A program made the position numbers and the translations under genes. The notes under the pieces are model-generated. The model had not been told where the DNA came from, searched no databases, and saw only the letters and a list, made by a program, of their open reading frames with translations. 64,000 nucleotides of DNA from NCBI GenBank assembly GCA_020847975.1, contig JADLBD010000144.1, positions 1 to 64,000 on the forward strand, written 5' to 3'. Of the stretch, positions 1-64,000 are shown one piece after another. Each line of letters starts with the position of its first letter. Positions within the stretch are counted from its first letter, which is position 1. Source of the stretch: Bryobacterales bacterium (GTDB taxonomy: Bacteria > Acidobacteriota > Terriglobia > Bryobacterales > Bryobacteraceae).

Positions 1-102
1 AATGAAGAAGCGATGCGCCCACTCTGCAGGCAGGGCGAGTTCTTCACCGATCCTACGACGTATTGGGACTCGCAGACCGGCGGAGACAAGACGTATACGT
101 AG
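1..102 (+). CDS. C-terminal end of an unidentified protein (5' truncated by window edge)
   Basis: The first reading frame is open from the window edge to a TAG at 100-102 and gives 33 residues ending TDPTTYWDSQTGGDKTYT. Its residues are balanced and its third codon positions GC-rich, like the real genes here; the overlapping frame 2 product is arginine-rich and looks like a shadow. No domain is recognisable in so short a tail. It would converge on the esterase gene that ends at 198. This is an inference from composition only. Confidence 0.4.
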   Translation, partial: NEEAMRPLCRQGEFFTDPTTYWDSQTGGDKTYT

Positions 103-197
103 GAAAGTGAGGACGTCGAGGCGAGCCAGCGGGAATACTCACCTCCAACAGTCCACAACGCTGCCAGCCTGTCGAAACAGCCTCGGAAGGTAGAACT

Positions 198-1172
198 CTA
201 CTTCTGCGCCGGCTCCCGGAACGACCGCTCCACCATGTCCTTCACGTCCGTCGACACTGCCTGATCGCGCCACAGCCATCGCACCATCTCGGGCAGAATC
301 GCCCCTCCCTGCTTCTGCCCGTGCCTCCCGATGCCCCACACGTAATTCACCTCGTAGCCCTTCTCCGTCAGCGCTCGCATCAGACGTACGTTCTGGTAAA
401 ACCAGTCGCGCGTCTGATCGTACTCCCCGTTCCGCCGCATCCCGCGATTGTCGTTGCGGCCATCCTGCATGAAAATGCGGATCGGCTTCTTCTCGCTCTT
501 GCGCACAATCTCCGGATACACGTGCCCGCCGCGCAGATTCACAAAGCTGCCGACAATGCTCAGCACTTTGTGGAAATGCTCCGGCCGCTCCCACGCCACC
601 GTGAACGCCGCAATCGCCCCCGAACTTGCGCCTCCAATGCCGTGCTGCTCAGGGTCCCTCGAGATGTTGTACTCCTTGTACAGCGCCGGCAACAGTTCAT
701 CCACAATCACCCGTGCATACTTGTCATCCAGCGAGTTGTACTCCGTGGGCCTGTTGGTATTCCGGTCGCCCCAATCATGCAGCGAGGGTTCCGGCTGATC
801 GGGCCTTCTCCCCGGGTTGATGAACACGCCGATCATTACCGGAATCTCCCTACGGTAAATCAGGTTGTCCATCACGTTCTGCGCCCGCGCGTCGCCTTCC
901 GGAGCCATGAACGCCTGCCCGTCGTTGAAGATCATCAAACTCGCTGCCACTGCCGGGTCATACTGCGCCGGAACGTACACCCAATACGTGTGCTGCGTAC
1001 CCGGATAGGCTTGGCTCGGCAGCGTGAACGGCCCCTTGATCTTCCCCTTCGGCACGCCCTCCTGCTCGAGCGAATCGGGCCCCAGCTTGTAATGAATATC
1101 GGTATTCGGCCCCTGCGCGCACGCGGCAGCCGCCATCAACAACACCGCCAATACCTGCTTCCCTGCCGTCAT
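198..1172 (-). CDS. Secreted alpha/beta-hydrolase esterase (Fes/IroE-like putative esterase family)
   Basis: About 324 residues. The ATG at 1172 is chosen because it starts a signal peptide ([20 protein letters not shown]) and lies 4 nt after the stop of the upstream gene; an in-frame start at 1223 would add a non-hydrophobic extension. The order of landmarks fits the Esterase D/enterochelin-esterase-like fold: an early [10 protein letters not shown] strand, a nucleophile-elbow candidate GGASSGA, an acid region FMQDGRND and a late GRHGQ histidine. The substrate is unknown; family members cleave esters of sugars, siderophores or xylan side chains. It is the last gene of a three-gene minus-strand run with a sugar-isomerase-like protein and a TrmB-type regulator, which suggests carbohydrate-linked hydrolysis in the periplasm. 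Confidence 0.8.
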
Positions 1173-1176
1173 CCTC

Positions 1177-2262
1177 TCATCCCTCGCGCCAGCGAATTCC
1201 CGCATCCAGCTTGTTCCTGGCATACTCGAAACTCCGCTCCAGATCGATGCGCTGTTGCAGCTTCAGCGCTTCCTCATACGCCTCCGGCTGCTTCGATGGT
1301 CCCGCCGTCATCATCGCCCCGGCAAACGGATGCCCCTGCTTCGCCAGCGCCACAAACCGCGCAAACTGCGCGCCCGTGACCTTCGGGTAGCCCTTCCAGA
1401 ACTGCGGGTCGCTGTAGCAGGGCAGAAACTGCGGCGGGCGCCCCGTGATGATCTCCAGTTGCATCGCCGCCCGCGGGCACAGTTCATGAAACCGCGCTGT
1501 CAGCTTATGCAGATCAATGCTTCCCTCGCCGAGCGCCACCCATTGGAACATGATTCCGCCCGGAACCTCCCAAATCGCCGAATCGCGGAAATGCGAGGTC
1601 ACCACATAGGGAGCCAGCGTCTCCAGCGTCAGCATCGGATCCTCCAGCAGCCACATCGGATTGCCTACGTCGAGGTTCGATCCCACCAAGTCCGGACCCG
1701 CCTCCTCGATGATCGTCCGCACTTCCGCCGCGCTCAAGTCTCCATTGTGGTTCTCGATGGCGATCTTCACGCCATATTCCAACGCCCGCGCACGCACGCT
1801 CTTCAAAACCTTCACCGTCGCTTCCATGTGCGCTTCCACCGGCAGCTTTCCCCGCCGCTCGGACATGCTGCCCACGAAGCACCGCATCGCCGCCGCCCCC
1901 AGGGCCTTCGCCGTTCGCAACCCGCGCAGGATGTACTCCTCCGGCGTTCCATCGCCCTTCCTGTACGAAGCGGCGGTGGGACAGATGCAGCCGATGCCCC
2001 CGTCAATCCGGATTCCGTGCCGGTCAGCGGCGCCTTTCACTTTCGCCAGGTACGCCGGCTCCAGGCTCTCGAAGTCGCCCAGGCTCGAAATCTGGATCGC
2101 ATCCAGCTTCTGCTTCGCCGCATACTCGATGTGCTCCAAAGCCTTCCAGCGGAACGCCCGGATCGAATAGGTGTCATAACCCAGCCGCACGGGAGAAGCC
2201 CCGCGTAGCAGCGGCGCTGCCGCAACCGCGCCCATTGCCTTCAGGAAACTTCTGCGCCGCAC
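1177..2262 (-). CDS. Tat-exported sugar phosphate isomerase/epimerase-like TIM-barrel protein
   Basis: 361 residues. The N-terminus [18 protein letters not shown] is a classical twin-arginine signal. The rest matches the xylose-isomerase-like TIM barrel family (AP endonuclease 2 superfamily): [22 protein letters not shown] and [10 protein letters not shown] supply the usual metal-binding Glu/His/Asp positions. Members isomerise or epimerise sugars and polyols; the substrate cannot be read from sequence. The start is a GTG that overlaps the TAG stop of the TrmB gene (TAGTG, one shared base), so translation is probably coupled. The next gene starts 4 nt after its stop. Confidence 0.85.
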
Positions 2263-3083
2263 TACTCGATTACTTCCCCTTTGTTCCAGTGAACCTCAAA
2301 CAACCCCCTCATCGCTTCCCCCATCCCCTGATGGTCGAACACCACGGAAGTCCACGACGGCTTCGTGATCACCGGGTCGAGCAGCGCAATCAGCCCCTGC
2401 TTGCCGTCAAACACCGCCAGCTTCATCGGCAGCGATCCCGTTTGCCGTACTTCCACACCCAAGGCGATGTACTCCTTCAGCCGCAGCCGGTGTTCTTCAT
2501 CGAGCGGCCCTTTCTCAAACAACAGGCGGCACACAACCCCGCGCTCGCGGGCCTGTTTTACAAGCTGCTCATCGAGCGGATCCACGGCATAAGGCGGCCG
2601 CGAAAACTCCAGGTACTCTCGTTTCACCTCGCCGAGCATGGCCCGGAACTGCGTTCCGCTCTGCGACGGCTCACTCACGATCCGCAGGAAATCGAGCGTC
2701 CCCCTGCCCCCCATTCCTTCCGAATAGGCCGCATTCAAATCCGCAATCAAACCATCGCCCAGCCGGTTCTGTTCCTGGATCTCCTTATCGAGCATCCGCT
2801 GCCGCCGCGCCTGATACGCCGGCACCGCCAGACCCGGCTCCACCGCGGAAAACAGCTTCGTCTTTTCCTGTACTACCTGCGCGAAACCCTTCTCCACCAG
2901 GCTGTCCAGCACTTCGTAGATCTTCTGCCGCGGCACGTGCGCCCGCGCCGCCAGTTCCAGGGCCTTGAACCTCGGATGACCTATCAATACCAGGTAGGAT
3001 CGCGCTTCATAGGCATTCAGGCCGATTTGTTGCAGCCTGCGCCAGAAAAGCTGAAAATCCATCTCCGCCAGATCTCGTTGCAT
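2262..3083 (-). CDS. TrmB-family transcriptional regulator
   Basis: 273 residues. An N-terminal winged helix-turn-helix (about residues 12-75: LNAYEARSYLVLIGHP, ARAHVPRQKIYEVLDSLVEKGF) is followed by a coiled linker and a C-terminal phospholipase-D-like region (about 125-270), the domain order of TrmB-like sugar-responsive regulators. It is the first gene of the three-gene minus-strand run and diverges from the GDPD gene across about 160 bp, so it may control one or both sides. The ATG at 3083 has no clear Shine-Dalgarno; an ATG at 3062 is a possible alternative. The inducer is unknown. Confidence 0.85.
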   Translation of the reverse strand: MQRDLAEMDFQLFWRRLQQIGLNAYEARSYLVLIGHPRFKALELAARAHVPRQKIYEVLDSLVEKGFAQVVQEKTKLFSAVEPGLAVPAYQARRQRMLDKEIQEQNRLGDGLIADLNAAYSEGMGGRGTLDFLRIVSEPSQSGTQFRAMLGEVKREYLEFSRPPYAVDPLDEQLVKQARERGVVCRLLFEKGPLDEEHRLRLKEYIALGVEVRQTGSLPMKLAVFDGKQGLIALLDPVITKPSWTSVVFDHQGMGEAMRGLFEVHWNKGEVIE

Positions 3084-3242
3084 GATTACAGGTTCATGAG
3101 CATATCAAAACAGGATGCCGGGCGTGGACGGATCGCATGGCGCAAGAGGTGGGACCGTTTTCTCCTTTTCAGGTGGCCTGTAGTACAATCCCCAAGGGTT
3201 GCCGGGTTGCTGTCTTTACAGCCTCCGGGCAGGAAAAAACAG

Positions 3243-4124
3243 ATGGCGCGATTCTCGTTCTCTTCGGTAATTTGCCTGATCCTGTGTGCGGGGACCGGCT
3301 GGGGCGGCGCGAACGGGCCTCTCGTGATCGCGCACCGCGGGGGAATGGCGCAACGGCCGGAGAACACCATGGATGCGTTCCGGAACGCCGCCGCGCTCGG
3401 CGCGGAAGTGCTGGAATTCGACATGGGCGTGACCGCGGACGATCAGGTGGTGTTGCACCACAACACCTCGCTTGACCGGGAAATCTGCACGCCTGCTCCA
3501 GGCGCGGGCATCACTTTTCCCGCCCACATTCGCAGCCTCACGCTGGCGCAGATCCGCCAGGTGGATTGCGGCTCGCGCCCTCCGCGAGCATTTCCCAACC
3601 AGCAGCCCTCGCCGGGGGCACACATCCCCACTTTGGACGAATTTGTGCAAGCCTTCCGCGGCCGCAATGTCGTTCTGTTCGGCGAGACGAAGATGGAGCC
3701 GGACAACTCGCCGTATTTTGTCCCCCCGGCCAGGTTTGTCTCGCTGGTCTACGCCGTCCTGAAGAAATACGGCGCCGAGCGAAAGTTTCTTCTTCAATCG
3801 GGCGACTATCGCACGCTGGATGAGATGAGAAAACTCGACCCCGCCATCGGCCGCTGTCTGGTGGGCGCCCGCCGGTTCAAACCCGGCTATCCGGCTCTCG
3901 CCCGCAAACACCAGGCCACGCACATCATGCTCCACTTCAACGATCTCGCCGCGGGCGACATGGACAAACTCCACCGCGCGGGCCTGAAAGTCTACTCGAG
4001 CACGGCGGACGATCCGGCGAGCTGGCGCAAATACGTTGCGCTCGGCATGGATGGGATCCTCACCAATGATCCAGCCGGGCTGATTCGCTGGCTGGCGAAC
4101 GAGGGGCTGCGGAGCCGGCGCTGA
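3243..4124 (+). CDS. Secreted glycerophosphodiester phosphodiesterase
   Basis: About 293 residues. The ATG at 3243 is preferred because AGGAAA precedes it at normal spacing and it begins a signal peptide (MARFSFSSVICLILCAGTGWG); the frame stays open far upstream without meaning. GDPD catalytic signatures are complete: AHRGG...RPENTMDAF (first His, Glu), EVLEFDMGVTADDQVVLHH (metal Glu/Asp and second His), and a late TNDPAGL before the C-terminus. The enzyme splits deacylated phospholipid diesters into sn-glycerol 3-phosphate and an alcohol, probably in the periplasm. It is transcribed divergently from the TrmB regulator. Confidence 0.92.
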   Translation: MARFSFSSVICLILCAGTGWGGANGPLVIAHRGGMAQRPENTMDAFRNAAALGAEVLEFDMGVTADDQVVLHHNTSLDREICTPAPGAGITFPAHIRSLTLAQIRQVDCGSRPPRAFPNQQPSPGAHIPTLDEFVQAFRGRNVVLFGETKMEPDNSPYFVPPARFVSLVYAVLKKYGAERKFLLQSGDYRTLDEMRKLDPAIGRCLVGARRFKPGYPALARKHQATHIMLHFNDLAAGDMDKLHRAGLKVYSSTADDPASWRKYVALGMDGILTNDPAGLIRWLANEGLRSRR

Positions 4125-4145
4125 GCCGCATTCCATCTCGCACGG

Positions 4146-4200
4146 AGCAGACGGCGCGGGACGGTCTGCTACAATCCTCGGTAGCCGTACCCAAAGGAGG
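4146..4200 (+). promoter_or_regulatory. Inverted repeat, -10-like box and Shine-Dalgarno before the AAA+/VWA operon
   Basis: AGCAGAC (4146-4152) and GTCTGCT (4164-4170) are perfect 7-bp inverted arms with an 11-nt spacer. The right arm runs into a TACAAT -10-like box (4170-4175), an arrangement expected of an operator. AAAGGAGG follows at 4193-4200. Alternatively the repeat is a weak terminator for the GDPD gene, but it has no T-tract. No good -35 box was seen. Confidence 0.45.
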
Positions 4201-4209
4201 ATGCTCGAG

Positions 4210-5700
<1,491 letters not shown>

Positions 5701-5721
5701 CCGCTCTCCCGGAGGGCCTTC

Positions 5722-6945
5722 ATGAAGTGGATTAAGTACTCGCGCTACACCCCCGAAGACCTGGAGATCAGTTCCGAGGACTTGATGCGCGCCTTAGCCG
5801 ATTTCTTCCTTCGAAGCGGCTTCGACAACCCCTACTACCCGAATCCCAACCGCGCGATGTCCTTCCAGGAACTGCGCGAGGCCATCGAGCAGGCGCTCTA
5901 CGACGACCGTCTTCTCGATGCCGAAAAGATGGAGCAAATCAGAGAACTCCTCGACAGGATGACCCCCGAGGAACTCGACCGGCTCGTCGACCGCCTCACC
6001 CGGCAACTGGTGCAGGAAGGCCACGTGCGCCTCGATGACCAGCAGGGAACCACCGGAGCGGGCGGGGATGCCGAGAACAACTCCACCGTCGAGATCACCG
6101 ACAAGTCCATCGACTTCCTCGGCTACAAGACCCTCAAGGATCTCCTCGGCTCGCTGGGCAAATCGAGCTTTGGAGCCCACGATACCCGCGACCTTGCCAC
6201 CGGTATCGAAGCCAGCGGCGCCTCCAAGCAATACGAGTTCGGCGACACCTTGAACCTCGATATCTCCACCACTCTCTTCTCCGCCATGCGCCGCGAGGGG
6301 CTGAGCCTGCCCTTGAATCTCGAATACAAGGACCTCCACGTCCATCAGTCCGAATACCGCAGTTCCTGCGCCACCGTGCTGATGCTCGATTGCAGCCACA
6401 GCATGATCCTTTACGGCGAAGACCGTTTCACACCGGCCAAGAAGGTTGCACTCGCCTTAGCGCATCTCATCCGCACGCAGTTCCCCGGCGATACGCTCCG
6501 CTGCGTCCTCTTCCATGATTCCGCCGAGGAAGTGCGGTTGTCCGAACTGGCGCAGGTCCACGTGGGCCCCTGGTACACGAACACTCGCGACGGCCTCATT
6601 CTCGCCCAGCGCCTGCTCGAGAAAGAGCGCAAGGACATGAAGCAGATCATCATGATCACCGACGGCAAACCCTCGGCGCTGACCCTCGATGACGGCAAGA
6701 TGTACCGCAACGCTTTCGGCCTCGACCCTCTCGTCATCAGCCGCACTCTCGAAGAGGTGGGCCGCTGCAAGCGCAAGGGCATCCTGATCAACACCTTCAT
6801 GCTCGCCAGCGACTACGGCCTCGTGCAGTTCGTCCAGCAGGTGACCGAACTGTGCCGCGGCAAAGCCTACTTCACCACCCCGTATACTCTCGGCGAGTAT
6901 CTCCTGCTCGATTACATGAACCGCAAGACCAAGACGATTCACTAG
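5722..6945 (+). CDS. VWA-domain protein (CoxE / ChlD-like), partner of the upstream AAA+ ATPase
   Basis: 407 residues. The N-terminal half is acidic and helical (residues 1-165, [18 protein letters not shown]). A von Willebrand A domain follows with an intact MIDAS: D223-C-S225-H-S227, a later YTNTRDG threonine and IMITDGKPS. MoxR/ChlI-class ATPases typically pair with VWA proteins that bind metal and recruit the substrate. CCGGAGGG lies 6-13 nt before the ATG. Its TAG stop shares a CTAG palindrome with the stop of the opposing TPR gene, leaving no room for a separate terminator. Confidence 0.85.
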
Positions 6946-8774
6946 GGGAGCGGGGTCTTCGCCGCCACCACATCGCGCTCCTTTTTGAGCGATGCTTTCA
7001 GAGCCGCCGCCCGGTTGTGATAGGCGTTAGCATAATCCGGAAGATGGTGCAGCGCCTGGTTGAAGTCCGCGATGGCTCGCGAATATTCGCCCATCAGCAG
7101 CCAGGCGAATCCTCGCGCGTTGTATGCTTGCGGATAATCCGGCCTTAGTTGAATCGCGCGGCTGAACTCGTCGATTGCCTGCGCGTATTGCCGCGCATTG
7201 ATCAGTTCCTTGGCGCGGCGATAGCGCGCCTCGGCCGATTCCAGGGTGGAAGAAGTGCTGGGAGCCGCGGGCGCGGCCTGCCGCGCGCCTGCCTGCCGCA
7301 TCTTCTCCTCTCGTGCCGCCTTCACCGCCACCTCGCGGTTGTGCATTGCGTTGGCATACTGCGGAGAAAGCTTCAGGGCCATGTCGAAATCCGCAATCGC
7401 GCTGGTGTATTCCTTCATCAGCAATCGCGCGAAGCCGCGGGCGTTGAATGCCTCGGCATAGCCCGGCTTCAGAAGCACCGCTGCGTTCAACTCTTCGATG
7501 GCCTTCACATACTGATGGGCATAAATGAAATCGCGGCCCGCGCGCCAGTGCGCCTCGGCGGCGCGCGGGTCCGCCGGCGCTTTCGCGGGAACAGGAGGAG
7601 TTGCCCGAGAGACTGCGGGCGCAGGAGTTGGAACCGGCTTCGCTGCCGGTTTTGACGGCGGCTTCGATAAAGCCGCTATGTTCTCGCCGGCCTGCCGCAG
7701 CATCAGCTTTGCCTCTTCCGATGCCGGGTACAGGCTGAGAGCCTGCTGCATGTCCTCGCGCGCCTTCTCGTAGCGTCCGGAGAGCATGTAGGCCCGCCCG
7801 CGCTCGAGGAACGCTTCCGCGTAGTCCGGCCGCAGCCGCAGCGAAGCGGCGAAGTCTTCGAGGGCATTCTCAATCCGGCCCGTGTTGACATGAGCGATTC
7901 CCAGATTCAAGTGCAGGCGCGGATTGTTCGGATCGAGAGCGATCACCTTCGTCAAGGCTTTCTCCGCCTCGTCATATCTTTTCACCCGCAGGCTGGATTC
8001 ACCCAGGAGCTGCCACGCCAGGGCGCTTGTTGGGTCCAGTTCCACGGCGCGCTGCAAGTCGGGTATGGCGGCGGCGAACTGCCCAAGCTGGTAAAAAACG
8101 CCGCCTCTCTCGAGCCGGGCATCGCCGTTGTCGGGAGAAAGGGTGACGGCAATCGCAAGATCCTGCTGGGCCTCCGCCAGACGCCCGAATTTTCGCAGGA
8201 TCACGGCGCGGTCGAAGTAGTTACGCCCGTCCCCCGGACGCCAGCGGACCGCCTTGGAATACTGCTCCAGGGCTTGCTTGAAATCTCCCAACTGGATAAA
8301 CGCCAAGCCGCAGGAATGATAAATTTCGGCCCGCTCGATCAGTTCCTGTTCGAGTTCCGCCGCCCGCTGATAATCCGGGATCGCCTTCGCAGGTTGATAC
8401 AGCTTCAAATACGCATCGCCTCTCCAGTGCAAGGCCACCGCATCCCGCGGCTCGAGTTGCAGCGCCCGGCCCAGGCGGTCCAGCGCCCTTTGCGGATCAT
8501 TCTGCAACAGGGCCACTCTTCCGAGGTGCCGCCATGCCGGGGCGTAGCTTAGGTCCGCCGCCACCGCCTTCTCGTACGCCTCCGCGGCCCGCGCATAGTC
8601 CGCCGCGACTTCCGCCTGCCAGCCCTGTTGAAACAGCTTCTCCGCCGGATTGACGCCCGGTTGCACCGGCGATCTGCCGGCCTGTGTGGCGTGGCGGGTG
8701 CAGGAAGGGATCATCATGGCAGCGGCGAACAGAACCAATAGTCCGGTGGCTGCCTTTTCTAAGGAGAACTTCAT
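6942..8774 (-). CDS. TPR-repeat lipoprotein
   Basis: 610 residues. The start at 8774 is chosen because it begins a lipoprotein signal peptide (MKFSLEKAATGLLVLFAAAM, lipobox IPSC); the frame remains open far upstream as an empty antisense frame of the receptor gene. Residues 45-380 hold about ten TPR units (for example YAPAWRHLGRVALLQNDPQR). Two Pro/Ala-rich linkers then separate two further TPR blocks that resemble each other strongly (FNARGFARLLMKEYTSAIAD versus YNARGFAWLLMGEYSRAIAD), pointing to internal duplication. It is probably a membrane-anchored scaffold; partners are unknown. It is divergent from the receptor at 8874. Confidence 0.85.
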   Translation of the reverse strand: MKFSLEKAATGLLVLFAAAMMIPSCTRHATQAGRSPVQPGVNPAEKLFQQGWQAEVAADYARAAEAYEKAVAADLSYAPAWRHLGRVALLQNDPQRALDRLGRALQLEPRDAVALHWRGDAYLKLYQPAKAIPDYQRAAELEQELIERAEIYHSCGLAFIQLGDFKQALEQYSKAVRWRPGDGRNYFDRAVILRKFGRLAEAQQDLAIAVTLSPDNGDARLERGGVFYQLGQFAAAIPDLQRAVELDPTSALAWQLLGESSLRVKRYDEAEKALTKVIALDPNNPRLHLNLGIAHVNTGRIENALEDFAASLRLRPDYAEAFLERGRAYMLSGRYEKAREDMQQALSLYPASEEAKLMLRQAGENIAALSKPPSKPAAKPVPTPAPAVSRATPPVPAKAPADPRAAEAHWRAGRDFIYAHQYVKAIEELNAAVLLKPGYAEAFNARGFARLLMKEYTSAIADFDMALKLSPQYANAMHNREVAVKAAREEKMRQAGARQAAPAAPSTSSTLESAEARYRRAKELINARQYAQAIDEFSRAIQLRPDYPQAYNARGFAWLLMGEYSRAIADFNQALHHLPDYANAYHNRAAALKASLKKERDVVAAKTPLP

Positions 8775-8873
8775 TACCCTAGACCTATCGTTCAGTATCG
8801 GACAAAGGCGGGCGGAACGCACGCGCATGGTGGAGCGTACGCGCTCGCGTCTTCGGAGCAAGTATACTGAGAC

Positions 8874-11465
8874 TTGCGATTTCTCCTTTTCCTGACTTTT
8901 CTGCTGTCTGTAGAAGCGGCGGATAACAAGACCGGGCGGAAGGACGCGCCGGCGGCGGATGCCGCCGCGCCCGCGCCCAAGCCGTCGGGCACGACGCTGG
9001 CGGCGGCGGCGGCGCGCCGCAATGAGAACGTCGCGGTGAACCGTATTGACACCGACGTTCTCAAAGAGTCGAACATCCGTCTGGGGGTGAACTACTCCAT
9101 TCTTCCCGTGCCGCTGGCGGAGAGGAGCTATTACACCGCCGAGCATGGCCGGCCTCCCGGCGAACTCAGCGTGCTCAAGGCCGCTCCCATTGCCTCGGGA
9201 TTTCACGCCGACCTGTTCGAGGAACTTCGCAACAGCGTGTTCAATGCGCGCACGTTCTTCCAATCCGGGCCGGTGAAGCCTTCGCGCCAGAACAGCTACG
9301 GCGGGCGGTTCACCACACAGGTGCGCGGCCTGGGAGCGCTTACCGGAAGCTTCGGCCAGCGCAAGATTCGCGGCATGGTGAACGGAAACGTTCTGGTTCC
9401 GCTCGCCAACGAGCGAACGCCCACTGCAACGGATCCGGCTTTGCGGGCGATGGTGCAGCGCTTTCTCGACGCCTATCCGGCGGAACTGCCCAACCGGCAG
9501 GACTTTGACGAACGCGCCCTCAATACGAACTCTCCGCAGCGCATCGACGAACTGGATGGCAGCCTGCGGCTGGACCGGCAGTTGACGGACAAGATGAGGC
9601 TGTTCGCCACGCACTCGATCAACCGCCAGCGAGTGAGCGCCTTCGAGTTGGTGGCCGGGCAAAATCCGGACATGGAGATCCACAATCACCGCTCGCGGCT
9701 GACGCTCGATTACAGTCCGTCCGCCTTTACGGACATCTCGATCGGCATGGGATTCACGCGCAACCTGTCCCTGTTGAAGCCCGAGCCGAACGCAGTGGGC
9801 CCGCGCGTGCGCATGGGGTATCAGATTGACGAACTGGGGCCCGACAGCCATTTCCCCATCAACCGCGCGCAGAACAGCTACCGCTGGGGCCTGGTGGGCG
9901 CGCACCGCGTCGCTGGCGGGCGCCATACGCTCACCTTCGGCGGCGATGCGTCGCGGATTCAGGTGAATGGCTCGGAAACCAACAACTCCCGCGGACTCAT
10001 CTGGTTCGCCAGCAACTTCGGCAAGACGGCGATCCAGAATTTCCTTGCCGGGCAGGCAACCACTTATGAAGTGATGGTGGGCGATCTGAGCCGCGGCTTC
10101 CGCAACTGGGGCGCGAATACCTTTTTTGGCGATCAATGGCGCGTCAATTCGAAGCTTCAGATCTACGCAGGCCTGCGCTATAACCTGGTCACCACACCCA
10201 ATGAAGTGAACAACCGCGAGAAGCTGCCGTACCATTGCGACTGCAACAACTTCAGCCCGCGTTTTCATATTGCCTATCAGTTGCCCAGCCAGTGGATGTT
10301 GCGCATGGGCTACACGGTGAGCTTTGATGAAATCCCTCCTGTGACTTATCAGCAAGTCCGCTACTCGCCGCCGGAGGTCTTGTATATCCAGGTGCAGAGT
10401 CCGAATCTGCTGGATCCGCTGGCGGGCATCAATCTCCAGAACGCCAACGCGCGTACGTCGCCCACTTTTTTCAGCCCCGATCTGGTCTCCCCTTACGTGC
10501 ATCAATACAACTTCAGCCTCGAGCGGCGGATCGGCCAGGCGAACTTGCGCCTGGGATATGTGGGGAGCCGGACGTTCAAATTGATGAACGTCTACATCAG
10601 CAACCGCGCCGAGGTGGTCCCGGGGATTCCGTTGACCACGGATACGGTGGACCAGCGGCGGCCTGATCCGCGCTTCTATGATGTGAAGGACATCGTCAAT
10701 GCCGGCATCGCCTATCTTGACGGAGCAATGGCGTCGGTGGAGTTGCCGCGCTGGCGCGGCCTCAACATGGGCTTCACATACGTCTTTTCGAAAGCGATCG
10801 ATCAGGGCGCGGACTTCACGGCCACGGCGGCGAACCGCGACCTTTCGGGCGGCCGTGCGCAGAGCCAGTACGAATCCCTCAAGGACCGCAAAGGACTGAG
10901 CAACTTCGACTCGACGCACTCGGTGATGATCTACCAGAGTTGGGATCTGCCGAAGGTCTCGACGGCGCGCTCCTGGGTGAAATGGTTTACCGACAACTGG
11001 CAATGGTCCAGTTCGGCATTGATCAAATCGGGCACACCGCTGACGCTGTATGTCGGCAGCGACGCGCCGGGTTACGGTAATGTTGACGGCGGCCCCAGCG
11101 ACCGGCCGAATATCCTTGATCCCTCCATTCTCGGGATGACCATCTCGAACCCCGATATCGCACCTCAGATCCTGCGCCGCGACCGGTTCGGGTTCATCGT
11201 GCCGGGCGAGTCTCGAGGCAATCTCGGCAAAGGGACGTTCCGCAAGGCGGGCATCGCCAATTGGAACGGCGGACTGACGAAGCGCTGGCGTCTTCCCGGG
11301 GCGGCGGAACGCCTGGTGCAGTTCCGGGTCGAATCGTTCAACCTCGGCAATCACCCGCAGTTCGGCGAACCGAACAGAAACCTGAACGCGACGGCATTCG
11401 GCAAGATTACGACGACGCTCAACGACGGGCGGATCTTCCAGCTCGGGCTACGGTTTATCCTGTAG
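8874..11465 (+). CDS. Oar-like outer-membrane beta-barrel receptor lacking the N-terminal regulatory domain
   Basis: 863 residues from a TTG; an in-frame TGA lies just upstream, so this is the earliest possible start. It gives a short signal peptide (MRFLLFLTFLLSVEA). Acidobacterial TonB-dependent receptors normally carry a carboxypeptidase-like domain and a clear plug; here only an Ala/Pro-rich linker and about 100 residues precede the barrel. The C-terminal two thirds alternate aromatic beta strands and end in IFQLGLRFIL, the outer-membrane signature. AGTATACT (8861-8868) could serve as a -10 box in either direction; for this gene it would give an almost leaderless mRNA. The 3' end overlaps the opposing gene by 18 bp. 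The ligand is unknown. Confidence 0.8.
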   Translation: MRFLLFLTFLLSVEAADNKTGRKDAPAADAAAPAPKPSGTTLAAAAARRNENVAVNRIDTDVLKESNIRLGVNYSILPVPLAERSYYTAEHGRPPGELSVLKAAPIASGFHADLFEELRNSVFNARTFFQSGPVKPSRQNSYGGRFTTQVRGLGALTGSFGQRKIRGMVNGNVLVPLANERTPTATDPALRAMVQRFLDAYPAELPNRQDFDERALNTNSPQRIDELDGSLRLDRQLTDKMRLFATHSINRQRVSAFELVAGQNPDMEIHNHRSRLTLDYSPSAFTDISIGMGFTRNLSLLKPEPNAVGPRVRMGYQIDELGPDSHFPINRAQNSYRWGLVGAHRVAGGRHTLTFGGDASRIQVNGSETNNSRGLIWFASNFGKTAIQNFLAGQATTYEVMVGDLSRGFRNWGANTFFGDQWRVNSKLQIYAGLRYNLVTTPNEVNNREKLPYHCDCNNFSPRFHIAYQLPSQWMLRMGYTVSFDEIPPVTYQQVRYSPPEVLYIQVQSPNLLDPLAGINLQNANARTSPTFFSPDLVSPYVHQYNFSLERRIGQANLRLGYVGSRTFKLMNVYISNRAEVVPGIPLTTDTVDQRRPDPRFYDVKDIVNAGIAYLDGAMASVELPRWRGLNMGFTYVFSKAIDQGADFTATAANRDLSGGRAQSQYESLKDRKGLSNFDSTHSVMIYQSWDLPKVSTARSWVKWFTDNWQWSSSALIKSGTPLTLYVGSDAPGYGNVDGGPSDRPNILDPSILGMTISNPDIAPQILRRDRFGFIVPGESRGNLGKGTFRKAGIANWNGGLTKRWRLPGAAERLVQFRVESFNLGNHPQFGEPNRNLNATAFGKITTTLNDGRIFQLGLRFIL

Positions 11466-13166
11466 CGAAACAACCTTGAGTTGTTTTGTTTCCCTCGCGC
11501 TGTCCTTCAGGACGAGTTTGACCGCATCGGCGGAGTGCTCCTGGAACAGATCGGGATCCTGCGCTTCGAGCGTGTCCACTCCGTCAAACGCGAGCAGGTT
11601 GTACTCTCCCGGCGTGATGCTCCGGATGCGGAAGGCGCCGTTCTGATCGGTGGTGATGGACTTCAGCAACTGGCTGACAAGGGCGGCGGGTTCCGATTTC
11701 GTGGGCCGCAGGGTGACGGTGGCTCCGCGCACGGGGTCTCCCTTTTCATCCACGACGGAGCCTTCGAGTTGAGCGGCTGTAGGGCTGAGGACAATGTCGA
11801 GGCCCGAGGCGCTTGCGGACTGGGTCAGGTCCAGGCCGTTCCCCAGCACATCGATCTCCCCCAGCCGGATGGATTTGACATAGAACTCGGGAGGCGCCCC
11901 GCTGACGCGAACATCGAAGAGATCCTGCGGGGCATTGGGGATGACAAAAGCGCCGTCCTCCTTCACCCGGACATTGGTGTTGCCCATCATGAACGAGCGG
12001 GTTCCCGGTTGCAGGTAAACGGAGAGATCACGCATATTGAGGGAGCCCTCTCCCTCCATGCGGATAGAGCCCTGCACTTCTCCGCCTGGGGAGAGGCTCA
12101 CGGTGAGGTTGTCGAGATCGTGGTCAGTGACTTCGATCACGAGACGCCCGCTCATCACTTCGTTCGGGCCTTCCGGGCTAACGGCTTGCAGGACGTAAGA
12201 CCCGAGGCGGACGCCGCTGAGTTCGAACTCTCCATTTTGCCTGTTCGCGCTGCTCATCATGCGCGGCATTCCGCTCAGCATGTCTTCGTCCTTGGCGGTA
12301 AGGGAGATCATGACGGGGCGGTTCGAGCCCGAAGGAGCGCCCGTGACCTTGCCTTTGACGCGAAAGGTGAGGGTCTTGCGCAGAGTAACGTCCACGCCTT
12401 GTATGGCGCGGCCCAGGGGGACGTTGAGTTGCGTGGCGGAGGCGATGTTCTCGACGCCGGGATAGTAAGTAGGGGCGTAACCTTCCTCGGGCTTGGAACT
12501 GGCGGTGCGGTCCACGGCATAGTTGTAACTTTGGCGGCCGGTGACGGAAAGGTAGTACTTACCGGGAGCGACGCCGAAGAGGCGGTATTCGCCGAGGTCG
12601 TTGGTCATGGCGTTCGACATGGGGAGCATTTGTTTGCGGCCCTGGAAGTAGCGCGGTCTTACCAATTGAACGGAGGCTCCCATCACGGGGTCGCCGTCTT
12701 CATCGACAATGCGCCCTGTAATTACGGAGTGCGGCGACAGGCGAAATTCGATGGTATCGAGCGTCTGTCCCTTGGACAGGCTGAGGGTGGTTCCACCCAT
12801 GAGACTGCCAGGCTTCCGGGCTCCGTATTCCGAGCGGACGAATCCATTGCGAGTCACCGAGAGCCTGTATTGGCCTGGCTCGATGGCTTTCATGGCGAAC
12901 CTGCCCTCGGCGTTGGTGGAGGTTCGGGCCGGGGGCTGCGGGTTGCGCGGCTCGACGCGCATGAGCATGACCTCGGCCTTCCTGAGCGGCTCTCCGGTGA
13001 CGGCGTTGCGGACGATTCCCGCGATTGTGCACAGTTCCTCGGGCTTGTACTGTTGGGGCGCGGCGGGAGCGGGCTGCGCTATTGGAGGAGCTTGCGATAA
13101 GGTGACGGCTTGCCCCCAGGCAAGGCCGGTAACCAGAGGGAACAGCAGAAAGCGGGCAGGCCTCAT
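11448..13166 (-). CDS. Secreted protein with carboxypeptidase regulatory-like (CarboxypepD_reg) domains
   Basis: About 572 residues. The ATG at 13166 starts a signal peptide (MRPARFLLFPLVTGLAWGQ) with GGAGAGG about 8 nt upstream. An alternative ATG at 13221-13223 overlaps the TGA of the receptor gene and would add 19 non-hydrophobic residues. Repeated transthyretin-like folds are visible: IAGIVRNAVTGEPLRKAEV at residues 45-65, ITGRIVDEDGDPVMGASVQL, VQGSIRMEGEGSLNMRD and LEGSVVDEKGDPVRGATVTL. Such domains usually sit at the N-terminus of Oar-type receptors; here they form an independent exported protein between two receptor genes. Its role is probably structural or adhesive. Confidence 0.8.
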   Translation of the reverse strand: MRPARFLLFPLVTGLAWGQAVTLSQAPPIAQPAPAAPQQYKPEELCTIAGIVRNAVTGEPLRKAEVMLMRVEPRNPQPPARTSTNAEGRFAMKAIEPGQYRLSVTRNGFVRSEYGARKPGSLMGGTTLSLSKGQTLDTIEFRLSPHSVITGRIVDEDGDPVMGASVQLVRPRYFQGRKQMLPMSNAMTNDLGEYRLFGVAPGKYYLSVTGRQSYNYAVDRTASSKPEEGYAPTYYPGVENIASATQLNVPLGRAIQGVDVTLRKTLTFRVKGKVTGAPSGSNRPVMISLTAKDEDMLSGMPRMMSSANRQNGEFELSGVRLGSYVLQAVSPEGPNEVMSGRLVIEVTDHDLDNLTVSLSPGGEVQGSIRMEGEGSLNMRDLSVYLQPGTRSFMMGNTNVRVKEDGAFVIPNAPQDLFDVRVSGAPPEFYVKSIRLGEIDVLGNGLDLTQSASASGLDIVLSPTAAQLEGSVVDEKGDPVRGATVTLRPTKSEPAALVSQLLKSITTDQNGAFRIRSITPGEYNLLAFDGVDTLEAQDPDLFQEHSADAVKLVLKDSARETKQLKVVSLQDKP

Positions 13167-13222
13167 GCGATACCTCTCCACGGAAGCTAGAGACGGAGCA
13201 GGCAGGGAAAGGTTACGGTGCA

Positions 13223-16200
13223 TCAAAAATTGACCTTCAGGCCCAGTTGGATGTTGCGCGGCTGATTGGCCTGGCTGGTGAGTTGGGTATAGGTGGGGCT
13301 GGTGACTCCGGTGGTGAGACCGCCGAACCAGACGCGGTTGAAGGCGTTGATCATCTCGAGGCGGAACTGGAGTTTGACGCGTTCCTTATAGACCATGGTG
13401 TTCTTGAGGAAGGCCATATCCCAGTTGTTGATGGCGGGCCCGCGCAGATCGTTCCAGTAGAACGGAATGCGGCGGGCTGTAAAAGCGGGCATGACCTTCA
13501 TGGAATCGCCGTTGAACCAGTGGGTGATGGTGGGGTTATCGATGGCGGGGCTGACTCCGGTGGCGATGACGGAGGCGGGTAGGGCGACAGCCGCGCCGGT
13601 CTGATAGATGTACATCGCGCTCCACTGCCAGCCGCCGATGAGCTTATTGACCGCGGCCGTGCTGGTGACGCGCTTGCCCGCGCCGAAGGGCAACTCGTAG
13701 ATGATTCCCATGGAGACACGCTGCGGATTGTCGAACTGGCCGGTCATCTTCGAAGGCAGCGGGTCGCTTGGTTCGATGTAACGCAGGGTTTCGAGCTGCC
13801 TCGAGAAGGTGTAGGCGAGTTGGGCGTTGAGCCCGTGGCCGAAGCGCTTGTTGGCGCCGAATTGGAGCGAGTTGTAGTAACTGGAGCCGCCGGAGGTACG
13901 GACAAAGGAGATGTTCCCGAACTCGGGATAGGGCATCAGCGCTTGCGCGACGGTGATGGTGTCTCCGGCGAGGCTGCTGGGCGCTGGGATGAGTCCCTTG
14001 AAGGGATTGGGGAGTTTGGCATTCAATCGGGAGCCAAGCGAGTAATACTTCTGGTCGAACGTAGGGCCGGTGCCGTTTCCTATGCCGTTGATCACCCTGC
14101 CGCTATCGGCGGCGGAAGTGCTGGTGATGAGGTTGACGGCGCGCTGGCCGACGTAGTTGAGCTCGATCTGAAGGTCGCGGATCAGTTCATGCTGGAAGCC
14201 GAAGCTCCAACGGTAGTTGCGAATGTTCCGGCGGTAGTAATCGTACAGGGAAAGCGTTTGGCCGAGGAGCGTGGCGAGGCCGAGATTGGAGCCCGTGGGC
14301 TGGACGAAGCCATTGGGGAAGGGGTTGGCGAGAGTGTCCGCGGGAGTGAGGCCGCCATCGAGCGTGGTCACCATGTCGGTCTGGGCGGCGAAGCCGGTGG
14401 TGTTGACGAACGGCTGCCACCACTCGGAATAGAAGATGCCGAAGCCGGTGCGGAGGACGGTGCGCGGGAAGAGACGGTAGGCGAGGCCAATGCGCGGCTG
14501 CCAATCGGTCTTCTCGGCTTGCACATTGCGGCGATTCTCCGGGGTGGCGAAGAAGATGCCTCCCTTTACTTTGAAGTCGGAGGGCGACAGTTCGGGGATG
14601 GGGTTCGCCGCGTAGGCGGTCTTGGCCGCGGCCTCGATTGGGTTGGAGGCATTGAAGGCAAAGCCGAGGGCGTTCTGGTTGTACCGTTCCGTGACGCCGA
14701 GGAGCAGGTCGTAACGGAGGCCGAGGTTCAAGGTGAGTTTCGGGGTGATCTTGAAGTCGTCCTGGAAGTACCAGCCGTAGAACGGGGCCTGGGGCGCGGT
14801 GAGGGCTCGGATGTTGAGCAAGCCAACACTGGGGGCTCCGATCAGAAAACTGGCAATGCCGTTGCCGAGGTTATTGCCGGTGACGAAGGGGTTCGGTTGG
14901 GTGAAGCCGCGGTCGAAGTTGTACTGGCCACCGGGACGGTTGGCGCCGACGGAGTTGTTCTGCTTGACCTGGCCTTGAAAGCCGAACTTCATGTTATGGC
15001 TGCCCATACTCTTAGTAACTCCGAAGTTATAGGAGTAAGTGTTGGTATGTTCGAACCACTGGCCTTCGGACGTGCCGATGTAATACATGTCCGAGTTGTT
15101 GAACTGCGGGAAGATGCGCTGCTGCATCTGGTTGACGAGCGCGGCGGAGAAGCCGAGAGTAGTTTGATCGAAACTGGGGTGAGTGCCCTCCTGGGTCCAG
15201 CGGGTGTAACCCGCCTGGGCGGAGACGACGAGGGTCGGGCTGATGACGAAGACATCGCTGACGCCGATGGAGGTTTGGGCGCGGTTGTTGCCTTCGAGGG
15301 CTCCGACGCCGCCGCCGATATCCCAGGGCGTGGGCGTCCCCGGGAAGCCCTGATTGTGAGACCAGCGCGCGAAGAGGCGGTGCTTCTTGATGTTGGGGTC
15401 AATGCGGACGGAGTAGTTCTCGCCATCATAGGGCGCGGGGACCTCGCTGAAGTAGTTGTTGGCCCCGGTATTGAGGTCGCCGGGAAGGTTCGCGTTGGGA
15501 TAGCGAGAGATGACGTTGGCGGCGATTGAGTTGATGCGGTTCGCCGGGATTCTGTTGCCGGGGAAGGGCGTACGGATGTAGCCGCCGCTGCCGTTGGAGA
15601 CGGTGGACCAGGGGTCGGCGATCTGAAACAAAGCGCCGCCGGCGTTGAAGGTCTGGGAGAAATCGCCGCCGCGCTGGAGGGCAGTGGGGACGGTGAAGCG
15701 ATACTGCTTCGGTGTGCGCTGGCGAAGACCTTCGAAGTTAAAAAACCAGAAGACCTTGTTCTTAACGACAGGCCCGCCGGCGGTGAGGCCGTACTGGTTG
15801 AAGCGGAAGATAGGCCGCTTGGCGCCGGCTTTGTTGGAAAAGAAAGCGTTGGCGTTGAGTTTGTCGTTACGGAAGAACTCGTAGAGGTTACCGTGGAACT
15901 CGTTTGTGCCGCCCTTGGTAACGACGTTGACGAACATGCCTCCGCCGTGGCCGTATTCGGCGTCGAGGGCGTTAGTCTGGACGGTGAACTCCTCGACGTC
16001 ATCGACGCTGGGGATGTAGGCCACACGGTCAGAGACGTTATTGGGGATGCCGTCCATGAGGAATTCGTTGGTGCGGTTATTGGCTCCGGAGGCGGAGGTG
16101 TAGGATGTGCTGTCGATGTCGATCAAGCCGTTCGTATTGCTGGTGGGGGAGTTGTTGGTGATGCCCGGGGCGAGGTTGACCAACATGAGCACGTTGCGGG

Positions 16201-16636
16201 CGAGCAGAGGCATGTCGGTGACGACGCGCTGTTGGATGTTGCGGCTAACCGAGGCAGTGGAAGTTTCGAGTAAGACAGCCTGCCCGGTGACCTGGACGGA
16301 TTCGCTGACCTGGCCGAGTTCGAGGGAGAAATCGGCGGTGGAGCGGATGCCGGTCCTGACGATGATCTCCTGAGTGCCGCGCTTGAAGCCGGGCTTTTCG
16401 ACCGAGACCTCGTAGCGGCCGGGGTTGACGAGCGGGAAGAAGAAGTAGCCGTTCTCGTTGGTGGCGGCTTCGGCGGTCACCCCCGTATCGAGGTTTTTCA
16501 AGGTAACGTTGATGGCGGGCAGCATGCCGCCAGTGGAATCTTTGACGGTTCCGTCGACTGTGCCGACGGGAAGGACTTGTGCGTTCAGGGCGGCGACAAG
16601 GCCCAGGAATAGACTGAACAAAAACTTGGAAAACAC
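13223..16636 (-). CDS. Oar-like TonB-dependent receptor with N-terminal carboxypeptidase-like domain
   Basis: 1137 residues with a signal peptide (MFSKFLFSLFLGLVAALNAQ). Residues 25-105 form the carboxypeptidase regulatory domain (GTVDGTVKDSTGGMLPAINV, ENGYFFFPLVNPGRYEVSV). A plug-like region follows (MPLLARNVLMLVNLAPGI, NEFLMDGIPNNVSDR, VTKGGTNEFHGNLYEFFRND), then a barrel rich in aromatic strands that ends RNIQLGLKVNF. This is the typical large acidobacterial outer-membrane receptor, thought to take up large substrates such as peptides or glycans. The downstream gene follows closely on the same strand and is probably co-transcribed. Confidence 0.92.
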   Translation of the reverse strand: MFSKFLFSLFLGLVAALNAQVLPVGTVDGTVKDSTGGMLPAINVTLKNLDTGVTAEAATNENGYFFFPLVNPGRYEVSVEKPGFKRGTQEIIVRTGIRSTADFSLELGQVSESVQVTGQAVLLETSTASVSRNIQQRVVTDMPLLARNVLMLVNLAPGITNNSPTSNTNGLIDIDSTSYTSASGANNRTNEFLMDGIPNNVSDRVAYIPSVDDVEEFTVQTNALDAEYGHGGGMFVNVVTKGGTNEFHGNLYEFFRNDKLNANAFFSNKAGAKRPIFRFNQYGLTAGGPVVKNKVFWFFNFEGLRQRTPKQYRFTVPTALQRGGDFSQTFNAGGALFQIADPWSTVSNGSGGYIRTPFPGNRIPANRINSIAANVISRYPNANLPGDLNTGANNYFSEVPAPYDGENYSVRIDPNIKKHRLFARWSHNQGFPGTPTPWDIGGGVGALEGNNRAQTSIGVSDVFVISPTLVVSAQAGYTRWTQEGTHPSFDQTTLGFSAALVNQMQQRIFPQFNNSDMYYIGTSEGQWFEHTNTYSYNFGVTKSMGSHNMKFGFQGQVKQNNSVGANRPGGQYNFDRGFTQPNPFVTGNNLGNGIASFLIGAPSVGLLNIRALTAPQAPFYGWYFQDDFKITPKLTLNLGLRYDLLLGVTERYNQNALGFAFNASNPIEAAAKTAYAANPIPELSPSDFKVKGGIFFATPENRRNVQAEKTDWQPRIGLAYRLFPRTVLRTGFGIFYSEWWQPFVNTTGFAAQTDMVTTLDGGLTPADTLANPFPNGFVQPTGSNLGLATLLGQTLSLYDYYRRNIRNYRWSFGFQHELIRDLQIELNYVGQRAVNLITSTSAADSGRVINGIGNGTGPTFDQKYYSLGSRLNAKLPNPFKGLIPAPSSLAGDTITVAQALMPYPEFGNISFVRTSGGSSYYNSLQFGANKRFGHGLNAQLAYTFSRQLETLRYIEPSDPLPSKMTGQFDNPQRVSMGIIYELPFGAGKRVTSTAAVNKLIGGWQWSAMYIYQTGAAVALPASVIATGVSPAIDNPTITHWFNGDSMKVMPAFTARRIPFYWNDLRGPAINNWDMAFLKNTMVYKERVKLQFRLEMINAFNRVWFGGLTTGVTSPTYTQLTSQANQPRNIQLGLKVNF

Positions 16637-16731
16637 CTCTTTTTACCCCCCCAATTTCATGGAGAATCCGGAACAGAAGACCGGAAAGTCAATTCAGCGT
16701 CTCACGAACATACATCACGGATCGATGGGCG

Positions 16732-17265
16732 TCAATGGGGAAGGACAGACTCGGCATGGATCTTTGAAGCATCGGCCCAAGCGAGCCAGCCGGAGCCGAT
16801 GGCGATGCGGCCGCCGCCGTGAGGACTGATCTCGCTGGCGGAGCCTTTGGCGGCATCGATGAGGACGACCTGGGAACCGGTGACGACGGCGAGCAGCTTT
16901 CCGGAGGCGCTGCAATCATGGACGCGTCCTTTCAGCGGGAAGGAGGCGGCGCCGAGGTCAACGATATCGTTGGGCTCATTGAGTGGCGTGCGCACTTCGA
17001 CGTCGAGGGGCAGGCCGCTACAGGCGGCGTTGGGTTCGGACCTGGAGCAGACGGCGCTGGAGGCGGCTTCCCGGTTGGTCTTGAGGTCCAGTTTGCGAGC
17101 TCCGCGGTTGTCACAGAAGGTGAGCACGCCGTCCTGGAGGGAGAGCGCGTAGGGCTCGCCTTGGGCGGTGGCGGCGGCTTTGGCGGATGCCTGGGACGGG
17201 CCATGCCGGGCGCACGACGGCGTGAGCAGGGCAAGCAGGAGGATGGCGAGTTTCAAGGGCGGCAT
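16732..17265 (-). CDS. Small lipoprotein of unknown function
   Basis: 177 residues. The N-terminus MPPLKLAILLLALLTPSC is a lipoprotein signal with a TPSC lipobox. The remainder reads as short beta strands (YALSLQDGVLTFCDNRGARK, LLAVVTGSQVVLIDAAKG), resembling one or two blades of a propeller, and has three more cysteines near the middle. No family was recognised. Its ATG follows the TAG of the lysozyme-like gene with no intervening base, so the two are translated together and may act together. Confidence 0.7.
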   Translation of the reverse strand: MPPLKLAILLLALLTPSCARHGPSQASAKAAATAQGEPYALSLQDGVLTFCDNRGARKLDLKTNREAASSAVCSRSEPNAACSGLPLDVEVRTPLNEPNDIVDLGAASFPLKGRVHDCSASGKLLAVVTGSQVVLIDAAKGSASEISPHGGGRIAIGSGWLAWADASKIHAESVLPH

Positions 17266-18180
17266 CTATAGTGTTGCGTCGATATGGGTTTTCCAGACGT
17301 TCATGACTCGGGCGTAGTCGACCTCGGAGGCAGTGTAGTACTTGACGAGCCACAACGAATGGGCGACGGCGGGGATGTCACCGGCGTTCAAGGCCGGGAG
17401 GTAATTCGGGTCGCGTTGGGCGATGCTCTGGTGGCGGCCGATCCAGCGCTGCGCTCCTTCGCGGAGGGTGCCGTAGGCCTTGAAGCGGCACTGGTAATGA
17501 GGGGGCTCGTAGACGACGATACCGGAGGGGCACTTCCAGCCGCGCTCTCGGGCCTCATCGGCATCGGGCACGTAGGCAAGATTGTTGGAACGGGCGACTT
17601 CAGCTTCGGGGGAGGCCGTGCATTCCCAGATATCGCGCAGGTACATGTGGGGCTCGTTGGCGCCGGCCTTTACGTTACCGAGGTTCCAGTTGAAGCAACT
17701 GGCTCCGCCGCCGGTTTCGCCCATGAATTGGGCGGTGAGGGTGCGGGCGGCGTTCTCGGAGAGTCCGGGCCAGGCGAGGAGGAGCATGGAGACGACCTCG
17801 CGGGCCGTGGGAGTGGTGGTGCGGGCCGGGACTTCGTTGGGGTTATCGGTGTACTTCCCGTTGACGGAGGAAGGGAACAGATCCCTTTTGCGTGGACGGA
17901 CGTAGACGGTGAGCTTGTCCCATGAAGCGCCACCCTGGGTGATGGCTTCGATGGTCCACTTACCGGGGTGATAGCTGGAGAGTTCGTAGAGCCGGACGAG
18001 TCCCTTGATTTCGCCCTTGCGGATGCTGATGTAGGGCGGGGCGAGGATCTGGAGTTCCTTGCCGTCAAAGTCGAGGAATCCCCAGAGGCCAATGGTGACG
18101 CTCTTGTTGGACTCCATGGAGTTAGGGAGAGTAATTTCGCTAATCCGTTCCTGCTTGGGAAAGCTACAGAAGTTGGCCAT
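17266..18180 (-). CDS. Probable lysozyme/muramidase-fold protein with N-terminal Ig-like domain
   Basis: 304 residues from the ATG at 18180, which has AGAGGTG about 5 nt upstream; the frame continues upstream without a better start. Residues 20-95 look like a beta-sandwich (IRKGEIKGLVRLYEL). Residues 125-300 begin with a helix, then FMGETGGGASCFNWNLGNVK, where E155 sits as the likely catalytic glutamate ahead of the NWNLGNVK segment seen in muramidase-like domains associated with phage or secretion-system peptidoglycan hydrolases. There is no signal peptide, so it may be cytosolic or exported by another route. The assignment is from memory of the motif and is moderate. It is translationally adjacent to the lipoprotein gene. 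Confidence 0.55.
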   Translation of the reverse strand: MANFCSFPKQERISEITLPNSMESNKSVTIGLWGFLDFDGKELQILAPPYISIRKGEIKGLVRLYELSSYHPGKWTIEAITQGGASWDKLTVYVRPRKRDLFPSSVNGKYTDNPNEVPARTTTPTAREVVSMLLLAWPGLSENAARTLTAQFMGETGGGASCFNWNLGNVKAGANEPHMYLRDIWECTASPEAEVARSNNLAYVPDADEARERGWKCPSGIVVYEPPHYQCRFKAYGTLREGAQRWIGRHQSIAQRDPNYLPALNAGDIPAVAHSLWLVKYYTASEVDYARVMNVWKTHIDATL

Positions 18181-18311
18181 GGCAGCACCTCTGACAGATC
18201 GAAAGAGTATACATCGGACCGATCGCCGGGTAAATCCGGTGTTGGGGGGAGCGGAGAAGACGCAATACGAGTATGAGGAGTGATCGAGAGAGGAAATTTT
18301 TCGAGAGAACA

Positions 18312-18938
18312 CTACTTTTTGAACTGGGTGAGCAACTCCTGGATTTGGGTGGAGAAGGATTTCGCCTCTTCTTTGGCCTGGGTGACGGCGTCTTTGAGTT
18401 CACGCTTGAGGTTGGCCTGGGTTCGGGCGGAAAAACGCTCTGCGTTGGCTAAGGGAGGGGCGCCGGGTGGGAGGATATGGGAGAACTGCTCGTGGTAGAG
18501 GCGGTTGTTCTGGTGGGTTTTGAGCTGATGGAGCGCTCGCTGGTAGGAACGTTCGGCGGCGGTGCGGTAGCGGTGGAGAAGGGCGGCGCGCTTTTCGATT
18601 TCGGGGTTGTCGGAGAGTAGGGGGTCGCCGCCGGCTTTTTCGTAGAGAGCAGCGTCGGCAATGGCAAGGTTGCGGAGACGCCAGGCGGCGTGGATGAGTT
18701 GATGGAAGGTATCGAGTTCGATGGGGCCTTTGGGTTTGAGGTTGGTGGAGTATTCGGCGAGGAGGGCGTTGTAGTCTTCCTGCTCTTCGGGGGTATGGAA
18801 GACGATGCGGGAGGCGGCGAAGCCGTGAATGCGGCCGTTCTGGGAAGAGCGGGCTTTGCCCTCGGGGGTAATGGGGCCGTGGGACTTGGCTCCGTTGATG
18901 CGAGCGGCGTCGCTATGAGCTTGGCTGATGGTGGACAT
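18312..18938 (-). CDS. Uncharacterised protein with a GPITPEGKARSSQN motif
   Basis: 208 residues. The N-terminus carries AARINGAKSHGPITPEGKAR followed by SSQNGRIHGF, close to the pattern ANxxxSxGPxTPEGKxxSxxNAxxHG of a poorly studied family that recurs in many copies in acidobacterial and planctomycete genomes. The rest is helical and charged with a C-terminal coiled coil (AVTQAKEEAKSFSTQIQELL). It has no signal peptide or membrane segment. The ATG at 18938 is chosen over a GTG at 18956; neither has a strong Shine-Dalgarno. About 130 bp separate it from the lysozyme-like gene. The function is unknown. Confidence 0.7.
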   Translation of the reverse strand: MSTISQAHSDAARINGAKSHGPITPEGKARSSQNGRIHGFAASRIVFHTPEEQEDYNALLAEYSTNLKPKGPIELDTFHQLIHAAWRLRNLAIADAALYEKAGGDPLLSDNPEIEKRAALLHRYRTAAERSYQRALHQLKTHQNNRLYHEQFSHILPPGAPPLANAERFSARTQANLKRELKDAVTQAKEEAKSFSTQIQELLTQFKK

Positions 18939-19056
18939 TGGTTCTACTCTGGCCACGTTTTACCATGCGGAGGTCTTAGGATTTATGGGGTAGGTTGGTA
19001 AGTGGTTGTGGGGAAAGGGAGAAATATTTGTGGATTGATGGGGAACGCAAGAGGTT

Positions 19057-21195
19057 TCATTCCGTACAGGAAACGAGCACTACGGTGGTGCGGGGGTTGG
19101 CGATGTAGTGATCGGGGGGATCGATGAGGATTTCGGCGCCGGGAGGGGTGAAGTCGTCACCGTCGGGAAGGCTGGTGTCGATGGCGCGGCGCCAGCGGCG
19201 GGTGGGTGGGAGAGGGGGGAGGTTGACCCATTTGGATTCGAAGTGGGCGTTGAGGATGAAGAAGAGGCGGTCGGCCGCGAGGGGGATTCCCTCGTCGCTG
19301 GTATCGAGTTGGAAGCAGAGGGTGCGAGCTTCGGTGTCCTGCCAGCGCGGGGGTCCGCCATCGGGCGAGAACCAGTTGAGATCGGGGATGCCGTCGGCAT
19401 CGAGGTCCCTGCCGAGGAAGAACTTGCGGTGCTGGAGAACAGGGAAGCGGCGGGTGAAGGCGATGGCTTTGCGGAAAAATTCGACGAGGCCGTGGTTGCG
19501 GGAGACTTCGTTCCAGTCAAACCAACTGATTTCGTTGTCCTGGCAATAGGCGTTGTTGTTGCCGCGCTGAGAACGGGCGAATTCATCGCCGCCGAGGATC
19601 ATGGGGGTACCGCAGGCGAAGATGAGATGGCAGGCATGGTTCTTGATCATGCGGGAGCGGAGAGCGAGGACGTGAGGATCGTCGGTTTCTCCCTCGACGC
19701 CGCAGTTCCAGGAGTTGTTGCCGGTGGCGCCGTCCTGGTTGTGCTCGCCGTTGGCCTCGTTGTGCTTGTCGTTGTAGGAGACCAGATCAGATAGGGTGAA
19801 GCCGTCATGACAGGTGATGAAGTTGATGCTGTTGTAGGCGGAGCGGCCGTCTTCGCCGTAGATGTCGGCCGAGCCGGTGATGCGCCAGCCGGCATCGGCT
19901 AACTGGCCAGGGTCGCCTTTAGCGAAACGGCGCATGGTGTCGCGGAAGCGGCCGTTCCACTCGGACCAGTCGACGGGGAAATTGCCCACCTGGTAAGTGC
20001 CGAGATCCCACGGTTCGGCGATGAGGATGGCGCGGTGCAGCAGAGGGTCCTGGGAGACGGCATCGAAGAAACTGGCGGAGGGGCGGAAGGAGCCGTCTTC
20101 GGTGCGTCCGAGGACGGAGGCGAGGTCGAAGCGGAAGCCATCGACGTGCATGGTTTCGAACCAGTAGCGGAGGGAGTCCATGACGAGGCGGATGACGGCG
20201 GGGTTATCGAGGTTGAGGCTGTTGCCGCAGCCGGTGTAGTTGCGGTAGTAGCGGCAGGGGGCGTCCGGGGGGCCGGTGAGGCTGTAGTAGGAGAGGTTGT
20301 CGATGCCGCGAAAGGACATGGCGGGTCCCAACTCGTTGCCTTCTCCGGTGTGGTTGTAGACGACATCGAGGATCACTTTGATGCCGGCGCGGTGGAGTTC
20401 GCGGACGAGGGTTTTGAACTCGGCGACCTGGCACCCTGGGGCGCGTTGGGTGGAGTAGGAGGATTCGGGAGCGAAGAATCCGACGGAGTTGTAGCCCCAG
20501 TAGTTGGTGAGGCCGCGTTCGAGGAGGAAGTCGTCGGTATAGAATTCGTGGACGGGGAGGAACTCGACGGCGTTGACGCCGAGTTGGGTGAGGTAGGGGA
20601 TCTTCTCGATGAAGCCGAGGTAGGAGCCGGGGAAGGGAACACCGGAGGAAGGGTGAGCGGTGAAGCCCTTGAGGTGGACTTCGTAGATGATGAGTTTTTC
20701 CAGGGGCAGGTCGGGGGGGCGCTGGCCCTGCCAGTCGAAGGTGTCGTCGACGACGATGGCTTTGGGGACGATGGAGGAATTGTCGCGCGTGTCGAGGGAG
20801 TGCTCTCCGGCTCCGGGGCGGGCGTCGTAGGGGAGAAGGAGATTATCGACGTTGCGGAACTTGCCGGTGACGGCTTTGGCGTAGGGATCGAGGAGGAGCT
20901 TCGATTCATTGAAGCGGAGGCCCCATTTGGGATGATAGTCGCCGCGGACCTTGTAGGCGTAGAGTTGGCCCGCTTTCAGACCGTGGACGAGGGAATGCCA
21001 GATGAAGCGGTCGCGGTAGCGGAGGGGGATGATATCGGTTGGATCGCCGTCGGGGGTGTCAAACAAGAGGAGGAAGACTTCGGTTGCGTGCTTGGAGTAG
21101 ATGGCGAAGTTGACGGCGTCGTGAGAGAGCGTGGCGCCGAGGGGGAAGGTGGCGCCTTTATCCACTGACCTGGCGGTGCGGGGTTCGAGAGTCAT
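19057..21195 (-). CDS. glgX: Glycogen debranching enzyme GlgX (isoamylase-type GH13)
   Basis: 712 residues. The ATG at 21195 is used because GGGAGG lies 9 nt upstream; that element overlaps another in-frame ATG at 21210, which is therefore unlikely. An N-terminal CBM48-like domain (residues 10-110) precedes the GH13 barrel. Barrel signatures are intact: DVVYNHTGEG, GFRFDLAS with the nucleophile Asp, ILIAEPWDLG with the acid/base Glu, and FITCHDGF with the third Asp. GlgX hydrolyses alpha-1,6 branches of phosphorylase-limited glycogen in the cytoplasm. No other glycogen gene adjoins it in this window. Confidence 0.93.
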   Translation of the reverse strand: MTLEPRTARSVDKGATFPLGATLSHDAVNFAIYSKHATEVFLLLFDTPDGDPTDIIPLRYRDRFIWHSLVHGLKAGQLYAYKVRGDYHPKWGLRFNESKLLLDPYAKAVTGKFRNVDNLLLPYDARPGAGEHSLDTRDNSSIVPKAIVVDDTFDWQGQRPPDLPLEKLIIYEVHLKGFTAHPSSGVPFPGSYLGFIEKIPYLTQLGVNAVEFLPVHEFYTDDFLLERGLTNYWGYNSVGFFAPESSYSTQRAPGCQVAEFKTLVRELHRAGIKVILDVVYNHTGEGNELGPAMSFRGIDNLSYYSLTGPPDAPCRYYRNYTGCGNSLNLDNPAVIRLVMDSLRYWFETMHVDGFRFDLASVLGRTEDGSFRPSASFFDAVSQDPLLHRAILIAEPWDLGTYQVGNFPVDWSEWNGRFRDTMRRFAKGDPGQLADAGWRITGSADIYGEDGRSAYNSINFITCHDGFTLSDLVSYNDKHNEANGEHNQDGATGNNSWNCGVEGETDDPHVLALRSRMIKNHACHLIFACGTPMILGGDEFARSQRGNNNAYCQDNEISWFDWNEVSRNHGLVEFFRKAIAFTRRFPVLQHRKFFLGRDLDADGIPDLNWFSPDGGPPRWQDTEARTLCFQLDTSDEGIPLAADRLFFILNAHFESKWVNLPPLPPTRRWRRAIDTSLPDGDDFTPPGAEILIDPPDHYIANPRTTVVLVSCTE

Positions 21196-21394
21196 GAGAG
21201 GACCTCCCATGCTTTGATCCTCTCATGGGAGGCGGGCGTAGGAGTTGGTGTCAGGACATCTGCCGGGTCTGGCGGAGGGTAGTAGGTAACGCATTTTCGC
21301 GCGGAGCCGCAGAGGGCGCAGAGTTTTGATGGCAATAGCAGCGGTGCTTCCGGCGCGGAATACGAGCAGGGAACAAATGGTTGGCGGGGAACGT

Positions 21395-23206
21395 ATGGTA
21401 GTCACTATGACTTTCCCGCGGGACGGAGAGCGCAATGGGAATCGGCAACCGCGGTTATGGCCTGGTGTTGCCGCGGTGGTTCTACAGTGGCTGCTGCAAC
21501 TCGGTATGCCGGTGGTTTGGGCGGACGGGTTCATTTATGGGCTGATGGGCGGGTTTCTGTGTGCGGCGGTGGTGCTGGTTTGGTGGGTGTTTTTCAGCCG
21601 GACGCCGCTGGCGGAGCGAGTGGGGGCGGTGGTGCTGATTGCCGGTGCGATGGCGATCACGCCGCGGATCGTCGACAGATCGATTGCGACGGGGATGATG
21701 GGGCGGATGTGGATCATTTACGCGGTTCCCGTCATGTGCCTCGCGCTAGTGGCGTGGGCGGCGGTCACGCGGGGGCTGCCAGCGGGGCGGCGGGGTGTGG
21801 CGCTGGTGGGGGCGATCCTGGCGGGGTGCGGGTTACTGGCTTTGCTGCGCACGGATGGGATCACGGGTGAGGGGCGTTCTCTGTTCGCCTGGCGTTGGGC
21901 GAAGACTTCCGAAGAGCGGTTCCTGGCACGGGTGGCGCCGGTAGCGGCGCAGGCGGAGGAGAGAGCGGCGGAGTCCGTGGGTGCTCCGGCAGTGCGGGAG
22001 GCGGATACGACCGCTCCGGTGAATCCGGTGCGGGAAACGCCGTCAACAGTGGAGTGGCCGGGCTTTCGTGGTCCCCATCGCGATGACATTGTCACAGGTG
22101 TGCGGATCCGCACCGACTGGGCGGCTGCGCCTCCGGTGCGGCTGTGGCGGCGGGAGGTGGGGCCCGGCTGGTCGTCGTTCGCGGTGGGTGATGGCCGTGT
22201 CTACACACAGGAACAACGCGGAGAATCGGAAGTGGTGGCCTGCTACGACGCGAAGACGGGTGAGCCGGTGTGGGCGCATCTGGATGAGGCGCGGTTTTGG
22301 GAGTCGAACGGCGGGGCGGGTCCGCGGGGAACGCCGGCGTTGCATGACGGGCGTGTTTATACGCTGGGGGCGACGGGGATCGTGAATGCGCTGGATGCCA
22401 GTGACGGGCGTGTGGTGTGGACGCGCAACGCGGCGGCTGACACCGGAGCAAAGGTCCCGGGGTGGGGGTTTTCGGGGTCGCCGCTGGTGGTGGACGATGC
22501 GGTGCTGGTGGCGGCGGGCGGGCAGTTGATTGCTTACGATCTTGCGACGGGCAGTCCGCGCTGGAAGTTCACGGCGGGTGGAGGCGGCTACAGTTCGCCG
22601 CAGTTGGTGACTCTTGACGGAGTGAGGCAGGTGCTGCTGATGAGCGGAAGCGGGACCACGAGCGTGGGGCCGGGGGACGGCAAGGTACTGTGGACGTACG
22701 CGTGGGAGGGGGCGGCTATCCTGCAGCCGGCGATGACGGAGGACGGTGACGTGCTGCTCAACACGAGCGATATGAGCGGGGGATTGGGGACGCGCCGGCT
22801 GGCGGTGGCGCATGGGTCCGAGGGATGGACGGCAAAGGAGGTTTGGACTTCGCGCGGGCTGAAGCCGTACTTCAATGACATTGTGGTGCATAAAGGGCAC
22901 GCTTACGGGTTTGACGGCGGCATTCTCGCCTGCATTGATCTTCAGGACGGGAGGCGTAAGTGGAAGGGCGGTCGCTTCGGGCACGGGCAGTTGCTGCTGT
23001 TGCGGGATCAGGATTTGCTTCTGGTGGTGTCGGAGGAGGGGGAATTGGGGCTGGTGGCGGCGGATCCGGGGCAGTTCGCCGAGATTGCCCGGGCGCCGGG
23101 GATCGAGGGGAAGACGTGGAATCACCCGGTGTTTGCGGGGGGCATTCTGCACGTGCGGAACGGGGAGGAGATGGCGGCGTTCCGGTTGGCGCGGGCAGGG
23201 AGTTGA
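21395..23206 (+). CDS. Membrane-anchored PQQ-like beta-propeller repeat protein
   Basis: About 603 residues from the ATG at 21395, which has GGCGGGGA 4 nt upstream; a later ATG at 21407 is possible. Residues 20-150 contain about four hydrophobic helices (VAAVVLQWLLQLGMPVVW, GFLCAAVVLVWWVFFS, VGAVVLIAGAMAITP, MWIIYAVPVMCLALVAWA). An Ala-rich linker leads to WPGFRGPHRDD, the usual start of PQQ-like/WD40 propellers in this phylum, followed by blades such as DGRVYTLGATGIVNALDASD. Real dehydrogenase residues were not seen, so this is more likely a periplasmic binding propeller than an enzyme. It diverges from glgX. Confidence 0.85.
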   Translation: MVVTMTFPRDGERNGNRQPRLWPGVAAVVLQWLLQLGMPVVWADGFIYGLMGGFLCAAVVLVWWVFFSRTPLAERVGAVVLIAGAMAITPRIVDRSIATGMMGRMWIIYAVPVMCLALVAWAAVTRGLPAGRRGVALVGAILAGCGLLALLRTDGITGEGRSLFAWRWAKTSEERFLARVAPVAAQAEERAAESVGAPAVREADTTAPVNPVRETPSTVEWPGFRGPHRDDIVTGVRIRTDWAAAPPVRLWRREVGPGWSSFAVGDGRVYTQEQRGESEVVACYDAKTGEPVWAHLDEARFWESNGGAGPRGTPALHDGRVYTLGATGIVNALDASDGRVVWTRNAAADTGAKVPGWGFSGSPLVVDDAVLVAAGGQLIAYDLATGSPRWKFTAGGGGYSSPQLVTLDGVRQVLLMSGSGTTSVGPGDGKVLWTYAWEGAAILQPAMTEDGDVLLNTSDMSGGLGTRRLAVAHGSEGWTAKEVWTSRGLKPYFNDIVVHKGHAYGFDGGILACIDLQDGRRKWKGGRFGHGQLLLLRDQDLLLVVSEEGELGLVAADPGQFAEIARAPGIEGKTWNHPVFAGGILHVRNGEEMAAFRLARAGS

Positions 23207-23221
23207 GGGGGGGGTGGTGGC

Positions 23222-23503
23222 TTATGCGGAGTTGCGCGCCTTTTCGATGGCTTCATGGAGCAGCATCTTGATGTAGGTCTGGTAGGGCAGTCCATTGCGA
23301 AAGGCGAGGTCTTTGGCGGCTTCGATGTCCGGCTCCGGCAGCCGCATGGTGACGGTGCGGAGGGGGACTTTGCGCCGCGTGAGGTTGCGGGCGGCAGCGG
23401 ATTGCTTCATGAGTGCGGTGGCGGCGCGTTTGCCCTCGCGGCTTTCCCACCAGTCAGCCCCCTCCTCGAGGTTGCGGAATTTCGGAATTGCGATTGGCTT
23501 CAT
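23222..23503 (-). CDS. CopG/ribbon-helix-helix antitoxin-like protein
   Basis: 93 residues from the ATG at 23503; a GTG at 23524 would add seven residues. The N-terminus AIPKFRNLEEGADWWESREGK and the C-terminal LRTVTMRLPEPDIEAAKDLA fit the small CopG-type antitoxin family usually paired with a BrnT- or RelE-like toxin. The ribbon (TVTMRLPE) and two helices (DIEAAKDLAFRNG, YQTYIKMLLHEAIE) are clear. No toxin gene lies on either side; the PQQ gene ends 15 bp away and the MNT-like gene lies upstream on the same strand. Confidence 0.75.
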   Translation of the reverse strand: MKPIAIPKFRNLEEGADWWESREGKRAATALMKQSAAARNLTRRKVPLRTVTMRLPEPDIEAAKDLAFRNGLPYQTYIKMLLHEAIEKARNSA

Positions 23504-23574
23504 TGCGATCGGCTTGTTGGGCACCGGCTATTTCTGTTTTGAACTACAGGCGCTGCTGGCTCTTATACAGGTGG

Positions 23575-23841
23575 TTACGCCGCATAGAGGGGGCGAGCCT
23601 CATCGAGCACGGATGCGCGGATCAGAGGCTTGAGGCCGTTTTTGGAGACCAGGTCGACGCGGCGGCCGAGAAGTTGGGCGAGGTCCAGCATCAACCCGGC
23701 GTGGTCGACCAGATCGGCTTCCGCCTCAGGCAGAAACTCGACAAGTAAATCGATGTCGCTATCCGGGCGCATTTCGCCGCGGGCCGCCGAACCGAAAACC
23801 GAGAGTTCCCGTATGCGGTGCTGGCGGCAGAGTTCCGCCAG
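23575..23841 (-). CDS. MNT-type minimal nucleotidyltransferase without a standard start codon
   Basis: The frame is open from 23850 (a TAA lies at 23851-23853) to the stop at 23575 and encodes about 91 residues: IRELSVFGSAARGEMRPDSD, then IDLLVEF, and an end GLKPLIRASVLDEARPLYAA. GSAARG...DSDID is the complete polymerase-beta-like metal-binding motif of MNT antitoxins, and length and C-terminus look complete. The only ATG in frame lies after GSAARGE, inside the active site, so it cannot be the true start. A CTG at 23841 is the best candidate; otherwise the start codon has been lost. MNT proteins usually neutralise HEPN toxins; no HEPN gene is nearby. Confidence 0.6.
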   Translation of the reverse strand: MAELCRQHRIRELSVFGSAARGEMRPDSDIDLLVEFLPEAEADLVDHAGLMLDLAQLLGRRVDLVSKNGLKPLIRASVLDEARPLYAA

Positions 23842-23878
23842 TGCGGCCTCTTAACACGTATGTTGCCAAGGAGGTTGC

Positions 23879-25198
23879 CTACGCCACGCCCATTTTTTCG
23901 AGCTTGCGGTAGAGGGTTTTGCGTTCGATGCCGAGGATTTTGGCGGCGCGGCTTTTGTTGCCTCCGGTGGCGGCGAGGACTTTGCGGATCTGGTCGGCTT
24001 CGGTGCCGGCGAGGCTTTCGCCGGCGTTTTCCTTGGAGGAGAGGGAGGCGATGGCGTCGAGGACGGCCTCTTCATCGATGCGGTACTGAGGGGCGAGGAT
24101 GGTGAGGCGCTCGATCATGTGCTGGAGTTGGCGGACGTTGCCGGGCCAGGAGTATTCCTGGAGGGAGCGCATGCCGGATTCGGTGATGCGGGCGTCGAGG
24201 CTGTAGCGCTCGTTGGCGCGGCGGAGGAAGAAGATGGCGAGCAGGGGGATGTCGCCGCGGCGCTCGCGGAGGGCGGGGAGGCGGATGGGGACGACGTTGA
24301 GGCGGTAGAAGAGATCCTCGCGGAATTTCTTGTCTTCGACGAGTTTGGTGAGGTCGCGGTTGGTGGCGGCGATGACGCGGACATCGACGCGCTTGGGGCG
24401 GGCCGCGCCGAGGGGTTTGATCTCCCGTTCCTGGAGGAAGCGCAGGAGGCGGAGTTGGAAGCCGGGGTCGATGTCGCCGATTTCGTCGAGGAAGACGGTG
24501 CCGTTGTTGGCGGCTTCGAAGGCTCCGACGCGGTCGCGGTCGGCTCCGGTGTAGGCGCCGCGGAGGGCTCCGAAGAGTTCGCTTTCGAGGAGGGATGCGG
24601 CGATGGAGGCGCAATCGACAGGGACGAAGGGCTGCTGGGCGCGGGAACTGTAGTTGTGGATCATGCGGGCGACGAGTTCCTTGCCGGTGCCGGTTTCGCC
24701 CTGGATGAGGACGGTGGCGTCGGTGGGGGCAGCCTTGGTGATGGTCTTGTAGACCTCGATCATGGAGGGGGAACTGCCGATCATTTCGCTGACCGGGAGG
24801 TCGTCGATGTCGGTGTCTTCGTCGGAGGATTTGAGGGCGGCGGCTTCGGCGCGCTTGACTACTTCGAGCATGTGGTCGAGGTCGAAGGGCTTGGCGACGT
24901 AATCGAAGGCTCCGCGGCGGGTGGACTCCATGACGGTTTCGATGGAGCCGCGGCCGCTCATGAGGATGACGGCGCAATCGGGGTTGGCGGATTTGGCGGC
25001 GTTGAGGATATCGAGGCCGGTGCGCTCGTCGAGGTAGACGTCGCTGATGACGAGCGGGTAGCCGCCGTCGTTGAGGAGGCGGAAGGCCTCTGAGGTGGAG
25101 GCGGCCTCATCGACCTCATAGCCTTCGCAATCGCGCAGAAACGTAATTAACGTCTCGCGAACGGAATTATCATCTTCCACGATCAGAATTCGCCGCAA
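23879..25198 (-). CDS. NtrC-family sigma-54-dependent response regulator
   Basis: 439 residues with the standard three domains. The receiver (1-120) has the phosphoacceptor D53 in VISDVYLDE and the conserved lysine in YVAKPFD. The AAA+ domain (about 140-365) has Walker A GETGTGKE (167-174), the sigma-54 contact loop as GAYTGA (214-219, the Tyr variant of GAFTGA), Walker B VFLDEIGD and an arginine finger region FREDLFYRLNVVPI. A Fis-type helix-turn-helix (SRAAKILGIERKTLYRKLEK) closes the protein. It starts 5 nt after the stop of the histidine kinase and is surely its partner. Confidence 0.95.
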   Translation of the reverse strand: MRRILIVEDDNSVRETLITFLRDCEGYEVDEAASTSEAFRLLNDGGYPLVISDVYLDERTGLDILNAAKSANPDCAVILMSGRGSIETVMESTRRGAFDYVAKPFDLDHMLEVVKRAEAAALKSSDEDTDIDDLPVSEMIGSSPSMIEVYKTITKAAPTDATVLIQGETGTGKELVARMIHNYSSRAQQPFVPVDCASIAASLLESELFGALRGAYTGADRDRVGAFEAANNGTVFLDEIGDIDPGFQLRLLRFLQEREIKPLGAARPKRVDVRVIAATNRDLTKLVEDKKFREDLFYRLNVVPIRLPALRERRGDIPLLAIFFLRRANERYSLDARITESGMRSLQEYSWPGNVRQLQHMIERLTILAPQYRIDEEAVLDAIASLSSKENAGESLAGTEADQIRKVLAATGGNKSRAAKILGIERKTLYRKLEKMGVA

Positions 25199-25203
25199 TC
25201 CGG

Positions 25204-27066
25204 TTATCCTTTGACTTCAGCCGCCGGTTTGGCGGCATGTAACGGGACAATAATGGTGAAACAGGATCCCCTGCCCGGAGCGCTCGAGACTTGCATGCGG
25301 CCGCCATGGTGTTCCACGATCTGGTGGACGATGGAGAGGCCGATGCCTGTTCCAACCTCGCCGCTCTTTTCCGCGCCCCTGGTGCGATAGAACTTGGTAC
25401 CGATTCGCTTCAACTCCTTCTCATCCATACCGATGCCCTGATCCTGCACCGCCAGATGGAGGCGATCTCCTTTGCGGCTGGCGGTGACGAGCACCTGTGT
25501 CTCCGGTGGAGAGTACTTCACAGCATTCGTGAGCAGATTATATACAGCGTACTCCATTAGCTCGCGATCGCCTAACAACTCGTAGGGGGAGAGTTCGCCG
25601 GCCTCGAGTTGGATGCGTTTTTTTTCGGCCAGAGGGCGGGCGCGCTCGAGGCAGACGATGATGACGTCCTGGGCGGAGAAGGGCTCGCGCTTCAACTCCA
25701 TCTGGCCTTCCGAGAGGCGTTCGACATCGAGGAAGGCCTGGATCATGCGGGCGAGGCGCTTCGATTCGGAGTTGATCATCTGGGCGATCTGCTTGCGCTT
25801 TTCTTCGCTGAGGTTGTAGCGGCTCATGAGTTCGCTCGAGCCCTGGATGGCGGTGAGGGGGGAGCGCATTTCATGGGAGACGAAGTGGATGGCCTGCTGG
25901 TAGCGGGAGCGGTCGGCTTCGGATTTCGAGAGTTGTTTGCGGGTGACGGAATATTGCCAGGCGGCGCAGCAGATGACGGAGAGCCAGGCGCTGCCGGCGG
26001 GGGCGAGGAGGGGAAAGATGATGCCGCTCTGGAAGAGGAGATGGGGCAGGGAGTGGGCCCAGAGGATCTGGATTGCTCCGACGCCGTAGGCCTGCCAGCC
26101 GGTGAGGAACGCGAAGACGGTGGCGGTGACCATGGCGAGCATGAGGCAGGCGAGCACGATGCTCACGTTGCTGGCGGGCCAGAGGTACTCCTTTTGAGCG
26201 ATGGTTTCGTAGATGTGGGCGTGGATCTCGACACCGGGCATGGGGGTGATGGTGGAGACGGGGGTCATGAGACGGTCGCGGGCCTGGGACTGGCTGGTGA
26301 CGCCCACGAACACGACCTTGCCGGAAAGCTTACGGGCGGAATCGGGCTCTTCAAGCAACTGGCGGATGGAGACGCGGGGGATGGGGAGGCCGCGGTAGCG
26401 GATGAACATGGGGCGTCCGCGATTGCCGCGGCGGGGGACGGGGATGCGGATGTCGCCGAGTTTGAGATCGGCGTCGGATTCGATGATGCTTTGGCTGCCG
26501 TGGGCGAGGCGGAAGGCTTCGAGGGCGAGGGCCCAGCGGCGGACGCGATTGGCGGCCTTCTCGAGTTGGACTTCGCGGCTGATGCCGTCGTAGCGGTCGG
26601 GGTCGGCGTGGACGTGGCCGACGGCTTTGGCGGCGGGGCGGAAGAGGGCATAGGGCTCCTCCCACTGATCGGCGTTCGGTACGAGGTCGGAGGAGAGGAC
26701 AAGGTTCGGGGTGCGGTTCATGGCGGCGGCGAGGAGTTGGTCCTGGTCTTTGCCGGACTCCTCGGCGAGGATGAGGTCGATGGCTACGGCGCGAGGTTTG
26801 GCTGGGGCGAGTTTGTCGAGGGCGAGGGCGAGAGTGCGGCGGAGGTTGCGGGCGCCGCCGTATTTGAGGAGGGTGAGGTCGTCGATTTCGAGGATTGCGG
26901 ATTCAAGGGCGGGTTCGGCGGGCGGATAGAGGCGGAGAGTCCAATCGTAGTGGTAGTTGTCGATGCGTCCGGCGAGCGGGGTCCAGCCGGCGATGAGGGC
27001 AAAGGCGAGGCAGAGGGCGGCGATCAGGTAGTAGGGCAGGATGGGGTGCGAGGTAAGTTTCGGCAT
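25204..27066 (-). CDS. CHASE2-domain sensor histidine kinase
   Basis: 620 residues. A first membrane helix (residues 10-28) leads into an extracytoplasmic CHASE2 domain (about 35-285: YDWTLRLYPP, AVAIDLILAEESGKDQDQ, GKVVFVGVTSQSQ). Three hydrophobic helices follow (about 295-370). The HisKA domain has H398 in SHEMRSPLTAIQG, and the HATPase domain shows NLLTNAVKYSPPE, QDQGIGMDEKEL and GTGIGLSIV. The phosphorelay partner is the adjacent NtrC-type regulator. Its ATG directly follows the TAA of the aminopeptidase gene (TAAATG). The CHASE2 ligand is unknown. Confidence 0.93.
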   Translation of the reverse strand: MPKLTSHPILPYYLIAALCLAFALIAGWTPLAGRIDNYHYDWTLRLYPPAEPALESAILEIDDLTLLKYGGARNLRRTLALALDKLAPAKPRAVAIDLILAEESGKDQDQLLAAAMNRTPNLVLSSDLVPNADQWEEPYALFRPAAKAVGHVHADPDRYDGISREVQLEKAANRVRRWALALEAFRLAHGSQSIIESDADLKLGDIRIPVPRRGNRGRPMFIRYRGLPIPRVSIRQLLEEPDSARKLSGKVVFVGVTSQSQARDRLMTPVSTITPMPGVEIHAHIYETIAQKEYLWPASNVSIVLACLMLAMVTATVFAFLTGWQAYGVGAIQILWAHSLPHLLFQSGIIFPLLAPAGSAWLSVICCAAWQYSVTRKQLSKSEADRSRYQQAIHFVSHEMRSPLTAIQGSSELMSRYNLSEEKRKQIAQMINSESKRLARMIQAFLDVERLSEGQMELKREPFSAQDVIIVCLERARPLAEKKRIQLEAGELSPYELLGDRELMEYAVYNLLTNAVKYSPPETQVLVTASRKGDRLHLAVQDQGIGMDEKELKRIGTKFYRTRGAEKSGEVGTGIGLSIVHQIVEHHGGRMQVSSAPGRGSCFTIIVPLHAAKPAAEVKG

Positions 27067-28305
27067 TTACTTCGCCAGCCGTCTTTCGATTTCGGAGGGG
27101 TCGCGGGGGAGGGCGGAGGAGAGCACCCTGGCACCGCGGGCGGTGACGAGCACCATGTCTTCGATGCGGATGCCGATGTTTTCCGCGGGGATGTAGACGC
27201 CGGGTTCGATGGTGATGACCATGCCGGGTTCGAGGGGTTCGCCGGGAGTGGCGGCGTCATGGACTTCGAGGCCGACGTGGTGGCCGATGCCGTGGGTGAA
27301 GTACTTGCTGAGCGGCTGGCCGTTGATTTGGGGGCCGTGCTGGTCCATGTAGTCGCGGGCAGCCTGATGGATGGCTCCGCGGGGGCCGAGGGATTCGCCG
27401 GGTTTGACGGCGGCGATGGCGGCCTTCTGGGCTCCGAGGACGGCTTCATAGAGTTCGCGCTGGCGGGCGTTGAAGCGGCCGCCGACGGGGATGGTGCGGG
27501 TGATGTCGGCGGCGTAGCAGGCGCATTCGGCTCCGACATCCATGAGCAGGAGTTCGCCGCGATCCATGTGGCGGCGGATGGCGCTGTAGTGAAGGATGGC
27601 GCTGTCGGGTCCGGCTCCGATGACGGGGCGGTAGGCGTGGCGCTCACAGCCGCGCTCGAGGATGACGTCCGTCATGGTGGCGGCGATCTGGTATTCGAAG
27701 AGGCCGGGTTTGGCGCGCTTCCAGGCGGCGAGGTGGGCCTCGATGGAGACGTCGATGGAGCGCTGGAGCATGTCGACTTCGCGGGGGGACTTGGTCATGC
27801 GGAGGCGCGAGATGGCCGGGGCGGCGTCGGCCCATTCCGCGCTGGGAAGGACACGCTTGACGGTGCCGGCCGAGGAGGTTTGGGTCAGGGTGTGGAGCTT
27901 CGGCAGGTCCGCGGCGAGGCGGCGGACTTCGCTCTCCCAGATGTCGGCGCTGAGGATGCGGGAGATTCCGGTGAGCGCTTCGACGCCGTTGTCGCCGGCG
28001 GCAGCGCGGCGGCCTTCGTAGCGTTCCTTGCGTTCGTTGTGCGACGGGAGAAAGAGGATCTCGTTCGGTTCGGCGGATTCGGGGAGGATGAGGAGGACGG
28101 CGTTGGGTTCGGCCCAGCCGGTGAGGTAGTAGAAGTTCGGCTCCTGGAGCATGGGGCTGCGGGGGTCAGAGGAGGTGTCGGGGCTGCCGAGGAGGACGAT
28201 GGCCGAGTTGGGAAGGGCCTGGCGAAGGCGGGTGCGGCGCTGCTGGTATTCGCTATGGGACACCGATAGCGCGGCGAGCAGGAGCAGCACCGGAAGGGAG
28301 GGCAT
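27067..28305 (-). CDS. Exported M24-family Xaa-Pro aminopeptidase
   Basis: 412 residues starting with a hydrophobic signal-like segment (MPSLPVLLLLAALSVSHS). An aminopeptidase-P N-terminal domain (20-160; MLQEPNFYYLTGWAEPNAVL) precedes the pita-bread domain. All five metal ligands are visible: Asp in LLLMDVGAECACYA and AADITRTIP, His in THGIGHHVGLEVHD, Glu in ITIEPGVYIP and Glu in IRIEDMVLV. It removes N-terminal residues before proline, probably in the periplasm. It is the first gene of an operon-like trio with the CHASE2 kinase and its regulator, which is an unusual partner for a signalling pair. Confidence 0.9.
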   Translation of the reverse strand: MPSLPVLLLLAALSVSHSEYQQRRTRLRQALPNSAIVLLGSPDTSSDPRSPMLQEPNFYYLTGWAEPNAVLLILPESAEPNEILFLPSHNERKERYEGRRAAAGDNGVEALTGISRILSADIWESEVRRLAADLPKLHTLTQTSSAGTVKRVLPSAEWADAAPAISRLRMTKSPREVDMLQRSIDVSIEAHLAAWKRAKPGLFEYQIAATMTDVILERGCERHAYRPVIGAGPDSAILHYSAIRRHMDRGELLLMDVGAECACYAADITRTIPVGGRFNARQRELYEAVLGAQKAAIAAVKPGESLGPRGAIHQAARDYMDQHGPQINGQPLSKYFTHGIGHHVGLEVHDAATPGEPLEPGMVITIEPGVYIPAENIGIRIEDMVLVTARGARVLSSALPRDPSEIERRLAK

Positions 28306-28334
28306 TCCTTATCCAAATTACCGCATCGAGTACA

Positions 28335-29489
28335 ATGCGGGTTTCCATGGTATGGGCACTGATTGTTTTGGCGCTGCTGCTGGCGACTTTGTCGTTATAT
28401 GGGGAAAGGGCGCGGGCGAGGTACTGGCGGGAGCGTGGGAGCGCGCCTCGAGGGAATTGGCCGGCGGCGACGGTGATTGTTCCGGTGAAGGGGGAGGATG
28501 AGGGGCTTCGAGAAAACCTGGCCTCGCTTGCGCTGCTCGATTATCCGGACTACGAATTGATTGTGGTTTCGCGCGGCGCGGAGGATGTGCCGCGGGGCGC
28601 GGCTCCGGAGCGCGCGCGACTGGTGTACGCGGGGGAAGGCGACGGGGAGAGTGGGGATAAGATCAACAATCTGCTGGCGGCGGTGCGGGCGGCGAGGAAG
28701 GAATCCGCGGTATTTGCATTTGCGGATTCCGATGGACGCGTCCCGGCGGGGTGGCTGCGCGCGTTGGCGGCCGCTTTGAATGAAGAGGGCGCGGGCGCGG
28801 CTACAGGGTACCGGTGGCACCTGCCGCAGCCGGTGGATTTCTGGAGCCTGCTGCGGAGCGTGTGGAATGCGGTGATCGCGGACGGGATGGGGCCCGGGGA
28901 TACGCGTTTCTGCTGGGGCGGGGCGATGGCGGTGAAGCGGGAGACATTCGAGCGCCTGGACATTCCCGGGTGGTGGAAGGGCGCGGTGAGCGACGACTAC
29001 CGCTTGAGCGAGGCGGTGAGGGCGGCGGGGATGAGGATCGTGTTCGCGCCGGGTGCGATGGTGGCTGCAACGGACCATACTGGCGGGATGGAGTTCTTAG
29101 GATGGATCACGCGGCAGATGCGGATCACGCGGTTTTATGCGCCGGGATTATGGCGGCTGGCGCTGGGGGCGCACGTGGTGTATTGCGGCTCAATGGTTGG
29201 GGCCGGATGGCTGGCATGGAAGGGGTGGTGGATGGCGGGCCTGGCCTTGGCGTGGCAATTGGGGATTGGGATGTGGAAGGGGTGGAGGAGGATGGAAAAT
29301 GCGCGGGGAGTGATGCGGGAGTATGAGGGATGGTTCAGTCGATGGGGGTGGGCGCATGTGGCGCTTGTACCGGTAGGGACATGGCTGTGGTTGTGTGCGT
29401 GTGTGGGGGCGGGGTTGTCGAACCGGATCCGGTGGCGGGGAGGGGAGCACGGGCTGAAGCGGTTGGGGGCACTTAGGACCGGACCGTAA
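28335..29489 (+). CDS. Membrane glycosyltransferase, GT2/GT21 (ceramide glucosyltransferase-like)
   Basis: 384 residues; the start may instead be the ATG at 28347 (MVWALIV), because a TACAAT box covers 28331-28336. An N-terminal helix precedes a GT-A domain: ATVIVPVKGEDEGLRENLAS, DYELIVVSR, then the metal-site Asp in FAFADSDGRVP, the acceptor-loop KGAVSDDYRLSEAVRAAGMR and a QMRITR segment in place of the usual (Q/R)XXRW. C-terminal hydrophobic helices follow (280-380). This is the layout of GT21 and of HpnI-like hopanoid enzymes; the substrate cannot be assigned. Only 29 bp separate it from the divergent aminopeptidase gene. Confidence 0.85.
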   Translation: MRVSMVWALIVLALLLATLSLYGERARARYWRERGSAPRGNWPAATVIVPVKGEDEGLRENLASLALLDYPDYELIVVSRGAEDVPRGAAPERARLVYAGEGDGESGDKINNLLAAVRAARKESAVFAFADSDGRVPAGWLRALAAALNEEGAGAATGYRWHLPQPVDFWSLLRSVWNAVIADGMGPGDTRFCWGGAMAVKRETFERLDIPGWWKGAVSDDYRLSEAVRAAGMRIVFAPGAMVAATDHTGGMEFLGWITRQMRITRFYAPGLWRLALGAHVVYCGSMVGAGWLAWKGWWMAGLALAWQLGIGMWKGWRRMENARGVMREYEGWFSRWGWAHVALVPVGTWLWLCACVGAGLSNRIRWRGGEHGLKRLGALRTGP

Positions 29490-29569
29490 GCGGTACCACT
29501 AAACTATTCCCGCAATCCTGACGAGTGATAGAGGGATTCCGGAACTGCCGCTAAGGGTGGGCGGCAATA

Positions 29570-31948
29570 GTGATTGGTACTCTGCAACGGTACACGAAGA
29601 TTGCGCCGGTGGTGGCGGCATTAGTCTGCCCCGGAATTCTGTACCCGCAGGTTCTTGAACCGGTATCGCATCCCTTGCGGATTGCGCGTCCGCGCTTTCG
29701 TCCAAAGATGGTGGAGGCGGTTTTCGCTGAAGTTTCGAAGCGGCTTCATGTGCCCATCGAGTGGGTGGAGGGAGAAAAGGAAGCCAGGGCGGACATGTGG
29801 GCGGCGGCGCGGAAGGAACAGGAAGAGGCGGACGGTTACTATGTTTCCGAGCCGTGGATGGAGTTGGAGATGGGGGCTGTGGGATGGCAGGGGAAACTGA
29901 GCGGCAGCGTGGTTGGAAAGCGAGTGGCGTTTTGTTCGCGGAACTTTGAAGCGGGAGAGGTGAGGAGGGCGCTGCCGGGAGCGGTGGCGGCGCCCTATGC
30001 GGAGACGGAGGCGGCGATCGCCGCGGTCTGCCGCGGTGAGGTGGATGCGGTGTACTTGAGCCGGAACCGCGTGTTGGAAACTCTGTTGAGGAGGCCGGCG
30101 GGGTGCGAGAGTGTGCCATTCGAGTACCGGCCGCTGCCGGATTCGACAGTGCCGGTGGTGATCCGGTCAAGAGGCGAATTCGCGCCGGTGGCGGAAGCGT
30201 TCCGGGCTGAGTTGACGCGGATGGCGGAAGACGGAGGGCTGCGGCGCATTCTGGAGCAAACATCGGAAATGCCGGGGCGGGAGAGCGAGTTGATCTCGCG
30301 GCTGCTGCTGGAGCGAAAGAAGATGCGGGTCTGGATGCAGGCGGTGGCGGCCGGGGCGGCGGGGCTGGTCATCATTGTGTGGCTGGCGTTCCGGCTGGAA
30401 AGGGCGAAAGTGTTGGCGGAGGCGGCGGCGAAGTCGAGATCGCAGTTTGTGGCGAACATGAGCCATGAGTTGCGGACGCCGATGAACGGGATCATCGGGA
30501 TGACGGAGTTGATGCTGGCAACGCCGCTGGACCAGATTCAGCGGGAGTGCATGGAAACGATGCGGGGCTCGGCGGACGCACTGTCGCAGGTGGTGGGGGG
30601 AATTCTCGATTTTTCCAAGCTCGAGGCGGGGGAGTTCCCGGCGGAGCGGACGCCATTCCCGGTGGAAACGGTAATCGAGGAAGTGGTGACGGTGATGGCT
30701 CCGAAAGCCTACCAAAAGGGGCTGGAGATCGGATTTCTACCGGACAGGAGCATGCCGCGGACCGTTGCGGGGGATCCGGGCGGAGTGCGGCAGGTATTGA
30801 TGCACCTGTTGAGCAATGCGGTGAAGTTTACGGAGAAGGGAGAGATCGCGGTGCGGGCGCGGGCGGAACACGCGGCGGGCGGGCGGCTGGAACTGGTATT
30901 TGCGGTGTCGGACACAGGGATAGGGATTCCCGTGGAGGCGCAGGCGCGGTTGTTCGAGCCATTCCGGCAGGCGGATGAATCGTCAAGGCGGCGTTACGCG
31001 GGGGCTGGGCTCGGATTGCACCTGTGCAAGCGGCTGGTGGAGAGGATGGGCGGGAGCATCGCAGTGGAGAGCCGGCGAGGTTGGGGGGCAACGTTTCATT
31101 TCCGGATCCCGGTGGAAGGGGGAGGCGCTGTGGGGCGGACAGCGGTGGAGGGGATGCGGATGGCGATTCAGGGAGGCTCGCGGTTTGACCGGGAAGTGCT
31201 GCGCAGCCATCTCGAATCGTTGGGAGTGGAGATCATGGCGGGTCCGGGCGGGGCGGACGGGATCCTGACGGAGGATCTTCCGGCGGCCTATCAGAGCGGA
31301 GTTCCGGTGATTCTGATGACGACGCAGGAACGGGCGGTGAGTCTGGATACGCGGATGGGGCCGCGGCCGTGCGCGCTGCTGTTTGCGCCGTACCGGAGAA
31401 AGAAACTGGAGGCGTGCCTGCGGGCGATTCGCGACAGGGCTCCGCTCCTGGTAGCGGACTTCGAGGCGCTGACGGAAGCGGTGGAGGGAGACGGGTTGGC
31501 CTTGGAACGGCGCGCAAGGATCCTGGTGGCGGACGACAATGCCGTGAACCGGCTGGTGGCGAGGCGGTTGCTCGAAAAGCTGGGGTATGAAGTGGACCTG
31601 GTGATGAACGGGCAGGAGGCGGTTCTGGCGACGGATGTGCTGCACTACGACCTGATTCTGATGGATTGCCACATGCCGGGGATGGACGGGTTCGAGGCAT
31701 GCGAGCAGATCCGGCGAAAGAACAACAGGCCGGACCGGCCGGTGATCATCGCCCTGACGGCCGGCGGGACACAATCCGACCGGGAGCGGAGCCGGACGGC
31801 GGGGATGGACGATTATCTGATTAAGCCGGCCGATGCATACAGTTTGCGGGCGGCGCTGCAAAAATGGGTTCCGGGCCGGCAGGAAGAGCGGAGAGCGCTG
31901 CAGGAGGCGGTGGCGCGGAGTGTGGATGCCATGCGAATCGAGGTATGA
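29570..31948 (+). CDS. Hybrid sensor histidine kinase with periplasmic SBP-like sensor
   Basis: 792 residues from a GTG. A signal-like N-terminus is followed by a region resembling a solute-binding protein family 3 sensor (about 30-235: [20 protein letters not shown]). A membrane helix (about 262-280, [19 protein letters not shown]) precedes the HisKA domain with H299 in [13 protein letters not shown], an HATPase domain ([28 protein letters not shown]), a degenerate receiver-like stretch (about 525-620) and a true receiver with D699 in [13 protein letters not shown]. It may act in an internal phosphorelay; no separate output regulator adjoins it. Confidence 0.9.
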
Positions 31949-32076
31949 GTGAGCAGGATTTATTGAGACCTGGGGCGGCGCGGACGCGTCTTTGGAGTGT
32001 AGGTGGACCTGGCATAGGTTACTATAGTGTGTAGATGCTGGCGGAGTGTCTCCGCCGGCTTCTGAAAGGCTGGGCA

Positions 32077-33321
32077 ATGAATCGCCGCTTCAAACTGTTT
32101 GTAGTTACCTCCTCCAGTTGTCTGGTGGTGCTACTGATGATTGGCGCCGTCAAGGGCCGGAGCGCATCGCCGGATGACGCCTACAAGCACCTTGCCGTGT
32201 ACACCGAAGTGCTTTCGCGGATCAAGAGCGATTACGTGGAAGAACCGGACATGAAGAATGTCACGTTAGGAGCGCTGAACGGGCTGCTCGAGTCGGTGGA
32301 TCCGTATGCCAGCTATCTAAACGCGGACCAATACAAGCAATACGTCAAGTTCAAAGACAACCGGAAGGCCGGCGTTGGGCTGATCCTGTCGAAGAAGTTC
32401 GGCTACCTGAACGTGGTGGACGCGATTCCGGGAACGCCAGGGGACAAGGCAGGGCTGGCGACGGGGGATGTGTTGGAGGCGATTGGCGGAGTGTCCACGC
32501 GGGACATGCCGCTTGCCTATGCGGACCTGCTGCTGCATGGGGATCCGGGGACGAGCGTGGAACTGACCGTATTGCGGGTGCGGAAGGGGACCGATCCGCA
32601 GAAGGTCGGCCTGGTGCGGGCGATCACGAAACTGCCCGCGGTGGCGGCGAAGATGCTGCCGGACGGGGTGGGGCAGATCGTTTCCCCGAGCATGGAAGCG
32701 GGCAAGGCGAAAGAGATTGCTTCGGCGGTGAAATCGCTCGAGAAGCAGGGGGCGCAGAAGATTGTGCTGGACCTGCGGAATGCCGCGGATGGAACGCCGG
32801 AGGAAGGCGTCGCGGTAGCGAACCTCTTCCTCGAGAAGGGGCTGATGGCGTACCTGCAAGGACAGAAGGTGAGCCGGCAGAATTTTGACGCGGAAGCCTC
32901 GAAGCAGATCTGGAAGGGGCCGCTGGTGGTGATCACGAACCGGGGCACAGCGAACGGAGCGGAGATTGCGGCGGGGGCTCTGCTGGACAACAAGCGCGCC
33001 GAGGTGGTGGGGGAGCGGACCTACGGCGATGCGGCGGTGCGCAAAGCGATTCTGATGGACGACGGCGGGGCGGTGATTCTTTCGACGGCGAAATACTACT
33101 CGCCTTCGGGGAAGGCGTTGCAGGATACCGGGGTGACTCCCTCGGTTCCGGTGGTGGAGCAGGAAGCGGCCGCGGCAGATCCGGATGTGGAGCCGCCGGC
33201 CGAGCCGGCGCAACCCGAGCAGAAAAGCGGGGAAGACATTCTCCTGAAGAAAGCAATCGAAGTCTTGACTTCAGGCAAAGCTGTGGCGGTGAATCACAGC
33301 GTTGATCGTTGGGATCGTTAA
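32077..33321 (+). CDS. S41 (CtpA/Prc-like) protease homologue lacking catalytic Ser and Lys
   Basis: 414 residues; the ATG at 32077 has AAAGG about 9 nt upstream and begins a membrane or signal segment (RFKLFVVTSSSCLVVLLMIG). The family layout is complete: helical start (DAYKHLAVYTEVLSRIKSDY), GLLESVDPYASYLNADQY, a PDZ domain (about 90-170, GTPGDKAGLATGDVLEAIGG) and the protease core. In active homologues the nucleophile sits in GSASASE and the base 25 residues later in TFGKG. Here these read GTANGAE and TYGDA, so N293 and D318 occupy the two positions at exactly that spacing. Proteolysis is therefore unlikely; it may bind substrates through the PDZ domain. A Pro/Glu-rich tail follows. Confidence 0.88.
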   Translation: MNRRFKLFVVTSSSCLVVLLMIGAVKGRSASPDDAYKHLAVYTEVLSRIKSDYVEEPDMKNVTLGALNGLLESVDPYASYLNADQYKQYVKFKDNRKAGVGLILSKKFGYLNVVDAIPGTPGDKAGLATGDVLEAIGGVSTRDMPLAYADLLLHGDPGTSVELTVLRVRKGTDPQKVGLVRAITKLPAVAAKMLPDGVGQIVSPSMEAGKAKEIASAVKSLEKQGAQKIVLDLRNAADGTPEEGVAVANLFLEKGLMAYLQGQKVSRQNFDAEASKQIWKGPLVVITNRGTANGAEIAAGALLDNKRAEVVGERTYGDAAVRKAILMDDGGAVILSTAKYYSPSGKALQDTGVTPSVPVVEQEAAAADPDVEPPAEPAQPEQKSGEDILLKKAIEVLTSGKAVAVNHSVDRWDR

Positions 33322-33354
33322 GATTAGCAGCAGTTGAAGGAATATGCAGAATCT

Positions 33355-33663
33355 ATGCCTCTGTATGAATACCGATGCAAACAATGTGACCGTGTTTTCG
33401 AGGTGATTCAGAAGTTTTCCGACTCCCCACTCACAGTCCATGAGGGTTGCGGCGGCGAGGTGGAACGATTGCTGTCCGCGCCCGGGTTGCATTTCAAGGG
33501 AACCGGGTGGTACGTGACGGACTACGCCCGGTCAGGCGGGTCGAAGGCGGGCAAGAGCGAATCGAAGAACGGCTCGACGGAGAGTAAGAGCGAGGGTTCC
33601 GGAAGTTCGAAGCCTGCCGCCGCTTCGACCGAGACATCGAAATCCACCGCAAAGAAGGATTGA
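33355..33663 (+). CDS. FmdB-family zinc ribbon protein
   Basis: 102 residues beginning MPLYEYRCKQCDRVFEV, the hallmark of FmdB-type putative regulatory proteins. The first zinc knuckle is C8-x2-C11. The second reads H29-E-G-C32 where the family usually has CPxC, so His may replace a Cys ligand. Residues 48-65 (KGTGWYVTDYARSGG) are also typical of the family. The C-terminal 40 residues are low-complexity Ser/Lys/Glu. A TTG at 33334 could add seven residues, but MPLYEY is the conserved start. It follows the S41 homologue by 33 bp and may be co-transcribed. Confidence 0.88.
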   Translation: MPLYEYRCKQCDRVFEVIQKFSDSPLTVHEGCGGEVERLLSAPGLHFKGTGWYVTDYARSGGSKAGKSESKNGSTESKSEGSGSSKPAAASTETSKSTAKKD

Positions 33664-33753
33664 GGGAAAGGTAGAGCGTTTCCCGGGCGTCGAGGCACGG
33701 AAGCTCAAGCTTTCAGGCCATTCCGCCGATTACCGTGGGGGACGACTCTGCGC

Positions 33754-36453
33754 ATGAACTGTCTCTACTGCGGGCAAAAGCTTTCCAGTGACCGGGATCC
33801 GGGGCTTGGTTCCTTCTGCTCGGCAAATCATCAGCGCAAATTTGGAGTGGATATCCGGGTGCTGCTGCAACTGCAGAACCCCGGCAGGCTCGAGATCCCG
33901 CGGCCGGAATCCACCGCGTCTTCGAACTGTCTTTACTGCGCGCAGCCGTTGAGCATTCGCAAGCGGCTGAAAGGGTGGCAGTTCTGCAATTCCGAACATG
34001 AAGATCTGTACTACCGGCAGTGGAACGAGCAGGCGATGGCGCGGCTTGGGGGGGCGGCGGCACTCGAGGAGGACCTGTACGGAGTGGATCTCACGGAGGG
34101 GGATCCACAAGCGATTCCGCGCTGCCAGTACTGCGACGAGCCGTTGAGTGTGGGCAGGCGGCTGAAGAGACGCAGGTTTTGCAGCGAGGAGCATGAGGAG
34201 CAGTACCGGCAACAGCAAAGCAGCCTGGTTTTTTCGCGGCTGCGGCTGGAGGACCGGCCAAGGGCGCGCCCCAGGCGGTTGTGGGATCCGCGGAACACGG
34301 AAGGCTGCGGAGGGTTCGAGCAGATGCCGGTTCCGCCAAAGCCGGGACGGCTGACGTTATATCCGGCCGGGGGGATACAATTCTCGATTTCGCCGTCGAT
34401 TTTGAGATTCGGCGGAGAAATTCTGAAGCTGGCTTCCGGCGGGGCGGTAGCGCGTCCGCGATTGCGAGGAATTGCTCTGGGCGGGAAGGAAGTGGCGGAG
34501 GCGGGGAAGGTGGAACTGAAGATTGGCGTTCCCCCGTGCCCGGCCGTAATCTGCCGGCTGGGGGAACCAGCGCCTGAGCCGCCCGGGAGACTGATCGTGT
34601 TGCCAGGCAGCGCCGGATGTACGGCGATTCGGGAAGACCTGCCGGAGGCAGCGTTTGTGGCCGAGGAACTGCTGCGGCTGCCGCCGGATGCGGGTTTTCT
34701 GGACTACCCGCGGGCACAAGTACCGGAGCGTTTCCGGCGCCCGCTGTGGATGCCGCGCATGGCGGTTTCTTCGCTTGGGCCGGTTGTGGCGGAGGGTTCG
34801 GAAATTGGCTCGCGCATTGGGGCCGGGGTGCTTTCAGCCGTCAGCGATGAGCCATCAGCCAAGCCGATTGGGCGGATGGAAAGCCCATCGATGATGGCCG
34901 GGTGCGGATACGTCACCATAGCTCCGAATGGGAGCCAGCCGCCGGCGCTGGTTTCCGAGAGGACGTGGATTGGCGTGGAGGAGAGCCCGTTGTTGCCGCG
35001 GGCAATGGGGCCACCCTGGGGTGGCGAGCGGGTGGCGGGCAGCGGGTATTCCAAGCCGCGGGTGTTTGCGAGGATTGCAGGACGGCGCGTGCCTGGTTGG
35101 TTCGAGGGAGAGAGCGGCGAGTTGCACATGCCGCGCCAGCCGAAGGAGGCGCCGCATCACGCCGCGCCCGAAGGTGGTCCGGTGGCGGTGTCGAGCCGCG
35201 TGGTGGATCGCGGACGGGCGGGAAGGGCGGAACGGGATTGGGCGGTTGCCAGGATGGAGGCTGTGCTTCCGGATCCGGATAAGATCCGGAGTGAAGAGCA
35301 GTTGAAGGCGAGCGTTCCGCGTGATGTGGCTCGCGGGAAGGATTGCCGCCGCGATGCGCCAGGGGAAACGTTCCTGGCCTCGGGCTCTCACGAGGCGATA
35401 TTTCCGCGAATGGGCGCAGTGGTGTCCGAAGGTAAATGGGGCGCTGCCGGATTCCGCGCGGTGGGGCGAACGAGGGAGTTTTCCATCTTGCCGCGTGGAA
35501 CGGCCGATGGCTTCCTGACCATGGCCGCGGGGTTGGCGGTTCCGAAGATGGAAGGCATGCGAGGCGCGGAGTTGATCCGGAGCGCCGGCTGCTGGAATCC
35601 GCTGCCCGTGGGACTGGAGGCCGCCAAGCGTTCGAGCGCGGCCGCATGGAAGCAGGAGCCGGCGCCGGTCCTGGTGCGGCGGGCCCTGCCATGGAAAGCT
35701 CCGGCGTGGACTGGCCGCGGCGGGCTGGCGGCGTTGACCAGTCTTGCGCCCAGCGGTTGGCGTGGAACGACGCAAGGGCTGGCGTGGCAGGCGGAGGGAG
35801 GAAGCCGGCAGATAGTCTATCCGGCTTGGCCATTGGCTTCGACGAAAGGTAGACCATTGCAGCGGGGTCATCTGCATCTGATGGCGGCACGTGGACTCCA
35901 ATCGAATCGGGTTGGGAACGGATCTTGTGGTGAATGGAGGGGTGGTCCAGGACCACTGCTGCCGGGCGCGGGGCAGAGCCGGCCGGAGGCCGCAGTTTTG
36001 GGGCGTGGGTATTTGTGGCCCGTGGGTACGAATCCGAAGCGCTGGGGGTGGGCGGTGAGGGGAGAGCCCCGATTCGCGGGAGCGGGCCGTGTGAAGATGC
36101 CGAAACCTCTGGTGAACGCAGGGGCGGGGCTGTTGCGGCGGGCGGGAGATCGGGTTGGGGAATGGACCGCGAAAGCGGGCGTGTGGACTGCAACGAGCGG
36201 AGAATGGCGCGAGCGGCCGCTGACCCATCCACAGCTGCCCGGGGTGAAGGATGAGGGACACTTCCCAGGGATGCGGCAGGGTGGGGCAGCCGCTCTCGGG
36301 TGGAGTGCGGGCGGGCAGGAAACCGGAGGGTGTGCCCGGGAACTGGTGATGGCCTACCGGTTTGTGTTTCCGGCGGCAGCGGCAACGGAGTTGGAGGTGT
36401 TGCCTGCAAGGCGGCGGTCGGGGGCTAGGGGGAAGATAGTAGTCCTGCGGTAA
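33754..36453 (+). CDS. 899-residue protein with three N-terminal C-x2-C-x15-C-x3-H zinc fingers
   Basis: The N-terminus holds three copies of a short zinc-binding unit: C3/C6/C22/H26, C59/C62/C78/H82 and C124/C127/C143/H147. All have identical spacing, and copies two and three share the cores CAQPLSIRKRLKGWQFCNSEH and CDEPLSVGRRLKRRRFCSEE. The pattern recalls FCS/TRASH-type treble-clef fingers. From about residue 180 the chain is Gly/Ala/Arg/Pro-rich without clear domains; short stretches look like beta strands (RLTLYPAGGIQFSI, FVFPAAAATELEVL). There is no signal peptide. GGGGGA lies about 11 nt before the ATG. Long antisense frames exist from 34855 but lack features of a gene. The function is unknown; metal-dependent protein or nucleic-acid binding is possible. 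Confidence 0.7.
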   Translation: MNCLYCGQKLSSDRDPGLGSFCSANHQRKFGVDIRVLLQLQNPGRLEIPRPESTASSNCLYCAQPLSIRKRLKGWQFCNSEHEDLYYRQWNEQAMARLGGAAALEEDLYGVDLTEGDPQAIPRCQYCDEPLSVGRRLKRRRFCSEEHEEQYRQQQSSLVFSRLRLEDRPRARPRRLWDPRNTEGCGGFEQMPVPPKPGRLTLYPAGGIQFSISPSILRFGGEILKLASGGAVARPRLRGIALGGKEVAEAGKVELKIGVPPCPAVICRLGEPAPEPPGRLIVLPGSAGCTAIREDLPEAAFVAEELLRLPPDAGFLDYPRAQVPERFRRPLWMPRMAVSSLGPVVAEGSEIGSRIGAGVLSAVSDEPSAKPIGRMESPSMMAGCGYVTIAPNGSQPPALVSERTWIGVEESPLLPRAMGPPWGGERVAGSGYSKPRVFARIAGRRVPGWFEGESGELHMPRQPKEAPHHAAPEGGPVAVSSRVVDRGRAGRAERDWAVARMEAVLPDPDKIRSEEQLKASVPRDVARGKDCRRDAPGETFLASGSHEAIFPRMGAVVSEGKWGAAGFRAVGRTREFSILPRGTADGFLTMAAGLAVPKMEGMRGAELIRSAGCWNPLPVGLEAAKRSSAAAWKQEPAPVLVRRALPWKAPAWTGRGGLAALTSLAPSGWRGTTQGLAWQAEGGSRQIVYPAWPLASTKGRPLQRGHLHLMAARGLQSNRVGNGSCGEWRGGPGPLLPGAGQSRPEAAVLGRGYLWPVGTNPKRWGWAVRGEPRFAGAGRVKMPKPLVNAGAGLLRRAGDRVGEWTAKAGVWTATSGEWRERPLTHPQLPGVKDEGHFPGMRQGGAAALGWSAGGQETGGCARELVMAYRFVFPAAAATELEVLPARRRSGARGKIVVLR

Positions 36454-36544
36454 ACACCCTAAAGCTTGGGGAGTTATTCGCCGATCACAGAGTGACATCT
36501 TGAACGCAGTCCGTTGATGCGTCCACAATTCGCAGGAGCCTCGC

Positions 36545-38167
36545 ATGATCAGCTCGATACCGCTATTGGCGACGAATGACCCCTCCCCTGAGTCCGTCTT
36601 GCCGGCTTCGAAGGAAACGGGCGCCTTGGCCGGGGCCGTGTCATTGCATTTACAGGGACGGCGGGAGGAAGCCCTGGAAGCGCTCGAAAGCCAGCCGGAG
36701 GAGGCGATTCCGCTGCCGGAAACGCACTTTGCGCGCGGCCGGATTTGCTACGAACTGGGGCGGTACGAAGAGGCCGTTACGGGATTTGAGCGATTCCTGG
36801 CTATCTATCCGAACCACAAGCCGGCACGCTTCAACCTGGCGCTGTGTTTACAGTACGTTTCGAGATGGGAGGAGGCGGAGGCGCAGTTCCGGGCGGTGCT
36901 GGCGGCGGAGGAAGGGCACCATGCGGCACGGCAGGGATTGGGAATCTCCCTGTTGCATCAGCAGAAATTTCATGCGGCGCTCGAGGTGTTCGAGCAACTG
37001 TGCCTGGAGCAGGCTGATGAATCCGCTTTGTTCGGCCGCGCGGTGTCGTTGCAGTTGCTGTCGGAAGTAGACGCGGCGATGCAGGCTTACCAGCGGGTTC
37101 TGGAAGTGAATTCGGGGGCGCGGGAGGCGCTGATCAATCTGGTCACGCTGCAGCGGCAGTGCAGGAATACGGACGGGCTGAAGGAGTGTTGCGAGCGTCT
37201 TCTGGCGCTGGACCAGAACTCCGAAGCGGCGCGTGAGGGGCTGGCGACTGCCGCGTTTTGGGAAGGGGACTACAGGGCGTGCGCCGAGCACTGCACGCGG
37301 CTGCTCGAGACGCATCCCGAGAGTTTCGAACGCTGGTCAAACCTGGGGTTGGCGTGGCAGAAGGCAGGGGAACTCGACAAGTCGGCGGAAGCCTACGAGC
37401 GGGCGGCGGCATTGCGGCCGGAGGCGGCGGAATCGCACTCGAGCCTGGGCCTGGTGCATCAGCAACTCGGCCGGTTGGAGGAGGCGCAACAGAATCTGGA
37501 ACAGGCGCTCACACTGACTCCTGATTCGGCGGAGCTGCTGCTGAACCTGGGGTATGTTCATGAGCAGCAACAGCGGTGGGAAGATGCGGAGGCAGCGTAT
37601 CAGAAGCTGACGGCGGCTCATGCGGGGAATGCGGAAGGGTGGTTCCGGCTGGGCTATGCATGCTTGCAGCGCCATAATTTTGGGGCCGCGGCGGAAGCCT
37701 TCGCCGCCTGCGTGCAACGGAATCCGGAATGGCGCGAGGCGCGAATCAATTTGGGGCTGGCGTATCAGAAGGCGGGAGACCGCGATTCGGCGAAGAGCAC
37801 GCTCGGGCAACTCCTTGCGGCTGAGCCCGGATGTACGGACGCAATGCGCGGGCTGGCCGCGATCGCGCTCGAGGAGGGCAACGACGAAGAGGCCTTACGG
37901 TTTCATCAGCAATTGATGGACGCGGGCGAGCGGACTTCCGACGTGCTCTACAACTCGGCTCTGTTGTCGCAGAAGGCCGGGCGGCTGGAGGAAGCCGAAC
38001 GCCTGTACCGGGAGAGCCTGGCACAGCGGGCGGGATTTGCCGAGGCGCTGTTGAACCTGGGCCATACGCTGGCGGCGCTCGGAAGGGATGGCGAAGCCAG
38101 AGAATCGTGGCTGGAAGCGATTCGGGTGAAGCCGGAGCTGGCGACGGGGTATTTCCTGGCGGAGTAG
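36545..38167 (+). CDS. Cytoplasmic TPR-repeat protein
   Basis: 540 residues, AGGAG 7 nt before the ATG, no signal peptide. From about residue 30 to the end the chain is almost entirely tetratricopeptide repeats, roughly fourteen 34-residue units with the expected Gly/Ala/Pro pattern (for example ERWSNLGLAWQKAGELDKSA, AESHSSLGLVHQQLGRLEEA, AEALLNLGHTLAALGRDGEA). It is a protein-interaction scaffold; the partner is unknown. It follows the zinc-finger gene by 91 bp in the same direction. Confidence 0.85.
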   Translation: MISSIPLLATNDPSPESVLPASKETGALAGAVSLHLQGRREEALEALESQPEEAIPLPETHFARGRICYELGRYEEAVTGFERFLAIYPNHKPARFNLALCLQYVSRWEEAEAQFRAVLAAEEGHHAARQGLGISLLHQQKFHAALEVFEQLCLEQADESALFGRAVSLQLLSEVDAAMQAYQRVLEVNSGAREALINLVTLQRQCRNTDGLKECCERLLALDQNSEAAREGLATAAFWEGDYRACAEHCTRLLETHPESFERWSNLGLAWQKAGELDKSAEAYERAAALRPEAAESHSSLGLVHQQLGRLEEAQQNLEQALTLTPDSAELLLNLGYVHEQQQRWEDAEAAYQKLTAAHAGNAEGWFRLGYACLQRHNFGAAAEAFAACVQRNPEWREARINLGLAYQKAGDRDSAKSTLGQLLAAEPGCTDAMRGLAAIALEEGNDEEALRFHQQLMDAGERTSDVLYNSALLSQKAGRLEEAERLYRESLAQRAGFAEALLNLGHTLAALGRDGEARESWLEAIRVKPELATGYFLAE

Positions 38168-38178
38168 TCGGGTGGTAG

Positions 38179-38197
38179 CCAAGGGCTTTGCCCTGGG
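38179..38197. terminator. Possible hairpin between convergent genes
   Basis: AGGGC (38182-38186) and GCCCT (38190-38194) pair around a TTT loop, with CC and GG flanks that can extend the stem through a mismatch. It lies 15 nt after the TPR gene stop and before the opposing gene end at 38278. There is no T-tract on either side, so it is only a candidate. Confidence 0.35.
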
Positions 38198-38277
38198 TAT
38201 CCCCGCGGGATATGGTGGTCAGGAGCCGGAAGCCGAGGAAGTCAGAATGAGTGCCGCATTGCTGCGAGCGGTGGGAC

Positions 38278-38880
38278 TCAAGGTTGCCTCACGGCCGCGG
38301 ATTTGAGGGCGCGGTCGAAGTCGAGCAGGAGTTGCCTGGTAACTTTGTCGGCGACGTCGGCGGCGGCTCCGCGGAACTTGGCTCCGTTGCTTTCCTTAGT
38401 GGTGGACCAGATGAGGTCGCCGTCCTTGTTTACCAGGCGGAGCGAGGCGCGCGCCTCGTGCTTGCGCTCGCGGATGCGGGTGGATTCACGATCCCCGATG
38501 GAAACGCCGCCGAAGGAGTTCTTGCGGGACTGGCCCGAGCCACGGCCGGAGCCGGAATTGGCGCGGGCATTGATGCCTTCGGAGGACTGGAAGGTGTCGG
38601 TGAAAATCTCATCGTCGGCGGAGCCTCGCAGGAAGGCATCGGCACGGTCGGCATTCTCGGTGACGATGAAGAGCTTCGAGGTCTGAAGGGTGGTCATCAG
38701 CATGTCGCGGATCTGGTCGGCGCTGGAGCCGATGAGGCGGTCGATGTAGACGCGGCGCACCTGGAGCAATTGCTGGAGGCGTTCCTCTTCGAACTGGCGT
38801 CCCGGGGTGGAGGGAGCGGGTGTCGGTTGCTGGGCACAAACCTTGAAGCTGAGCAGCGCGATGAGGAGGATGGCGCGCAT
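38278..38880 (-). CDS. Small secreted protein of unknown function
   Basis: 200 residues. The start at 38880 gives a signal peptide (MRAILLIALLSFKVCAQ); the open frame upstream of it is a serine-rich shadow of the neighbouring gene. Mature landmarks are RVYIDRLIGSSADQIRDMLM, TSKLFIVTENADRADAFLRG and a late ADKVTRQLLLDFDRALK. The alternation resembles CsgG/LpoB-like alpha-beta proteins that oligomerise at the outer membrane, but I cannot confirm this. It starts 4 nt after the stop of the preceding gene. Confidence 0.7.
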   Translation of the reverse strand: MRAILLIALLSFKVCAQQPTPAPSTPGRQFEEERLQQLLQVRRVYIDRLIGSSADQIRDMLMTTLQTSKLFIVTENADRADAFLRGSADDEIFTDTFQSSEGINARANSGSGRGSGQSRKNSFGGVSIGDRESTRIRERKHEARASLRLVNKDGDLIWSTTKESNGAKFRGAAADVADKVTRQLLLDFDRALKSAAVRQP

Positions 38881-38884
38881 GGAA

Positions 38885-39346
38885 TTACCCCCTGCCCGCC
38901 TTACGAGCCTCGTTGTCCTGGAATTCGACCTTGCGGCCGGTGCGCGCTTCGAGGCTGGCGAGGGCGGTACGGATGTCGTTCTTATCCACGGTGAAGACCA
39001 TGGCCTGCTGGCGTCCATCGTCGTCGACATAACCGATGGTGAGAAAATGCTTGCGTTTCTTGCTGAGAATGAGAACGGGCGAGATGAGGATGGCGAGGGC
39101 ATAGCGGCGGCTGACGGTCTGCCCGTATTCGAGCAGGTTGACATGCTCATAGAGCACCTTGAGGGTGGCGGTTTTGGTGACGAAAATGAGGTAATCGCGG
39201 TCCGTGGTTTTGAGGAGGCCGTTGATGCCGGCGCGGATGCCTTCGACGGTGCCGCCCACATATTCGACACGGCCGCGGTTGCCGGTGAGGGCGGCGGGGA
39301 GCGGCGCGGCGAGCGCCAGCAGGAGCAGGACCGGCCGGCGGGTCAT
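38885..39346 (-). CDS. Small secreted protein of unknown function, paired with the following gene
   Basis: 153 residues. The signal peptide is MTRRPVLLLLALAAPLPAAL. The mature part is beta-rich (GRVEYVGGTVEGIRAGING, ATLKVLYEHVNLLEYGQTVS, HFLTIGYVDDDGRQQAMVFT) with a central hydrophobic stretch YALAILISPVLILSKKRKH that could be a strand or short membrane segment. TVDKNDIRTALASLEARTG near the end is helical and resembles a PH-like or DUF-type C-terminal helix. No family was identified. It precedes the 200-residue secreted protein by 4 nt, so the two probably act together. Confidence 0.7.
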   Translation of the reverse strand: MTRRPVLLLLALAAPLPAALTGNRGRVEYVGGTVEGIRAGINGLLKTTDRDYLIFVTKTATLKVLYEHVNLLEYGQTVSRRYALAILISPVLILSKKRKHFLTIGYVDDDGRQQAMVFTVDKNDIRTALASLEARTGRKVEFQDNEARKAGRG

Positions 39347-39458
39347 GGAATGAAATTCCCCGTCTCGGGCATATAGGGGTAGTCGCGCGGGTGGGGGAAA
39401 AATCTCATCTGCAACCGTGCCAATCCGGGCAGCATCCTAAGAACATACAGACCGAGTG

Positions 39459-39941
39459 ATGAACACCAGCAAGTTTCTGATGGCTTTCGCCACAATTTTC
39501 CTTTGGATGACGATGCCGGCGGCGGCGCTCGATTTCGATTTGCGATTCGACCGGCTGGCGGAGGCGGTAGGGCTGCTGCCGGAGGCGAGCCGCGGGCCGG
39601 TGGACGAGGTGATCCGGCTGATCAGGAAGGGCGAGAACCAGGAGGCGCTGCGCCGCTTGACGGAGCTGAACGCCGCCAATCCGGAAAACTCGTCGCTGCG
39701 CGTGTTGACGGCGTACGCGATGCTGCAATTGGGGAATGCGCTCGGCGCGCTCGAGGAGGCCGGCAAGGCGCATGATGCGCCCAACGGCAACAGCTACAAG
39801 TGCTGGTTTTACGGCAAGGTGGCGCTGTTGAACGGCAAGGACAGCCTATGCAAACGGGAACTGGGCCACGTCAAGCAGGCCGGGGATCTGCCGGACGAGG
39901 CGAAATCGCTGGAAAATGAGATGAAGAGGAAAAAGGGCTGA
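39459..39941 (+). CDS. Exported TPR-like small protein
   Basis: 160 residues. A GTG directly precedes the ATG at 39459; the ATG begins a signal peptide (MNTSKFLMAFATIFLWMTMP, AAA cleavage region). Residues 45-150 form about three helical hairpins of TPR type (EVIRLIRKGENQEALRRLTE, LRVLTAYAMLQLGNALGALE). Two cysteines lie near residues 117 and 132 and could form a disulfide in the periplasm. The stop is one base before the ATG of the molybdopterin oxidoreductase gene, so they are in one operon. Confidence 0.75.
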   Translation: MNTSKFLMAFATIFLWMTMPAAALDFDLRFDRLAEAVGLLPEASRGPVDEVIRLIRKGENQEALRRLTELNAANPENSSLRVLTAYAMLQLGNALGALEEAGKAHDAPNGNSYKCWFYGKVALLNGKDSLCKRELGHVKQAGDLPDEAKSLENEMKRKKG

Positions 39942-39942
39942 C

Positions 39943-40599
39943 ATGTTCGATCTCGACAGCAAGCTGCAAGAAGATAATCCGCGGATTCCCGAGGAGCAGG
40001 AAGAGGGCGTGATCATCAGTCCCGATACGCGGCGGGGGAACCGCATTCCGCCGGGGCAGTCACGGACGCGGAAATGGCCGGTGCTGGACGCCAGCGGCAC
40101 GCCGGGAGTGGATATGGGGAAGTGGCGGCTGCGGCTGGTGGGGCTCATCGGGAGGGAGATCGGTTTCACGTGGGAGGAGTTTCTGGCGCTGCCGAGAGTG
40201 AAGGTGTTTGCCGACTTTCATTGCGTGACGCGGTGGTCGCGGCTGGGCAACGTGTGGGAGGGCGTTTCGACGCGCAAGCTGGTGGAACTGGCCGGCGGGG
40301 TGAAGAAAGACTGCCGCTACGTGCTGGCGTACGGCTATGACCATGGCTGGACCACGAACCTGCCGGTGGAGGATTTTCTCGGCGAAGACGCGCTGGTGGC
40401 GATTACGCACGATGGGGATCCGATCGATGACGAGCACGGAGGTCCGGCGCGGCTGATTGTGCCCCGGCTATACGCATGGAAGAGCGCCAAGTGGCTGGCG
40501 GGGATCGAATTTCTGGAGAAAGACCGGGCCGGGTTCTGGGAGCGCAACGGGTATCACATGCACGGCGACCCGTGGAAGGAAGAGCGGTTCGGGTACTGA
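39943..40599 (+). CDS. Sulfite-oxidase-like molybdopterin-dependent oxidoreductase
   Basis: 218 residues covering a single Oxidored_molyb domain. The Mo-ligating cysteine is C94 in KVFADFHCVTRWS. Other conserved parts are VWEGVSTRKLVELAG, YVLAYGYDHGWTTNLPVEDF, DDEHGGPARLIVPRLYAWK and the terminal segment GYHMHGDPWKEERFGY. No Tat signal is visible, unlike MsrP (YedY), so it is probably cytoplasmic. The substrate is unknown. It sits between a TPR-like exported protein and a metallo-beta-lactamase-fold protein whose ATG overlaps its TGA. Confidence 0.9.
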   Translation: MFDLDSKLQEDNPRIPEEQEEGVIISPDTRRGNRIPPGQSRTRKWPVLDASGTPGVDMGKWRLRLVGLIGREIGFTWEEFLALPRVKVFADFHCVTRWSRLGNVWEGVSTRKLVELAGGVKKDCRYVLAYGYDHGWTTNLPVEDFLGEDALVAITHDGDPIDDEHGGPARLIVPRLYAWKSAKWLAGIEFLEKDRAGFWERNGYHMHGDPWKEERFGY

Positions 40600-41555
40600 T
40601 GGACATGGAAGTAACGAGCAAACTGGCGCGGCGGGCGCTGCTGGGAGGCGGGGCGGCATTCGCTTCGGTGGGCGCGCTGGGCTATGCGGCATACCGGAGA
40701 TTTCCCCTGTTTTTTGAACAATACGTATCGGAAATGAAGCTGCCAATTCAGCCCGCGCCGCGCGTGCCGGATCCGAAGAAGTGGCCGGAGAAGGGCGTCC
40801 ATTCGGCGTGGCTGGGACACAGCACGGTGTTGTTGAAGGTGGATGGGTACACGATTCTCACGGACCCGGTGTTCAGCGATCGCGCGGGGATTGACCTGAT
40901 GTTGTTCACGTTGGGCGTGAAGCGGATGGTGGCTCCGGCGCTGAACATTAAACAGTTGCCGCACGTGGACCTGATCCTGGTATCGCACGCGCACATGGAC
41001 CACCTGGACACGCCGTCGTTGCGCAAGCTCGAAAGCAAGGCGACGCAAGTGGTGATGGCGTCGCAGACGAGCGATCTGATCCGGGCGGAGCGGTATGCGA
41101 AGGTGACCGAACTCGGCTGGGGGCAGTGGGTGCAGGCGGGTCCGGCGAAGGTGACGGCGTTCGAGGTGCGGCACTGGGGCGCGCGGATGCAGACGGATAC
41201 CTACCGCGGCTACAACGGCTATGTGGTGGAGCTGAACAAGCGGCGGATCGTGTTCGCGGGCGATACGGCGCTGACGGACACGTTTCGCGAGGTGCGGGCG
41301 CGGGGCGCGATTGATCTGGCGATCATGCCGATCGGGGCGTACAATCCGTGGATCCGGGTGCACTGCTCGCCGGAGCAGGCGTGGCGGATGGGCAACGATG
41401 CGGGCGCGGAGTATATCCTGCCGGTGCATCACCGGACGTTTCATTTGAGCCGGGAGCCGATCGGGGAGCCGCTGGAACGGCTGTTGAGCGCGGCGGGGAG
41501 CCGTCCGGAGCGGGTGGCGCTGCATGGGATCGGGGACGAGTTCCACCTGTCGTAA
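40599..41555 (+). CDS. MBL-fold metallo-hydrolase (NAPE-PLD/UlaG-like) with Tat-like N-terminus
   Basis: 318 residues; the ATG overlaps the upstream TGA by one base (TGATG). The N-terminus SKLARRALLGGGAAFASVGA looks like a Tat signal or membrane anchor. The metal site is complete: SHAHMDHLD, a later AVEVRHWGAR-like histidine region (AFEVRHWGAR), FAGDTALTD and a final PVHHRTFHLS. The order and WLGHSTVLLKVDGYTILTDP match the NAPE-PLD/UlaG branch, which includes phosphodiesterases and lactonases. The substrate is unknown. It is the third gene of the operon starting at 39459. Confidence 0.88.
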   Translation: MDMEVTSKLARRALLGGGAAFASVGALGYAAYRRFPLFFEQYVSEMKLPIQPAPRVPDPKKWPEKGVHSAWLGHSTVLLKVDGYTILTDPVFSDRAGIDLMLFTLGVKRMVAPALNIKQLPHVDLILVSHAHMDHLDTPSLRKLESKATQVVMASQTSDLIRAERYAKVTELGWGQWVQAGPAKVTAFEVRHWGARMQTDTYRGYNGYVVELNKRRIVFAGDTALTDTFREVRARGAIDLAIMPIGAYNPWIRVHCSPEQAWRMGNDAGAEYILPVHHRTFHLSREPIGEPLERLLSAAGSRPERVALHGIGDEFHLS

Positions 41556-41684
41556 GCATCGAGTTTGTTTATTGATTGGTAGAGATTGAGCTAAAGGCTG
41601 TAATCTTCCGGAAAAATATCCTAGATTCCTTCTCATACAAGATTTGTCTTGACCCTGAATAGTGGGCGGGTTACTATTCTAACG

Positions 41685-43220
41685 ATGTTGCGCCGCATTG
41701 GATTTCTGGTTTTGCTCATTGCCCCCCCCCCGGCTTTGTTGAATGGGCAATGCCGGACGCCCGGGGAAAACAACACGAATACTGACAAAACATTCGTGGA
41801 GTTAGACGAGTCGTCTCTCATGCTGGATTGTGGGCCCGTGGACTTGGAATGCTCCGCGGTTGAGGGCAACATCCCGATTACTCGAGTGGTCGGCCCGGGA
41901 GTTAACGCGGCGGGTCAACCCCCGGATTACAGGAGCGACGGCGGTCTGGCCCAACCGGGTCTATTTGTGCGAAACGGTGTATTGGGTGAGCGGGCCTGGA
42001 TGTCGGTATCCATTTACAACGGCGATATTGTGCCGCACACGTTCACCTTCAGCATCAATGGCAACGAGGTGGGCAGGGCCACAGTGGGCCCCGCTCAAGG
42101 CGGAATCGGCCAATATGCAACACAATGCTTGGATTTCCCCGCCGAGTGGTTGCACTTTGCTCTTCGGAATCCGTCTCCTGCTCCTTTCTTTGGGCAGACG
42201 CCGCCGACTCCGGGGAACAACGCGTATTTCATCGAAGCAGACAGCCCGCCGCGCCAGGAAGGAGAAGGGGGATTCACCGCGCAGATCTACTCGATTACGT
42301 TCGAGGCGCTTGCGCCTGTGGTGTTCGTTCACGGGATACTATCCGGACCGCAAGCGTGGAGTGAGTTTTCCGTCCCATTTACAAACAACAAGTATCCTTG
42401 GGCAGCAGTTGAGCTGCCTGAAGGCAAGATCGAAGCCGTAGCAATCCGTGACCTTGAGCCTCAAATCAAGGGAATTGCCAAAGAGTTTGGGGTGTACCGC
42501 GTGCACTTGGTCTCTCATAGTAAGGGTGGCCTGTGGAGCCGTGCGGTGATCCAGAGGTTACCGCCAGGTGACTCCGTGGGCGTGTTCTCCCTCTTCACAC
42601 TTGACACGCCTCACGAGGGGTCGGTTCTCGCGGATTTAGCGGATGCATTTGAGAATCTCAGCGCGCAGCCTCAACTTCCTTTCCCGAGCGCTCTTGGAAC
42701 ACTGTTAACTTCCTACTACTACAATAGTTCGATTCCTGACTTGACAGTGAGCCGCGTGCACCTGTTCAACCTGCTTTACCGGCACGTTCAACAGACCAGA
42801 ACCTACGCATCGGGTGCTAACCTTATCGCGGCAAACGGGATCAGATACTTTGCCTTGGGATCTGATGCGGATATCGACCACGACGGCGTGATCGGACCTG
42901 TGGAGGCAATGTCGCCGTGGTATGTGGCGGATGATTTCCTCTATCATTTTCTGGGGGACGTCCGCCGAATTACGATTCGACAAGACAGTCTTGGCAGATC
43001 AACTATTGCGAGCATTGATCCGCAGCCACTGTTCGCTGCGAACGATATCGTGGTAACCGCGGCCAGTTCCTACTTGAGCGAACAACCGGCGCTGTTTGAA
43101 GCCCAGCCTTTGCGCTATCGGAACCACACCACAATCCACGATTCGTTCACCGGTGACAACGTTCGAGGGATGATCACCCTTGGATTGGAGCGCAGCCTTG
43201 AGCAAAGCACGGTGCAGTAA
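41685..43220 (+). CDS. Secreted alpha/beta-hydrolase (lipase/PGAP1-like) with EF-hand-like loop
   Basis: 511 residues from the ATG at 41685; a TTG at 41649 would add 12 residues. The signal peptide (MLRRIGFLVLLIAPPPALLN) is encoded across a run of ten C. An unknown beta-rich region (20-210) is followed by the hydrolase: FVHGILSGPQAW (oxyanion region), nucleophile S279 in HLVSHSKGG, FTLDTPHEGS and a late NHTTIHDS histidine. D396-IDHDGVIGPV-E407 has all ligand positions of a canonical EF-hand loop, so calcium may stabilise it. Third codon positions are visibly less GC-rich than in flanking genes. The esterified substrate is unknown. Confidence 0.8.
   Translation: MLRRIGFLVLLIAPPPALLNGQCRTPGENNTNTDKTFVELDESSLMLDCGPVDLECSAVEGNIPITRVVGPGVNAAGQPPDYRSDGGLAQPGLFVRNGVLGERAWMSVSIYNGDIVPHTFTFSINGNEVGRATVGPAQGGIGQYATQCLDFPAEWLHFALRNPSPAPFFGQTPPTPGNNAYFIEADSPPRQEGEGGFTAQIYSITFEALAPVVFVHGILSGPQAWSEFSVPFTNNKYPWAAVELPEGKIEAVAIRDLEPQIKGIAKEFGVYRVHLVSHSKGGLWSRAVIQRLPPGDSVGVFSLFTLDTPHEGSVLADLADAFENLSAQPQLPFPSALGTLLTSYYYNSSIPDLTVSRVHLFNLLYRHVQQTRTYASGANLIAANGIRYFALGSDADIDHDGVIGPVEAMSPWYVADDFLYHFLGDVRRITIRQDSLGRSTIASIDPQPLFAANDIVVTAASSYLSEQPALFEAQPLRYRNHTTIHDSFTGDNVRGMITLGLERSLEQSTVQ
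41722..41731 (+). repeat. Homopolymeric C10 tract inside the signal peptide coding region
   Basis: Ten consecutive C encode the APPP part of the esterase signal peptide about 13 codons after the start. Runs of this length are prone to slipped-strand mispairing; a change of one base would abolish the protein. The assembled state is in frame. Confidence 0.9.
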
Positions 43221-43950
43221 ACTCGTGTGGGCCGCTGTTGCGCTTTGCCACCCCGTTGGCGCACAGAGCAATGGATTTGAATATGTGCGAACGGACTATG
43301 TGCAACTCAAAATATCGCCTGTTGATTGTGGGTGTGAAATCGTCAAATTCCCCGGCGTTTGGACGCGACCCAACGGCGTTCCTTTAAGGAACGGATCATT
43401 AATATTCCGGGCACTGGGGAATGCAAGCAACACCCTGCTTGTCGCAAACGAGTTGGGATGGGTGAGCACCCAGAAGTATAAACTCCGGATGGGTTCCCGG
43501 ATCACAGTGGAGCCGGCGACTGATGCGGAGTGGGACTCGGCGACTCCCCTCGAGTGGCCGAAGGTGAACTTTATCGCCGGCAGGGATGAATCACCGCAAG
43601 CCAAGAGAGAGCCGATCAAGCTCTTCGGCAAGACATTTCCCAGGAGCGGACAGAGACTGAATGGCGCCATCCCTTCATCCGACAACCGGCTTCTGGCGGT
43701 CTATAGCTATAACGGAGCAGCGCGCGCGATGGAGGTGCCCGGCGGATATGCAGCGCTGAAGGGTGAGGCATTCGTCGAGGTGTACAACCTGTCCACCGGG
43801 GCGTTGCTGGCCAAGGTTGAGGGCGACTATGCCCATACCACGGGAAGGGACATTTTCTCGACCACGTCGTGGGTTACTTCAGACATGCTCTGCGTTGATT
43901 TGCTGAATCGCGAAAAGAAAAGCGTCGTGTTTTGCCGGTTTTCCAAGTAA
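43198..43950 (+). CDS. Secreted protein of unknown function
   Basis: About 250 residues. The TTG at 43198 is preferred: GGAG lies about 9 nt upstream and it starts a signal peptide (SKARCSKLVWAAVALCHPVG). TTG at 43180 is an alternative. Either start lies inside the end of the esterase gene, so the two overlap by about 23-40 bp and are probably translated together. The mature part is beta-rich with a CGCEIVKF pair of cysteines and a late NLSTGALLAKVEGDY strand pair. No family was recognised. Codon use is less GC-rich than the surroundings, like the esterase. Confidence 0.7.
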   Translation: MSKARCSKLVWAAVALCHPVGAQSNGFEYVRTDYVQLKISPVDCGCEIVKFPGVWTRPNGVPLRNGSLIFRALGNASNTLLVANELGWVSTQKYKLRMGSRITVEPATDAEWDSATPLEWPKVNFIAGRDESPQAKREPIKLFGKTFPRSGQRLNGAIPSSDNRLLAVYSYNGAARAMEVPGGYAALKGEAFVEVYNLSTGALLAKVEGDYAHTTGRDIFSTTSWVTSDMLCVDLLNREKKSVVFCRFSK

Positions 43951-43973
43951 GAGATCGACGCGGAGGATAACGT

Positions 43974-46900
43974 ATGGGGAGATCTACATTTCGGACAGTC
44001 GTTGTGTGCGCTTTGCTGATGGAGGCCCCGGTTCGGTGCCTGGCGCAGATCCAGAGCCAGGATACTTCCACCCTCAGGATGTTGGGGATGGATACGCGGA
44101 CCGTGGTGGTGCCCGCAAACACGGCGGCAACTTTTGTCGATATGACCCTGGACCCGCCGTCGGACCGAGACTTCCTGGATGTTTATGTGACAAACCCCGC
44201 CGTTGCGATATCGCTGATCCAGCCAGGCGGAGTCGAGGTGACGGCCGCGAACGCGGCAGCGCTCGGTTTTCAGTGGACGGTGACGAACGGCACAGGCGGC
44301 ACACTGAGCATCCTGGACGTTCCAGGCATACACATCACCATTGGGATCCCGAGCACGGCCGCGGGTGGCGCGTGGCGTGTGAAGGCGAATTCCTCCGGGG
44401 TCAATGCGGAAAGTGCGCTCACCGTGCTGTATAAATCGAACTCAGGCATCCGCGCGGGACTGACGGCGGCAGCCCCATCCTACCGGACGGGGGAAACGGT
44501 AGTGTTCACGGCGGCGCTTTTCCGAGGGACCGTGCCCATTACGGGGGCGGCCATCAACCTCACCATCACTCCCCAGAACGATATCTCCAGCCAATCCGCC
44601 ATTACGAATTACCGGCTGGTCGCCACCACGCCAGTGGATGCGAACACCTCGACCTATACCTACGCCGCCGATCTTTCGAATGCGGGGAGCGCGCGCCCGC
44701 AGGTAACGGCTACCGTCGAGAGCACCTCTGCCGGCGTAAGAATTGGCGACGGCACGCTCATCTTTACGAATGTTCCCGCCGCCGGGACGAAGCCGAGCGA
44801 GGATTCTCTCACCATGACGAGGGCGAATTCCTTGCCATTTGATTCCTCCGTGCTGCAATGGAAGTTCGTTACTTCGGGGTCGTCCACAGTCATTCCCATG
44901 ACCGACTCCGGCGCGTCCGACGCGGCTCCCAACGATGGGCTATACACAGGCGCCTTCGTTCCTCCGGCGCCGGGCGACTATTCCGCGCAAGCCGCCATTA
45001 CGGGCACCAGCAATGGAGCGCCATTTTCCCGGAAGGCCGGCGCGTCCATCCATGTCATTGCTCCGCTGGCTTCTTTCACCTCGTTCCAAGATCAGGGGGT
45101 GGATGACGATGGGAATGGCCTCGTCGACCGGATCGTCTCGACGGCCTTTGTGAGCGTACAAACTTCAGGTGACTATGAATACGCGCTCCAGTTGCGGGCG
45201 AGCAACGGCAAAACGCTCCTTGCGGTCAGCAAGGTTAGCCTCAGCCCGGGTTCCCAACAGATTGCGCTCAACTTCGCGGCAAAGGACATCCTCGAAACTC
45301 TGGGAGTGAATGGGCCGTACCAGCGGGTACGCGCCCAGTTGGTGCGGCGGGATGCCACGGAGAGCACGCTGGTGGACGCACGTGCGGATGCGGGGGCCAC
45401 CGCCGCTTACACGATTACGTCCCTGGACCGCGGACCGCTCTATTTCACGGGGCAGAACTCGGTTGCCGGCGTGATTACCTCAGGGGGGTCGCTATATGAC
45501 GTGCTGCGAGCGCAAGTCGGCATTTATACCGCCGGCGGGAACTGCTCCTGGAGCGGCGGCATTGAGGACCAGAGCGGGAACTCCATCGATTTCACTTCCG
45601 GATCATCCACGCTTCCCGCCGGCGTCAACTACCTGATTCTCAACTTCAACGGGATGAAGATTTCGCGGTCGGGCAAGAATGGCCCTTACGTGGTGAGTAA
45701 AGTTGGAGTTCAATGCGGTCAGCGCTTCCTCACATCCCCAACTCTGGTGACGTCCCCAGCCTATTCCGCGAACCAGTTTGTGGCGGGCGCGGCGGATTAT
45801 TCCGTAAGCGTTACACCCGGGACGCTCAGCATTTCCGCGCCTGGGGGCGGCGTGGCGAGCGTTGCCGTGAATACAACAGGCCTATTCCAGCCGCATGTCT
45901 ATTTGTCGGCGACGGGCGTTCCCAGCGGGGTCACGCTTCTCTTCGACGGTGGTTTTGAGAGGTCAGTGCCGTCGTCGCTGCGTGTTTGGGTGCAAGCCGA
46001 GAGCACGGCCGTACCGGGCTCGTACACCATATCTATTCAGGCGGCAGGCGGCGGGCTCAGCCGCTCCACCAATCTCACGCTCCAGATCACTTCCCCCAGC
46101 GGATATTCCGTACGCGCCTCGCCGCCCGGCGCGTTGTTTACCGTGGACGGCGTGCGGAGCCTTCGAGTTCAGTCCTACCCGTGGTTCGCGAATTCCACCC
46201 ACACACTTTCGACAACGTCCCCGCAAAACGTTAATGGCAGCCGCTATACATTCCTCAACTGGTCCGATGGACAAGGGATCTCGCATCAGATCACGGCTCC
46301 CGCCAGTCCCACCCATTACGTTGCGAACTTCTCCGTGGAACACCGTCTCTATGTAGACCGGAAGCCTGGAGAGGGTGGCTCTGTCTCGCCCGACCCCGTT
46401 GAGGGCTTCTATCCAGCGGGTTCTTCGGTACCCGTTACGGCGACTCCGAATCCGGGTTTCCAATTCCTGTCCTGGACCGGGCTGGTGGACAATCCGGCGG
46501 CAGCCAGCACCACTGTGCTCATGAATGCCACCAAGAGGATCCGGGCAAACTTCGTCGCTCTTCCAACCACTATCGCCGGCAGCCTCGCCGGTGAGGTGGA
46601 TGAAGGAGCTTACTGGAAGATCCGGGTGAGCAACGCCGGTCCCGGCGCCGCCACGGGTGTGATGGTCGAGGGTGTCACGTTGACGCAGATCGCGGGCACT
46701 CTTGCCTGCCCGCTCTCCGTCCAAAGCAAGTTACCGTACTACCTCGGCGAGATCGCTCCCGGCACGGTGATCGAGAAGGGGTTCATCATGAACACGAAAG
46801 ACTGCCAGTCGAACGCAGCGTTCCGGGCCACTGTCAACCTGAGTGCGAACTACGGGGCCGTCACCAATTCGTTCATTGCGACGGCCACCACCGGTACGTT

Positions 46901-47228
46901 AGTAGATGTCACGGCCAGAGCTAGAGTCACCAGCACAGGTCTTCTCTACAGCAGGGTGACGGGGAATTTCGTTGGCACGGTAACCATCCAAAATACCTCG
47001 GCGCAGGCGATCAACGGGCCGCTTGACCTGGTATTTGCCGATCTCACGCCAGGAGTCACGTTGCAGAACGCCACAGGCACAAGCATCTCCGGAACGCCCT
47101 ACGTCTTGATGCCGAACGTGACGACGCTGGCACCGGGCGCCTCGGCGAGTGTCCAGGTTCAGTTCCGCAATCCGACAAATGGCTTCATCAACTACACCCC
47201 AGTGGTGCTGTCCGGGCAGGTGCATTGA
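43974..47228 (+). CDS. Large secreted beta-repeat protein with InlB-B-like repeat
   Basis: 1084 residues; GGAGG lies 8 nt before the ATG. A signal peptide (FRTVVVCALLMEAPVRCLAQ) precedes a long series of Ig-like strands. The region near residues 280-365 (DSGASDAAPNDGLYTGAFVP) resembles the choice-of-anchor X domain. FQDQGVDDDGNGLVDR near 370 is a calcium-loop-like Asp cluster. Residues about 800-870 (GGSVSPDPVEGFYPAGSSVP, FLSWTGLVDNPAAASTTV) match the Bacterial repeat/InlB B-repeat type of cell-surface module. A DUF11-like or CARDB-like C-terminus follows. It is probably an adhesin or matrix protein and lies directly after the esterase pair. Confidence 0.8.
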   Translation: MGRSTFRTVVVCALLMEAPVRCLAQIQSQDTSTLRMLGMDTRTVVVPANTAATFVDMTLDPPSDRDFLDVYVTNPAVAISLIQPGGVEVTAANAAALGFQWTVTNGTGGTLSILDVPGIHITIGIPSTAAGGAWRVKANSSGVNAESALTVLYKSNSGIRAGLTAAAPSYRTGETVVFTAALFRGTVPITGAAINLTITPQNDISSQSAITNYRLVATTPVDANTSTYTYAADLSNAGSARPQVTATVESTSAGVRIGDGTLIFTNVPAAGTKPSEDSLTMTRANSLPFDSSVLQWKFVTSGSSTVIPMTDSGASDAAPNDGLYTGAFVPPAPGDYSAQAAITGTSNGAPFSRKAGASIHVIAPLASFTSFQDQGVDDDGNGLVDRIVSTAFVSVQTSGDYEYALQLRASNGKTLLAVSKVSLSPGSQQIALNFAAKDILETLGVNGPYQRVRAQLVRRDATESTLVDARADAGATAAYTITSLDRGPLYFTGQNSVAGVITSGGSLYDVLRAQVGIYTAGGNCSWSGGIEDQSGNSIDFTSGSSTLPAGVNYLILNFNGMKISRSGKNGPYVVSKVGVQCGQRFLTSPTLVTSPAYSANQFVAGAADYSVSVTPGTLSISAPGGGVASVAVNTTGLFQPHVYLSATGVPSGVTLLFDGGFERSVPSSLRVWVQAESTAVPGSYTISIQAAGGGLSRSTNLTLQITSPSGYSVRASPPGALFTVDGVRSLRVQSYPWFANSTHTLSTTSPQNVNGSRYTFLNWSDGQGISHQITAPASPTHYVANFSVEHRLYVDRKPGEGGSVSPDPVEGFYPAGSSVPVTATPNPGFQFLSWTGLVDNPAAASTTVLMNATKRIRANFVALPTTIAGSLAGEVDEGAYWKIRVSNAGPGAATGVMVEGVTLTQIAGTLACPLSVQSKLPYYLGEIAPGTVIEKGFIMNTKDCQSNAAFRATVNLSANYGAVTNSFIATATTGTLVDVTARARVTSTGLLYSRVTGNFVGTVTIQNTSAQAINGPLDLVFADLTPGVTLQNATGTSISGTPYVLMPNVTTLAPGASASVQVQFRNPTNGFINYTPVVLSGQVH

Positions 47229-47325
47229 TAGGAATCTCCGTTCCCCGAGTAAACTTAGGACCTGCAAAACATTCCGGGCCTCCCGTGGGTTTAAACTGGA
47301 TTAAGGATTTTCCAACCGTATCCGC

Positions 47326-49419
47326 ATGTTCAACAGTCGTATTGTTTCCCTTCTGGCCGGAGCACTGCTCGGGCCCTCCCTGTTTGCCGGGGCGCCGGAC
47401 GCGAAGCGTTTCCTCGAGGCGCAGCCGTTGCGGTTTGAGGCCAATGGCGGCCAACTCGCACGGGATGTGCTGTTCCGCTCGCTGTGGGCCGATTACTCGG
47501 TGGAGTTGCTGAGAGATCAGATCGTGCTGCGAACGGACTCCGGAGAGGCGCCGGTGCGCATCCACCTGAAGGGTGCGAGGGCAGAAGCGCGCGCGGAAGG
47601 CGCCGAGGCGCTGAGCGCCAGGGGGAGCTATTTCCTGGGCAACCGGAAAAGCGCCTGGAAAACGGGCATCGCGCAGTACCGCAAGGTGCGCTACTCCGGC
47701 GTGTGGCCGGGGATTGACGTGGTGTTCTATGGCGCGGGCAAGCACCTGGAGTTCGATTTCGTGGTGCGGCCCGGGGCGGACCCGAACCGCATCCGGCTGG
47801 CCTTCGAGGGCACGGACGGGGTGCGGGAGGATGGCGGAGATCTCGTTCTGCGGAAGGATGCGGAGCTAAGACTGCATGTGCCGGTGGTGTATCAGGAGTC
47901 GCCGGACGGGCAGCGGCGGAAGGTGGAAGGGCGTTACAGCCTGCTGAGCCGCAACGAGGCGGGGTTCGTGCTGGGGAAGTACGATGCGGGGCGGACGCTG
48001 GTGATTGACCCGGTGCTCGGATATTCGACATATCTGGGCGTGGGGACTCCGGAGGTGGCGCGAGCGGTCGGCGTGGATCCTTCGGGACGCATCTGGGTGG
48101 CGATTACCGCGGCGAGCAACACGCTGCCGGTGGTGGGCGATCCGGTGCGGAAGACGAACCAGGGCAAGAAGGATGTGTTCATCGCCTGCTTTGACCCTTC
48201 GAAGAGCGGGGACGATTCGCTGGTGTATTCGACCTACCTCGGGGGGACGGGCGATGAGGAAGCACGGGCACTGGCGATTGACGGCCTGGGGCAGGTGTAT
48301 GTGGCGGGGATTACGAATTCGACGGATTTCCCGCTGGCGGGTCCCAGCGCGCGGACGGGTTTCGGGGGGAGCTACGACAGTTTCGTGATCCGGCTGAACC
48401 CGGCGGCAACGGGCGGGGCGGCGCTGGAGTTTTCCACCTACTTCGGGGGTGCGAACGATGACTGGGTGCAAGGGTTGGCGCTCGACGGGTTCGGGAGCAT
48501 TTACATGTCGGGTACGACGAATTCGGATGATCTGCCGCTGACGAGTCCGGCGACGCAGCCGAACCGGCGCGGCGGATATGACGCGTGGGTCACGAAGATT
48601 TCTCCATTCCTCGACAAGAGCCTGGTGTATTCGACGTATCTCGGCGGGAGCAGTTCGGATTTCGGGACGGCGGTGGCGCCGGCTCCGGACGGCAACGCGA
48701 TCTATTTCGCGGGGTACACGTATTCGGGGAATTTTCCGATTTCGGGTCCGGCATTTCAGGGCACGTTGAAGGGCGCCGACGGCTTTGTGGCGAAGGTGGA
48801 TCTCACGAAGAGCGGGCTGGATGCGCTGGTATATGTTTCGTACATTGGGGGCAGCGGCCTGGATGTGCCGCAGGTGATGGCGCTTGATGCGAAGGGCGGG
48901 GTGGTGCTGGCGGGGTATACGCTGTCGACGGACTTTCCGGTGACGCAGCAGGCTTTCCAGGCGCAGTCCGCGGGAATGCCGGACGTTTTTCTGGCGCGGC
49001 TGGACCTGACGCTGCCGCCGATTGAGCAGTTGACGTTTTCCAGTTACCTGGGCGGTTCGCAGACCGACATTTTGCAAGGGATGGCGATGGACGCGGCGGG
49101 ACATGTGTTTCTTTCCGGATATACGTTCTCGAGCGACTTCCCGGTGCGGAGCGCGGTGCAGAACGTGTTCGGCGGGCAGGTGGACGGATTCCTCACGGAG
49201 TTCGACCTGACGGGAGTGATCGAGTCGAGCGTGGTGTATTCGACGTATCTGGGTGGATCGGGGCAGGATATCCCGTACGGATTAGCGGTGAATGCGAAGG
49301 GTGTGGCCTACGTGTCGGGAATCACGGACTCGACGAACTACCCCGTGAGCGGTGGGGCGAAGCAGAGTACGACCGGCGGGGCGGGGGACGCGTTCGTGAC
49401 GCAGATATCGCCTCAGTAA
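47326..49419 (+). CDS. SBBP-repeat (beta-propeller) surface protein
   Basis: 697 residues with a signal peptide (MFNSRIVSLLAGALLGPSLF). Residues 25-235 form the N-terminal domain usual for this family (PLRFEANGGQLARDVLFRS, VRYSGVWPGIDVVFYG). From about 235 to the end there are seven or eight SBBP units with the hallmark LVYSTYLGGTGDEEARALAI and VYVAGITNSTDFPL; the DNA repeats a tggtgtattcgac core accordingly. These proteins are exported and probably fold as propellers on the cell surface. The function is not established. A DUF29 gene follows after 14 bp. Confidence 0.9.
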   Translation: MFNSRIVSLLAGALLGPSLFAGAPDAKRFLEAQPLRFEANGGQLARDVLFRSLWADYSVELLRDQIVLRTDSGEAPVRIHLKGARAEARAEGAEALSARGSYFLGNRKSAWKTGIAQYRKVRYSGVWPGIDVVFYGAGKHLEFDFVVRPGADPNRIRLAFEGTDGVREDGGDLVLRKDAELRLHVPVVYQESPDGQRRKVEGRYSLLSRNEAGFVLGKYDAGRTLVIDPVLGYSTYLGVGTPEVARAVGVDPSGRIWVAITAASNTLPVVGDPVRKTNQGKKDVFIACFDPSKSGDDSLVYSTYLGGTGDEEARALAIDGLGQVYVAGITNSTDFPLAGPSARTGFGGSYDSFVIRLNPAATGGAALEFSTYFGGANDDWVQGLALDGFGSIYMSGTTNSDDLPLTSPATQPNRRGGYDAWVTKISPFLDKSLVYSTYLGGSSSDFGTAVAPAPDGNAIYFAGYTYSGNFPISGPAFQGTLKGADGFVAKVDLTKSGLDALVYVSYIGGSGLDVPQVMALDAKGGVVLAGYTLSTDFPVTQQAFQAQSAGMPDVFLARLDLTLPPIEQLTFSSYLGGSQTDILQGMAMDAAGHVFLSGYTFSSDFPVRSAVQNVFGGQVDGFLTEFDLTGVIESSVVYSTYLGGSGQDIPYGLAVNAKGVAYVSGITDSTNYPVSGGAKQSTTGGAGDAFVTQISPQ

Positions 49420-49433
49420 GCGGGAGAATGACC

Positions 49434-49880
49434 ATGGAGAAACCATTGAAGAACATGGATGACGCTTACAAGTGGTCTCTGGAAACGGTTGCTGCTTTGC
49501 GCGCCGGAGATTTTTCCCGAATCGACATGGAAGAGCTCATTAACGAAGTTGGTTCGATTGCGGGAGGACTACGGCGGGAATTGGCAGCGATACTGAGGGA
49601 CATTCTCGAAGCACTGTTGATCCTGACTTATGCGGGCTCCGATCAAGCGGATGCGGAGCGTCAGTTAGTGCATGCTCAGGGACAACTCCAACTCCTGCTG
49701 TATTCCGCCCCAACGCTTCGAGAAGTGATTCAGGAAATCCTGGAAAAAGAATACCGGCGCGCAAAGGACAACGTAACCGAGGATTACAGTTTGCGGCTCC
49801 CGGAGTCGTGTCCGTTTCCGCTCGAGCGGATCGTGGAAGATCCATTTGACAGGCTGGTGGCCGAAGGCAAGCTGGCATGA
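49434..49880 (+). CDS. DUF29-family protein
   Basis: 148 residues. GGGAG at 49422-49426 has 7-nt spacing to the ATG at 49434 but only 1 nt to the ATG at 49428, so 49434 is the start. The chain matches DUF29: DDAYKWSLETVAALRAGDFS, DMEELINEVGSIAGGLRREL and the late LPESCPFPLERIVEDPF. It is all-helical and has no signal. DUF29 proteins are small, often mobile, and uncharacterised; some occur near toxin-antitoxin loci. Its base composition is lower in GC than the preceding SBBP gene. Confidence 0.88.
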   Translation: MEKPLKNMDDAYKWSLETVAALRAGDFSRIDMEELINEVGSIAGGLRRELAAILRDILEALLILTYAGSDQADAERQLVHAQGQLQLLLYSAPTLREVIQEILEKEYRRAKDNVTEDYSLRLPESCPFPLERIVEDPFDRLVAEGKLA

Positions 49881-50372
49881 AGAATCACGGATACCCTTCT
49901 CGACACGGTGTACCGCTCGGTGGTGGGTGGCCTGAGCAGGGATAGTCCAACTGCCCGGTTTCACCTGTCACGCCAGTTGTCGATGGAAGAGGTTGTGGGG
50001 AGCGTTGTGCTGGGGATGTGGAAGAGACGATAAATAGTCCCGAGGCTTTTTGTTGAGACGACGGTCATCTGGGCGGCACCGGCCGAAATTCCCGCTGCCT
50101 CCTAGGCCGCCCTCCCCGGCTTGTGGTACAGAAAAGTCTTTTTTTCGATCCCCAATCTAATTAGATCTCCTGACGCTCCGGCGTAAGGAAATGGAGCAAC
50201 AACCTGACTTGCTCACGCCCTTCGGCTTCGAAATCACCGCTTCCGCCGTCGTCCAGGCTGCTGGGGCTTGAAAGTCCCCAGAGGGATGCCCTGCGCCGAG
50301 ATGAGTCCCGGCGCGGCAGGCTGGAGAGCCTTGCGCCACGGGTGGAGGTGTGAAGGCTGGCAGACTGCCGGT
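49881..50372. other. Noncoding gap with clustered inverted repeats
   Basis: About 490 bp without a convincing gene. Three hairpin-forming segments lie close together near the right end: GGGG...CCCC at 50263-50279, GCGCCG/CGGCGC at 50293-50314 and AGGCT/AGCCT at 50318-50331. The last could terminate the minus-strand gene ending at 50373. The last GC-rich hairpins resemble REP-like palindromes, but whether they recur elsewhere in the genome cannot be seen here. A 60-codon minus frame at 50157-50339 reads through them and is not supported. The left half (49881-50160) shows nothing definite. Confidence 0.5.
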
Positions 50373-53300
50373 CTACTTCGGCGAGACCGGGAATGAGGTG
50401 AAGGCGCCGCCGGGGTTGAAGCGCAGGCCGAGGCCCGTGATCTGGGTTCCGGTGGAAGTGAACTCCACCGTGCCGCGGCGGTTCACCGAGGGGGCGAAGC
50501 GGCCTGGCAGCGTGAATGCGGTGTGGCCGCGGCCGGAAAGCGAGATGGTGTCCGTGCCGATCTGCTGGCCGGATTCATCGCGAATGACGACATTGATCGT
50601 AGTGCCGAGCGTGGCGCTGACGTTGACCAGCGCCATGGAGGTGACGAAGTTGTCCGTATTGTCGAACGGCAGGACGAACTTGTTGCTGGTGGTGGTGAGA
50701 GTGACGGCGGCTTCCTGATCGGGGCGTCCGGTGACGCGCTGGCGGAAGACGGCGAGTCCGCCGATGTTGCGGGTGGTGGTGAGTTCGGCCCAGCCTTGGA
50801 CGAGGTCCGTGGCGCCGCCGAGCGTTTCGATGACGCGGATGCCGCCGACGGGGATGGTGCCGTCAATGGAGTCCGCGGAGCCGCCTCCGGCAAGCGGGAT
50901 GGGGAGGTTCGAGCCGTTCTGACGCCAGAAGCGGAGGGTGAACGGGGCGGGCGCGGTGTCGAGGTTCACCAGGGTGATGGTGGTTTTCCAGGCCGAGCCA
51001 TCGGCGATTTGCGAGATGATCTGCGTGGTGGACTGGCCGCTCGAGTTGAGAGGCACGTTGAGGGTGGGCAGCGAAGTGAACGCGCCGCCGGGGTTGAAGC
51101 GTAGGCCGAGAGCGGAGAAATCGGCCGAGGGGGAAGCGAAGTCGACCGAACCGCGGAGGCCGGCCATGGAGGGGAAGCGCTCCGACATGACGAAGGCATT
51201 GTGTCCGAGCGGCGGGAGGTTCACACTGTCGCCAAGGAGCGCCGAGCCGTCCTCATTGCGCGGGGAGGCGGCGATGGCGCGGGATTGCGTGCTGTTCGTG
51301 TTGACGAGAGCCATGGAGGAAACGAAGCTCTGGGTGTTGTCGAACGGCAGCACGAAGTGGTTCGAGGGTACCGTGGCGCTGACGGCGGCTTCCTGATCGG
51401 GGCGTCCTTCGACGCGCTGGCGGAAGACGCCGAGGCCGCTGACGAGCCTGGTGCTGGTGAGTTCGGCCCAGCCTTGCGAGAGGAGCGTGTCCGTGCCGAG
51501 CGTGCTGATGGTGCGGCTGCCGCCTACGGGGATGGTGCCGGAGAGAGTCTCGACGCGGCCGGGCGTTCCGTCGAAGGGCAGGCGCAACGGGGAGCCGTCA
51601 TCGGCGTAGAAGCGCAGGGTGTAGGGCGCGGGATCGGTGTCGAGGTTCACCAGGGTGATGGTGGTTTTCCACGCCGAGCCATCGGCAATTTGGGAGATCA
51701 ACTGGCGGCCGGGTGGAGGTGCGGTGGCGATGTTGAAGGTGACGGTGACGGTCTGCGGGCTGTTGGACACTCCGGTCGCGTTGAAGGTGATGGTGCCGGT
51801 ATAGGCGCCCGCGGGGAGTCCGGTGGGGTTGGCCCTGACGGTGACGGTGGCGGGCGATGTTCCGGTGGAAGGATCGACGCTTAGCCATGGGCCGCCGTTC
51901 AAGGTGCTTACGTTGGTGGTGAATTGGGCGCCGCCGGCGGAGACGCTCAATGGCGCCGTCTGTGATTGTGTAGAGCCGGGGGCGGCGAGCAGGCTGACGG
52001 TGAGCGGAGTAACGTTCAGTGCGGGCGCCGTGATGGTGAGAGTAACCGGGATATTCAGAGGGCTGTTGTTGACGTCGGGTGAAGCGACGCCGATGGAGCC
52101 GGTGTAGATTCCGGCGGCGAGGTTCGCGGCGTTGACCGATACGGTGAGGGCGCCCGGGCTGGAGCCGCCTGTGGGAGAGACGTTGAGCCATGCGCCGCCG
52201 CCGGCGGTGGAGGTGGTCACCTGATAGCCCGCAGCGGCAGTGCTGGTGAGGGCAATGGTTTTCGGAGCCGGGGCTGTGCCGCCGCTGGTTTGCGTGAAGG
52301 CGAGCGATGCAGGCGCGGCGGCGATGACGTTGGAGGGTTGGATGATGAGGCGGACACGCACGTTCTGGGGCGTGGCCGTGATGGAGGGGACGGTGACAGC
52401 GATGTTCGCTTCATAGACTCCGGGCCCGAGTCCGCTGGGGGCCACCTGGACGGTGACGTTCTGCGGGGTGTTGCCTGATGGCCCGACCAGCAGCCACGAG
52501 CCGCCGGAGGGGGTTGCGGTGAAGGTCTGGCGACTGTTGTCCGTAGTGGTGACGGCGAGCGTGCGGGGGGCCGGGATGGGCCCGGTTGCCGGCATGACAA
52601 AGTCGAGGGTGGCAGGACTCACGTTGAACAGAGCGCTATCGGAGACATTGAGGATCACGCTCAGGGTGGGCGAGGCCGGTGGTGCGGGTGTCACGCCGGG
52701 TTGTCCGCTGAAAGTAATGGTGGCGTTGTATTGTCCGTTGGCAAGCGCGGAGGCGGCTTGCAAGTTGACGCCGAGGGTGAGTGGGGCGGGCGTGGTTCCC
52801 GTGGTGGCTCCGCCCAGCAGCCATGCGGAACCGGCGGGTGTGATGGCCGTAACCGTGGATTGGAAGTTGAAGGCAGCTCCCGTGCTGGTGACGTTGATGA
52901 CCTGGTTTGACGGCTGGGTTTGGCCTTTTTGGAGATTGAAGATGATCGACGGGGGATCGACCACCAGTTGGGCTCTACTGGTAACGACGAGGGTGACCGG
53001 GAGAGTGACCGCATTGCCTGGTCCGGTGATGTTGATCGCGCCGCGATAAGTGCCTGACGGGAGTCCGGTGGCATCCACGAGCGAGGAGATGGTGTCGGGC
53101 GCGGTACCGCTGAAAGGTCCGGCGACGAGCCATGCGCCTCCGTTGGATGTCGTGGCAGAGACGGTGTAGTTGGCGCCCGCTGACGTGGCGGTCAATTGGA
53201 TGGGGGCGAGCGCCTGCGTCAGGTTGGTCTGGTCTGTGGAGATGGTGGCGGAAAGGAACCGCGGAGAGGCGCTCAGGATGGGGGCGTCGGTGACGTTGAA

Positions 53301-54278
53301 GCTGACCGGAATGGAGATGGGGGCGATGGCGGGATCCAGGGGCGTAACCACTATGGTTCCGGTGTAGGTTCCCAAGGGCAATCCGGCGGGGTTGGCCGAC
53401 ACGTCCAGGCTAATGGGGGCGCTGTTACCTTGGTTCAGGATGAGCCAGGGGCCTCCCGTTGTCGTGGTGGCATTGATGTTGAACGGAACGTTTCCGGAAC
53501 TGGTCTGGATGGCAACGGATTGCGTTACTGCCGCTCCATTGCGGAGCGCGGTGAGGTTGAGGAAGGAAGGATTCGCCGTAAGGAAGGGTTTCTGGGTGAT
53601 GGTGAGACTTACCGGAACAGAAACGGTGGCCAGTCCCTGGGCGGCGATGGAAATGGAGCCGTTGTAGGGACCCGCGCCGAGGCCGCTGGGGTTCACGCGA
53701 ACCGAGATAACGCCGGGTGTTGTCGTGGTATTGGAACTGGTGAGGAGCCAGGCGCTACCGTCGGTGGTTGTGGTGGTGACGGTGAAGGTAGCAGCCGAGC
53801 CCGTGCTTCCGACGTAGAGCAGTTGCTCGTCATCGGAGGGAGGGTCTACGCCAAGCTGGCGGGAGAAGGAGAGGGTGTTTGGGAAGGCCGTCAACTGGGG
53901 GGCGGTGACGACGGTGAGAGTGACATCGACGCGCGCGGACGGGACTCCGGTGGAGGTGATGAGGATGGAGCCGTTGTAGGTGCCCGGGTTCAGTCCGGCA
54001 GGGATGGCGTTGACCGTAACCTTCGCGGGTGTGACGCCCGTCGTTGTGCCTGAGACTTGGAGCCAGCTCCCGGTGAGGGTGGTGGCGGATACCGTGATGA
54101 TCCGCGGGGTGTCTCCGGTGTGGCGGATCTGGATGGTCTGCGGCGCAGGATTCGCGCCTCCGGCAGTGGCCGTGAAGACGAGCGTATTCGGCCCGGTGAG
54201 CAGCACCTGGGCCTGCAAGGGGATGATAGCCGCAAAACAGCAGACTACCTTCGCGACGCTGAAAATCGTGTTCTTCAT
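50373..54278 (-). CDS. Large secreted protein with eight BACON-like repeats and a duplicated C-terminal module
   Basis: 1301 residues with a signal peptide (MKNTIFSVAKVVCCFAAIIP). Residues 25-865 contain eight repeats of about 100 residues, each with a W-L core after a Gly-rich turn (for example GGAWLNVSPTGGSSPGALTV) and a GTYTGTI-type strand, the pattern of BACON/Ig-like domains in carbohydrate-associated exported proteins. Residues about 866-1301 are two copies of one 225-residue module beginning QIADGSAWKTTITLVNLDT and ending GLRFNPGGAFTS. The module has no name I recognise. It is probably a surface or matrix protein. The stop is followed by hairpins at 50263-50331. Confidence 0.85.
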   Translation of the reverse strand: MKNTIFSVAKVVCCFAAIIPLQAQVLLTGPNTLVFTATAGGANPAPQTIQIRHTGDTPRIITVSATTLTGSWLQVSGTTTGVTPAKVTVNAIPAGLNPGTYNGSILITSTGVPSARVDVTLTVVTAPQLTAFPNTLSFSRQLGVDPPSDDEQLLYVGSTGSAATFTVTTTTTDGSAWLLTSSNTTTTPGVISVRVNPSGLGAGPYNGSISIAAQGLATVSVPVSLTITQKPFLTANPSFLNLTALRNGAAVTQSVAIQTSSGNVPFNINATTTTGGPWLILNQGNSAPISLDVSANPAGLPLGTYTGTIVVTPLDPAIAPISIPVSFNVTDAPILSASPRFLSATISTDQTNLTQALAPIQLTATSAGANYTVSATTSNGGAWLVAGPFSGTAPDTISSLVDATGLPSGTYRGAINITGPGNAVTLPVTLVVTSRAQLVVDPPSIIFNLQKGQTQPSNQVINVTSTGAAFNFQSTVTAITPAGSAWLLGGATTGTTPAPLTLGVNLQAASALANGQYNATITFSGQPGVTPAPPASPTLSVILNVSDSALFNVSPATLDFVMPATGPIPAPRTLAVTTTDNSRQTFTATPSGGSWLLVGPSGNTPQNVTVQVAPSGLGPGVYEANIAVTVPSITATPQNVRVRLIIQPSNVIAAAPASLAFTQTSGGTAPAPKTIALTSTAAAGYQVTTSTAGGGAWLNVSPTGGSSPGALTVSVNAANLAAGIYTGSIGVASPDVNNSPLNIPVTLTITAPALNVTPLTVSLLAAPGSTQSQTAPLSVSAGGAQFTTNVSTLNGGPWLSVDPSTGTSPATVTVRANPTGLPAGAYTGTITFNATGVSNSPQTVTVTFNIATAPPPGRQLISQIADGSAWKTTITLVNLDTDPAPYTLRFYADDGSPLRLPFDGTPGRVETLSGTIPVGGSRTISTLGTDTLLSQGWAELTSTRLVSGLGVFRQRVEGRPDQEAAVSATVPSNHFVLPFDNTQSFVSSMALVNTNSTQSRAIAASPRNEDGSALLGDSVNLPPLGHNAFVMSERFPSMAGLRGSVDFASPSADFSALGLRFNPGGAFTSLPTLNVPLNSSGQSTTQIISQIADGSAWKTTITLVNLDTAPAPFTLRFWRQNGSNLPIPLAGGGSADSIDGTIPVGGIRVIETLGGATDLVQGWAELTTTRNIGGLAVFRQRVTGRPDQEAAVTLTTTSNKFVLPFDNTDNFVTSMALVNVSATLGTTINVVIRDESGQQIGTDTISLSGRGHTAFTLPGRFAPSVNRRGTVEFTSTGTQITGLGLRFNPGGAFTSFPVSPK
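50395..51020 (-). repeat. C-terminal copy of the internal module repeat
   Basis: Together with 51073-51701 this forms a coding tandem repeat offset by about 680 bp. The best-conserved stretch includes ggtgtcgaggttcaccaggg and the following bases up to ttttcca, identical in both copies. It lies in the gene ending at 50373. Confidence 0.85.
51073..51701 (-). repeat. Upstream copy of the internal module repeat
   Basis: This copy encodes GVFRQRVEGRPDQEAAV where the other encodes AVFRQRVTGRPDQEAAV. Differences at many codons show the duplication is not recent, while the strand order is unchanged. One codon-sized indel separates the offsets at the two ends (681 versus 678 bp). Confidence 0.85.
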
Positions 54279-54450
54279 TGGGGGCGTGGTTCCTCCTCTA
54301 AAAAGGTGATCGAGTCAGCCAGGCGGGGCGGGTAGGCTTGCCTGTTTTCAAAGTCTCCAGGAGAGACGCGGGGAGGTAGTCCTATTGTACGACGAGATTC
54401 AGACCGTTTTTTGGGGTGGGCAAGGTGGAGGCCGTGATATCGTATCCGGC

Positions 54451-55455
54451 ATGATCTCCCTTCTCTTGCTTTCCTTCATGGCAATGGCGGCCACTCATGA
54501 GGTGTATCCCGAGCATCATTCCCAGGTTTTTTCGCCCAACAAAGAGCCGGTGGCGCGAATTCAATCCGGCGATACCGTGATCACGCGCACATGGGATTCC
54601 GGCGGGGGCGATTGGAAGGGGGTGGCCCACATCCATCACCCTTACAGATACCCGGAGACTGGGAATCCGTTGATGGGCCCGTTCTATATCGAAGGGGCGG
54701 ATTACGGGGATTCGATCGAGGTGCATCTGGACAAAGTGCGGCTGAACCGGAACTATGGGTATACGGGATACCGGTTGAGTCCCGGAGTGCTGGATCCGGG
54801 GACGATCGAGGGGTTGTACAAGAACTACTACAAGATGGATGCGCTGCGGCCGGGGACGGCGAGCCTCATCCCCTGGGACCTGGATTTGAAACGCGGCATG
54901 GCGCGTCCGCGGCTGCTCGAGGGGAAGGGGTTCGAGGTGCCGGTGCGGCCGATGCTCGGTTGCATTGGGGTGGCTCCGCCGATGGACATCGTGCAGACTT
55001 CGGGACCGGCGGGTGTTTACGGCGGAAACATGGACTACAACGAGATGGTGGAGGGGGCCACGGTGTACTTCCCGGTGTTTCACAAGGGAGCGTACTTCTA
55101 CGTGGGCGACGGGCACGCGCTGCAAGGCGACGGCGAGGGGTTGGGGAGCGGGGTGGAGACGTCGATGGATGTGCAGTTCACGGTGAAGGTGCACAAGGGG
55201 AAGCGGCTGTCGATTCCGCGGCTGGAGAATGATGAATACATCATTTCGATCGCGTCGCAGCCGGAGTTTTCCTCGAGCATGGATGCGGGGGTGCGGACGG
55301 CGAATTCGGACATGCTGCGCTGGCTTCAGAACGACTATGGCCTGACGGCTCCGGAGGCGCACCTGCTGATGGGGGCCGTGGTGAAGCACCAGATTGTGAC
55401 ATACTTCGGGACGGTGACGGCGATGATCCCGAAGAAGTACTTGCCGAAGCGGTAA
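54451..55455 (+). CDS. Exported acetamidase/formamidase-family protein
   Basis: 334 residues. The ATG at 54451 begins a signal peptide (MISLLLLSFMAMAATHE); an upstream TTG at 54385 gives no better N-terminus. The family signatures are GNPLMGPFYIEGADYGDSIE, MLGCIGVAPPM, AGVYGGNMDYNEMVEGATVY and YVGDGHALQGDGEG, all in order. FmdA/AmdA enzymes hydrolyse short amides to ammonium and the carboxylate; most are cytosolic, so export is noteworthy. The length is normal for the short subfamily. A strong hairpin follows the stop. Confidence 0.9.
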   Translation: MISLLLLSFMAMAATHEVYPEHHSQVFSPNKEPVARIQSGDTVITRTWDSGGGDWKGVAHIHHPYRYPETGNPLMGPFYIEGADYGDSIEVHLDKVRLNRNYGYTGYRLSPGVLDPGTIEGLYKNYYKMDALRPGTASLIPWDLDLKRGMARPRLLEGKGFEVPVRPMLGCIGVAPPMDIVQTSGPAGVYGGNMDYNEMVEGATVYFPVFHKGAYFYVGDGHALQGDGEGLGSGVETSMDVQFTVKVHKGKRLSIPRLENDEYIISIASQPEFSSSMDAGVRTANSDMLRWLQNDYGLTAPEAHLLMGAVVKHQIVTYFGTVTAMIPKKYLPKR

Positions 55456-55458
55456 AGG

Positions 55459-55487
55459 GCTGCTCCGGTCACGAATACCGGAGCAGC
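55459..55487. terminator. Bidirectional hairpin between convergent genes
   Basis: GCTGCTCCGGT (55459-55469) and ACCGGAGCAGC (55477-55487) form a perfect 11-bp stem with a 7-nt loop. It begins 4 nt after the amidase stop and overlaps the last codons of the opposing dehydroquinase gene. There is no T-tract, but the stem strength and position suit a shared terminator. Confidence 0.65.
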
Positions 55488-56242
55488 AGGTCCGCCATGC
55501 GGCGCGCGTCTTCGATGGGAATCTGGCCGGGCGCCGACGCTTCTTTCCCAACCGCGAACGCCATGTCCGAGCCATAGAGGAAGCCGGCCACCCGGGTAAT
55601 GCTGCCGAGCGCGCCCATGGACATGATGGCGAGCGGCAACCGCGGGAACCGTTTTCTCGAAGCGAGGATCAATTGGAACACGCGCATCACGTCATCCGCG
55701 CATTGCGGCATGACGGCGATTTTGGCGATATCCGCGCCGCGTGCTTCCATCGCGGCGACCTTCGCGAGCAGTTCGTCAGTGGGAGGCGTCTTCTCGAAGT
55801 CGTGCATGGCCAGAATCACTCTCGCGCCGCACTCCCGGGCTGTCTGCATCAAGGGATCGAGAAAGGCAGGTTCACTCGCAAGCTCGAGGTCCACAATGTC
55901 GGCGCAGCGCGAGCGCAGCACGGCCTCGATGAGGCGCCGGCGAACCGGTTGCGGCATCTCTTGTGCGCCGCCTTCCGCCTTCCAGCGCAATGTGAAGATG
56001 ATCGGCTCCTCCGGCAGCGCTTCGCGCAGCAGGCGCGCGGCGGCGGCAATCGCGTCGCACGTCTGGTCCTTGTAGAAATCGGCGCGCCATTCGACCAGGT
56101 CCGGCCGCAGGCCGCGGGCAATTCCCGCCTGCACGGCCAGTTCAGCGGCATCGCCGGCCACGATGGGGATGCAAAACAGCGGTTTCCCTCCGCCGTACTC
56201 GATGCCGCGAATGAGGAGGGGAGATTCGACACATGGCTTCAT
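55469..56242 (-). CDS. aroD: Type I 3-dehydroquinate dehydratase
   Basis: 257 residues from the ATG at 56242, the normal length for type I enzymes; the frame upstream is Pro/Arg-rich and noncoding. Catalytic and substrate residues are present: E51 and R53 in LVEWRADF, R86 in FTLRWKAEGG, H147 in LAMHDFE and the Schiff-base K174 in DIAKIAVMP. The end GQIPIEDARRMADLLLRYS is also conserved. It dehydrates 3-dehydroquinate in the shikimate pathway or quinate breakdown. No other aro gene is nearby. The last codons overlap the hairpin at 55459-55487. Confidence 0.93.
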   Translation of the reverse strand: MKPCVESPLLIRGIEYGGGKPLFCIPIVAGDAAELAVQAGIARGLRPDLVEWRADFYKDQTCDAIAAAARLLREALPEEPIIFTLRWKAEGGAQEMPQPVRRRLIEAVLRSRCADIVDLELASEPAFLDPLMQTARECGARVILAMHDFEKTPPTDELLAKVAAMEARGADIAKIAVMPQCADDVMRVFQLILASRKRFPRLPLAIMSMGALGSITRVAGFLYGSDMAFAVGKEASAPGQIPIEDARRMADLLLRYS

Positions 56243-56257
56243 GGTTCTATTGTCGGG

Positions 56258-56293
56258 CCTCGGGCGTACAGGAGACCTCGGGCGTACAGGAGA
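56258..56293 (+). repeat. Two direct 18-bp repeats containing a Shine-Dalgarno
   Basis: CCTCGGGCGTACAGGAGA occurs twice without gap (56258-56275 and 56276-56293). The second copy places AGGAGA 8 nt before the ATG at 56302, so the ribosome-binding element of the oxidoreductase gene has been duplicated. Confidence 0.9.
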
Positions 56294-56301
56294 ATGGGTA
56301 G

Positions 56302-57383
56302 ATGACGAAAGTGGCAAGCAGGCCTGCGCGCATCGTGGTGGCGGGCGCGGGTCTAATTGGGCAGGCACACATCGAACGTATCCTGCGCGAGCCGGAAGCC
56401 CGCCTGGCGGGCATCGTGGATATCGATGAGAAGTGCGCGGCGCAGGCCTCCGCGCTCGGCGTTCCCTACGACACCAGTATTGAAACCATGATGGGGAACG
56501 CCCGGCCGGACGGCATCGTGATCGCAGTGCCCAACCAGGCGCATTTTGCGGCCGGGATGGCGGCCGTCGACGCCGGCATTGCGATGCTGATGGAAAAGCC
56601 GGTCTGCGAGACCGTGGAGCAATCGATGGAGTTGGCGGAGGCAGCCGAACGGGCGGGCGTGCCGGTCCTGGTGGGCCATCATCGGCGCCACAGCCCGATC
56701 ATCCGGCGCGCCAAAGAGATCCTCGCTTCCGGCGGTCTTGGCAGGATCATCGCTGTGAATGCGCTCTGCTGGTTGCTCAAGCCCCCCGCCTATTTTCAGG
56801 GCCAAAATTCGTGGCGCCGCGAGCCCGGCGGCGGCCCTGTGATGATCAACTTGATCCACACCATCGACGACTTGCGCAACCTCTGCGGCGACATCGCCAC
56901 CGTTCAGGCCATGACGTCCCGCCAGGCGCGCGGTTTTTCGGTGGAAGATACGGCCGGCGTCATCCTCGGTTTCCGCAACGGCGCCATCGGCACGCTGGCC
57001 CTTTCGGACGCCGCCGCCGGTCCCTGGAGTTGGGAACTCACCGCGGGCGAAAATCGCGCCTATCCGCGAACGGCCGAGTCCTGCTATTACATTGCGGGCG
57101 CGGAAGGGGCGCTCTCCATTCCCGCCTCGAAATCTGGCATCACGGTAGGGACGGCCATTGGTGGACGCCGATCCATGCCGAGCGCGGCAGCGTGCCCGAG
57201 CAGGATGCGAATAGCCTCGAATCAAGCCACGATCCGCTCGCGAACCAGATGCGCCACTTCTGCGACGTCGCGCGGGGGAAGGCGCAGCCGCTGCTTGATG
57301 CTCGAGGCGGCGCGCGAACGCTGCAAGCGACGCTGGCGATCCACGAGGCGGCCCGTAGCGGGGAGGTGGTACGGCTCCCTTGA
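56302..57383 (+). pseudogene. Gfo/Idh/MocA-family oxidoreductase with a frameshift near residue 276
   Basis: The first 275 codons are a normal NAD(P)-dependent Gfo/Idh protein: GAGLIGQ Rossmann loop, MLMEKPVCETVEQ (EKP motif), GHHRRHSP and a GGGPVMINLIHTIDDLR active-site helix. After GALSIPAS at about 57120-57130 the frame turns Arg/Ser-rich and runs to 57453. The +2 frame continues the family sense: LANQMRHFCDVARGKAQPLL, then GARTLQATLAIHEAARSG, and stops at 57383. Adding one base near 57125 restores a 360-residue enzyme (LSIPRLEIW). It is either a real mutation or a sequencing error. Substrates in this family are sugars or inositols. Confidence 0.85.
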
Positions 57384-57400
57384 ATGGGGCGGGACTGGCA

Positions 57401-57418
57401 CGTACAGTTTGCTGTACG
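57401..57418. promoter_or_regulatory. Palindromic operator before the first vapBC module
   Basis: CGTACAG (57401-57407) and CTGTACG (57412-57418) are perfect 7-bp arms around TTTG, ending 9 nt before the antitoxin ATG at 57428. Autoregulated vapBC operons commonly carry such a palindrome bound by the VapB dimer. Confidence 0.6.
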
Positions 57419-57427
57419 GTGAGATGT

Positions 57428-57643
57428 ATGAAGAAGACTCTGAATATCGATGAGAAGATACTCCGGGAGGCTAAGGAGGTGAGCGGTGCGTCCACGGACA
57501 CAGAGACCGTCCGGCTAGGCTTGGAGGCGTTGATCCGGCACTCCGCGTATCAGAGGCTTCGCCGGTTGAGGGGTAGCGAGAGGAATGCGGCGGACGTTCC
57601 GAGAAGGAGGGGAGCGTCCAGCCAAGAGAGAACGCTGGCCTGA
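57428..57643 (+). CDS. VapB-type antitoxin
   Basis: 71 residues from the ATG at 57428 (MKKTLNIDEKILREAKEVSG). The N-terminal ribbon-helix-helix (residues 1-42) matches the VapB/COG5450 antitoxins. The C-terminal part (YQRLRRLRGSERNAADVPRR) is basic and likely wraps the toxin. The TGA overlaps the toxin ATG by one base (TGATG). An in-frame ATG further upstream at 57380 would include the operator and is rejected. Confidence 0.85.
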   Translation: MKKTLNIDEKILREAKEVSGASTDTETVRLGLEALIRHSAYQRLRRLRGSERNAADVPRRRGASSQERTLA

Positions 57644-58023
57644 TGGTGCTCGTCGACACCTCTGTATGGATTCGGTTTCTCGCCAACCGGGCGCCGTATG
57701 CAGAGCAATTGGATCGCTTATTGGATCGGGACGAAGCGGCGGGACACGAGCTGATCTACGGCGATGTACTGATCGCGGACCCTGGAGGACGAGGGGGATT
57801 GCTGAGGTTTTACGGTCTGATGCAGCGGGCGCCCGCCGTTCCTCATGCGGACGTCGTTGGGTTCGTGCGGGCGCACCGGCTTCACGGGCGGGGGATCGGC
57901 TGGATTGATGCGCACTTGCCGGCCTCGGCGCTGGTCGCCAGCGCACCATTGTGGACAGCCGACGAGCGTCTGGCCAGGCTGGCGGGCGAACTCGGGGTGG
58001 AGTACCAGCCGGGCGCCAATTGA
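57643..58023 (+). CDS. VapC toxin, PIN-domain ribonuclease
   Basis: 126 residues of a single PIN domain with the full acidic set: D5 in MVLVDTSVWI, E36 in HELIYGD, D89 in GIGWIDAHL and D107 in PLWTADERL. VapC toxins cleave RNA, often tRNA or rRNA, when free of VapB. The gene overlaps the VapB stop. No frameshift or truncation is seen, so the module looks functional. It follows the frameshifted oxidoreductase, at the left edge of the accessory zone. Confidence 0.9.
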   Translation: MVLVDTSVWIRFLANRAPYAEQLDRLLDRDEAAGHELIYGDVLIADPGGRGGLLRFYGLMQRAPAVPHADVVGFVRAHRLHGRGIGWIDAHLPASALVASAPLWTADERLARLAGELGVEYQPGAN

Positions 58024-58158
58024 GCGAAGGCTTGGAGCGCTATCGCGCGCCTGCGGCGCTTGGCGAGAGCGGAGACAGGACTCCGGAATACCTTAACCGG
58101 AATGATCGCGTTGGGACGAATCGGCCGCGGCAGCCCGTAAACCTTCCGATCAAATGGT

Positions 58159-58398
58159 TCAGCCACGGAAAGTATTCTTCTTGATTTCCGTCGCAAGGCT
58201 ACTGCAATCCTCATCATGAAAAATCTCTTCGATGCGCAGACCGAAGAGCCGGGCGGCCCGGAAGGCGAGCGGAAGGCTCGGGTCGAACTTGTCCGTCTCG
58301 ATGGCATTGATGGTCTGCCGGGACACATCGAGGGCGTCGGCCAATTGGGCCTGCGTCCAGTTGCGCTCGGCTCGCAGCACCTTGAGCCGATTCTTCAT
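58159..58398 (-). CDS. Small Xre-type helix-turn-helix regulator
   Basis: 79 residues from the ATG at 58398. MKNRLKVLRAERNWTQAQLA, then DALDVSRQTINAIE, is a compact Xre domain of the YozG type, with a short C-terminal extension (LFGLRIEEIFHDED). The ATG overlaps the TGA of the preceding membrane protein (ATGA), so the two genes are coupled. Such pairs of a small Xre regulator and a small membrane protein are common in Gram-positive and other genomes; the regulator usually represses the pair. Confidence 0.88.
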   Translation of the reverse strand: MKNRLKVLRAERNWTQAQLADALDVSRQTINAIETDKFDPSLPLAFRAARLFGLRIEEIFHDEDCSSLATEIKKNTFRG

Positions 58399-58814
58399 CG
58401 GTACCGCCACGTGCCGTACAGAAAGGTCACGCAAAACGTCAGCGTCATGAGTATCAACAGGTATGCGGCGTCCGCCTTGAACGGGATCACGTGGTAGGAG
58501 CCCATCACCGAATACGGGACGCCGGCGATCATGGTAACGCCTACCGTAATCGCCAGGGCGTTGAGATAGACCTTCCGCTGGAGTTCATCCAGCTCCGCGA
58601 CGTACTTTTTGTTGGCCAGGATCACGCCGACGCCCACCGCAAGGTCCAGACCGACCGCCAGCAGGGTGAACACCAAGGCCCTATCCCAAAAAAATTTCGG
58701 CCCGAATGCCATCAGTGCCGTGGCCGCCACCCATGCGCCGTTCCAGCGGGCGAGCCGCCGCGCGCTCGTCCGGATTCGCGACCGATAGCCGTTCTCCGGT
58801 AGATTTAGATTCAT
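58395..58814 (-). CDS. Small membrane protein (DUF2178-like) paired with the Xre regulator
   Basis: 139 residues from the ATG at 58814. After a basic N-terminus (RSRIRTSARRLARWN) there are four hydrophobic helices: residues about 27-47, 51-73, 89-109 and 117-137. A short DELQRKVYLNALAI segment between the second and third helices is typical of small membrane proteins encoded next to Xre regulators. Function is unknown; it may sense membrane state. TATACT on the minus strand (58842-58847 plus coordinates) is a candidate -10 box. The gene overlaps the regulator by 4 bp. Confidence 0.75.
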   Translation of the reverse strand: MNLNLPENGYRSRIRTSARRLARWNGAWVAATALMAFGPKFFWDRALVFTLLAVGLDLAVGVGVILANKKYVAELDELQRKVYLNALAITVGVTMIAGVPYSVMGSYHVIPFKADAAYLLILMTLTFCVTFLYGTWRYR

Positions 58815-58881
58815 AATGTATGCCTCGTCGTCTTTGTGCAAAGTATAGTTGACATTAGATGTATAGCTCCGGCCTCGGGGT

Positions 58882-58922
58882 GTGTCAAATAATCTTTACA
58901 AAAAGACTGATATTATTGACAC
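58882..58922. repeat. Near-perfect AT-rich inverted repeat
   Basis: GTGTCAAATAAT (58882-58893) and ATTATTGACAC (58912-58922) pair over 11 bp with one bulged A, around an 18-nt AT-rich spacer. It lies about 70 bp upstream of the membrane protein/Xre pair and beyond the end of a broken antitoxin gene. It could be an operator for the Xre protein or the end of a lost element. Confidence 0.6.
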
Positions 58923-59044
58923 GAACGGGCCGGCCGAATCTAACGTCAGGCCTTGTGACCTGGCGGACCTGAACGCCATGGCAGGTAGACAGCGCGGGAA
59001 GCCCTGCGTTGCTCCTCCATGCCATGTATCCTCGGATGGGGGTG

Positions 59045-59300
59045 CTATGTGGTGGGCGTACAGCCTTTGTACACTGGCCCATTTGGCAGGGCCGCTGCCG
59101 CAACCTCGTCCGGACCGAAACCCGGCGTTCCCAAGCACGTGAAAGACCGGGAAGCCGTTGCGGGTGCTTAACGGCGTTCGGGCCGCGATGCCCCGCCGCA
59201 CCAGGTCCGGCAAAGCCGCACCGACGGACACGCCCTTGGCAACGGAGAGAGCTCTGGCCGCATTCAGAACATCATCTTCAATGTCCAGAGTCGTTCGCAT
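59045..59300 (-). pseudogene. VapB-like antitoxin gene broken by a frameshift, toxin missing
   Basis: The first 60 or so codons (MRTTLDIEDDVLNAARALSV, GAALPDLVRRGIAARTPLST, NGFPVFHV) match small antitoxins that end in a TPEDVAAAL-like tail. After NAGF the frame turns Gly/Arg-rich, but removing one base near 59117 gives GPDEVAAAA, the expected tail, before a stop at 59045. The unshifted frame runs on to 58896 without family sense. No PIN or other toxin gene lies downstream. Confidence 0.7.
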
Positions 59301-59396
59301 TATGATTCTATGAAGATAAACGAGCGTCGGAATCGGTTGGATGCAGCGGGCGACCGGCGACCACTGGGGACGACTTCGAGAGTTACGATGTCATCA

Positions 59397-59425
59397 TGTA
59401 ATCAACATGCGCTATACTGATTACA
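59397..59425. promoter_or_regulatory. Inverted-repeat operator and -10 box of the second TA module
   Basis: TGTAATCA (59397-59404) and TGATTACA (59418-59425) are perfect 8-bp arms with a 13-nt spacer. A TATACT box (59413-59418) lies between them and the antitoxin ATG follows at 59427, so the transcript would be leaderless or nearly so. Bound antitoxin would block the promoter directly. Confidence 0.6.
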
Positions 59426-59426
59426 G

Positions 59427-59678
59427 ATGATCCGAACGCAGATCCAGCTCACCGAAAATCAAGCCGCTCGCCTTCGGGCCATTGCGATGGAGCGTCATCA
59501 ACCGGTCGCTGAACTGATTCGCATCAGCATTGATTCATTCCTGGAGAACGAAGCGGTTCACGGCCGTGAGAGCAAGCGCGCGCGCGCCAAGAGCGCCGCC
59601 GGGCGGTTTGCTTCTCCGCCCGCCGTCGTCAGCGACGAGCATGATAGATATCTCGCCGAAGCGTTCGGCCGGCAATGA
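59427..59678 (+). CDS. Ribbon-helix-helix antitoxin of a second VapBC module
   Basis: 83 residues. MIRTQIQLTENQAARLRAIA, then MERHQPVAELIRISIDSFL, is a clear ribbon-helix-helix. The C-terminal half (SKRARAKSAAGRFASPPAVV, ending HDRYLAEAFGRQ) is the toxin-binding tail, with a typical HD-YLAEAF end. There is no Shine-Dalgarno: the ATG lies one base after the operator arm. The TGA overlaps the toxin ATG (ATGA). Confidence 0.88.
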   Translation: MIRTQIQLTENQAARLRAIAMERHQPVAELIRISIDSFLENEAVHGRESKRARAKSAAGRFASPPAVVSDEHDRYLAEAFGRQ

Positions 59679-60079
59679 CCTTTATCGACACATCGGCGGT
59701 CTACGCCATTCTCGACCGCAACGACGCCAATCATGAAGCAGCGAAATCGTGCTGGTTTGCCCTCCTCGATTCCGGCGATTTGCTCTTCACCACGAACTAC
59801 GTTGTGGTGGAGAGTTGCGTGCTGGCACAAAGCCGGTTGGGGTTGGCCGCTGTTCGCGCCATCCATGAGGAACTCCTACCTGTGATGGAGGTGGTTTGGG
59901 TGGATGAAGCAACTCACTCGCTTGCGATGGCCGCGCTCCTGGCAGCGCAGCGCCGAAGACTCAGTTTGGTGGACTGTGTGAGCTTTGCCGCCATGCGGCG
60001 GCGCGGCTTGCAATCGGCATTTGCCTTCGATCAGCATTTCATCGAGGAGGGGTTTGAATTCCCGATAGAAATGAAATAG
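59675..60079 (+). CDS. VapC-like PIN-domain toxin
   Basis: 134 residues. Acidic PIN residues are D5 in MTFIDTSAVYA, E46 in YVVVESCVL, D100 in LSLVDCVSFAAM and D119 in FAFDQHF. It belongs to a different PIN subgroup from the toxin at 57643 (SLVDC...FDQHF type, common in acidobacteria and cyanobacteria), so the two modules are not recent duplicates. The start overlaps the antitoxin stop by 4 bp. The module appears intact. Confidence 0.9.
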   Translation: MTFIDTSAVYAILDRNDANHEAAKSCWFALLDSGDLLFTTNYVVVESCVLAQSRLGLAAVRAIHEELLPVMEVVWVDEATHSLAMAALLAAQRRRLSLVDCVSFAAMRRRGLQSAFAFDQHFIEEGFEFPIEMK

Positions 60080-60259
60080 CCGATGTGGTGATGCCGGCGG
60101 GCGCGGCCCGATCGGAGAGAGCCGCAATCAGAGACCGCCTGCGCACCTTACACTCATCGTCAGCCACGCCAATCACACCACACGTTATGGCATTCTTGAA
60201 AACGAAGAAACGAATCAGTTCCGGTGAGGCTGGCCGGGCCGCGCACCAGGAGGTCTATC

Positions 60260-60988
60260 GTGCAAACAACCATTTTTCTTGCGGGTGCTTCCGGGGCCAT
60301 CGGCCGGCGGCTTGCTCCGCTTCTCGTGGCGGGTGGATGGCGGGTCGTAGGTACCACCCGGTCGGCTGAGAAGGCGCCCATGTTGCTTGAACTGGGCGTC
60401 CACCCCGTGGTCGTCGACGTTTTCGACGGTGACGTCCTCCGCGACATCGTGGTGGAGGTGAGGCCGGAGATCGTCATTCATCAGTTGACGGATCTGCCGC
60501 TTGGGCTCCCCGCCGATAAAATGACAGACGCAGTCAAACGAAATGCGCGTCTTCGGGTCGAGGGTACGCGCAATCTCGTTTCCGCGGCCCTTGCCGCCGG
60601 CGCGAAACGGATGATCGCCCAGAGCATCGCCCTGGTCTACGCCGAAGGTCCGCTGCCGCACTCCGAGGGTGATCCGCTTCTCCCTGAATCGGACCCCGTT
60701 TGGGGTGGGACCGTGCAAGGTGTGGTCAGCCTCGAACGCCAAGTACTCCATGCTGCTCTCGAAGGCATCGTCCTCCGGTACGGTCTGCTTTATGGCCCGG
60801 GAACCGGTTTCGACCTTCCCGCCGCGCCAGGCGCCGTACATGTCGATGCGGCTGCGAAGGCCGCCGAACTCGCATTGTCCCGGGGCGGGCGAGGAATCTA
60901 TAACATCGCCGAAACGGATGGTGTAGTCGCGTCTGACAGGGCTGTACGGACATTCGGGTGGGATGCAAGTTGGAGAGCGTCGAACTGA
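60260..60988 (+). CDS. NAD(P)-dependent epimerase/oxidoreductase (extended SDR type)
   Basis: 242 residues. The GTG at 60260 is chosen because AGGAGG (60248-60253) has 6-nt spacing; a GTG at 60224 would add 12 residues before the Rossmann fold. The glycine motif is FLAGASGAIGRRL. IALVYAEG carries the Y-position, and the usual SDR catalytic Lys is not obvious, so it is closer to atypical SDR/epimerase-like proteins such as NmrA or YwnB relatives. RYGLLYGPGTGFD and the end RAVRTFGWDASWRASN fit small NAD-dependent epimerases. About 180 bp separate it from the VapC gene. The substrate is unknown. Confidence 0.8.
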   Translation: MQTTIFLAGASGAIGRRLAPLLVAGGWRVVGTTRSAEKAPMLLELGVHPVVVDVFDGDVLRDIVVEVRPEIVIHQLTDLPLGLPADKMTDAVKRNARLRVEGTRNLVSAALAAGAKRMIAQSIALVYAEGPLPHSEGDPLLPESDPVWGGTVQGVVSLERQVLHAALEGIVLRYGLLYGPGTGFDLPAAPGAVHVDAAAKAAELALSRGGRGIYNIAETDGVVASDRAVRTFGWDASWRASN

Positions 60989-61171
60989 CAGGAGAGCAGC
61001 AGCATTGCCGGGTAGGCGGCTCCTTGTTCGAGTGGCCGGCGCCTCTCCCACCCTCAGAGCCATCCAGGGAAGTGAACATGGCAAAGGCCAGATGGATGGA
61101 TGTCAGGGGCAGCATGCCCGGAAGGCACGAACCATACCTCTGAGGCGGGCTACCCGGCGGCGGAGGGAGTG

Positions 61172-61534
61172 TCAGTTCTGTGAAGGCCTGACGAATCCTT
61201 CATGTAGAGGCTCTATCAGGCGGGCAAACTCGATCAGGCGCCGCTCCGAGTTCAACGGGCCCACCACCTGTAAGGCAACCGGAAGCCCATCGCGATCGAG
61301 ACCCATGGGAATGGTCAACGCCGGATGACCAGTTGCGTTGAAGCACATTGGGTAATAGAAATAGTCCCAGTAGTTGATTCGCTGGCCATCGAGCGGAATC
61401 GCATCATGGTTCGGATTGTGCGCAATTGCCGGTCCGGGTGTCACGGGCAGGATGAGAAGGTCGTACCTGCCAAGAGCCACGACACCGATCAAGAGACCGG
61501 TCCACTTGAGGATGCGCTTTGCCACCTTCGCCAT
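61172..61534 (-). pseudogene. Internally deleted amidase (N-terminal anchor joined to C-terminal end)
   Basis: 120 residues. The start MAKVAKRILKWTGLLIGVVA is a membrane anchor like those that begin exported amidases or esterases. It is followed at once by GRYDLLILPVTPGPAIAHNP and ALTIPMGLDRDGLPVALQVV, which belong to the C-terminal third of amidase-signature enzymes. The Ser-Ser-Lys catalytic region is absent, so roughly 350 codons have been lost at about 61470. The fragment cannot be active. It lies convergent to the epimerase-like gene. Confidence 0.75.
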
Positions 61535-61620
61535 AGGTCCTCCGGATTGCTTCGCTCCAGGCGATCATTGTTGCGTGTTCACACGATTGTACACGAGCAA
61601 TCGGGCGTTCTCTAACCACA

Positions 61621-61935
61621 GCCCGAGGACCACAGCCCGAAGATCCGTGACGAGTTCGACATCAGCAGCCTCATCACGTGCGGACACTGCGGATGCGCGA
61701 TCGCCGGCGAGTTGAAGAAGCAGCAGTACGTCTGCTATCACCGCTCATGGGAGCGATCGTCACCGCGTTGCGCGAAAGCCGCCGCGACGAGAAGGCCTTC
61801 CAACCGCATCCACATCGAGGAAGGCGTCCAACTCCCGCGGGTGGCGGACCGCGTCCTCGGGTTGTTCGAGAGGCAGGAGCCGGCGGAAAAACGACGCCTC
61901 CTCAATTTTCTACTAAATGCCAAGTGCGCAACCCT
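61621..61935 (+). pseudogene. Remnant of a large serine recombinase
   Basis: Successive frames encode parts of the C-terminal half of a serine integrase/resolvase. SSLITCGHCGCAIAGELKKQ at about 61666-61725 is the recombinase zinc ribbon. IVTALRESRRDEKAF follows in another frame (about 61750-61800). RVADRVLGLFERQEPAEKRR, then LLNFLLN, lies in the first frame again (about 61840-61920). The catalytic N-terminus is missing and internal deletions are needed to join the pieces. It marks an old mobile element. Confidence 0.65.
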
Positions 61936-62011
61936 GGACAGGGCTCGAACTCATGGGCTACTTCTACAAGACCCCGCGCGTCTGTGCGTAAGATGGAGAG
62001 AGGGTACAGAA

Positions 62012-62194
62012 TTGAGCAAGCGTGAACTCATCACACAGGAACTCGGCCGATTGCCGGAAGCGGATCTGGACCGCCTGCTTGCTTTTCTTCGGGCTCTTTC
62101 GGAAGAGCATGCGGAAGGGTCTGTTCCCGTATTGACTGCAATCGGTTGTTCACCGCGGGCTCAAGCATTGTTATCTGCAAGGCAGGCCAAGTGA
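62012..62194 (+). CDS. Small antitoxin-like protein (DUF2281-type)
   Basis: 60 residues from a TTG with GGAGAGAGGG ending about 8 nt upstream. SKRELITQELGRLPEADLDR, then LLAFLRAL, resembles the N-termini of small DUF2281/prevent-host-death-like antitoxins. It is in frame with the recombinase remnant by chance, which hides it as a separate gene. No toxin follows. It may be a leftover antitoxin. Confidence 0.5.
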   Translation: MSKRELITQELGRLPEADLDRLLAFLRALSEEHAEGSVPVLTAIGCSPRAQALLSARQAK

Positions 62195-62412
62195 GTGGGA
62201 CGAAGCTGAAAGAGACGCGGGGCCGGCTCATTGCCATACTGAGTTGACGCGATTCCGATTCGGTGTAGTTGTCCATTTGCAGCTTGGCTCCCCACGCAGG
62301 GTTCGAGCCAACCGCGGGCAGGGACCTCTTGCGTCAGGCGGCCACCGCGGCCCCCGGCATGGAAGCATTGATCCGCAGGAAGTTTTATGATGGTTTGAAG
62401 GAAAAACCGACT

Positions 62413-64000
62413 ATGAAAGCCCGGAGCCTGTTGTGTCTCCTGATGTCTCTTGTCCTGCTCGTGGTGTCCTGTTCGCGGGATCCCGAGAAGGTGAAGAGAG
62501 CCTACGTCGAGCGGGGGAACGAATACTTCAAGAACGGGAAGTATAAGGAAGCCTCCATCATGTACCGCAGCGCGCTCAAGAAAGATATGCGCTACGGTGA
62601 GGCCTACTACCGTCTCGGCCTGGCCGAATTGAAACTGGGGCGCATCGGAGACGCCGTGCGCAGCCTGCGCCGCGGCCTCGAACTCCAGCCGGACAATCTC
62701 GACGCCGCCACGCAGCTTGCCGATATCTACCTGCTGGTATTTCTCAAGGATTCGAAGAACGCCGGGGAATACCGCAAGGAACTGGAGAACATCGGCACGA
62801 GGGCTCTCCAGAAGGATCCGAAGTCGTTCCTGGGATTGCGCATCAAGGGTTACCTCGCTGTTTCCGACAAAGATATTCCGCAAGCTCTGAAGTACTTCCA
62901 GGCCGCGCACGAGGTGCGGCCGTTCGCCAAGGAGATCATCCTTCCGCTGGTGGAATCGCTTGCCGGCAGCAACCGTTTTCCCGAAGCCGAAAAGCTTGCC
63001 TTCGAGATGATGCAAAAGGATAAGACCTTCCCCAACATCTACGATTGGCTCTATATCCGCTATATCGGGCTCAATCGCACGGAGGATGCCGAGAAGGTCT
63101 ACCTTGCCAAGGTCAACAACAATCCGGCGCAGTCATTCTATGTTCTTCAACTCGCGGGCCATTACTTCCTGATGAGGAATCGTCCGGATATGGAGAAGGC
63201 CCTTCAGAGGATCACCTCGAATCCGAAGGACTTTCCCCTTGGGCACGCGCAGGTGGGCGATTTCTACTACCGCATCCACGATATCGACTCCGCGGTCAAG
63301 ATGTACGAGGAAGGGCTTCGCCTGGCATCGGCGGCCGACCAGAAGGCGATGTATCAGAAGCGCCTGGTGGAAACCATGGTCGCGAGGGGGCGGAAGCAGG
63401 AAGCGCTCGATCTCATCTCGCAGGTGCTGAAGTCGAATCCCAAGGACTATGAGGCGGTCGCGATGCGCGCCTCGCTGTGGCTTCAGGACGGCTCCAAGGA
63501 CAAGGTGCAGACCGCGATATCCGAGCTGAATTCCGTCATTGTGCGCAACCCGGAGAATTTCGTGCTGCGGTATAACCTCGGCCGGGCCTACGTCGCCAAG
63601 GGAGACATCGAACAGGCTCGGATTCAGTTCCAGGAAGCCATCAAGTACCGCGCCGACTACACGCCCGCGCGTCTTGCCCTGGCCCAACTCAGCCTCGCCA
63701 AGAACGAGTTCACCAAGGCCCTCCAGGCGGCGGAGGACATCCTCGCCTATGATCCGAACAACATCACCGCCCTCATGGTGCGAACCAGTTCCCGCATGGG
63801 ACTGGGGGATCTTCCCACCGCGCGCATGGAACTGACCCGGGTGCTCTCCGCCAATGGGAACTACCCCGACGCTCTGTTCCAGATGGGGGTTCTCAACTTC
63901 CAGGAAAAGAAATATGAGGAAGCGCAGGAGAACTTTCTGCGGCTGCAGAAGGTGGCGCCCAATGATCCGCGCGGCCTTGTGGGGCGCGTCGAAACGCTGG
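62413..64000 (+). CDS. TPR-repeat lipoprotein, 3' end beyond the window
   Basis: At least 529 codons, open to the window edge. The ATG at 62413 starts a lipoprotein signal (KARSLLCLLMSLVLLVVSC). TPR units begin at once (RGNEYFKNGKYKEASIMYRS, AYYRLGLAELKLGRIGDAVR) and continue through the end (YPDALFQMGVLNFQEKKYEE). The order is reminiscent of TPR lipoproteins such as PrsT of exopolysaccharide/PEP-CTERM systems, but the family cannot be settled from the part seen. It is probably anchored in a membrane facing the periplasm. Confidence 0.85.
   Translation, partial: MKARSLLCLLMSLVLLVVSCSRDPEKVKRAYVERGNEYFKNGKYKEASIMYRSALKKDMRYGEAYYRLGLAELKLGRIGDAVRSLRRGLELQPDNLDAATQLADIYLLVFLKDSKNAGEYRKELENIGTRALQKDPKSFLGLRIKGYLAVSDKDIPQALKYFQAAHEVRPFAKEIILPLVESLAGSNRFPEAEKLAFEMMQKDKTFPNIYDWLYIRYIGLNRTEDAEKVYLAKVNNNPAQSFYVLQLAGHYFLMRNRPDMEKALQRITSNPKDFPLGHAQVGDFYYRIHDIDSAVKMYEEGLRLASAADQKAMYQKRLVETMVARGRKQEALDLISQVLKSNPKDYEAVAMRASLWLQDGSKDKVQTAISELNSVIVRNPENFVLRYNLGRAYVAKGDIEQARIQFQEAIKYRADYTPARLALAQLSLAKNEFTKALQAAEDILAYDPNNITALMVRTSSRMGLGDLPTARMELTRVLSANGNYPDALFQMGVLNFQEKKYEEAQENFLRLQKVAPNDPRGLVGRVETL

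Follow-up and report, generated by a model that had tools for sequence, protein, structure and literature searches.

A conserved CtpA-like S41 protein of Acidobacteriota has lost its catalytic site and may serve as a non-proteolytic partner of peptidoglycan enzymes

The CtpA protease of Pseudomonas aeruginosa, a CTP-3 member of the S41A peptidases, is activated by LbcA and degrades cell-wall hydrolases. It is described as a hexamer possessing an N-terminal and a C-terminal dimerisation region (NDR and CDR; PMC8764530), the former of which is bound by LbcA (PMC11021448); the latter source places the catalytic dyad at Ser302/Lys327, a separation of 25 residues that is shared by Ser309/Lys334 of CtpB. 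The P. aeruginosa ctpA gene lies between envC and a yibQ homologue, the operon is given as envC-ctpA-PA5135 (PMC12569750), and YibQ of Escherichia coli is the septal deacetylase SddA, itself linked to envC (PMC12440217). CtpA of Helicobacter pylori and CtpB of Bacillus subtilis are also active proteases, the inactivated forms among the structure matches, such as 9ku3 and 4c2e, being laboratory mutants, and the term "inactive CtpA", most frequent in papers on P. aeruginosa, refers there to a laboratory mutant or to the resting state. Catalytically dead relatives that are likewise kept for regulation have been described in other protease families, among them the iRhoms and CspA and CspC of Clostridioides. 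Within the S41 fold, IRBP (RBP3) is a non-peptidase homologue, and to our knowledge it has neither a CtpA-type NDR nor an operon of this kind. For an inactive CtpA family in Acidobacteriota, we found no description in a search of the open-access literature by listing and abstract.

The gene studied here lies in a 64,000-nucleotide stretch of contig JADLBD010000144.1 (assembly GCA_020847975.1) from a Bryobacterales bacterium, hereafter the window, in which an open reading frame on the plus strand (32077..33321) encodes a catalytically dead CtpA-like S41 protein of 414 residues. An in-frame ATG is also present at 32035, and the chosen Met1 at 32077 aligns with a methionine in 67 of 80 named Bryobacterales orthologues, a set consisting of the best 80 of 470 relatives found and overlapping in part with the 60 related genomes discussed below. 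Pfam scanning identifies the S41 core (PF03572, 123 bits) and a PDZ domain (PDZ_6, 45.5 bits; residues 113-167, 32413..32577), and the NCBIfam model TIGR00225 scores 205.6, below its cut-off of 218.6. An AlphaFold2 model built on a 62-sequence alignment (mean pLDDT 81.6, pTM 0.75) arranges an N-terminal helix, helices in the place of the NDR, the PDZ domain, the core and a C-terminal helix in the same order as in P. aeruginosa CtpA, so that Pfam, AlphaFold2 and Foldseek together recover the S41A layout of an S41 core, a PDZ domain and N-terminal dimerisation helices. The top Foldseek matches of the model are CtpA of H. pylori (9kub, E 3e-33) and of P. aeruginosa, with B. subtilis CtpB sharing the fold as well (4c2e, E 1e-29), and P. 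aeruginosa CtpA is also the best sequence relative of known structure (255 bits at the top of the PDB matches of the sequence profile); the match to IRBP is far weaker and limited to the core (9frx, 100 bits; 4lur, 41 bits).

Several elements outside the core can be placed on this model. Residues 3-26 (32083..32154, plus strand) form a hydrophobic helix that is probably a membrane anchor or signal sequence; among the 80 named orthologues (best 80 of 470 relatives), 79 have Gly23 and 72 have Gly27. The putative NDR spans residues ~34-92 (32176..32352, plus strand) as helices 34-52, 59-74 and 83-94; we equate it with the NDR of CtpA on the basis of its position and the Foldseek match, and it belongs to a less confidently modelled part of the chain, with block means of 45 to 88 over residues 31-90. 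Just N-terminal to the PDZ domain, Gly101 is kept in 97% of 125 rows of the clade defined below. A C-terminal helix (residues 388-399, 33238..33273, plus strand) sits where CtpA has its C-terminal dimerisation region and, judged by position, may be its equivalent.

The active site tells a different story from the fold. In an alignment with orthologues and two active relatives, Asn293 (32953..32955) and Asp318 (33028..33030) occupy the columns of the catalytic serine and lysine, and their separation of 25 residues matches the dyad spacing in P. aeruginosa CtpA and in CtpB (PMC11021448), which bears out two claims of the preliminary description: that both catalytic residues are replaced, and that their spacing is that of active enzymes. 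That description also held the fold, PDZ domain and flanking motifs to be intact; the first two are, whereas the motifs are not. The oxyanion motif, DLRxNPGGL in active enzymes, has decayed to DLRNAADGT (residues 232-240, 32770..32796, plus strand), and the six-residue signature N236-G238-G239-S293-K318-Q322 reads A-D-G-N-D-R, with Gly239 the sole survivor. Thus the NPGG motif and the glutamine are gone in addition to serine and lysine, leaving neither the Ser-Lys dyad nor the oxyanion NxGG that characterise an active S41A enzyme; the signature is complete in 25/25 active S41 rows of our tree, versus 3/128 rows of the clade. Structural residues have been kept, with Asp232 and Arg234 present in 100%, Glu296 in 99% and Gly317 in 98% of 125 clade rows (family f31 left out). 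Chance or a local sequence error is excluded, since every one of the 80 named orthologues (best 80 of 470 relatives) lacks the dyad. The window protein is almost certainly not a Ser/Lys protease. A specific functional role for Asn293 can be discarded, as 11 residue types occur in its column among 128 rows.

Loss of the site extends throughout the order. An orthologous frame covering at least 317 residues was found in 56 of 60 related genomes and, in one more, split over two contigs; among these 60, G016 gave no match and G051 and G058 only active paralogues. None of the 57 copies has lysine at position 318, and four have serine at 293. The Ser-Lys pair is likewise absent from all 80 named Bryobacterales orthologues (best 80 of 470 relatives), in which column 318 holds Asp (72), Asn (5), Glu (2) or Ser (1), and column 293 holds Gly (36), Asp (14), Asn (11), Ser (9), Ala (6), Arg (3) or Gln (1). 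Aligned in this way, Asp318 is conserved within Bryobacterales and Asn293 is not. Immediately downstream, on the same strand and starting 33 bp past the S41 stop, lies a gene for an FmdB-type zinc-ribbon protein (33355..33663; TIGR02605, 67.5 bits), which is adjacent in 67/80 of the named loci (best 80 of 470), or 66/77 of those with at least 400 bases downstream. Hence the earlier proposal that Asn and Asp might be conserved together with the FmdB neighbour stands for the neighbour and for Asp318, but fails for Asn293. One typical Bryobacterales-type orthologue (63% identity, FmdB adjacent) comes from a record titled Acidimicrobiia bacterium, a title that is probably wrong. In another genome, a cluster match (76 bits) falls inside the FmdB region and probably reflects low complexity.

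The same decay is seen across the sampled phylum. Of 297 genomes, 166 match the orthologue profile at E 1e-70 or better, and one or a few were read per family; 71 of the 131 sub-threshold genomes were re-searched at looser thresholds (15 and 56, alongside 10 other genomes). At least two S41 matches, as would be expected where a short copy accompanies a long active CTP, were obtained in 15/21 and 43/60 of the genomes so searched, and 12 and 20 shorter copies were read. No short copy was found in families f9, f12 and f33 at the thresholds used, which more diverged copies could escape; each matched genome of f9 and f12 has a long active-type match only, and the only frame in f33 is of about 700 residues. 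Among the 128 clade rows, window included, 115 have neither catalytic residue, seven have serine only, three lysine only and three both, with 17 residue types (Lys included) in the lysine column and 11 (Ser included) in the serine column. All three intact rows come from one distant family, f31, in which four of five sampled genomes were read, yielding three intact dyads and one Gly/Lys row. Intact Ser/Lys orthologues, which would have pointed to a recent loss in this copy, are thus confined to three clade rows of that family, and support for a conserved dead protease is strong and reaches well outside Bryobacterales. All four f31 loci read (L215, L315, L316 and L317) have EnvC as a neighbour, and three also have YibQ; the six-residue site is whole in three and lacks only serine in L317, a natural series from intact to dead. 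A 665-residue frame in genome G131 (L295), outside all counts and the tree, has an S41 part without serine and lysine (N-W-G-H-R-Q) and is probably one more member of the dead clade.

Active-type paralogues behave otherwise. They carry Ser/Lys in 51/51 loci and the whole six-residue site in 49/51, which indicates that the loss is specific to the dead gene rather than an alignment fault; as these loci were picked by a dyad already seen or by a long frame, the figure serves to check active-type genes and should not be read as a random sampling. Five further loci outside this set comprise four with Ser/Lys (L261, L285, L286, L292) and L295. In the window's genome, nine S41 matches comprise three CTP-type genes with Ser/Lys, the dead gene and five others, two of which (L006, L007) show a weak match to the clade profile and have no lysine at the catalytic position; the remaining three (L005, L008, L009) do not match it.

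In a phylogeny computed by a quick method with the catalytic columns excluded and rooted by the active side, a clade of 125 rows forms one side of a branch with SH-aLRT 99, the other side holding 23 acidobacterial active paralogues and two alphaproteobacterial S41s; the long rows L275, L281 and L274 are unsure. Five sequences were omitted: L339 (Ser/Lys, 403 residues, no EnvC neighbour), the window protein itself (L010), L325 (96% identical to L204), and L318 and L205 (70% and 66% identical to their nearest rows); all but L339 are counted among the 128 rows. The EnvC-operon CtpA of Sinorhizobium (S.) meliloti falls on the active side, where its partner is an Azospirillum S41 lacking an adjacent EnvC (support 86), and since the tree does not join it to the clade, descent from an EnvC-operon CtpA rests on gene order. 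Parsimony requires two changes of dyad state, and a loss-only history requires nine losses. Repeated loss appears favoured over regain of the dyad in f31, because intermediate states survive: L317 lacks the serine only, L226 keeps the lysine and L224 keeps NPGG. The site has decayed in many different ways between lineages.

The dead gene is under purifying selection, with the dimerisation helices most tightly constrained. In comparisons with the three nearest orthologues, dN/dS (Nei-Gojobori) is 0.069, 0.090 and 0.080, and for residues 30-92 it is 0, 0 and 0.014. Comparing genomes G000 and G007 gives, for the dead protein, identities of 93% in the NDR, 82% in the PDZ domain and 72% in the core, versus 78/90/81 and 72/76/76 for two active paralogues, the second of which shows a small difference. 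Mean pairwise identity (NDR/core) is 0.59/0.48 for 34 dead rows of the window's class and 0.38/0.32 for all 125 dead rows, versus 0.36/0.49 for 24 active rows. Constraint has thus shifted away from the catalytic core and onto the dimerisation helices. Loss of the catalytic residues across orthologues, combined with purifying selection, marks the protein as a conserved pseudoprotease.

Gene order offers a lead to its function. We clustered neighbouring proteins, scanned one member of each cluster with Pfam and then built profiles from the clusters; the recurrent neighbours are an EnvC-type M23 protein upstream, a YibQ-type deacetylase (PF04748) downstream, divergent RuvX and MltG upstream, and a class A penicillin-binding protein (PBP) downstream. 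EnvC is upstream on the same strand in 39/101 clade rows (those with at least 900 bases upstream) and YibQ downstream in 27/94; 15 rows have the complete order EnvC - S41 - YibQ, a position that these deep relatives share with P. aeruginosa ctpA, and divergent RuvX and MltG precede the gene in 38/101 and 33/101. In family f8, a class A PBP gene follows on the same strand in 28/30 genomes (24 of L155-L181, together with L229, L230 and L283, and G144 via L233), more than 1 kb away in four of the 28; the one member scanned has PF00912 and PF00905, and the other two genomes (G316, G308) have no class A PBP within 2 kb. An EnvC, YibQ, MltG or PBP gene lies within 1.3 kb at 104/148 clade loci versus 0/51 active-paralogue loci, a contrast somewhat inflated by the mostly shorter flanks of the active loci. 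FtsE and FtsX were not seen beside EnvC among 10 proteins scanned from six loci. The S. meliloti annotation reads EnvC - S41 - divergent polysaccharide deacetylase, with the S41 dyad intact. Such evidence is correlational, and it suggests an origin in the EnvC operon. In deep lineages (L184-L334) the dead S41 gene often sits between divergent ruvX-mltG and HU-thrS-infC-rplT-pheS, an old neighbourhood that might serve as a lineage marker.

The window's own order departs from this arrangement, and from P. aeruginosa, in that the EnvC and YibQ linkage was not found. YibQ (PF04748) was detected in 0/41 genomes of the window's family and order. The EnvC profile has matches in 29/41 at E 1e-25, and each of the 30 matches listed covers the M23 end only. 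In this lineage the operon thus seems to have been lost while the dead protein persisted, which counts against an EnvC-dependent role. The neighbour seen in Bryobacterales, FmdB, is not a cell-wall gene either, a further point against the reading proposed below. Further downstream, on the plus strand, are a predicted 899-residue frame without Pfam or NCBIfam match (33754-36453), which begins with what look by eye like three repeats of a CxYC...FCSxEHE-like zinc-finger pattern, and a 540-residue protein with many Pfam TPR matches (36545-38167). The TPR protein was considered as an LbcA-like adaptor and rejected, its adjacency to the S41 gene not being conserved in the cluster table.

With moderate confidence, we read the protein as a pseudoprotease that partners peptidoglycan enzymes and that descends, in Acidobacteriota, from the CtpA (CTP-3/S41A) encoded in the envC-ctpA-yibQ cell-division operon; put more generally, the dead CtpA is, on balance, probably a cell-wall regulator. 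It would be held in the periplasm by its N-terminal helix and would dimerise via the NDR, while the PDZ domain and the non-cutting substrate cleft would bind peptidoglycan enzymes, or regulators of these enzymes, by their tails, so that such clients are held or positioned rather than degraded. Our confidence in this binding-and-holding mechanism itself is slightly under even. Likely clients would be the EnvC/amidase system or MltG in deep lineages and, in f8, the class A PBP encoded downstream; for the window's lineage, where the operon partners EnvC and YibQ were not found, some other cell-wall client would have to be supposed. The broader scenario, in which the EnvC-operon CtpA of Acidobacteriota lost catalysis repeatedly but survived as a structural subunit within peptidoglycan machines (EnvC/amidase, MltG, class A PBP), is one we advance tentatively and would not expect to hold in full.

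The preliminary description had envisaged a partner of an active CtpA. Such a partnership is conceivable; gene order points instead to peptidoglycan enzymes. In its most specific form, which we judge unlikely, the dead protein would be a dedicated inactive subunit that uses its NDR to pair with a long active paralogue (about 500-600 residues), replacing the inactive back protomer and gating or targeting the active one. LbcA-bound P. aeruginosa CtpA does have one active protomer per dimer, with the adaptor on the NDR (PMC11021448), conservation of the dead protein peaks in its NDR, and CTP-type genes with intact dyads, three in number, coexist with it in the window's genome. Yet the NDR is the least conserved part of the active paralogues, which is not what a fixed shared interface would give; a second S41 gene was found in none of the 80 named loci (best 80 of 470 relatives), and the active gene is present in families where no dead copy was detected.

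A repurposed S41 fold that, like IRBP, carries a small-molecule or lipid ligand and has no link to the cell wall is improbable: the IRBP chains among the weaker sequence matches do indicate that non-enzymatic S41 folds exist, but the NDR, PDZ domain and C-terminal helix of CtpA are retained here and peptidoglycan genes recur as neighbours. Still less credible is a hydrolase rewired to use other residues in the same cleft, for although Asp318 predominates in Bryobacterales, Arg322 is nearly invariant in the 62-sequence alignment and the clade shows hardly any variation at Glu296 and Asp232, the serine and lysine columns are as variable as described above, the oxyanion motif is lost and no clade-wide replacement nucleophile or base was seen. 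A functionless relic drifting since activity was lost, a notion that the many routes of decay might encourage, is scarcely conceivable, barring a recent relaxation in the window's species, given the low dN/dS, the long frames in 56/60 relatives (57 when the frame divided between contigs is counted) and the presence of the gene in most families sampled, and a recent loss or pseudogene is ruled out by the orthologous frames, the missing dyad in 80/80 orthologues (best 80 of 470) and the dN/dS values.

Acidobacteriota are abundant in soil, and their cell-wall biology has been little studied. CtpA has so far been studied as a protease that removes cell-wall hydrolases; that a large bacterial group keeps it without the protease implies another function worth keeping. 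Any gene of this clade that carries the annotation "S41 peptidase" probably does not encode a peptidase. Families with dead and with intact sites in one and the same operon provide a comparison set. If the broader scenario of repeated loss and retention as a structural subunit is true, a non-proteolytic function of CtpA outlives its protease activity, and the fully equipped form of f31, in the same operon, would be its natural control.
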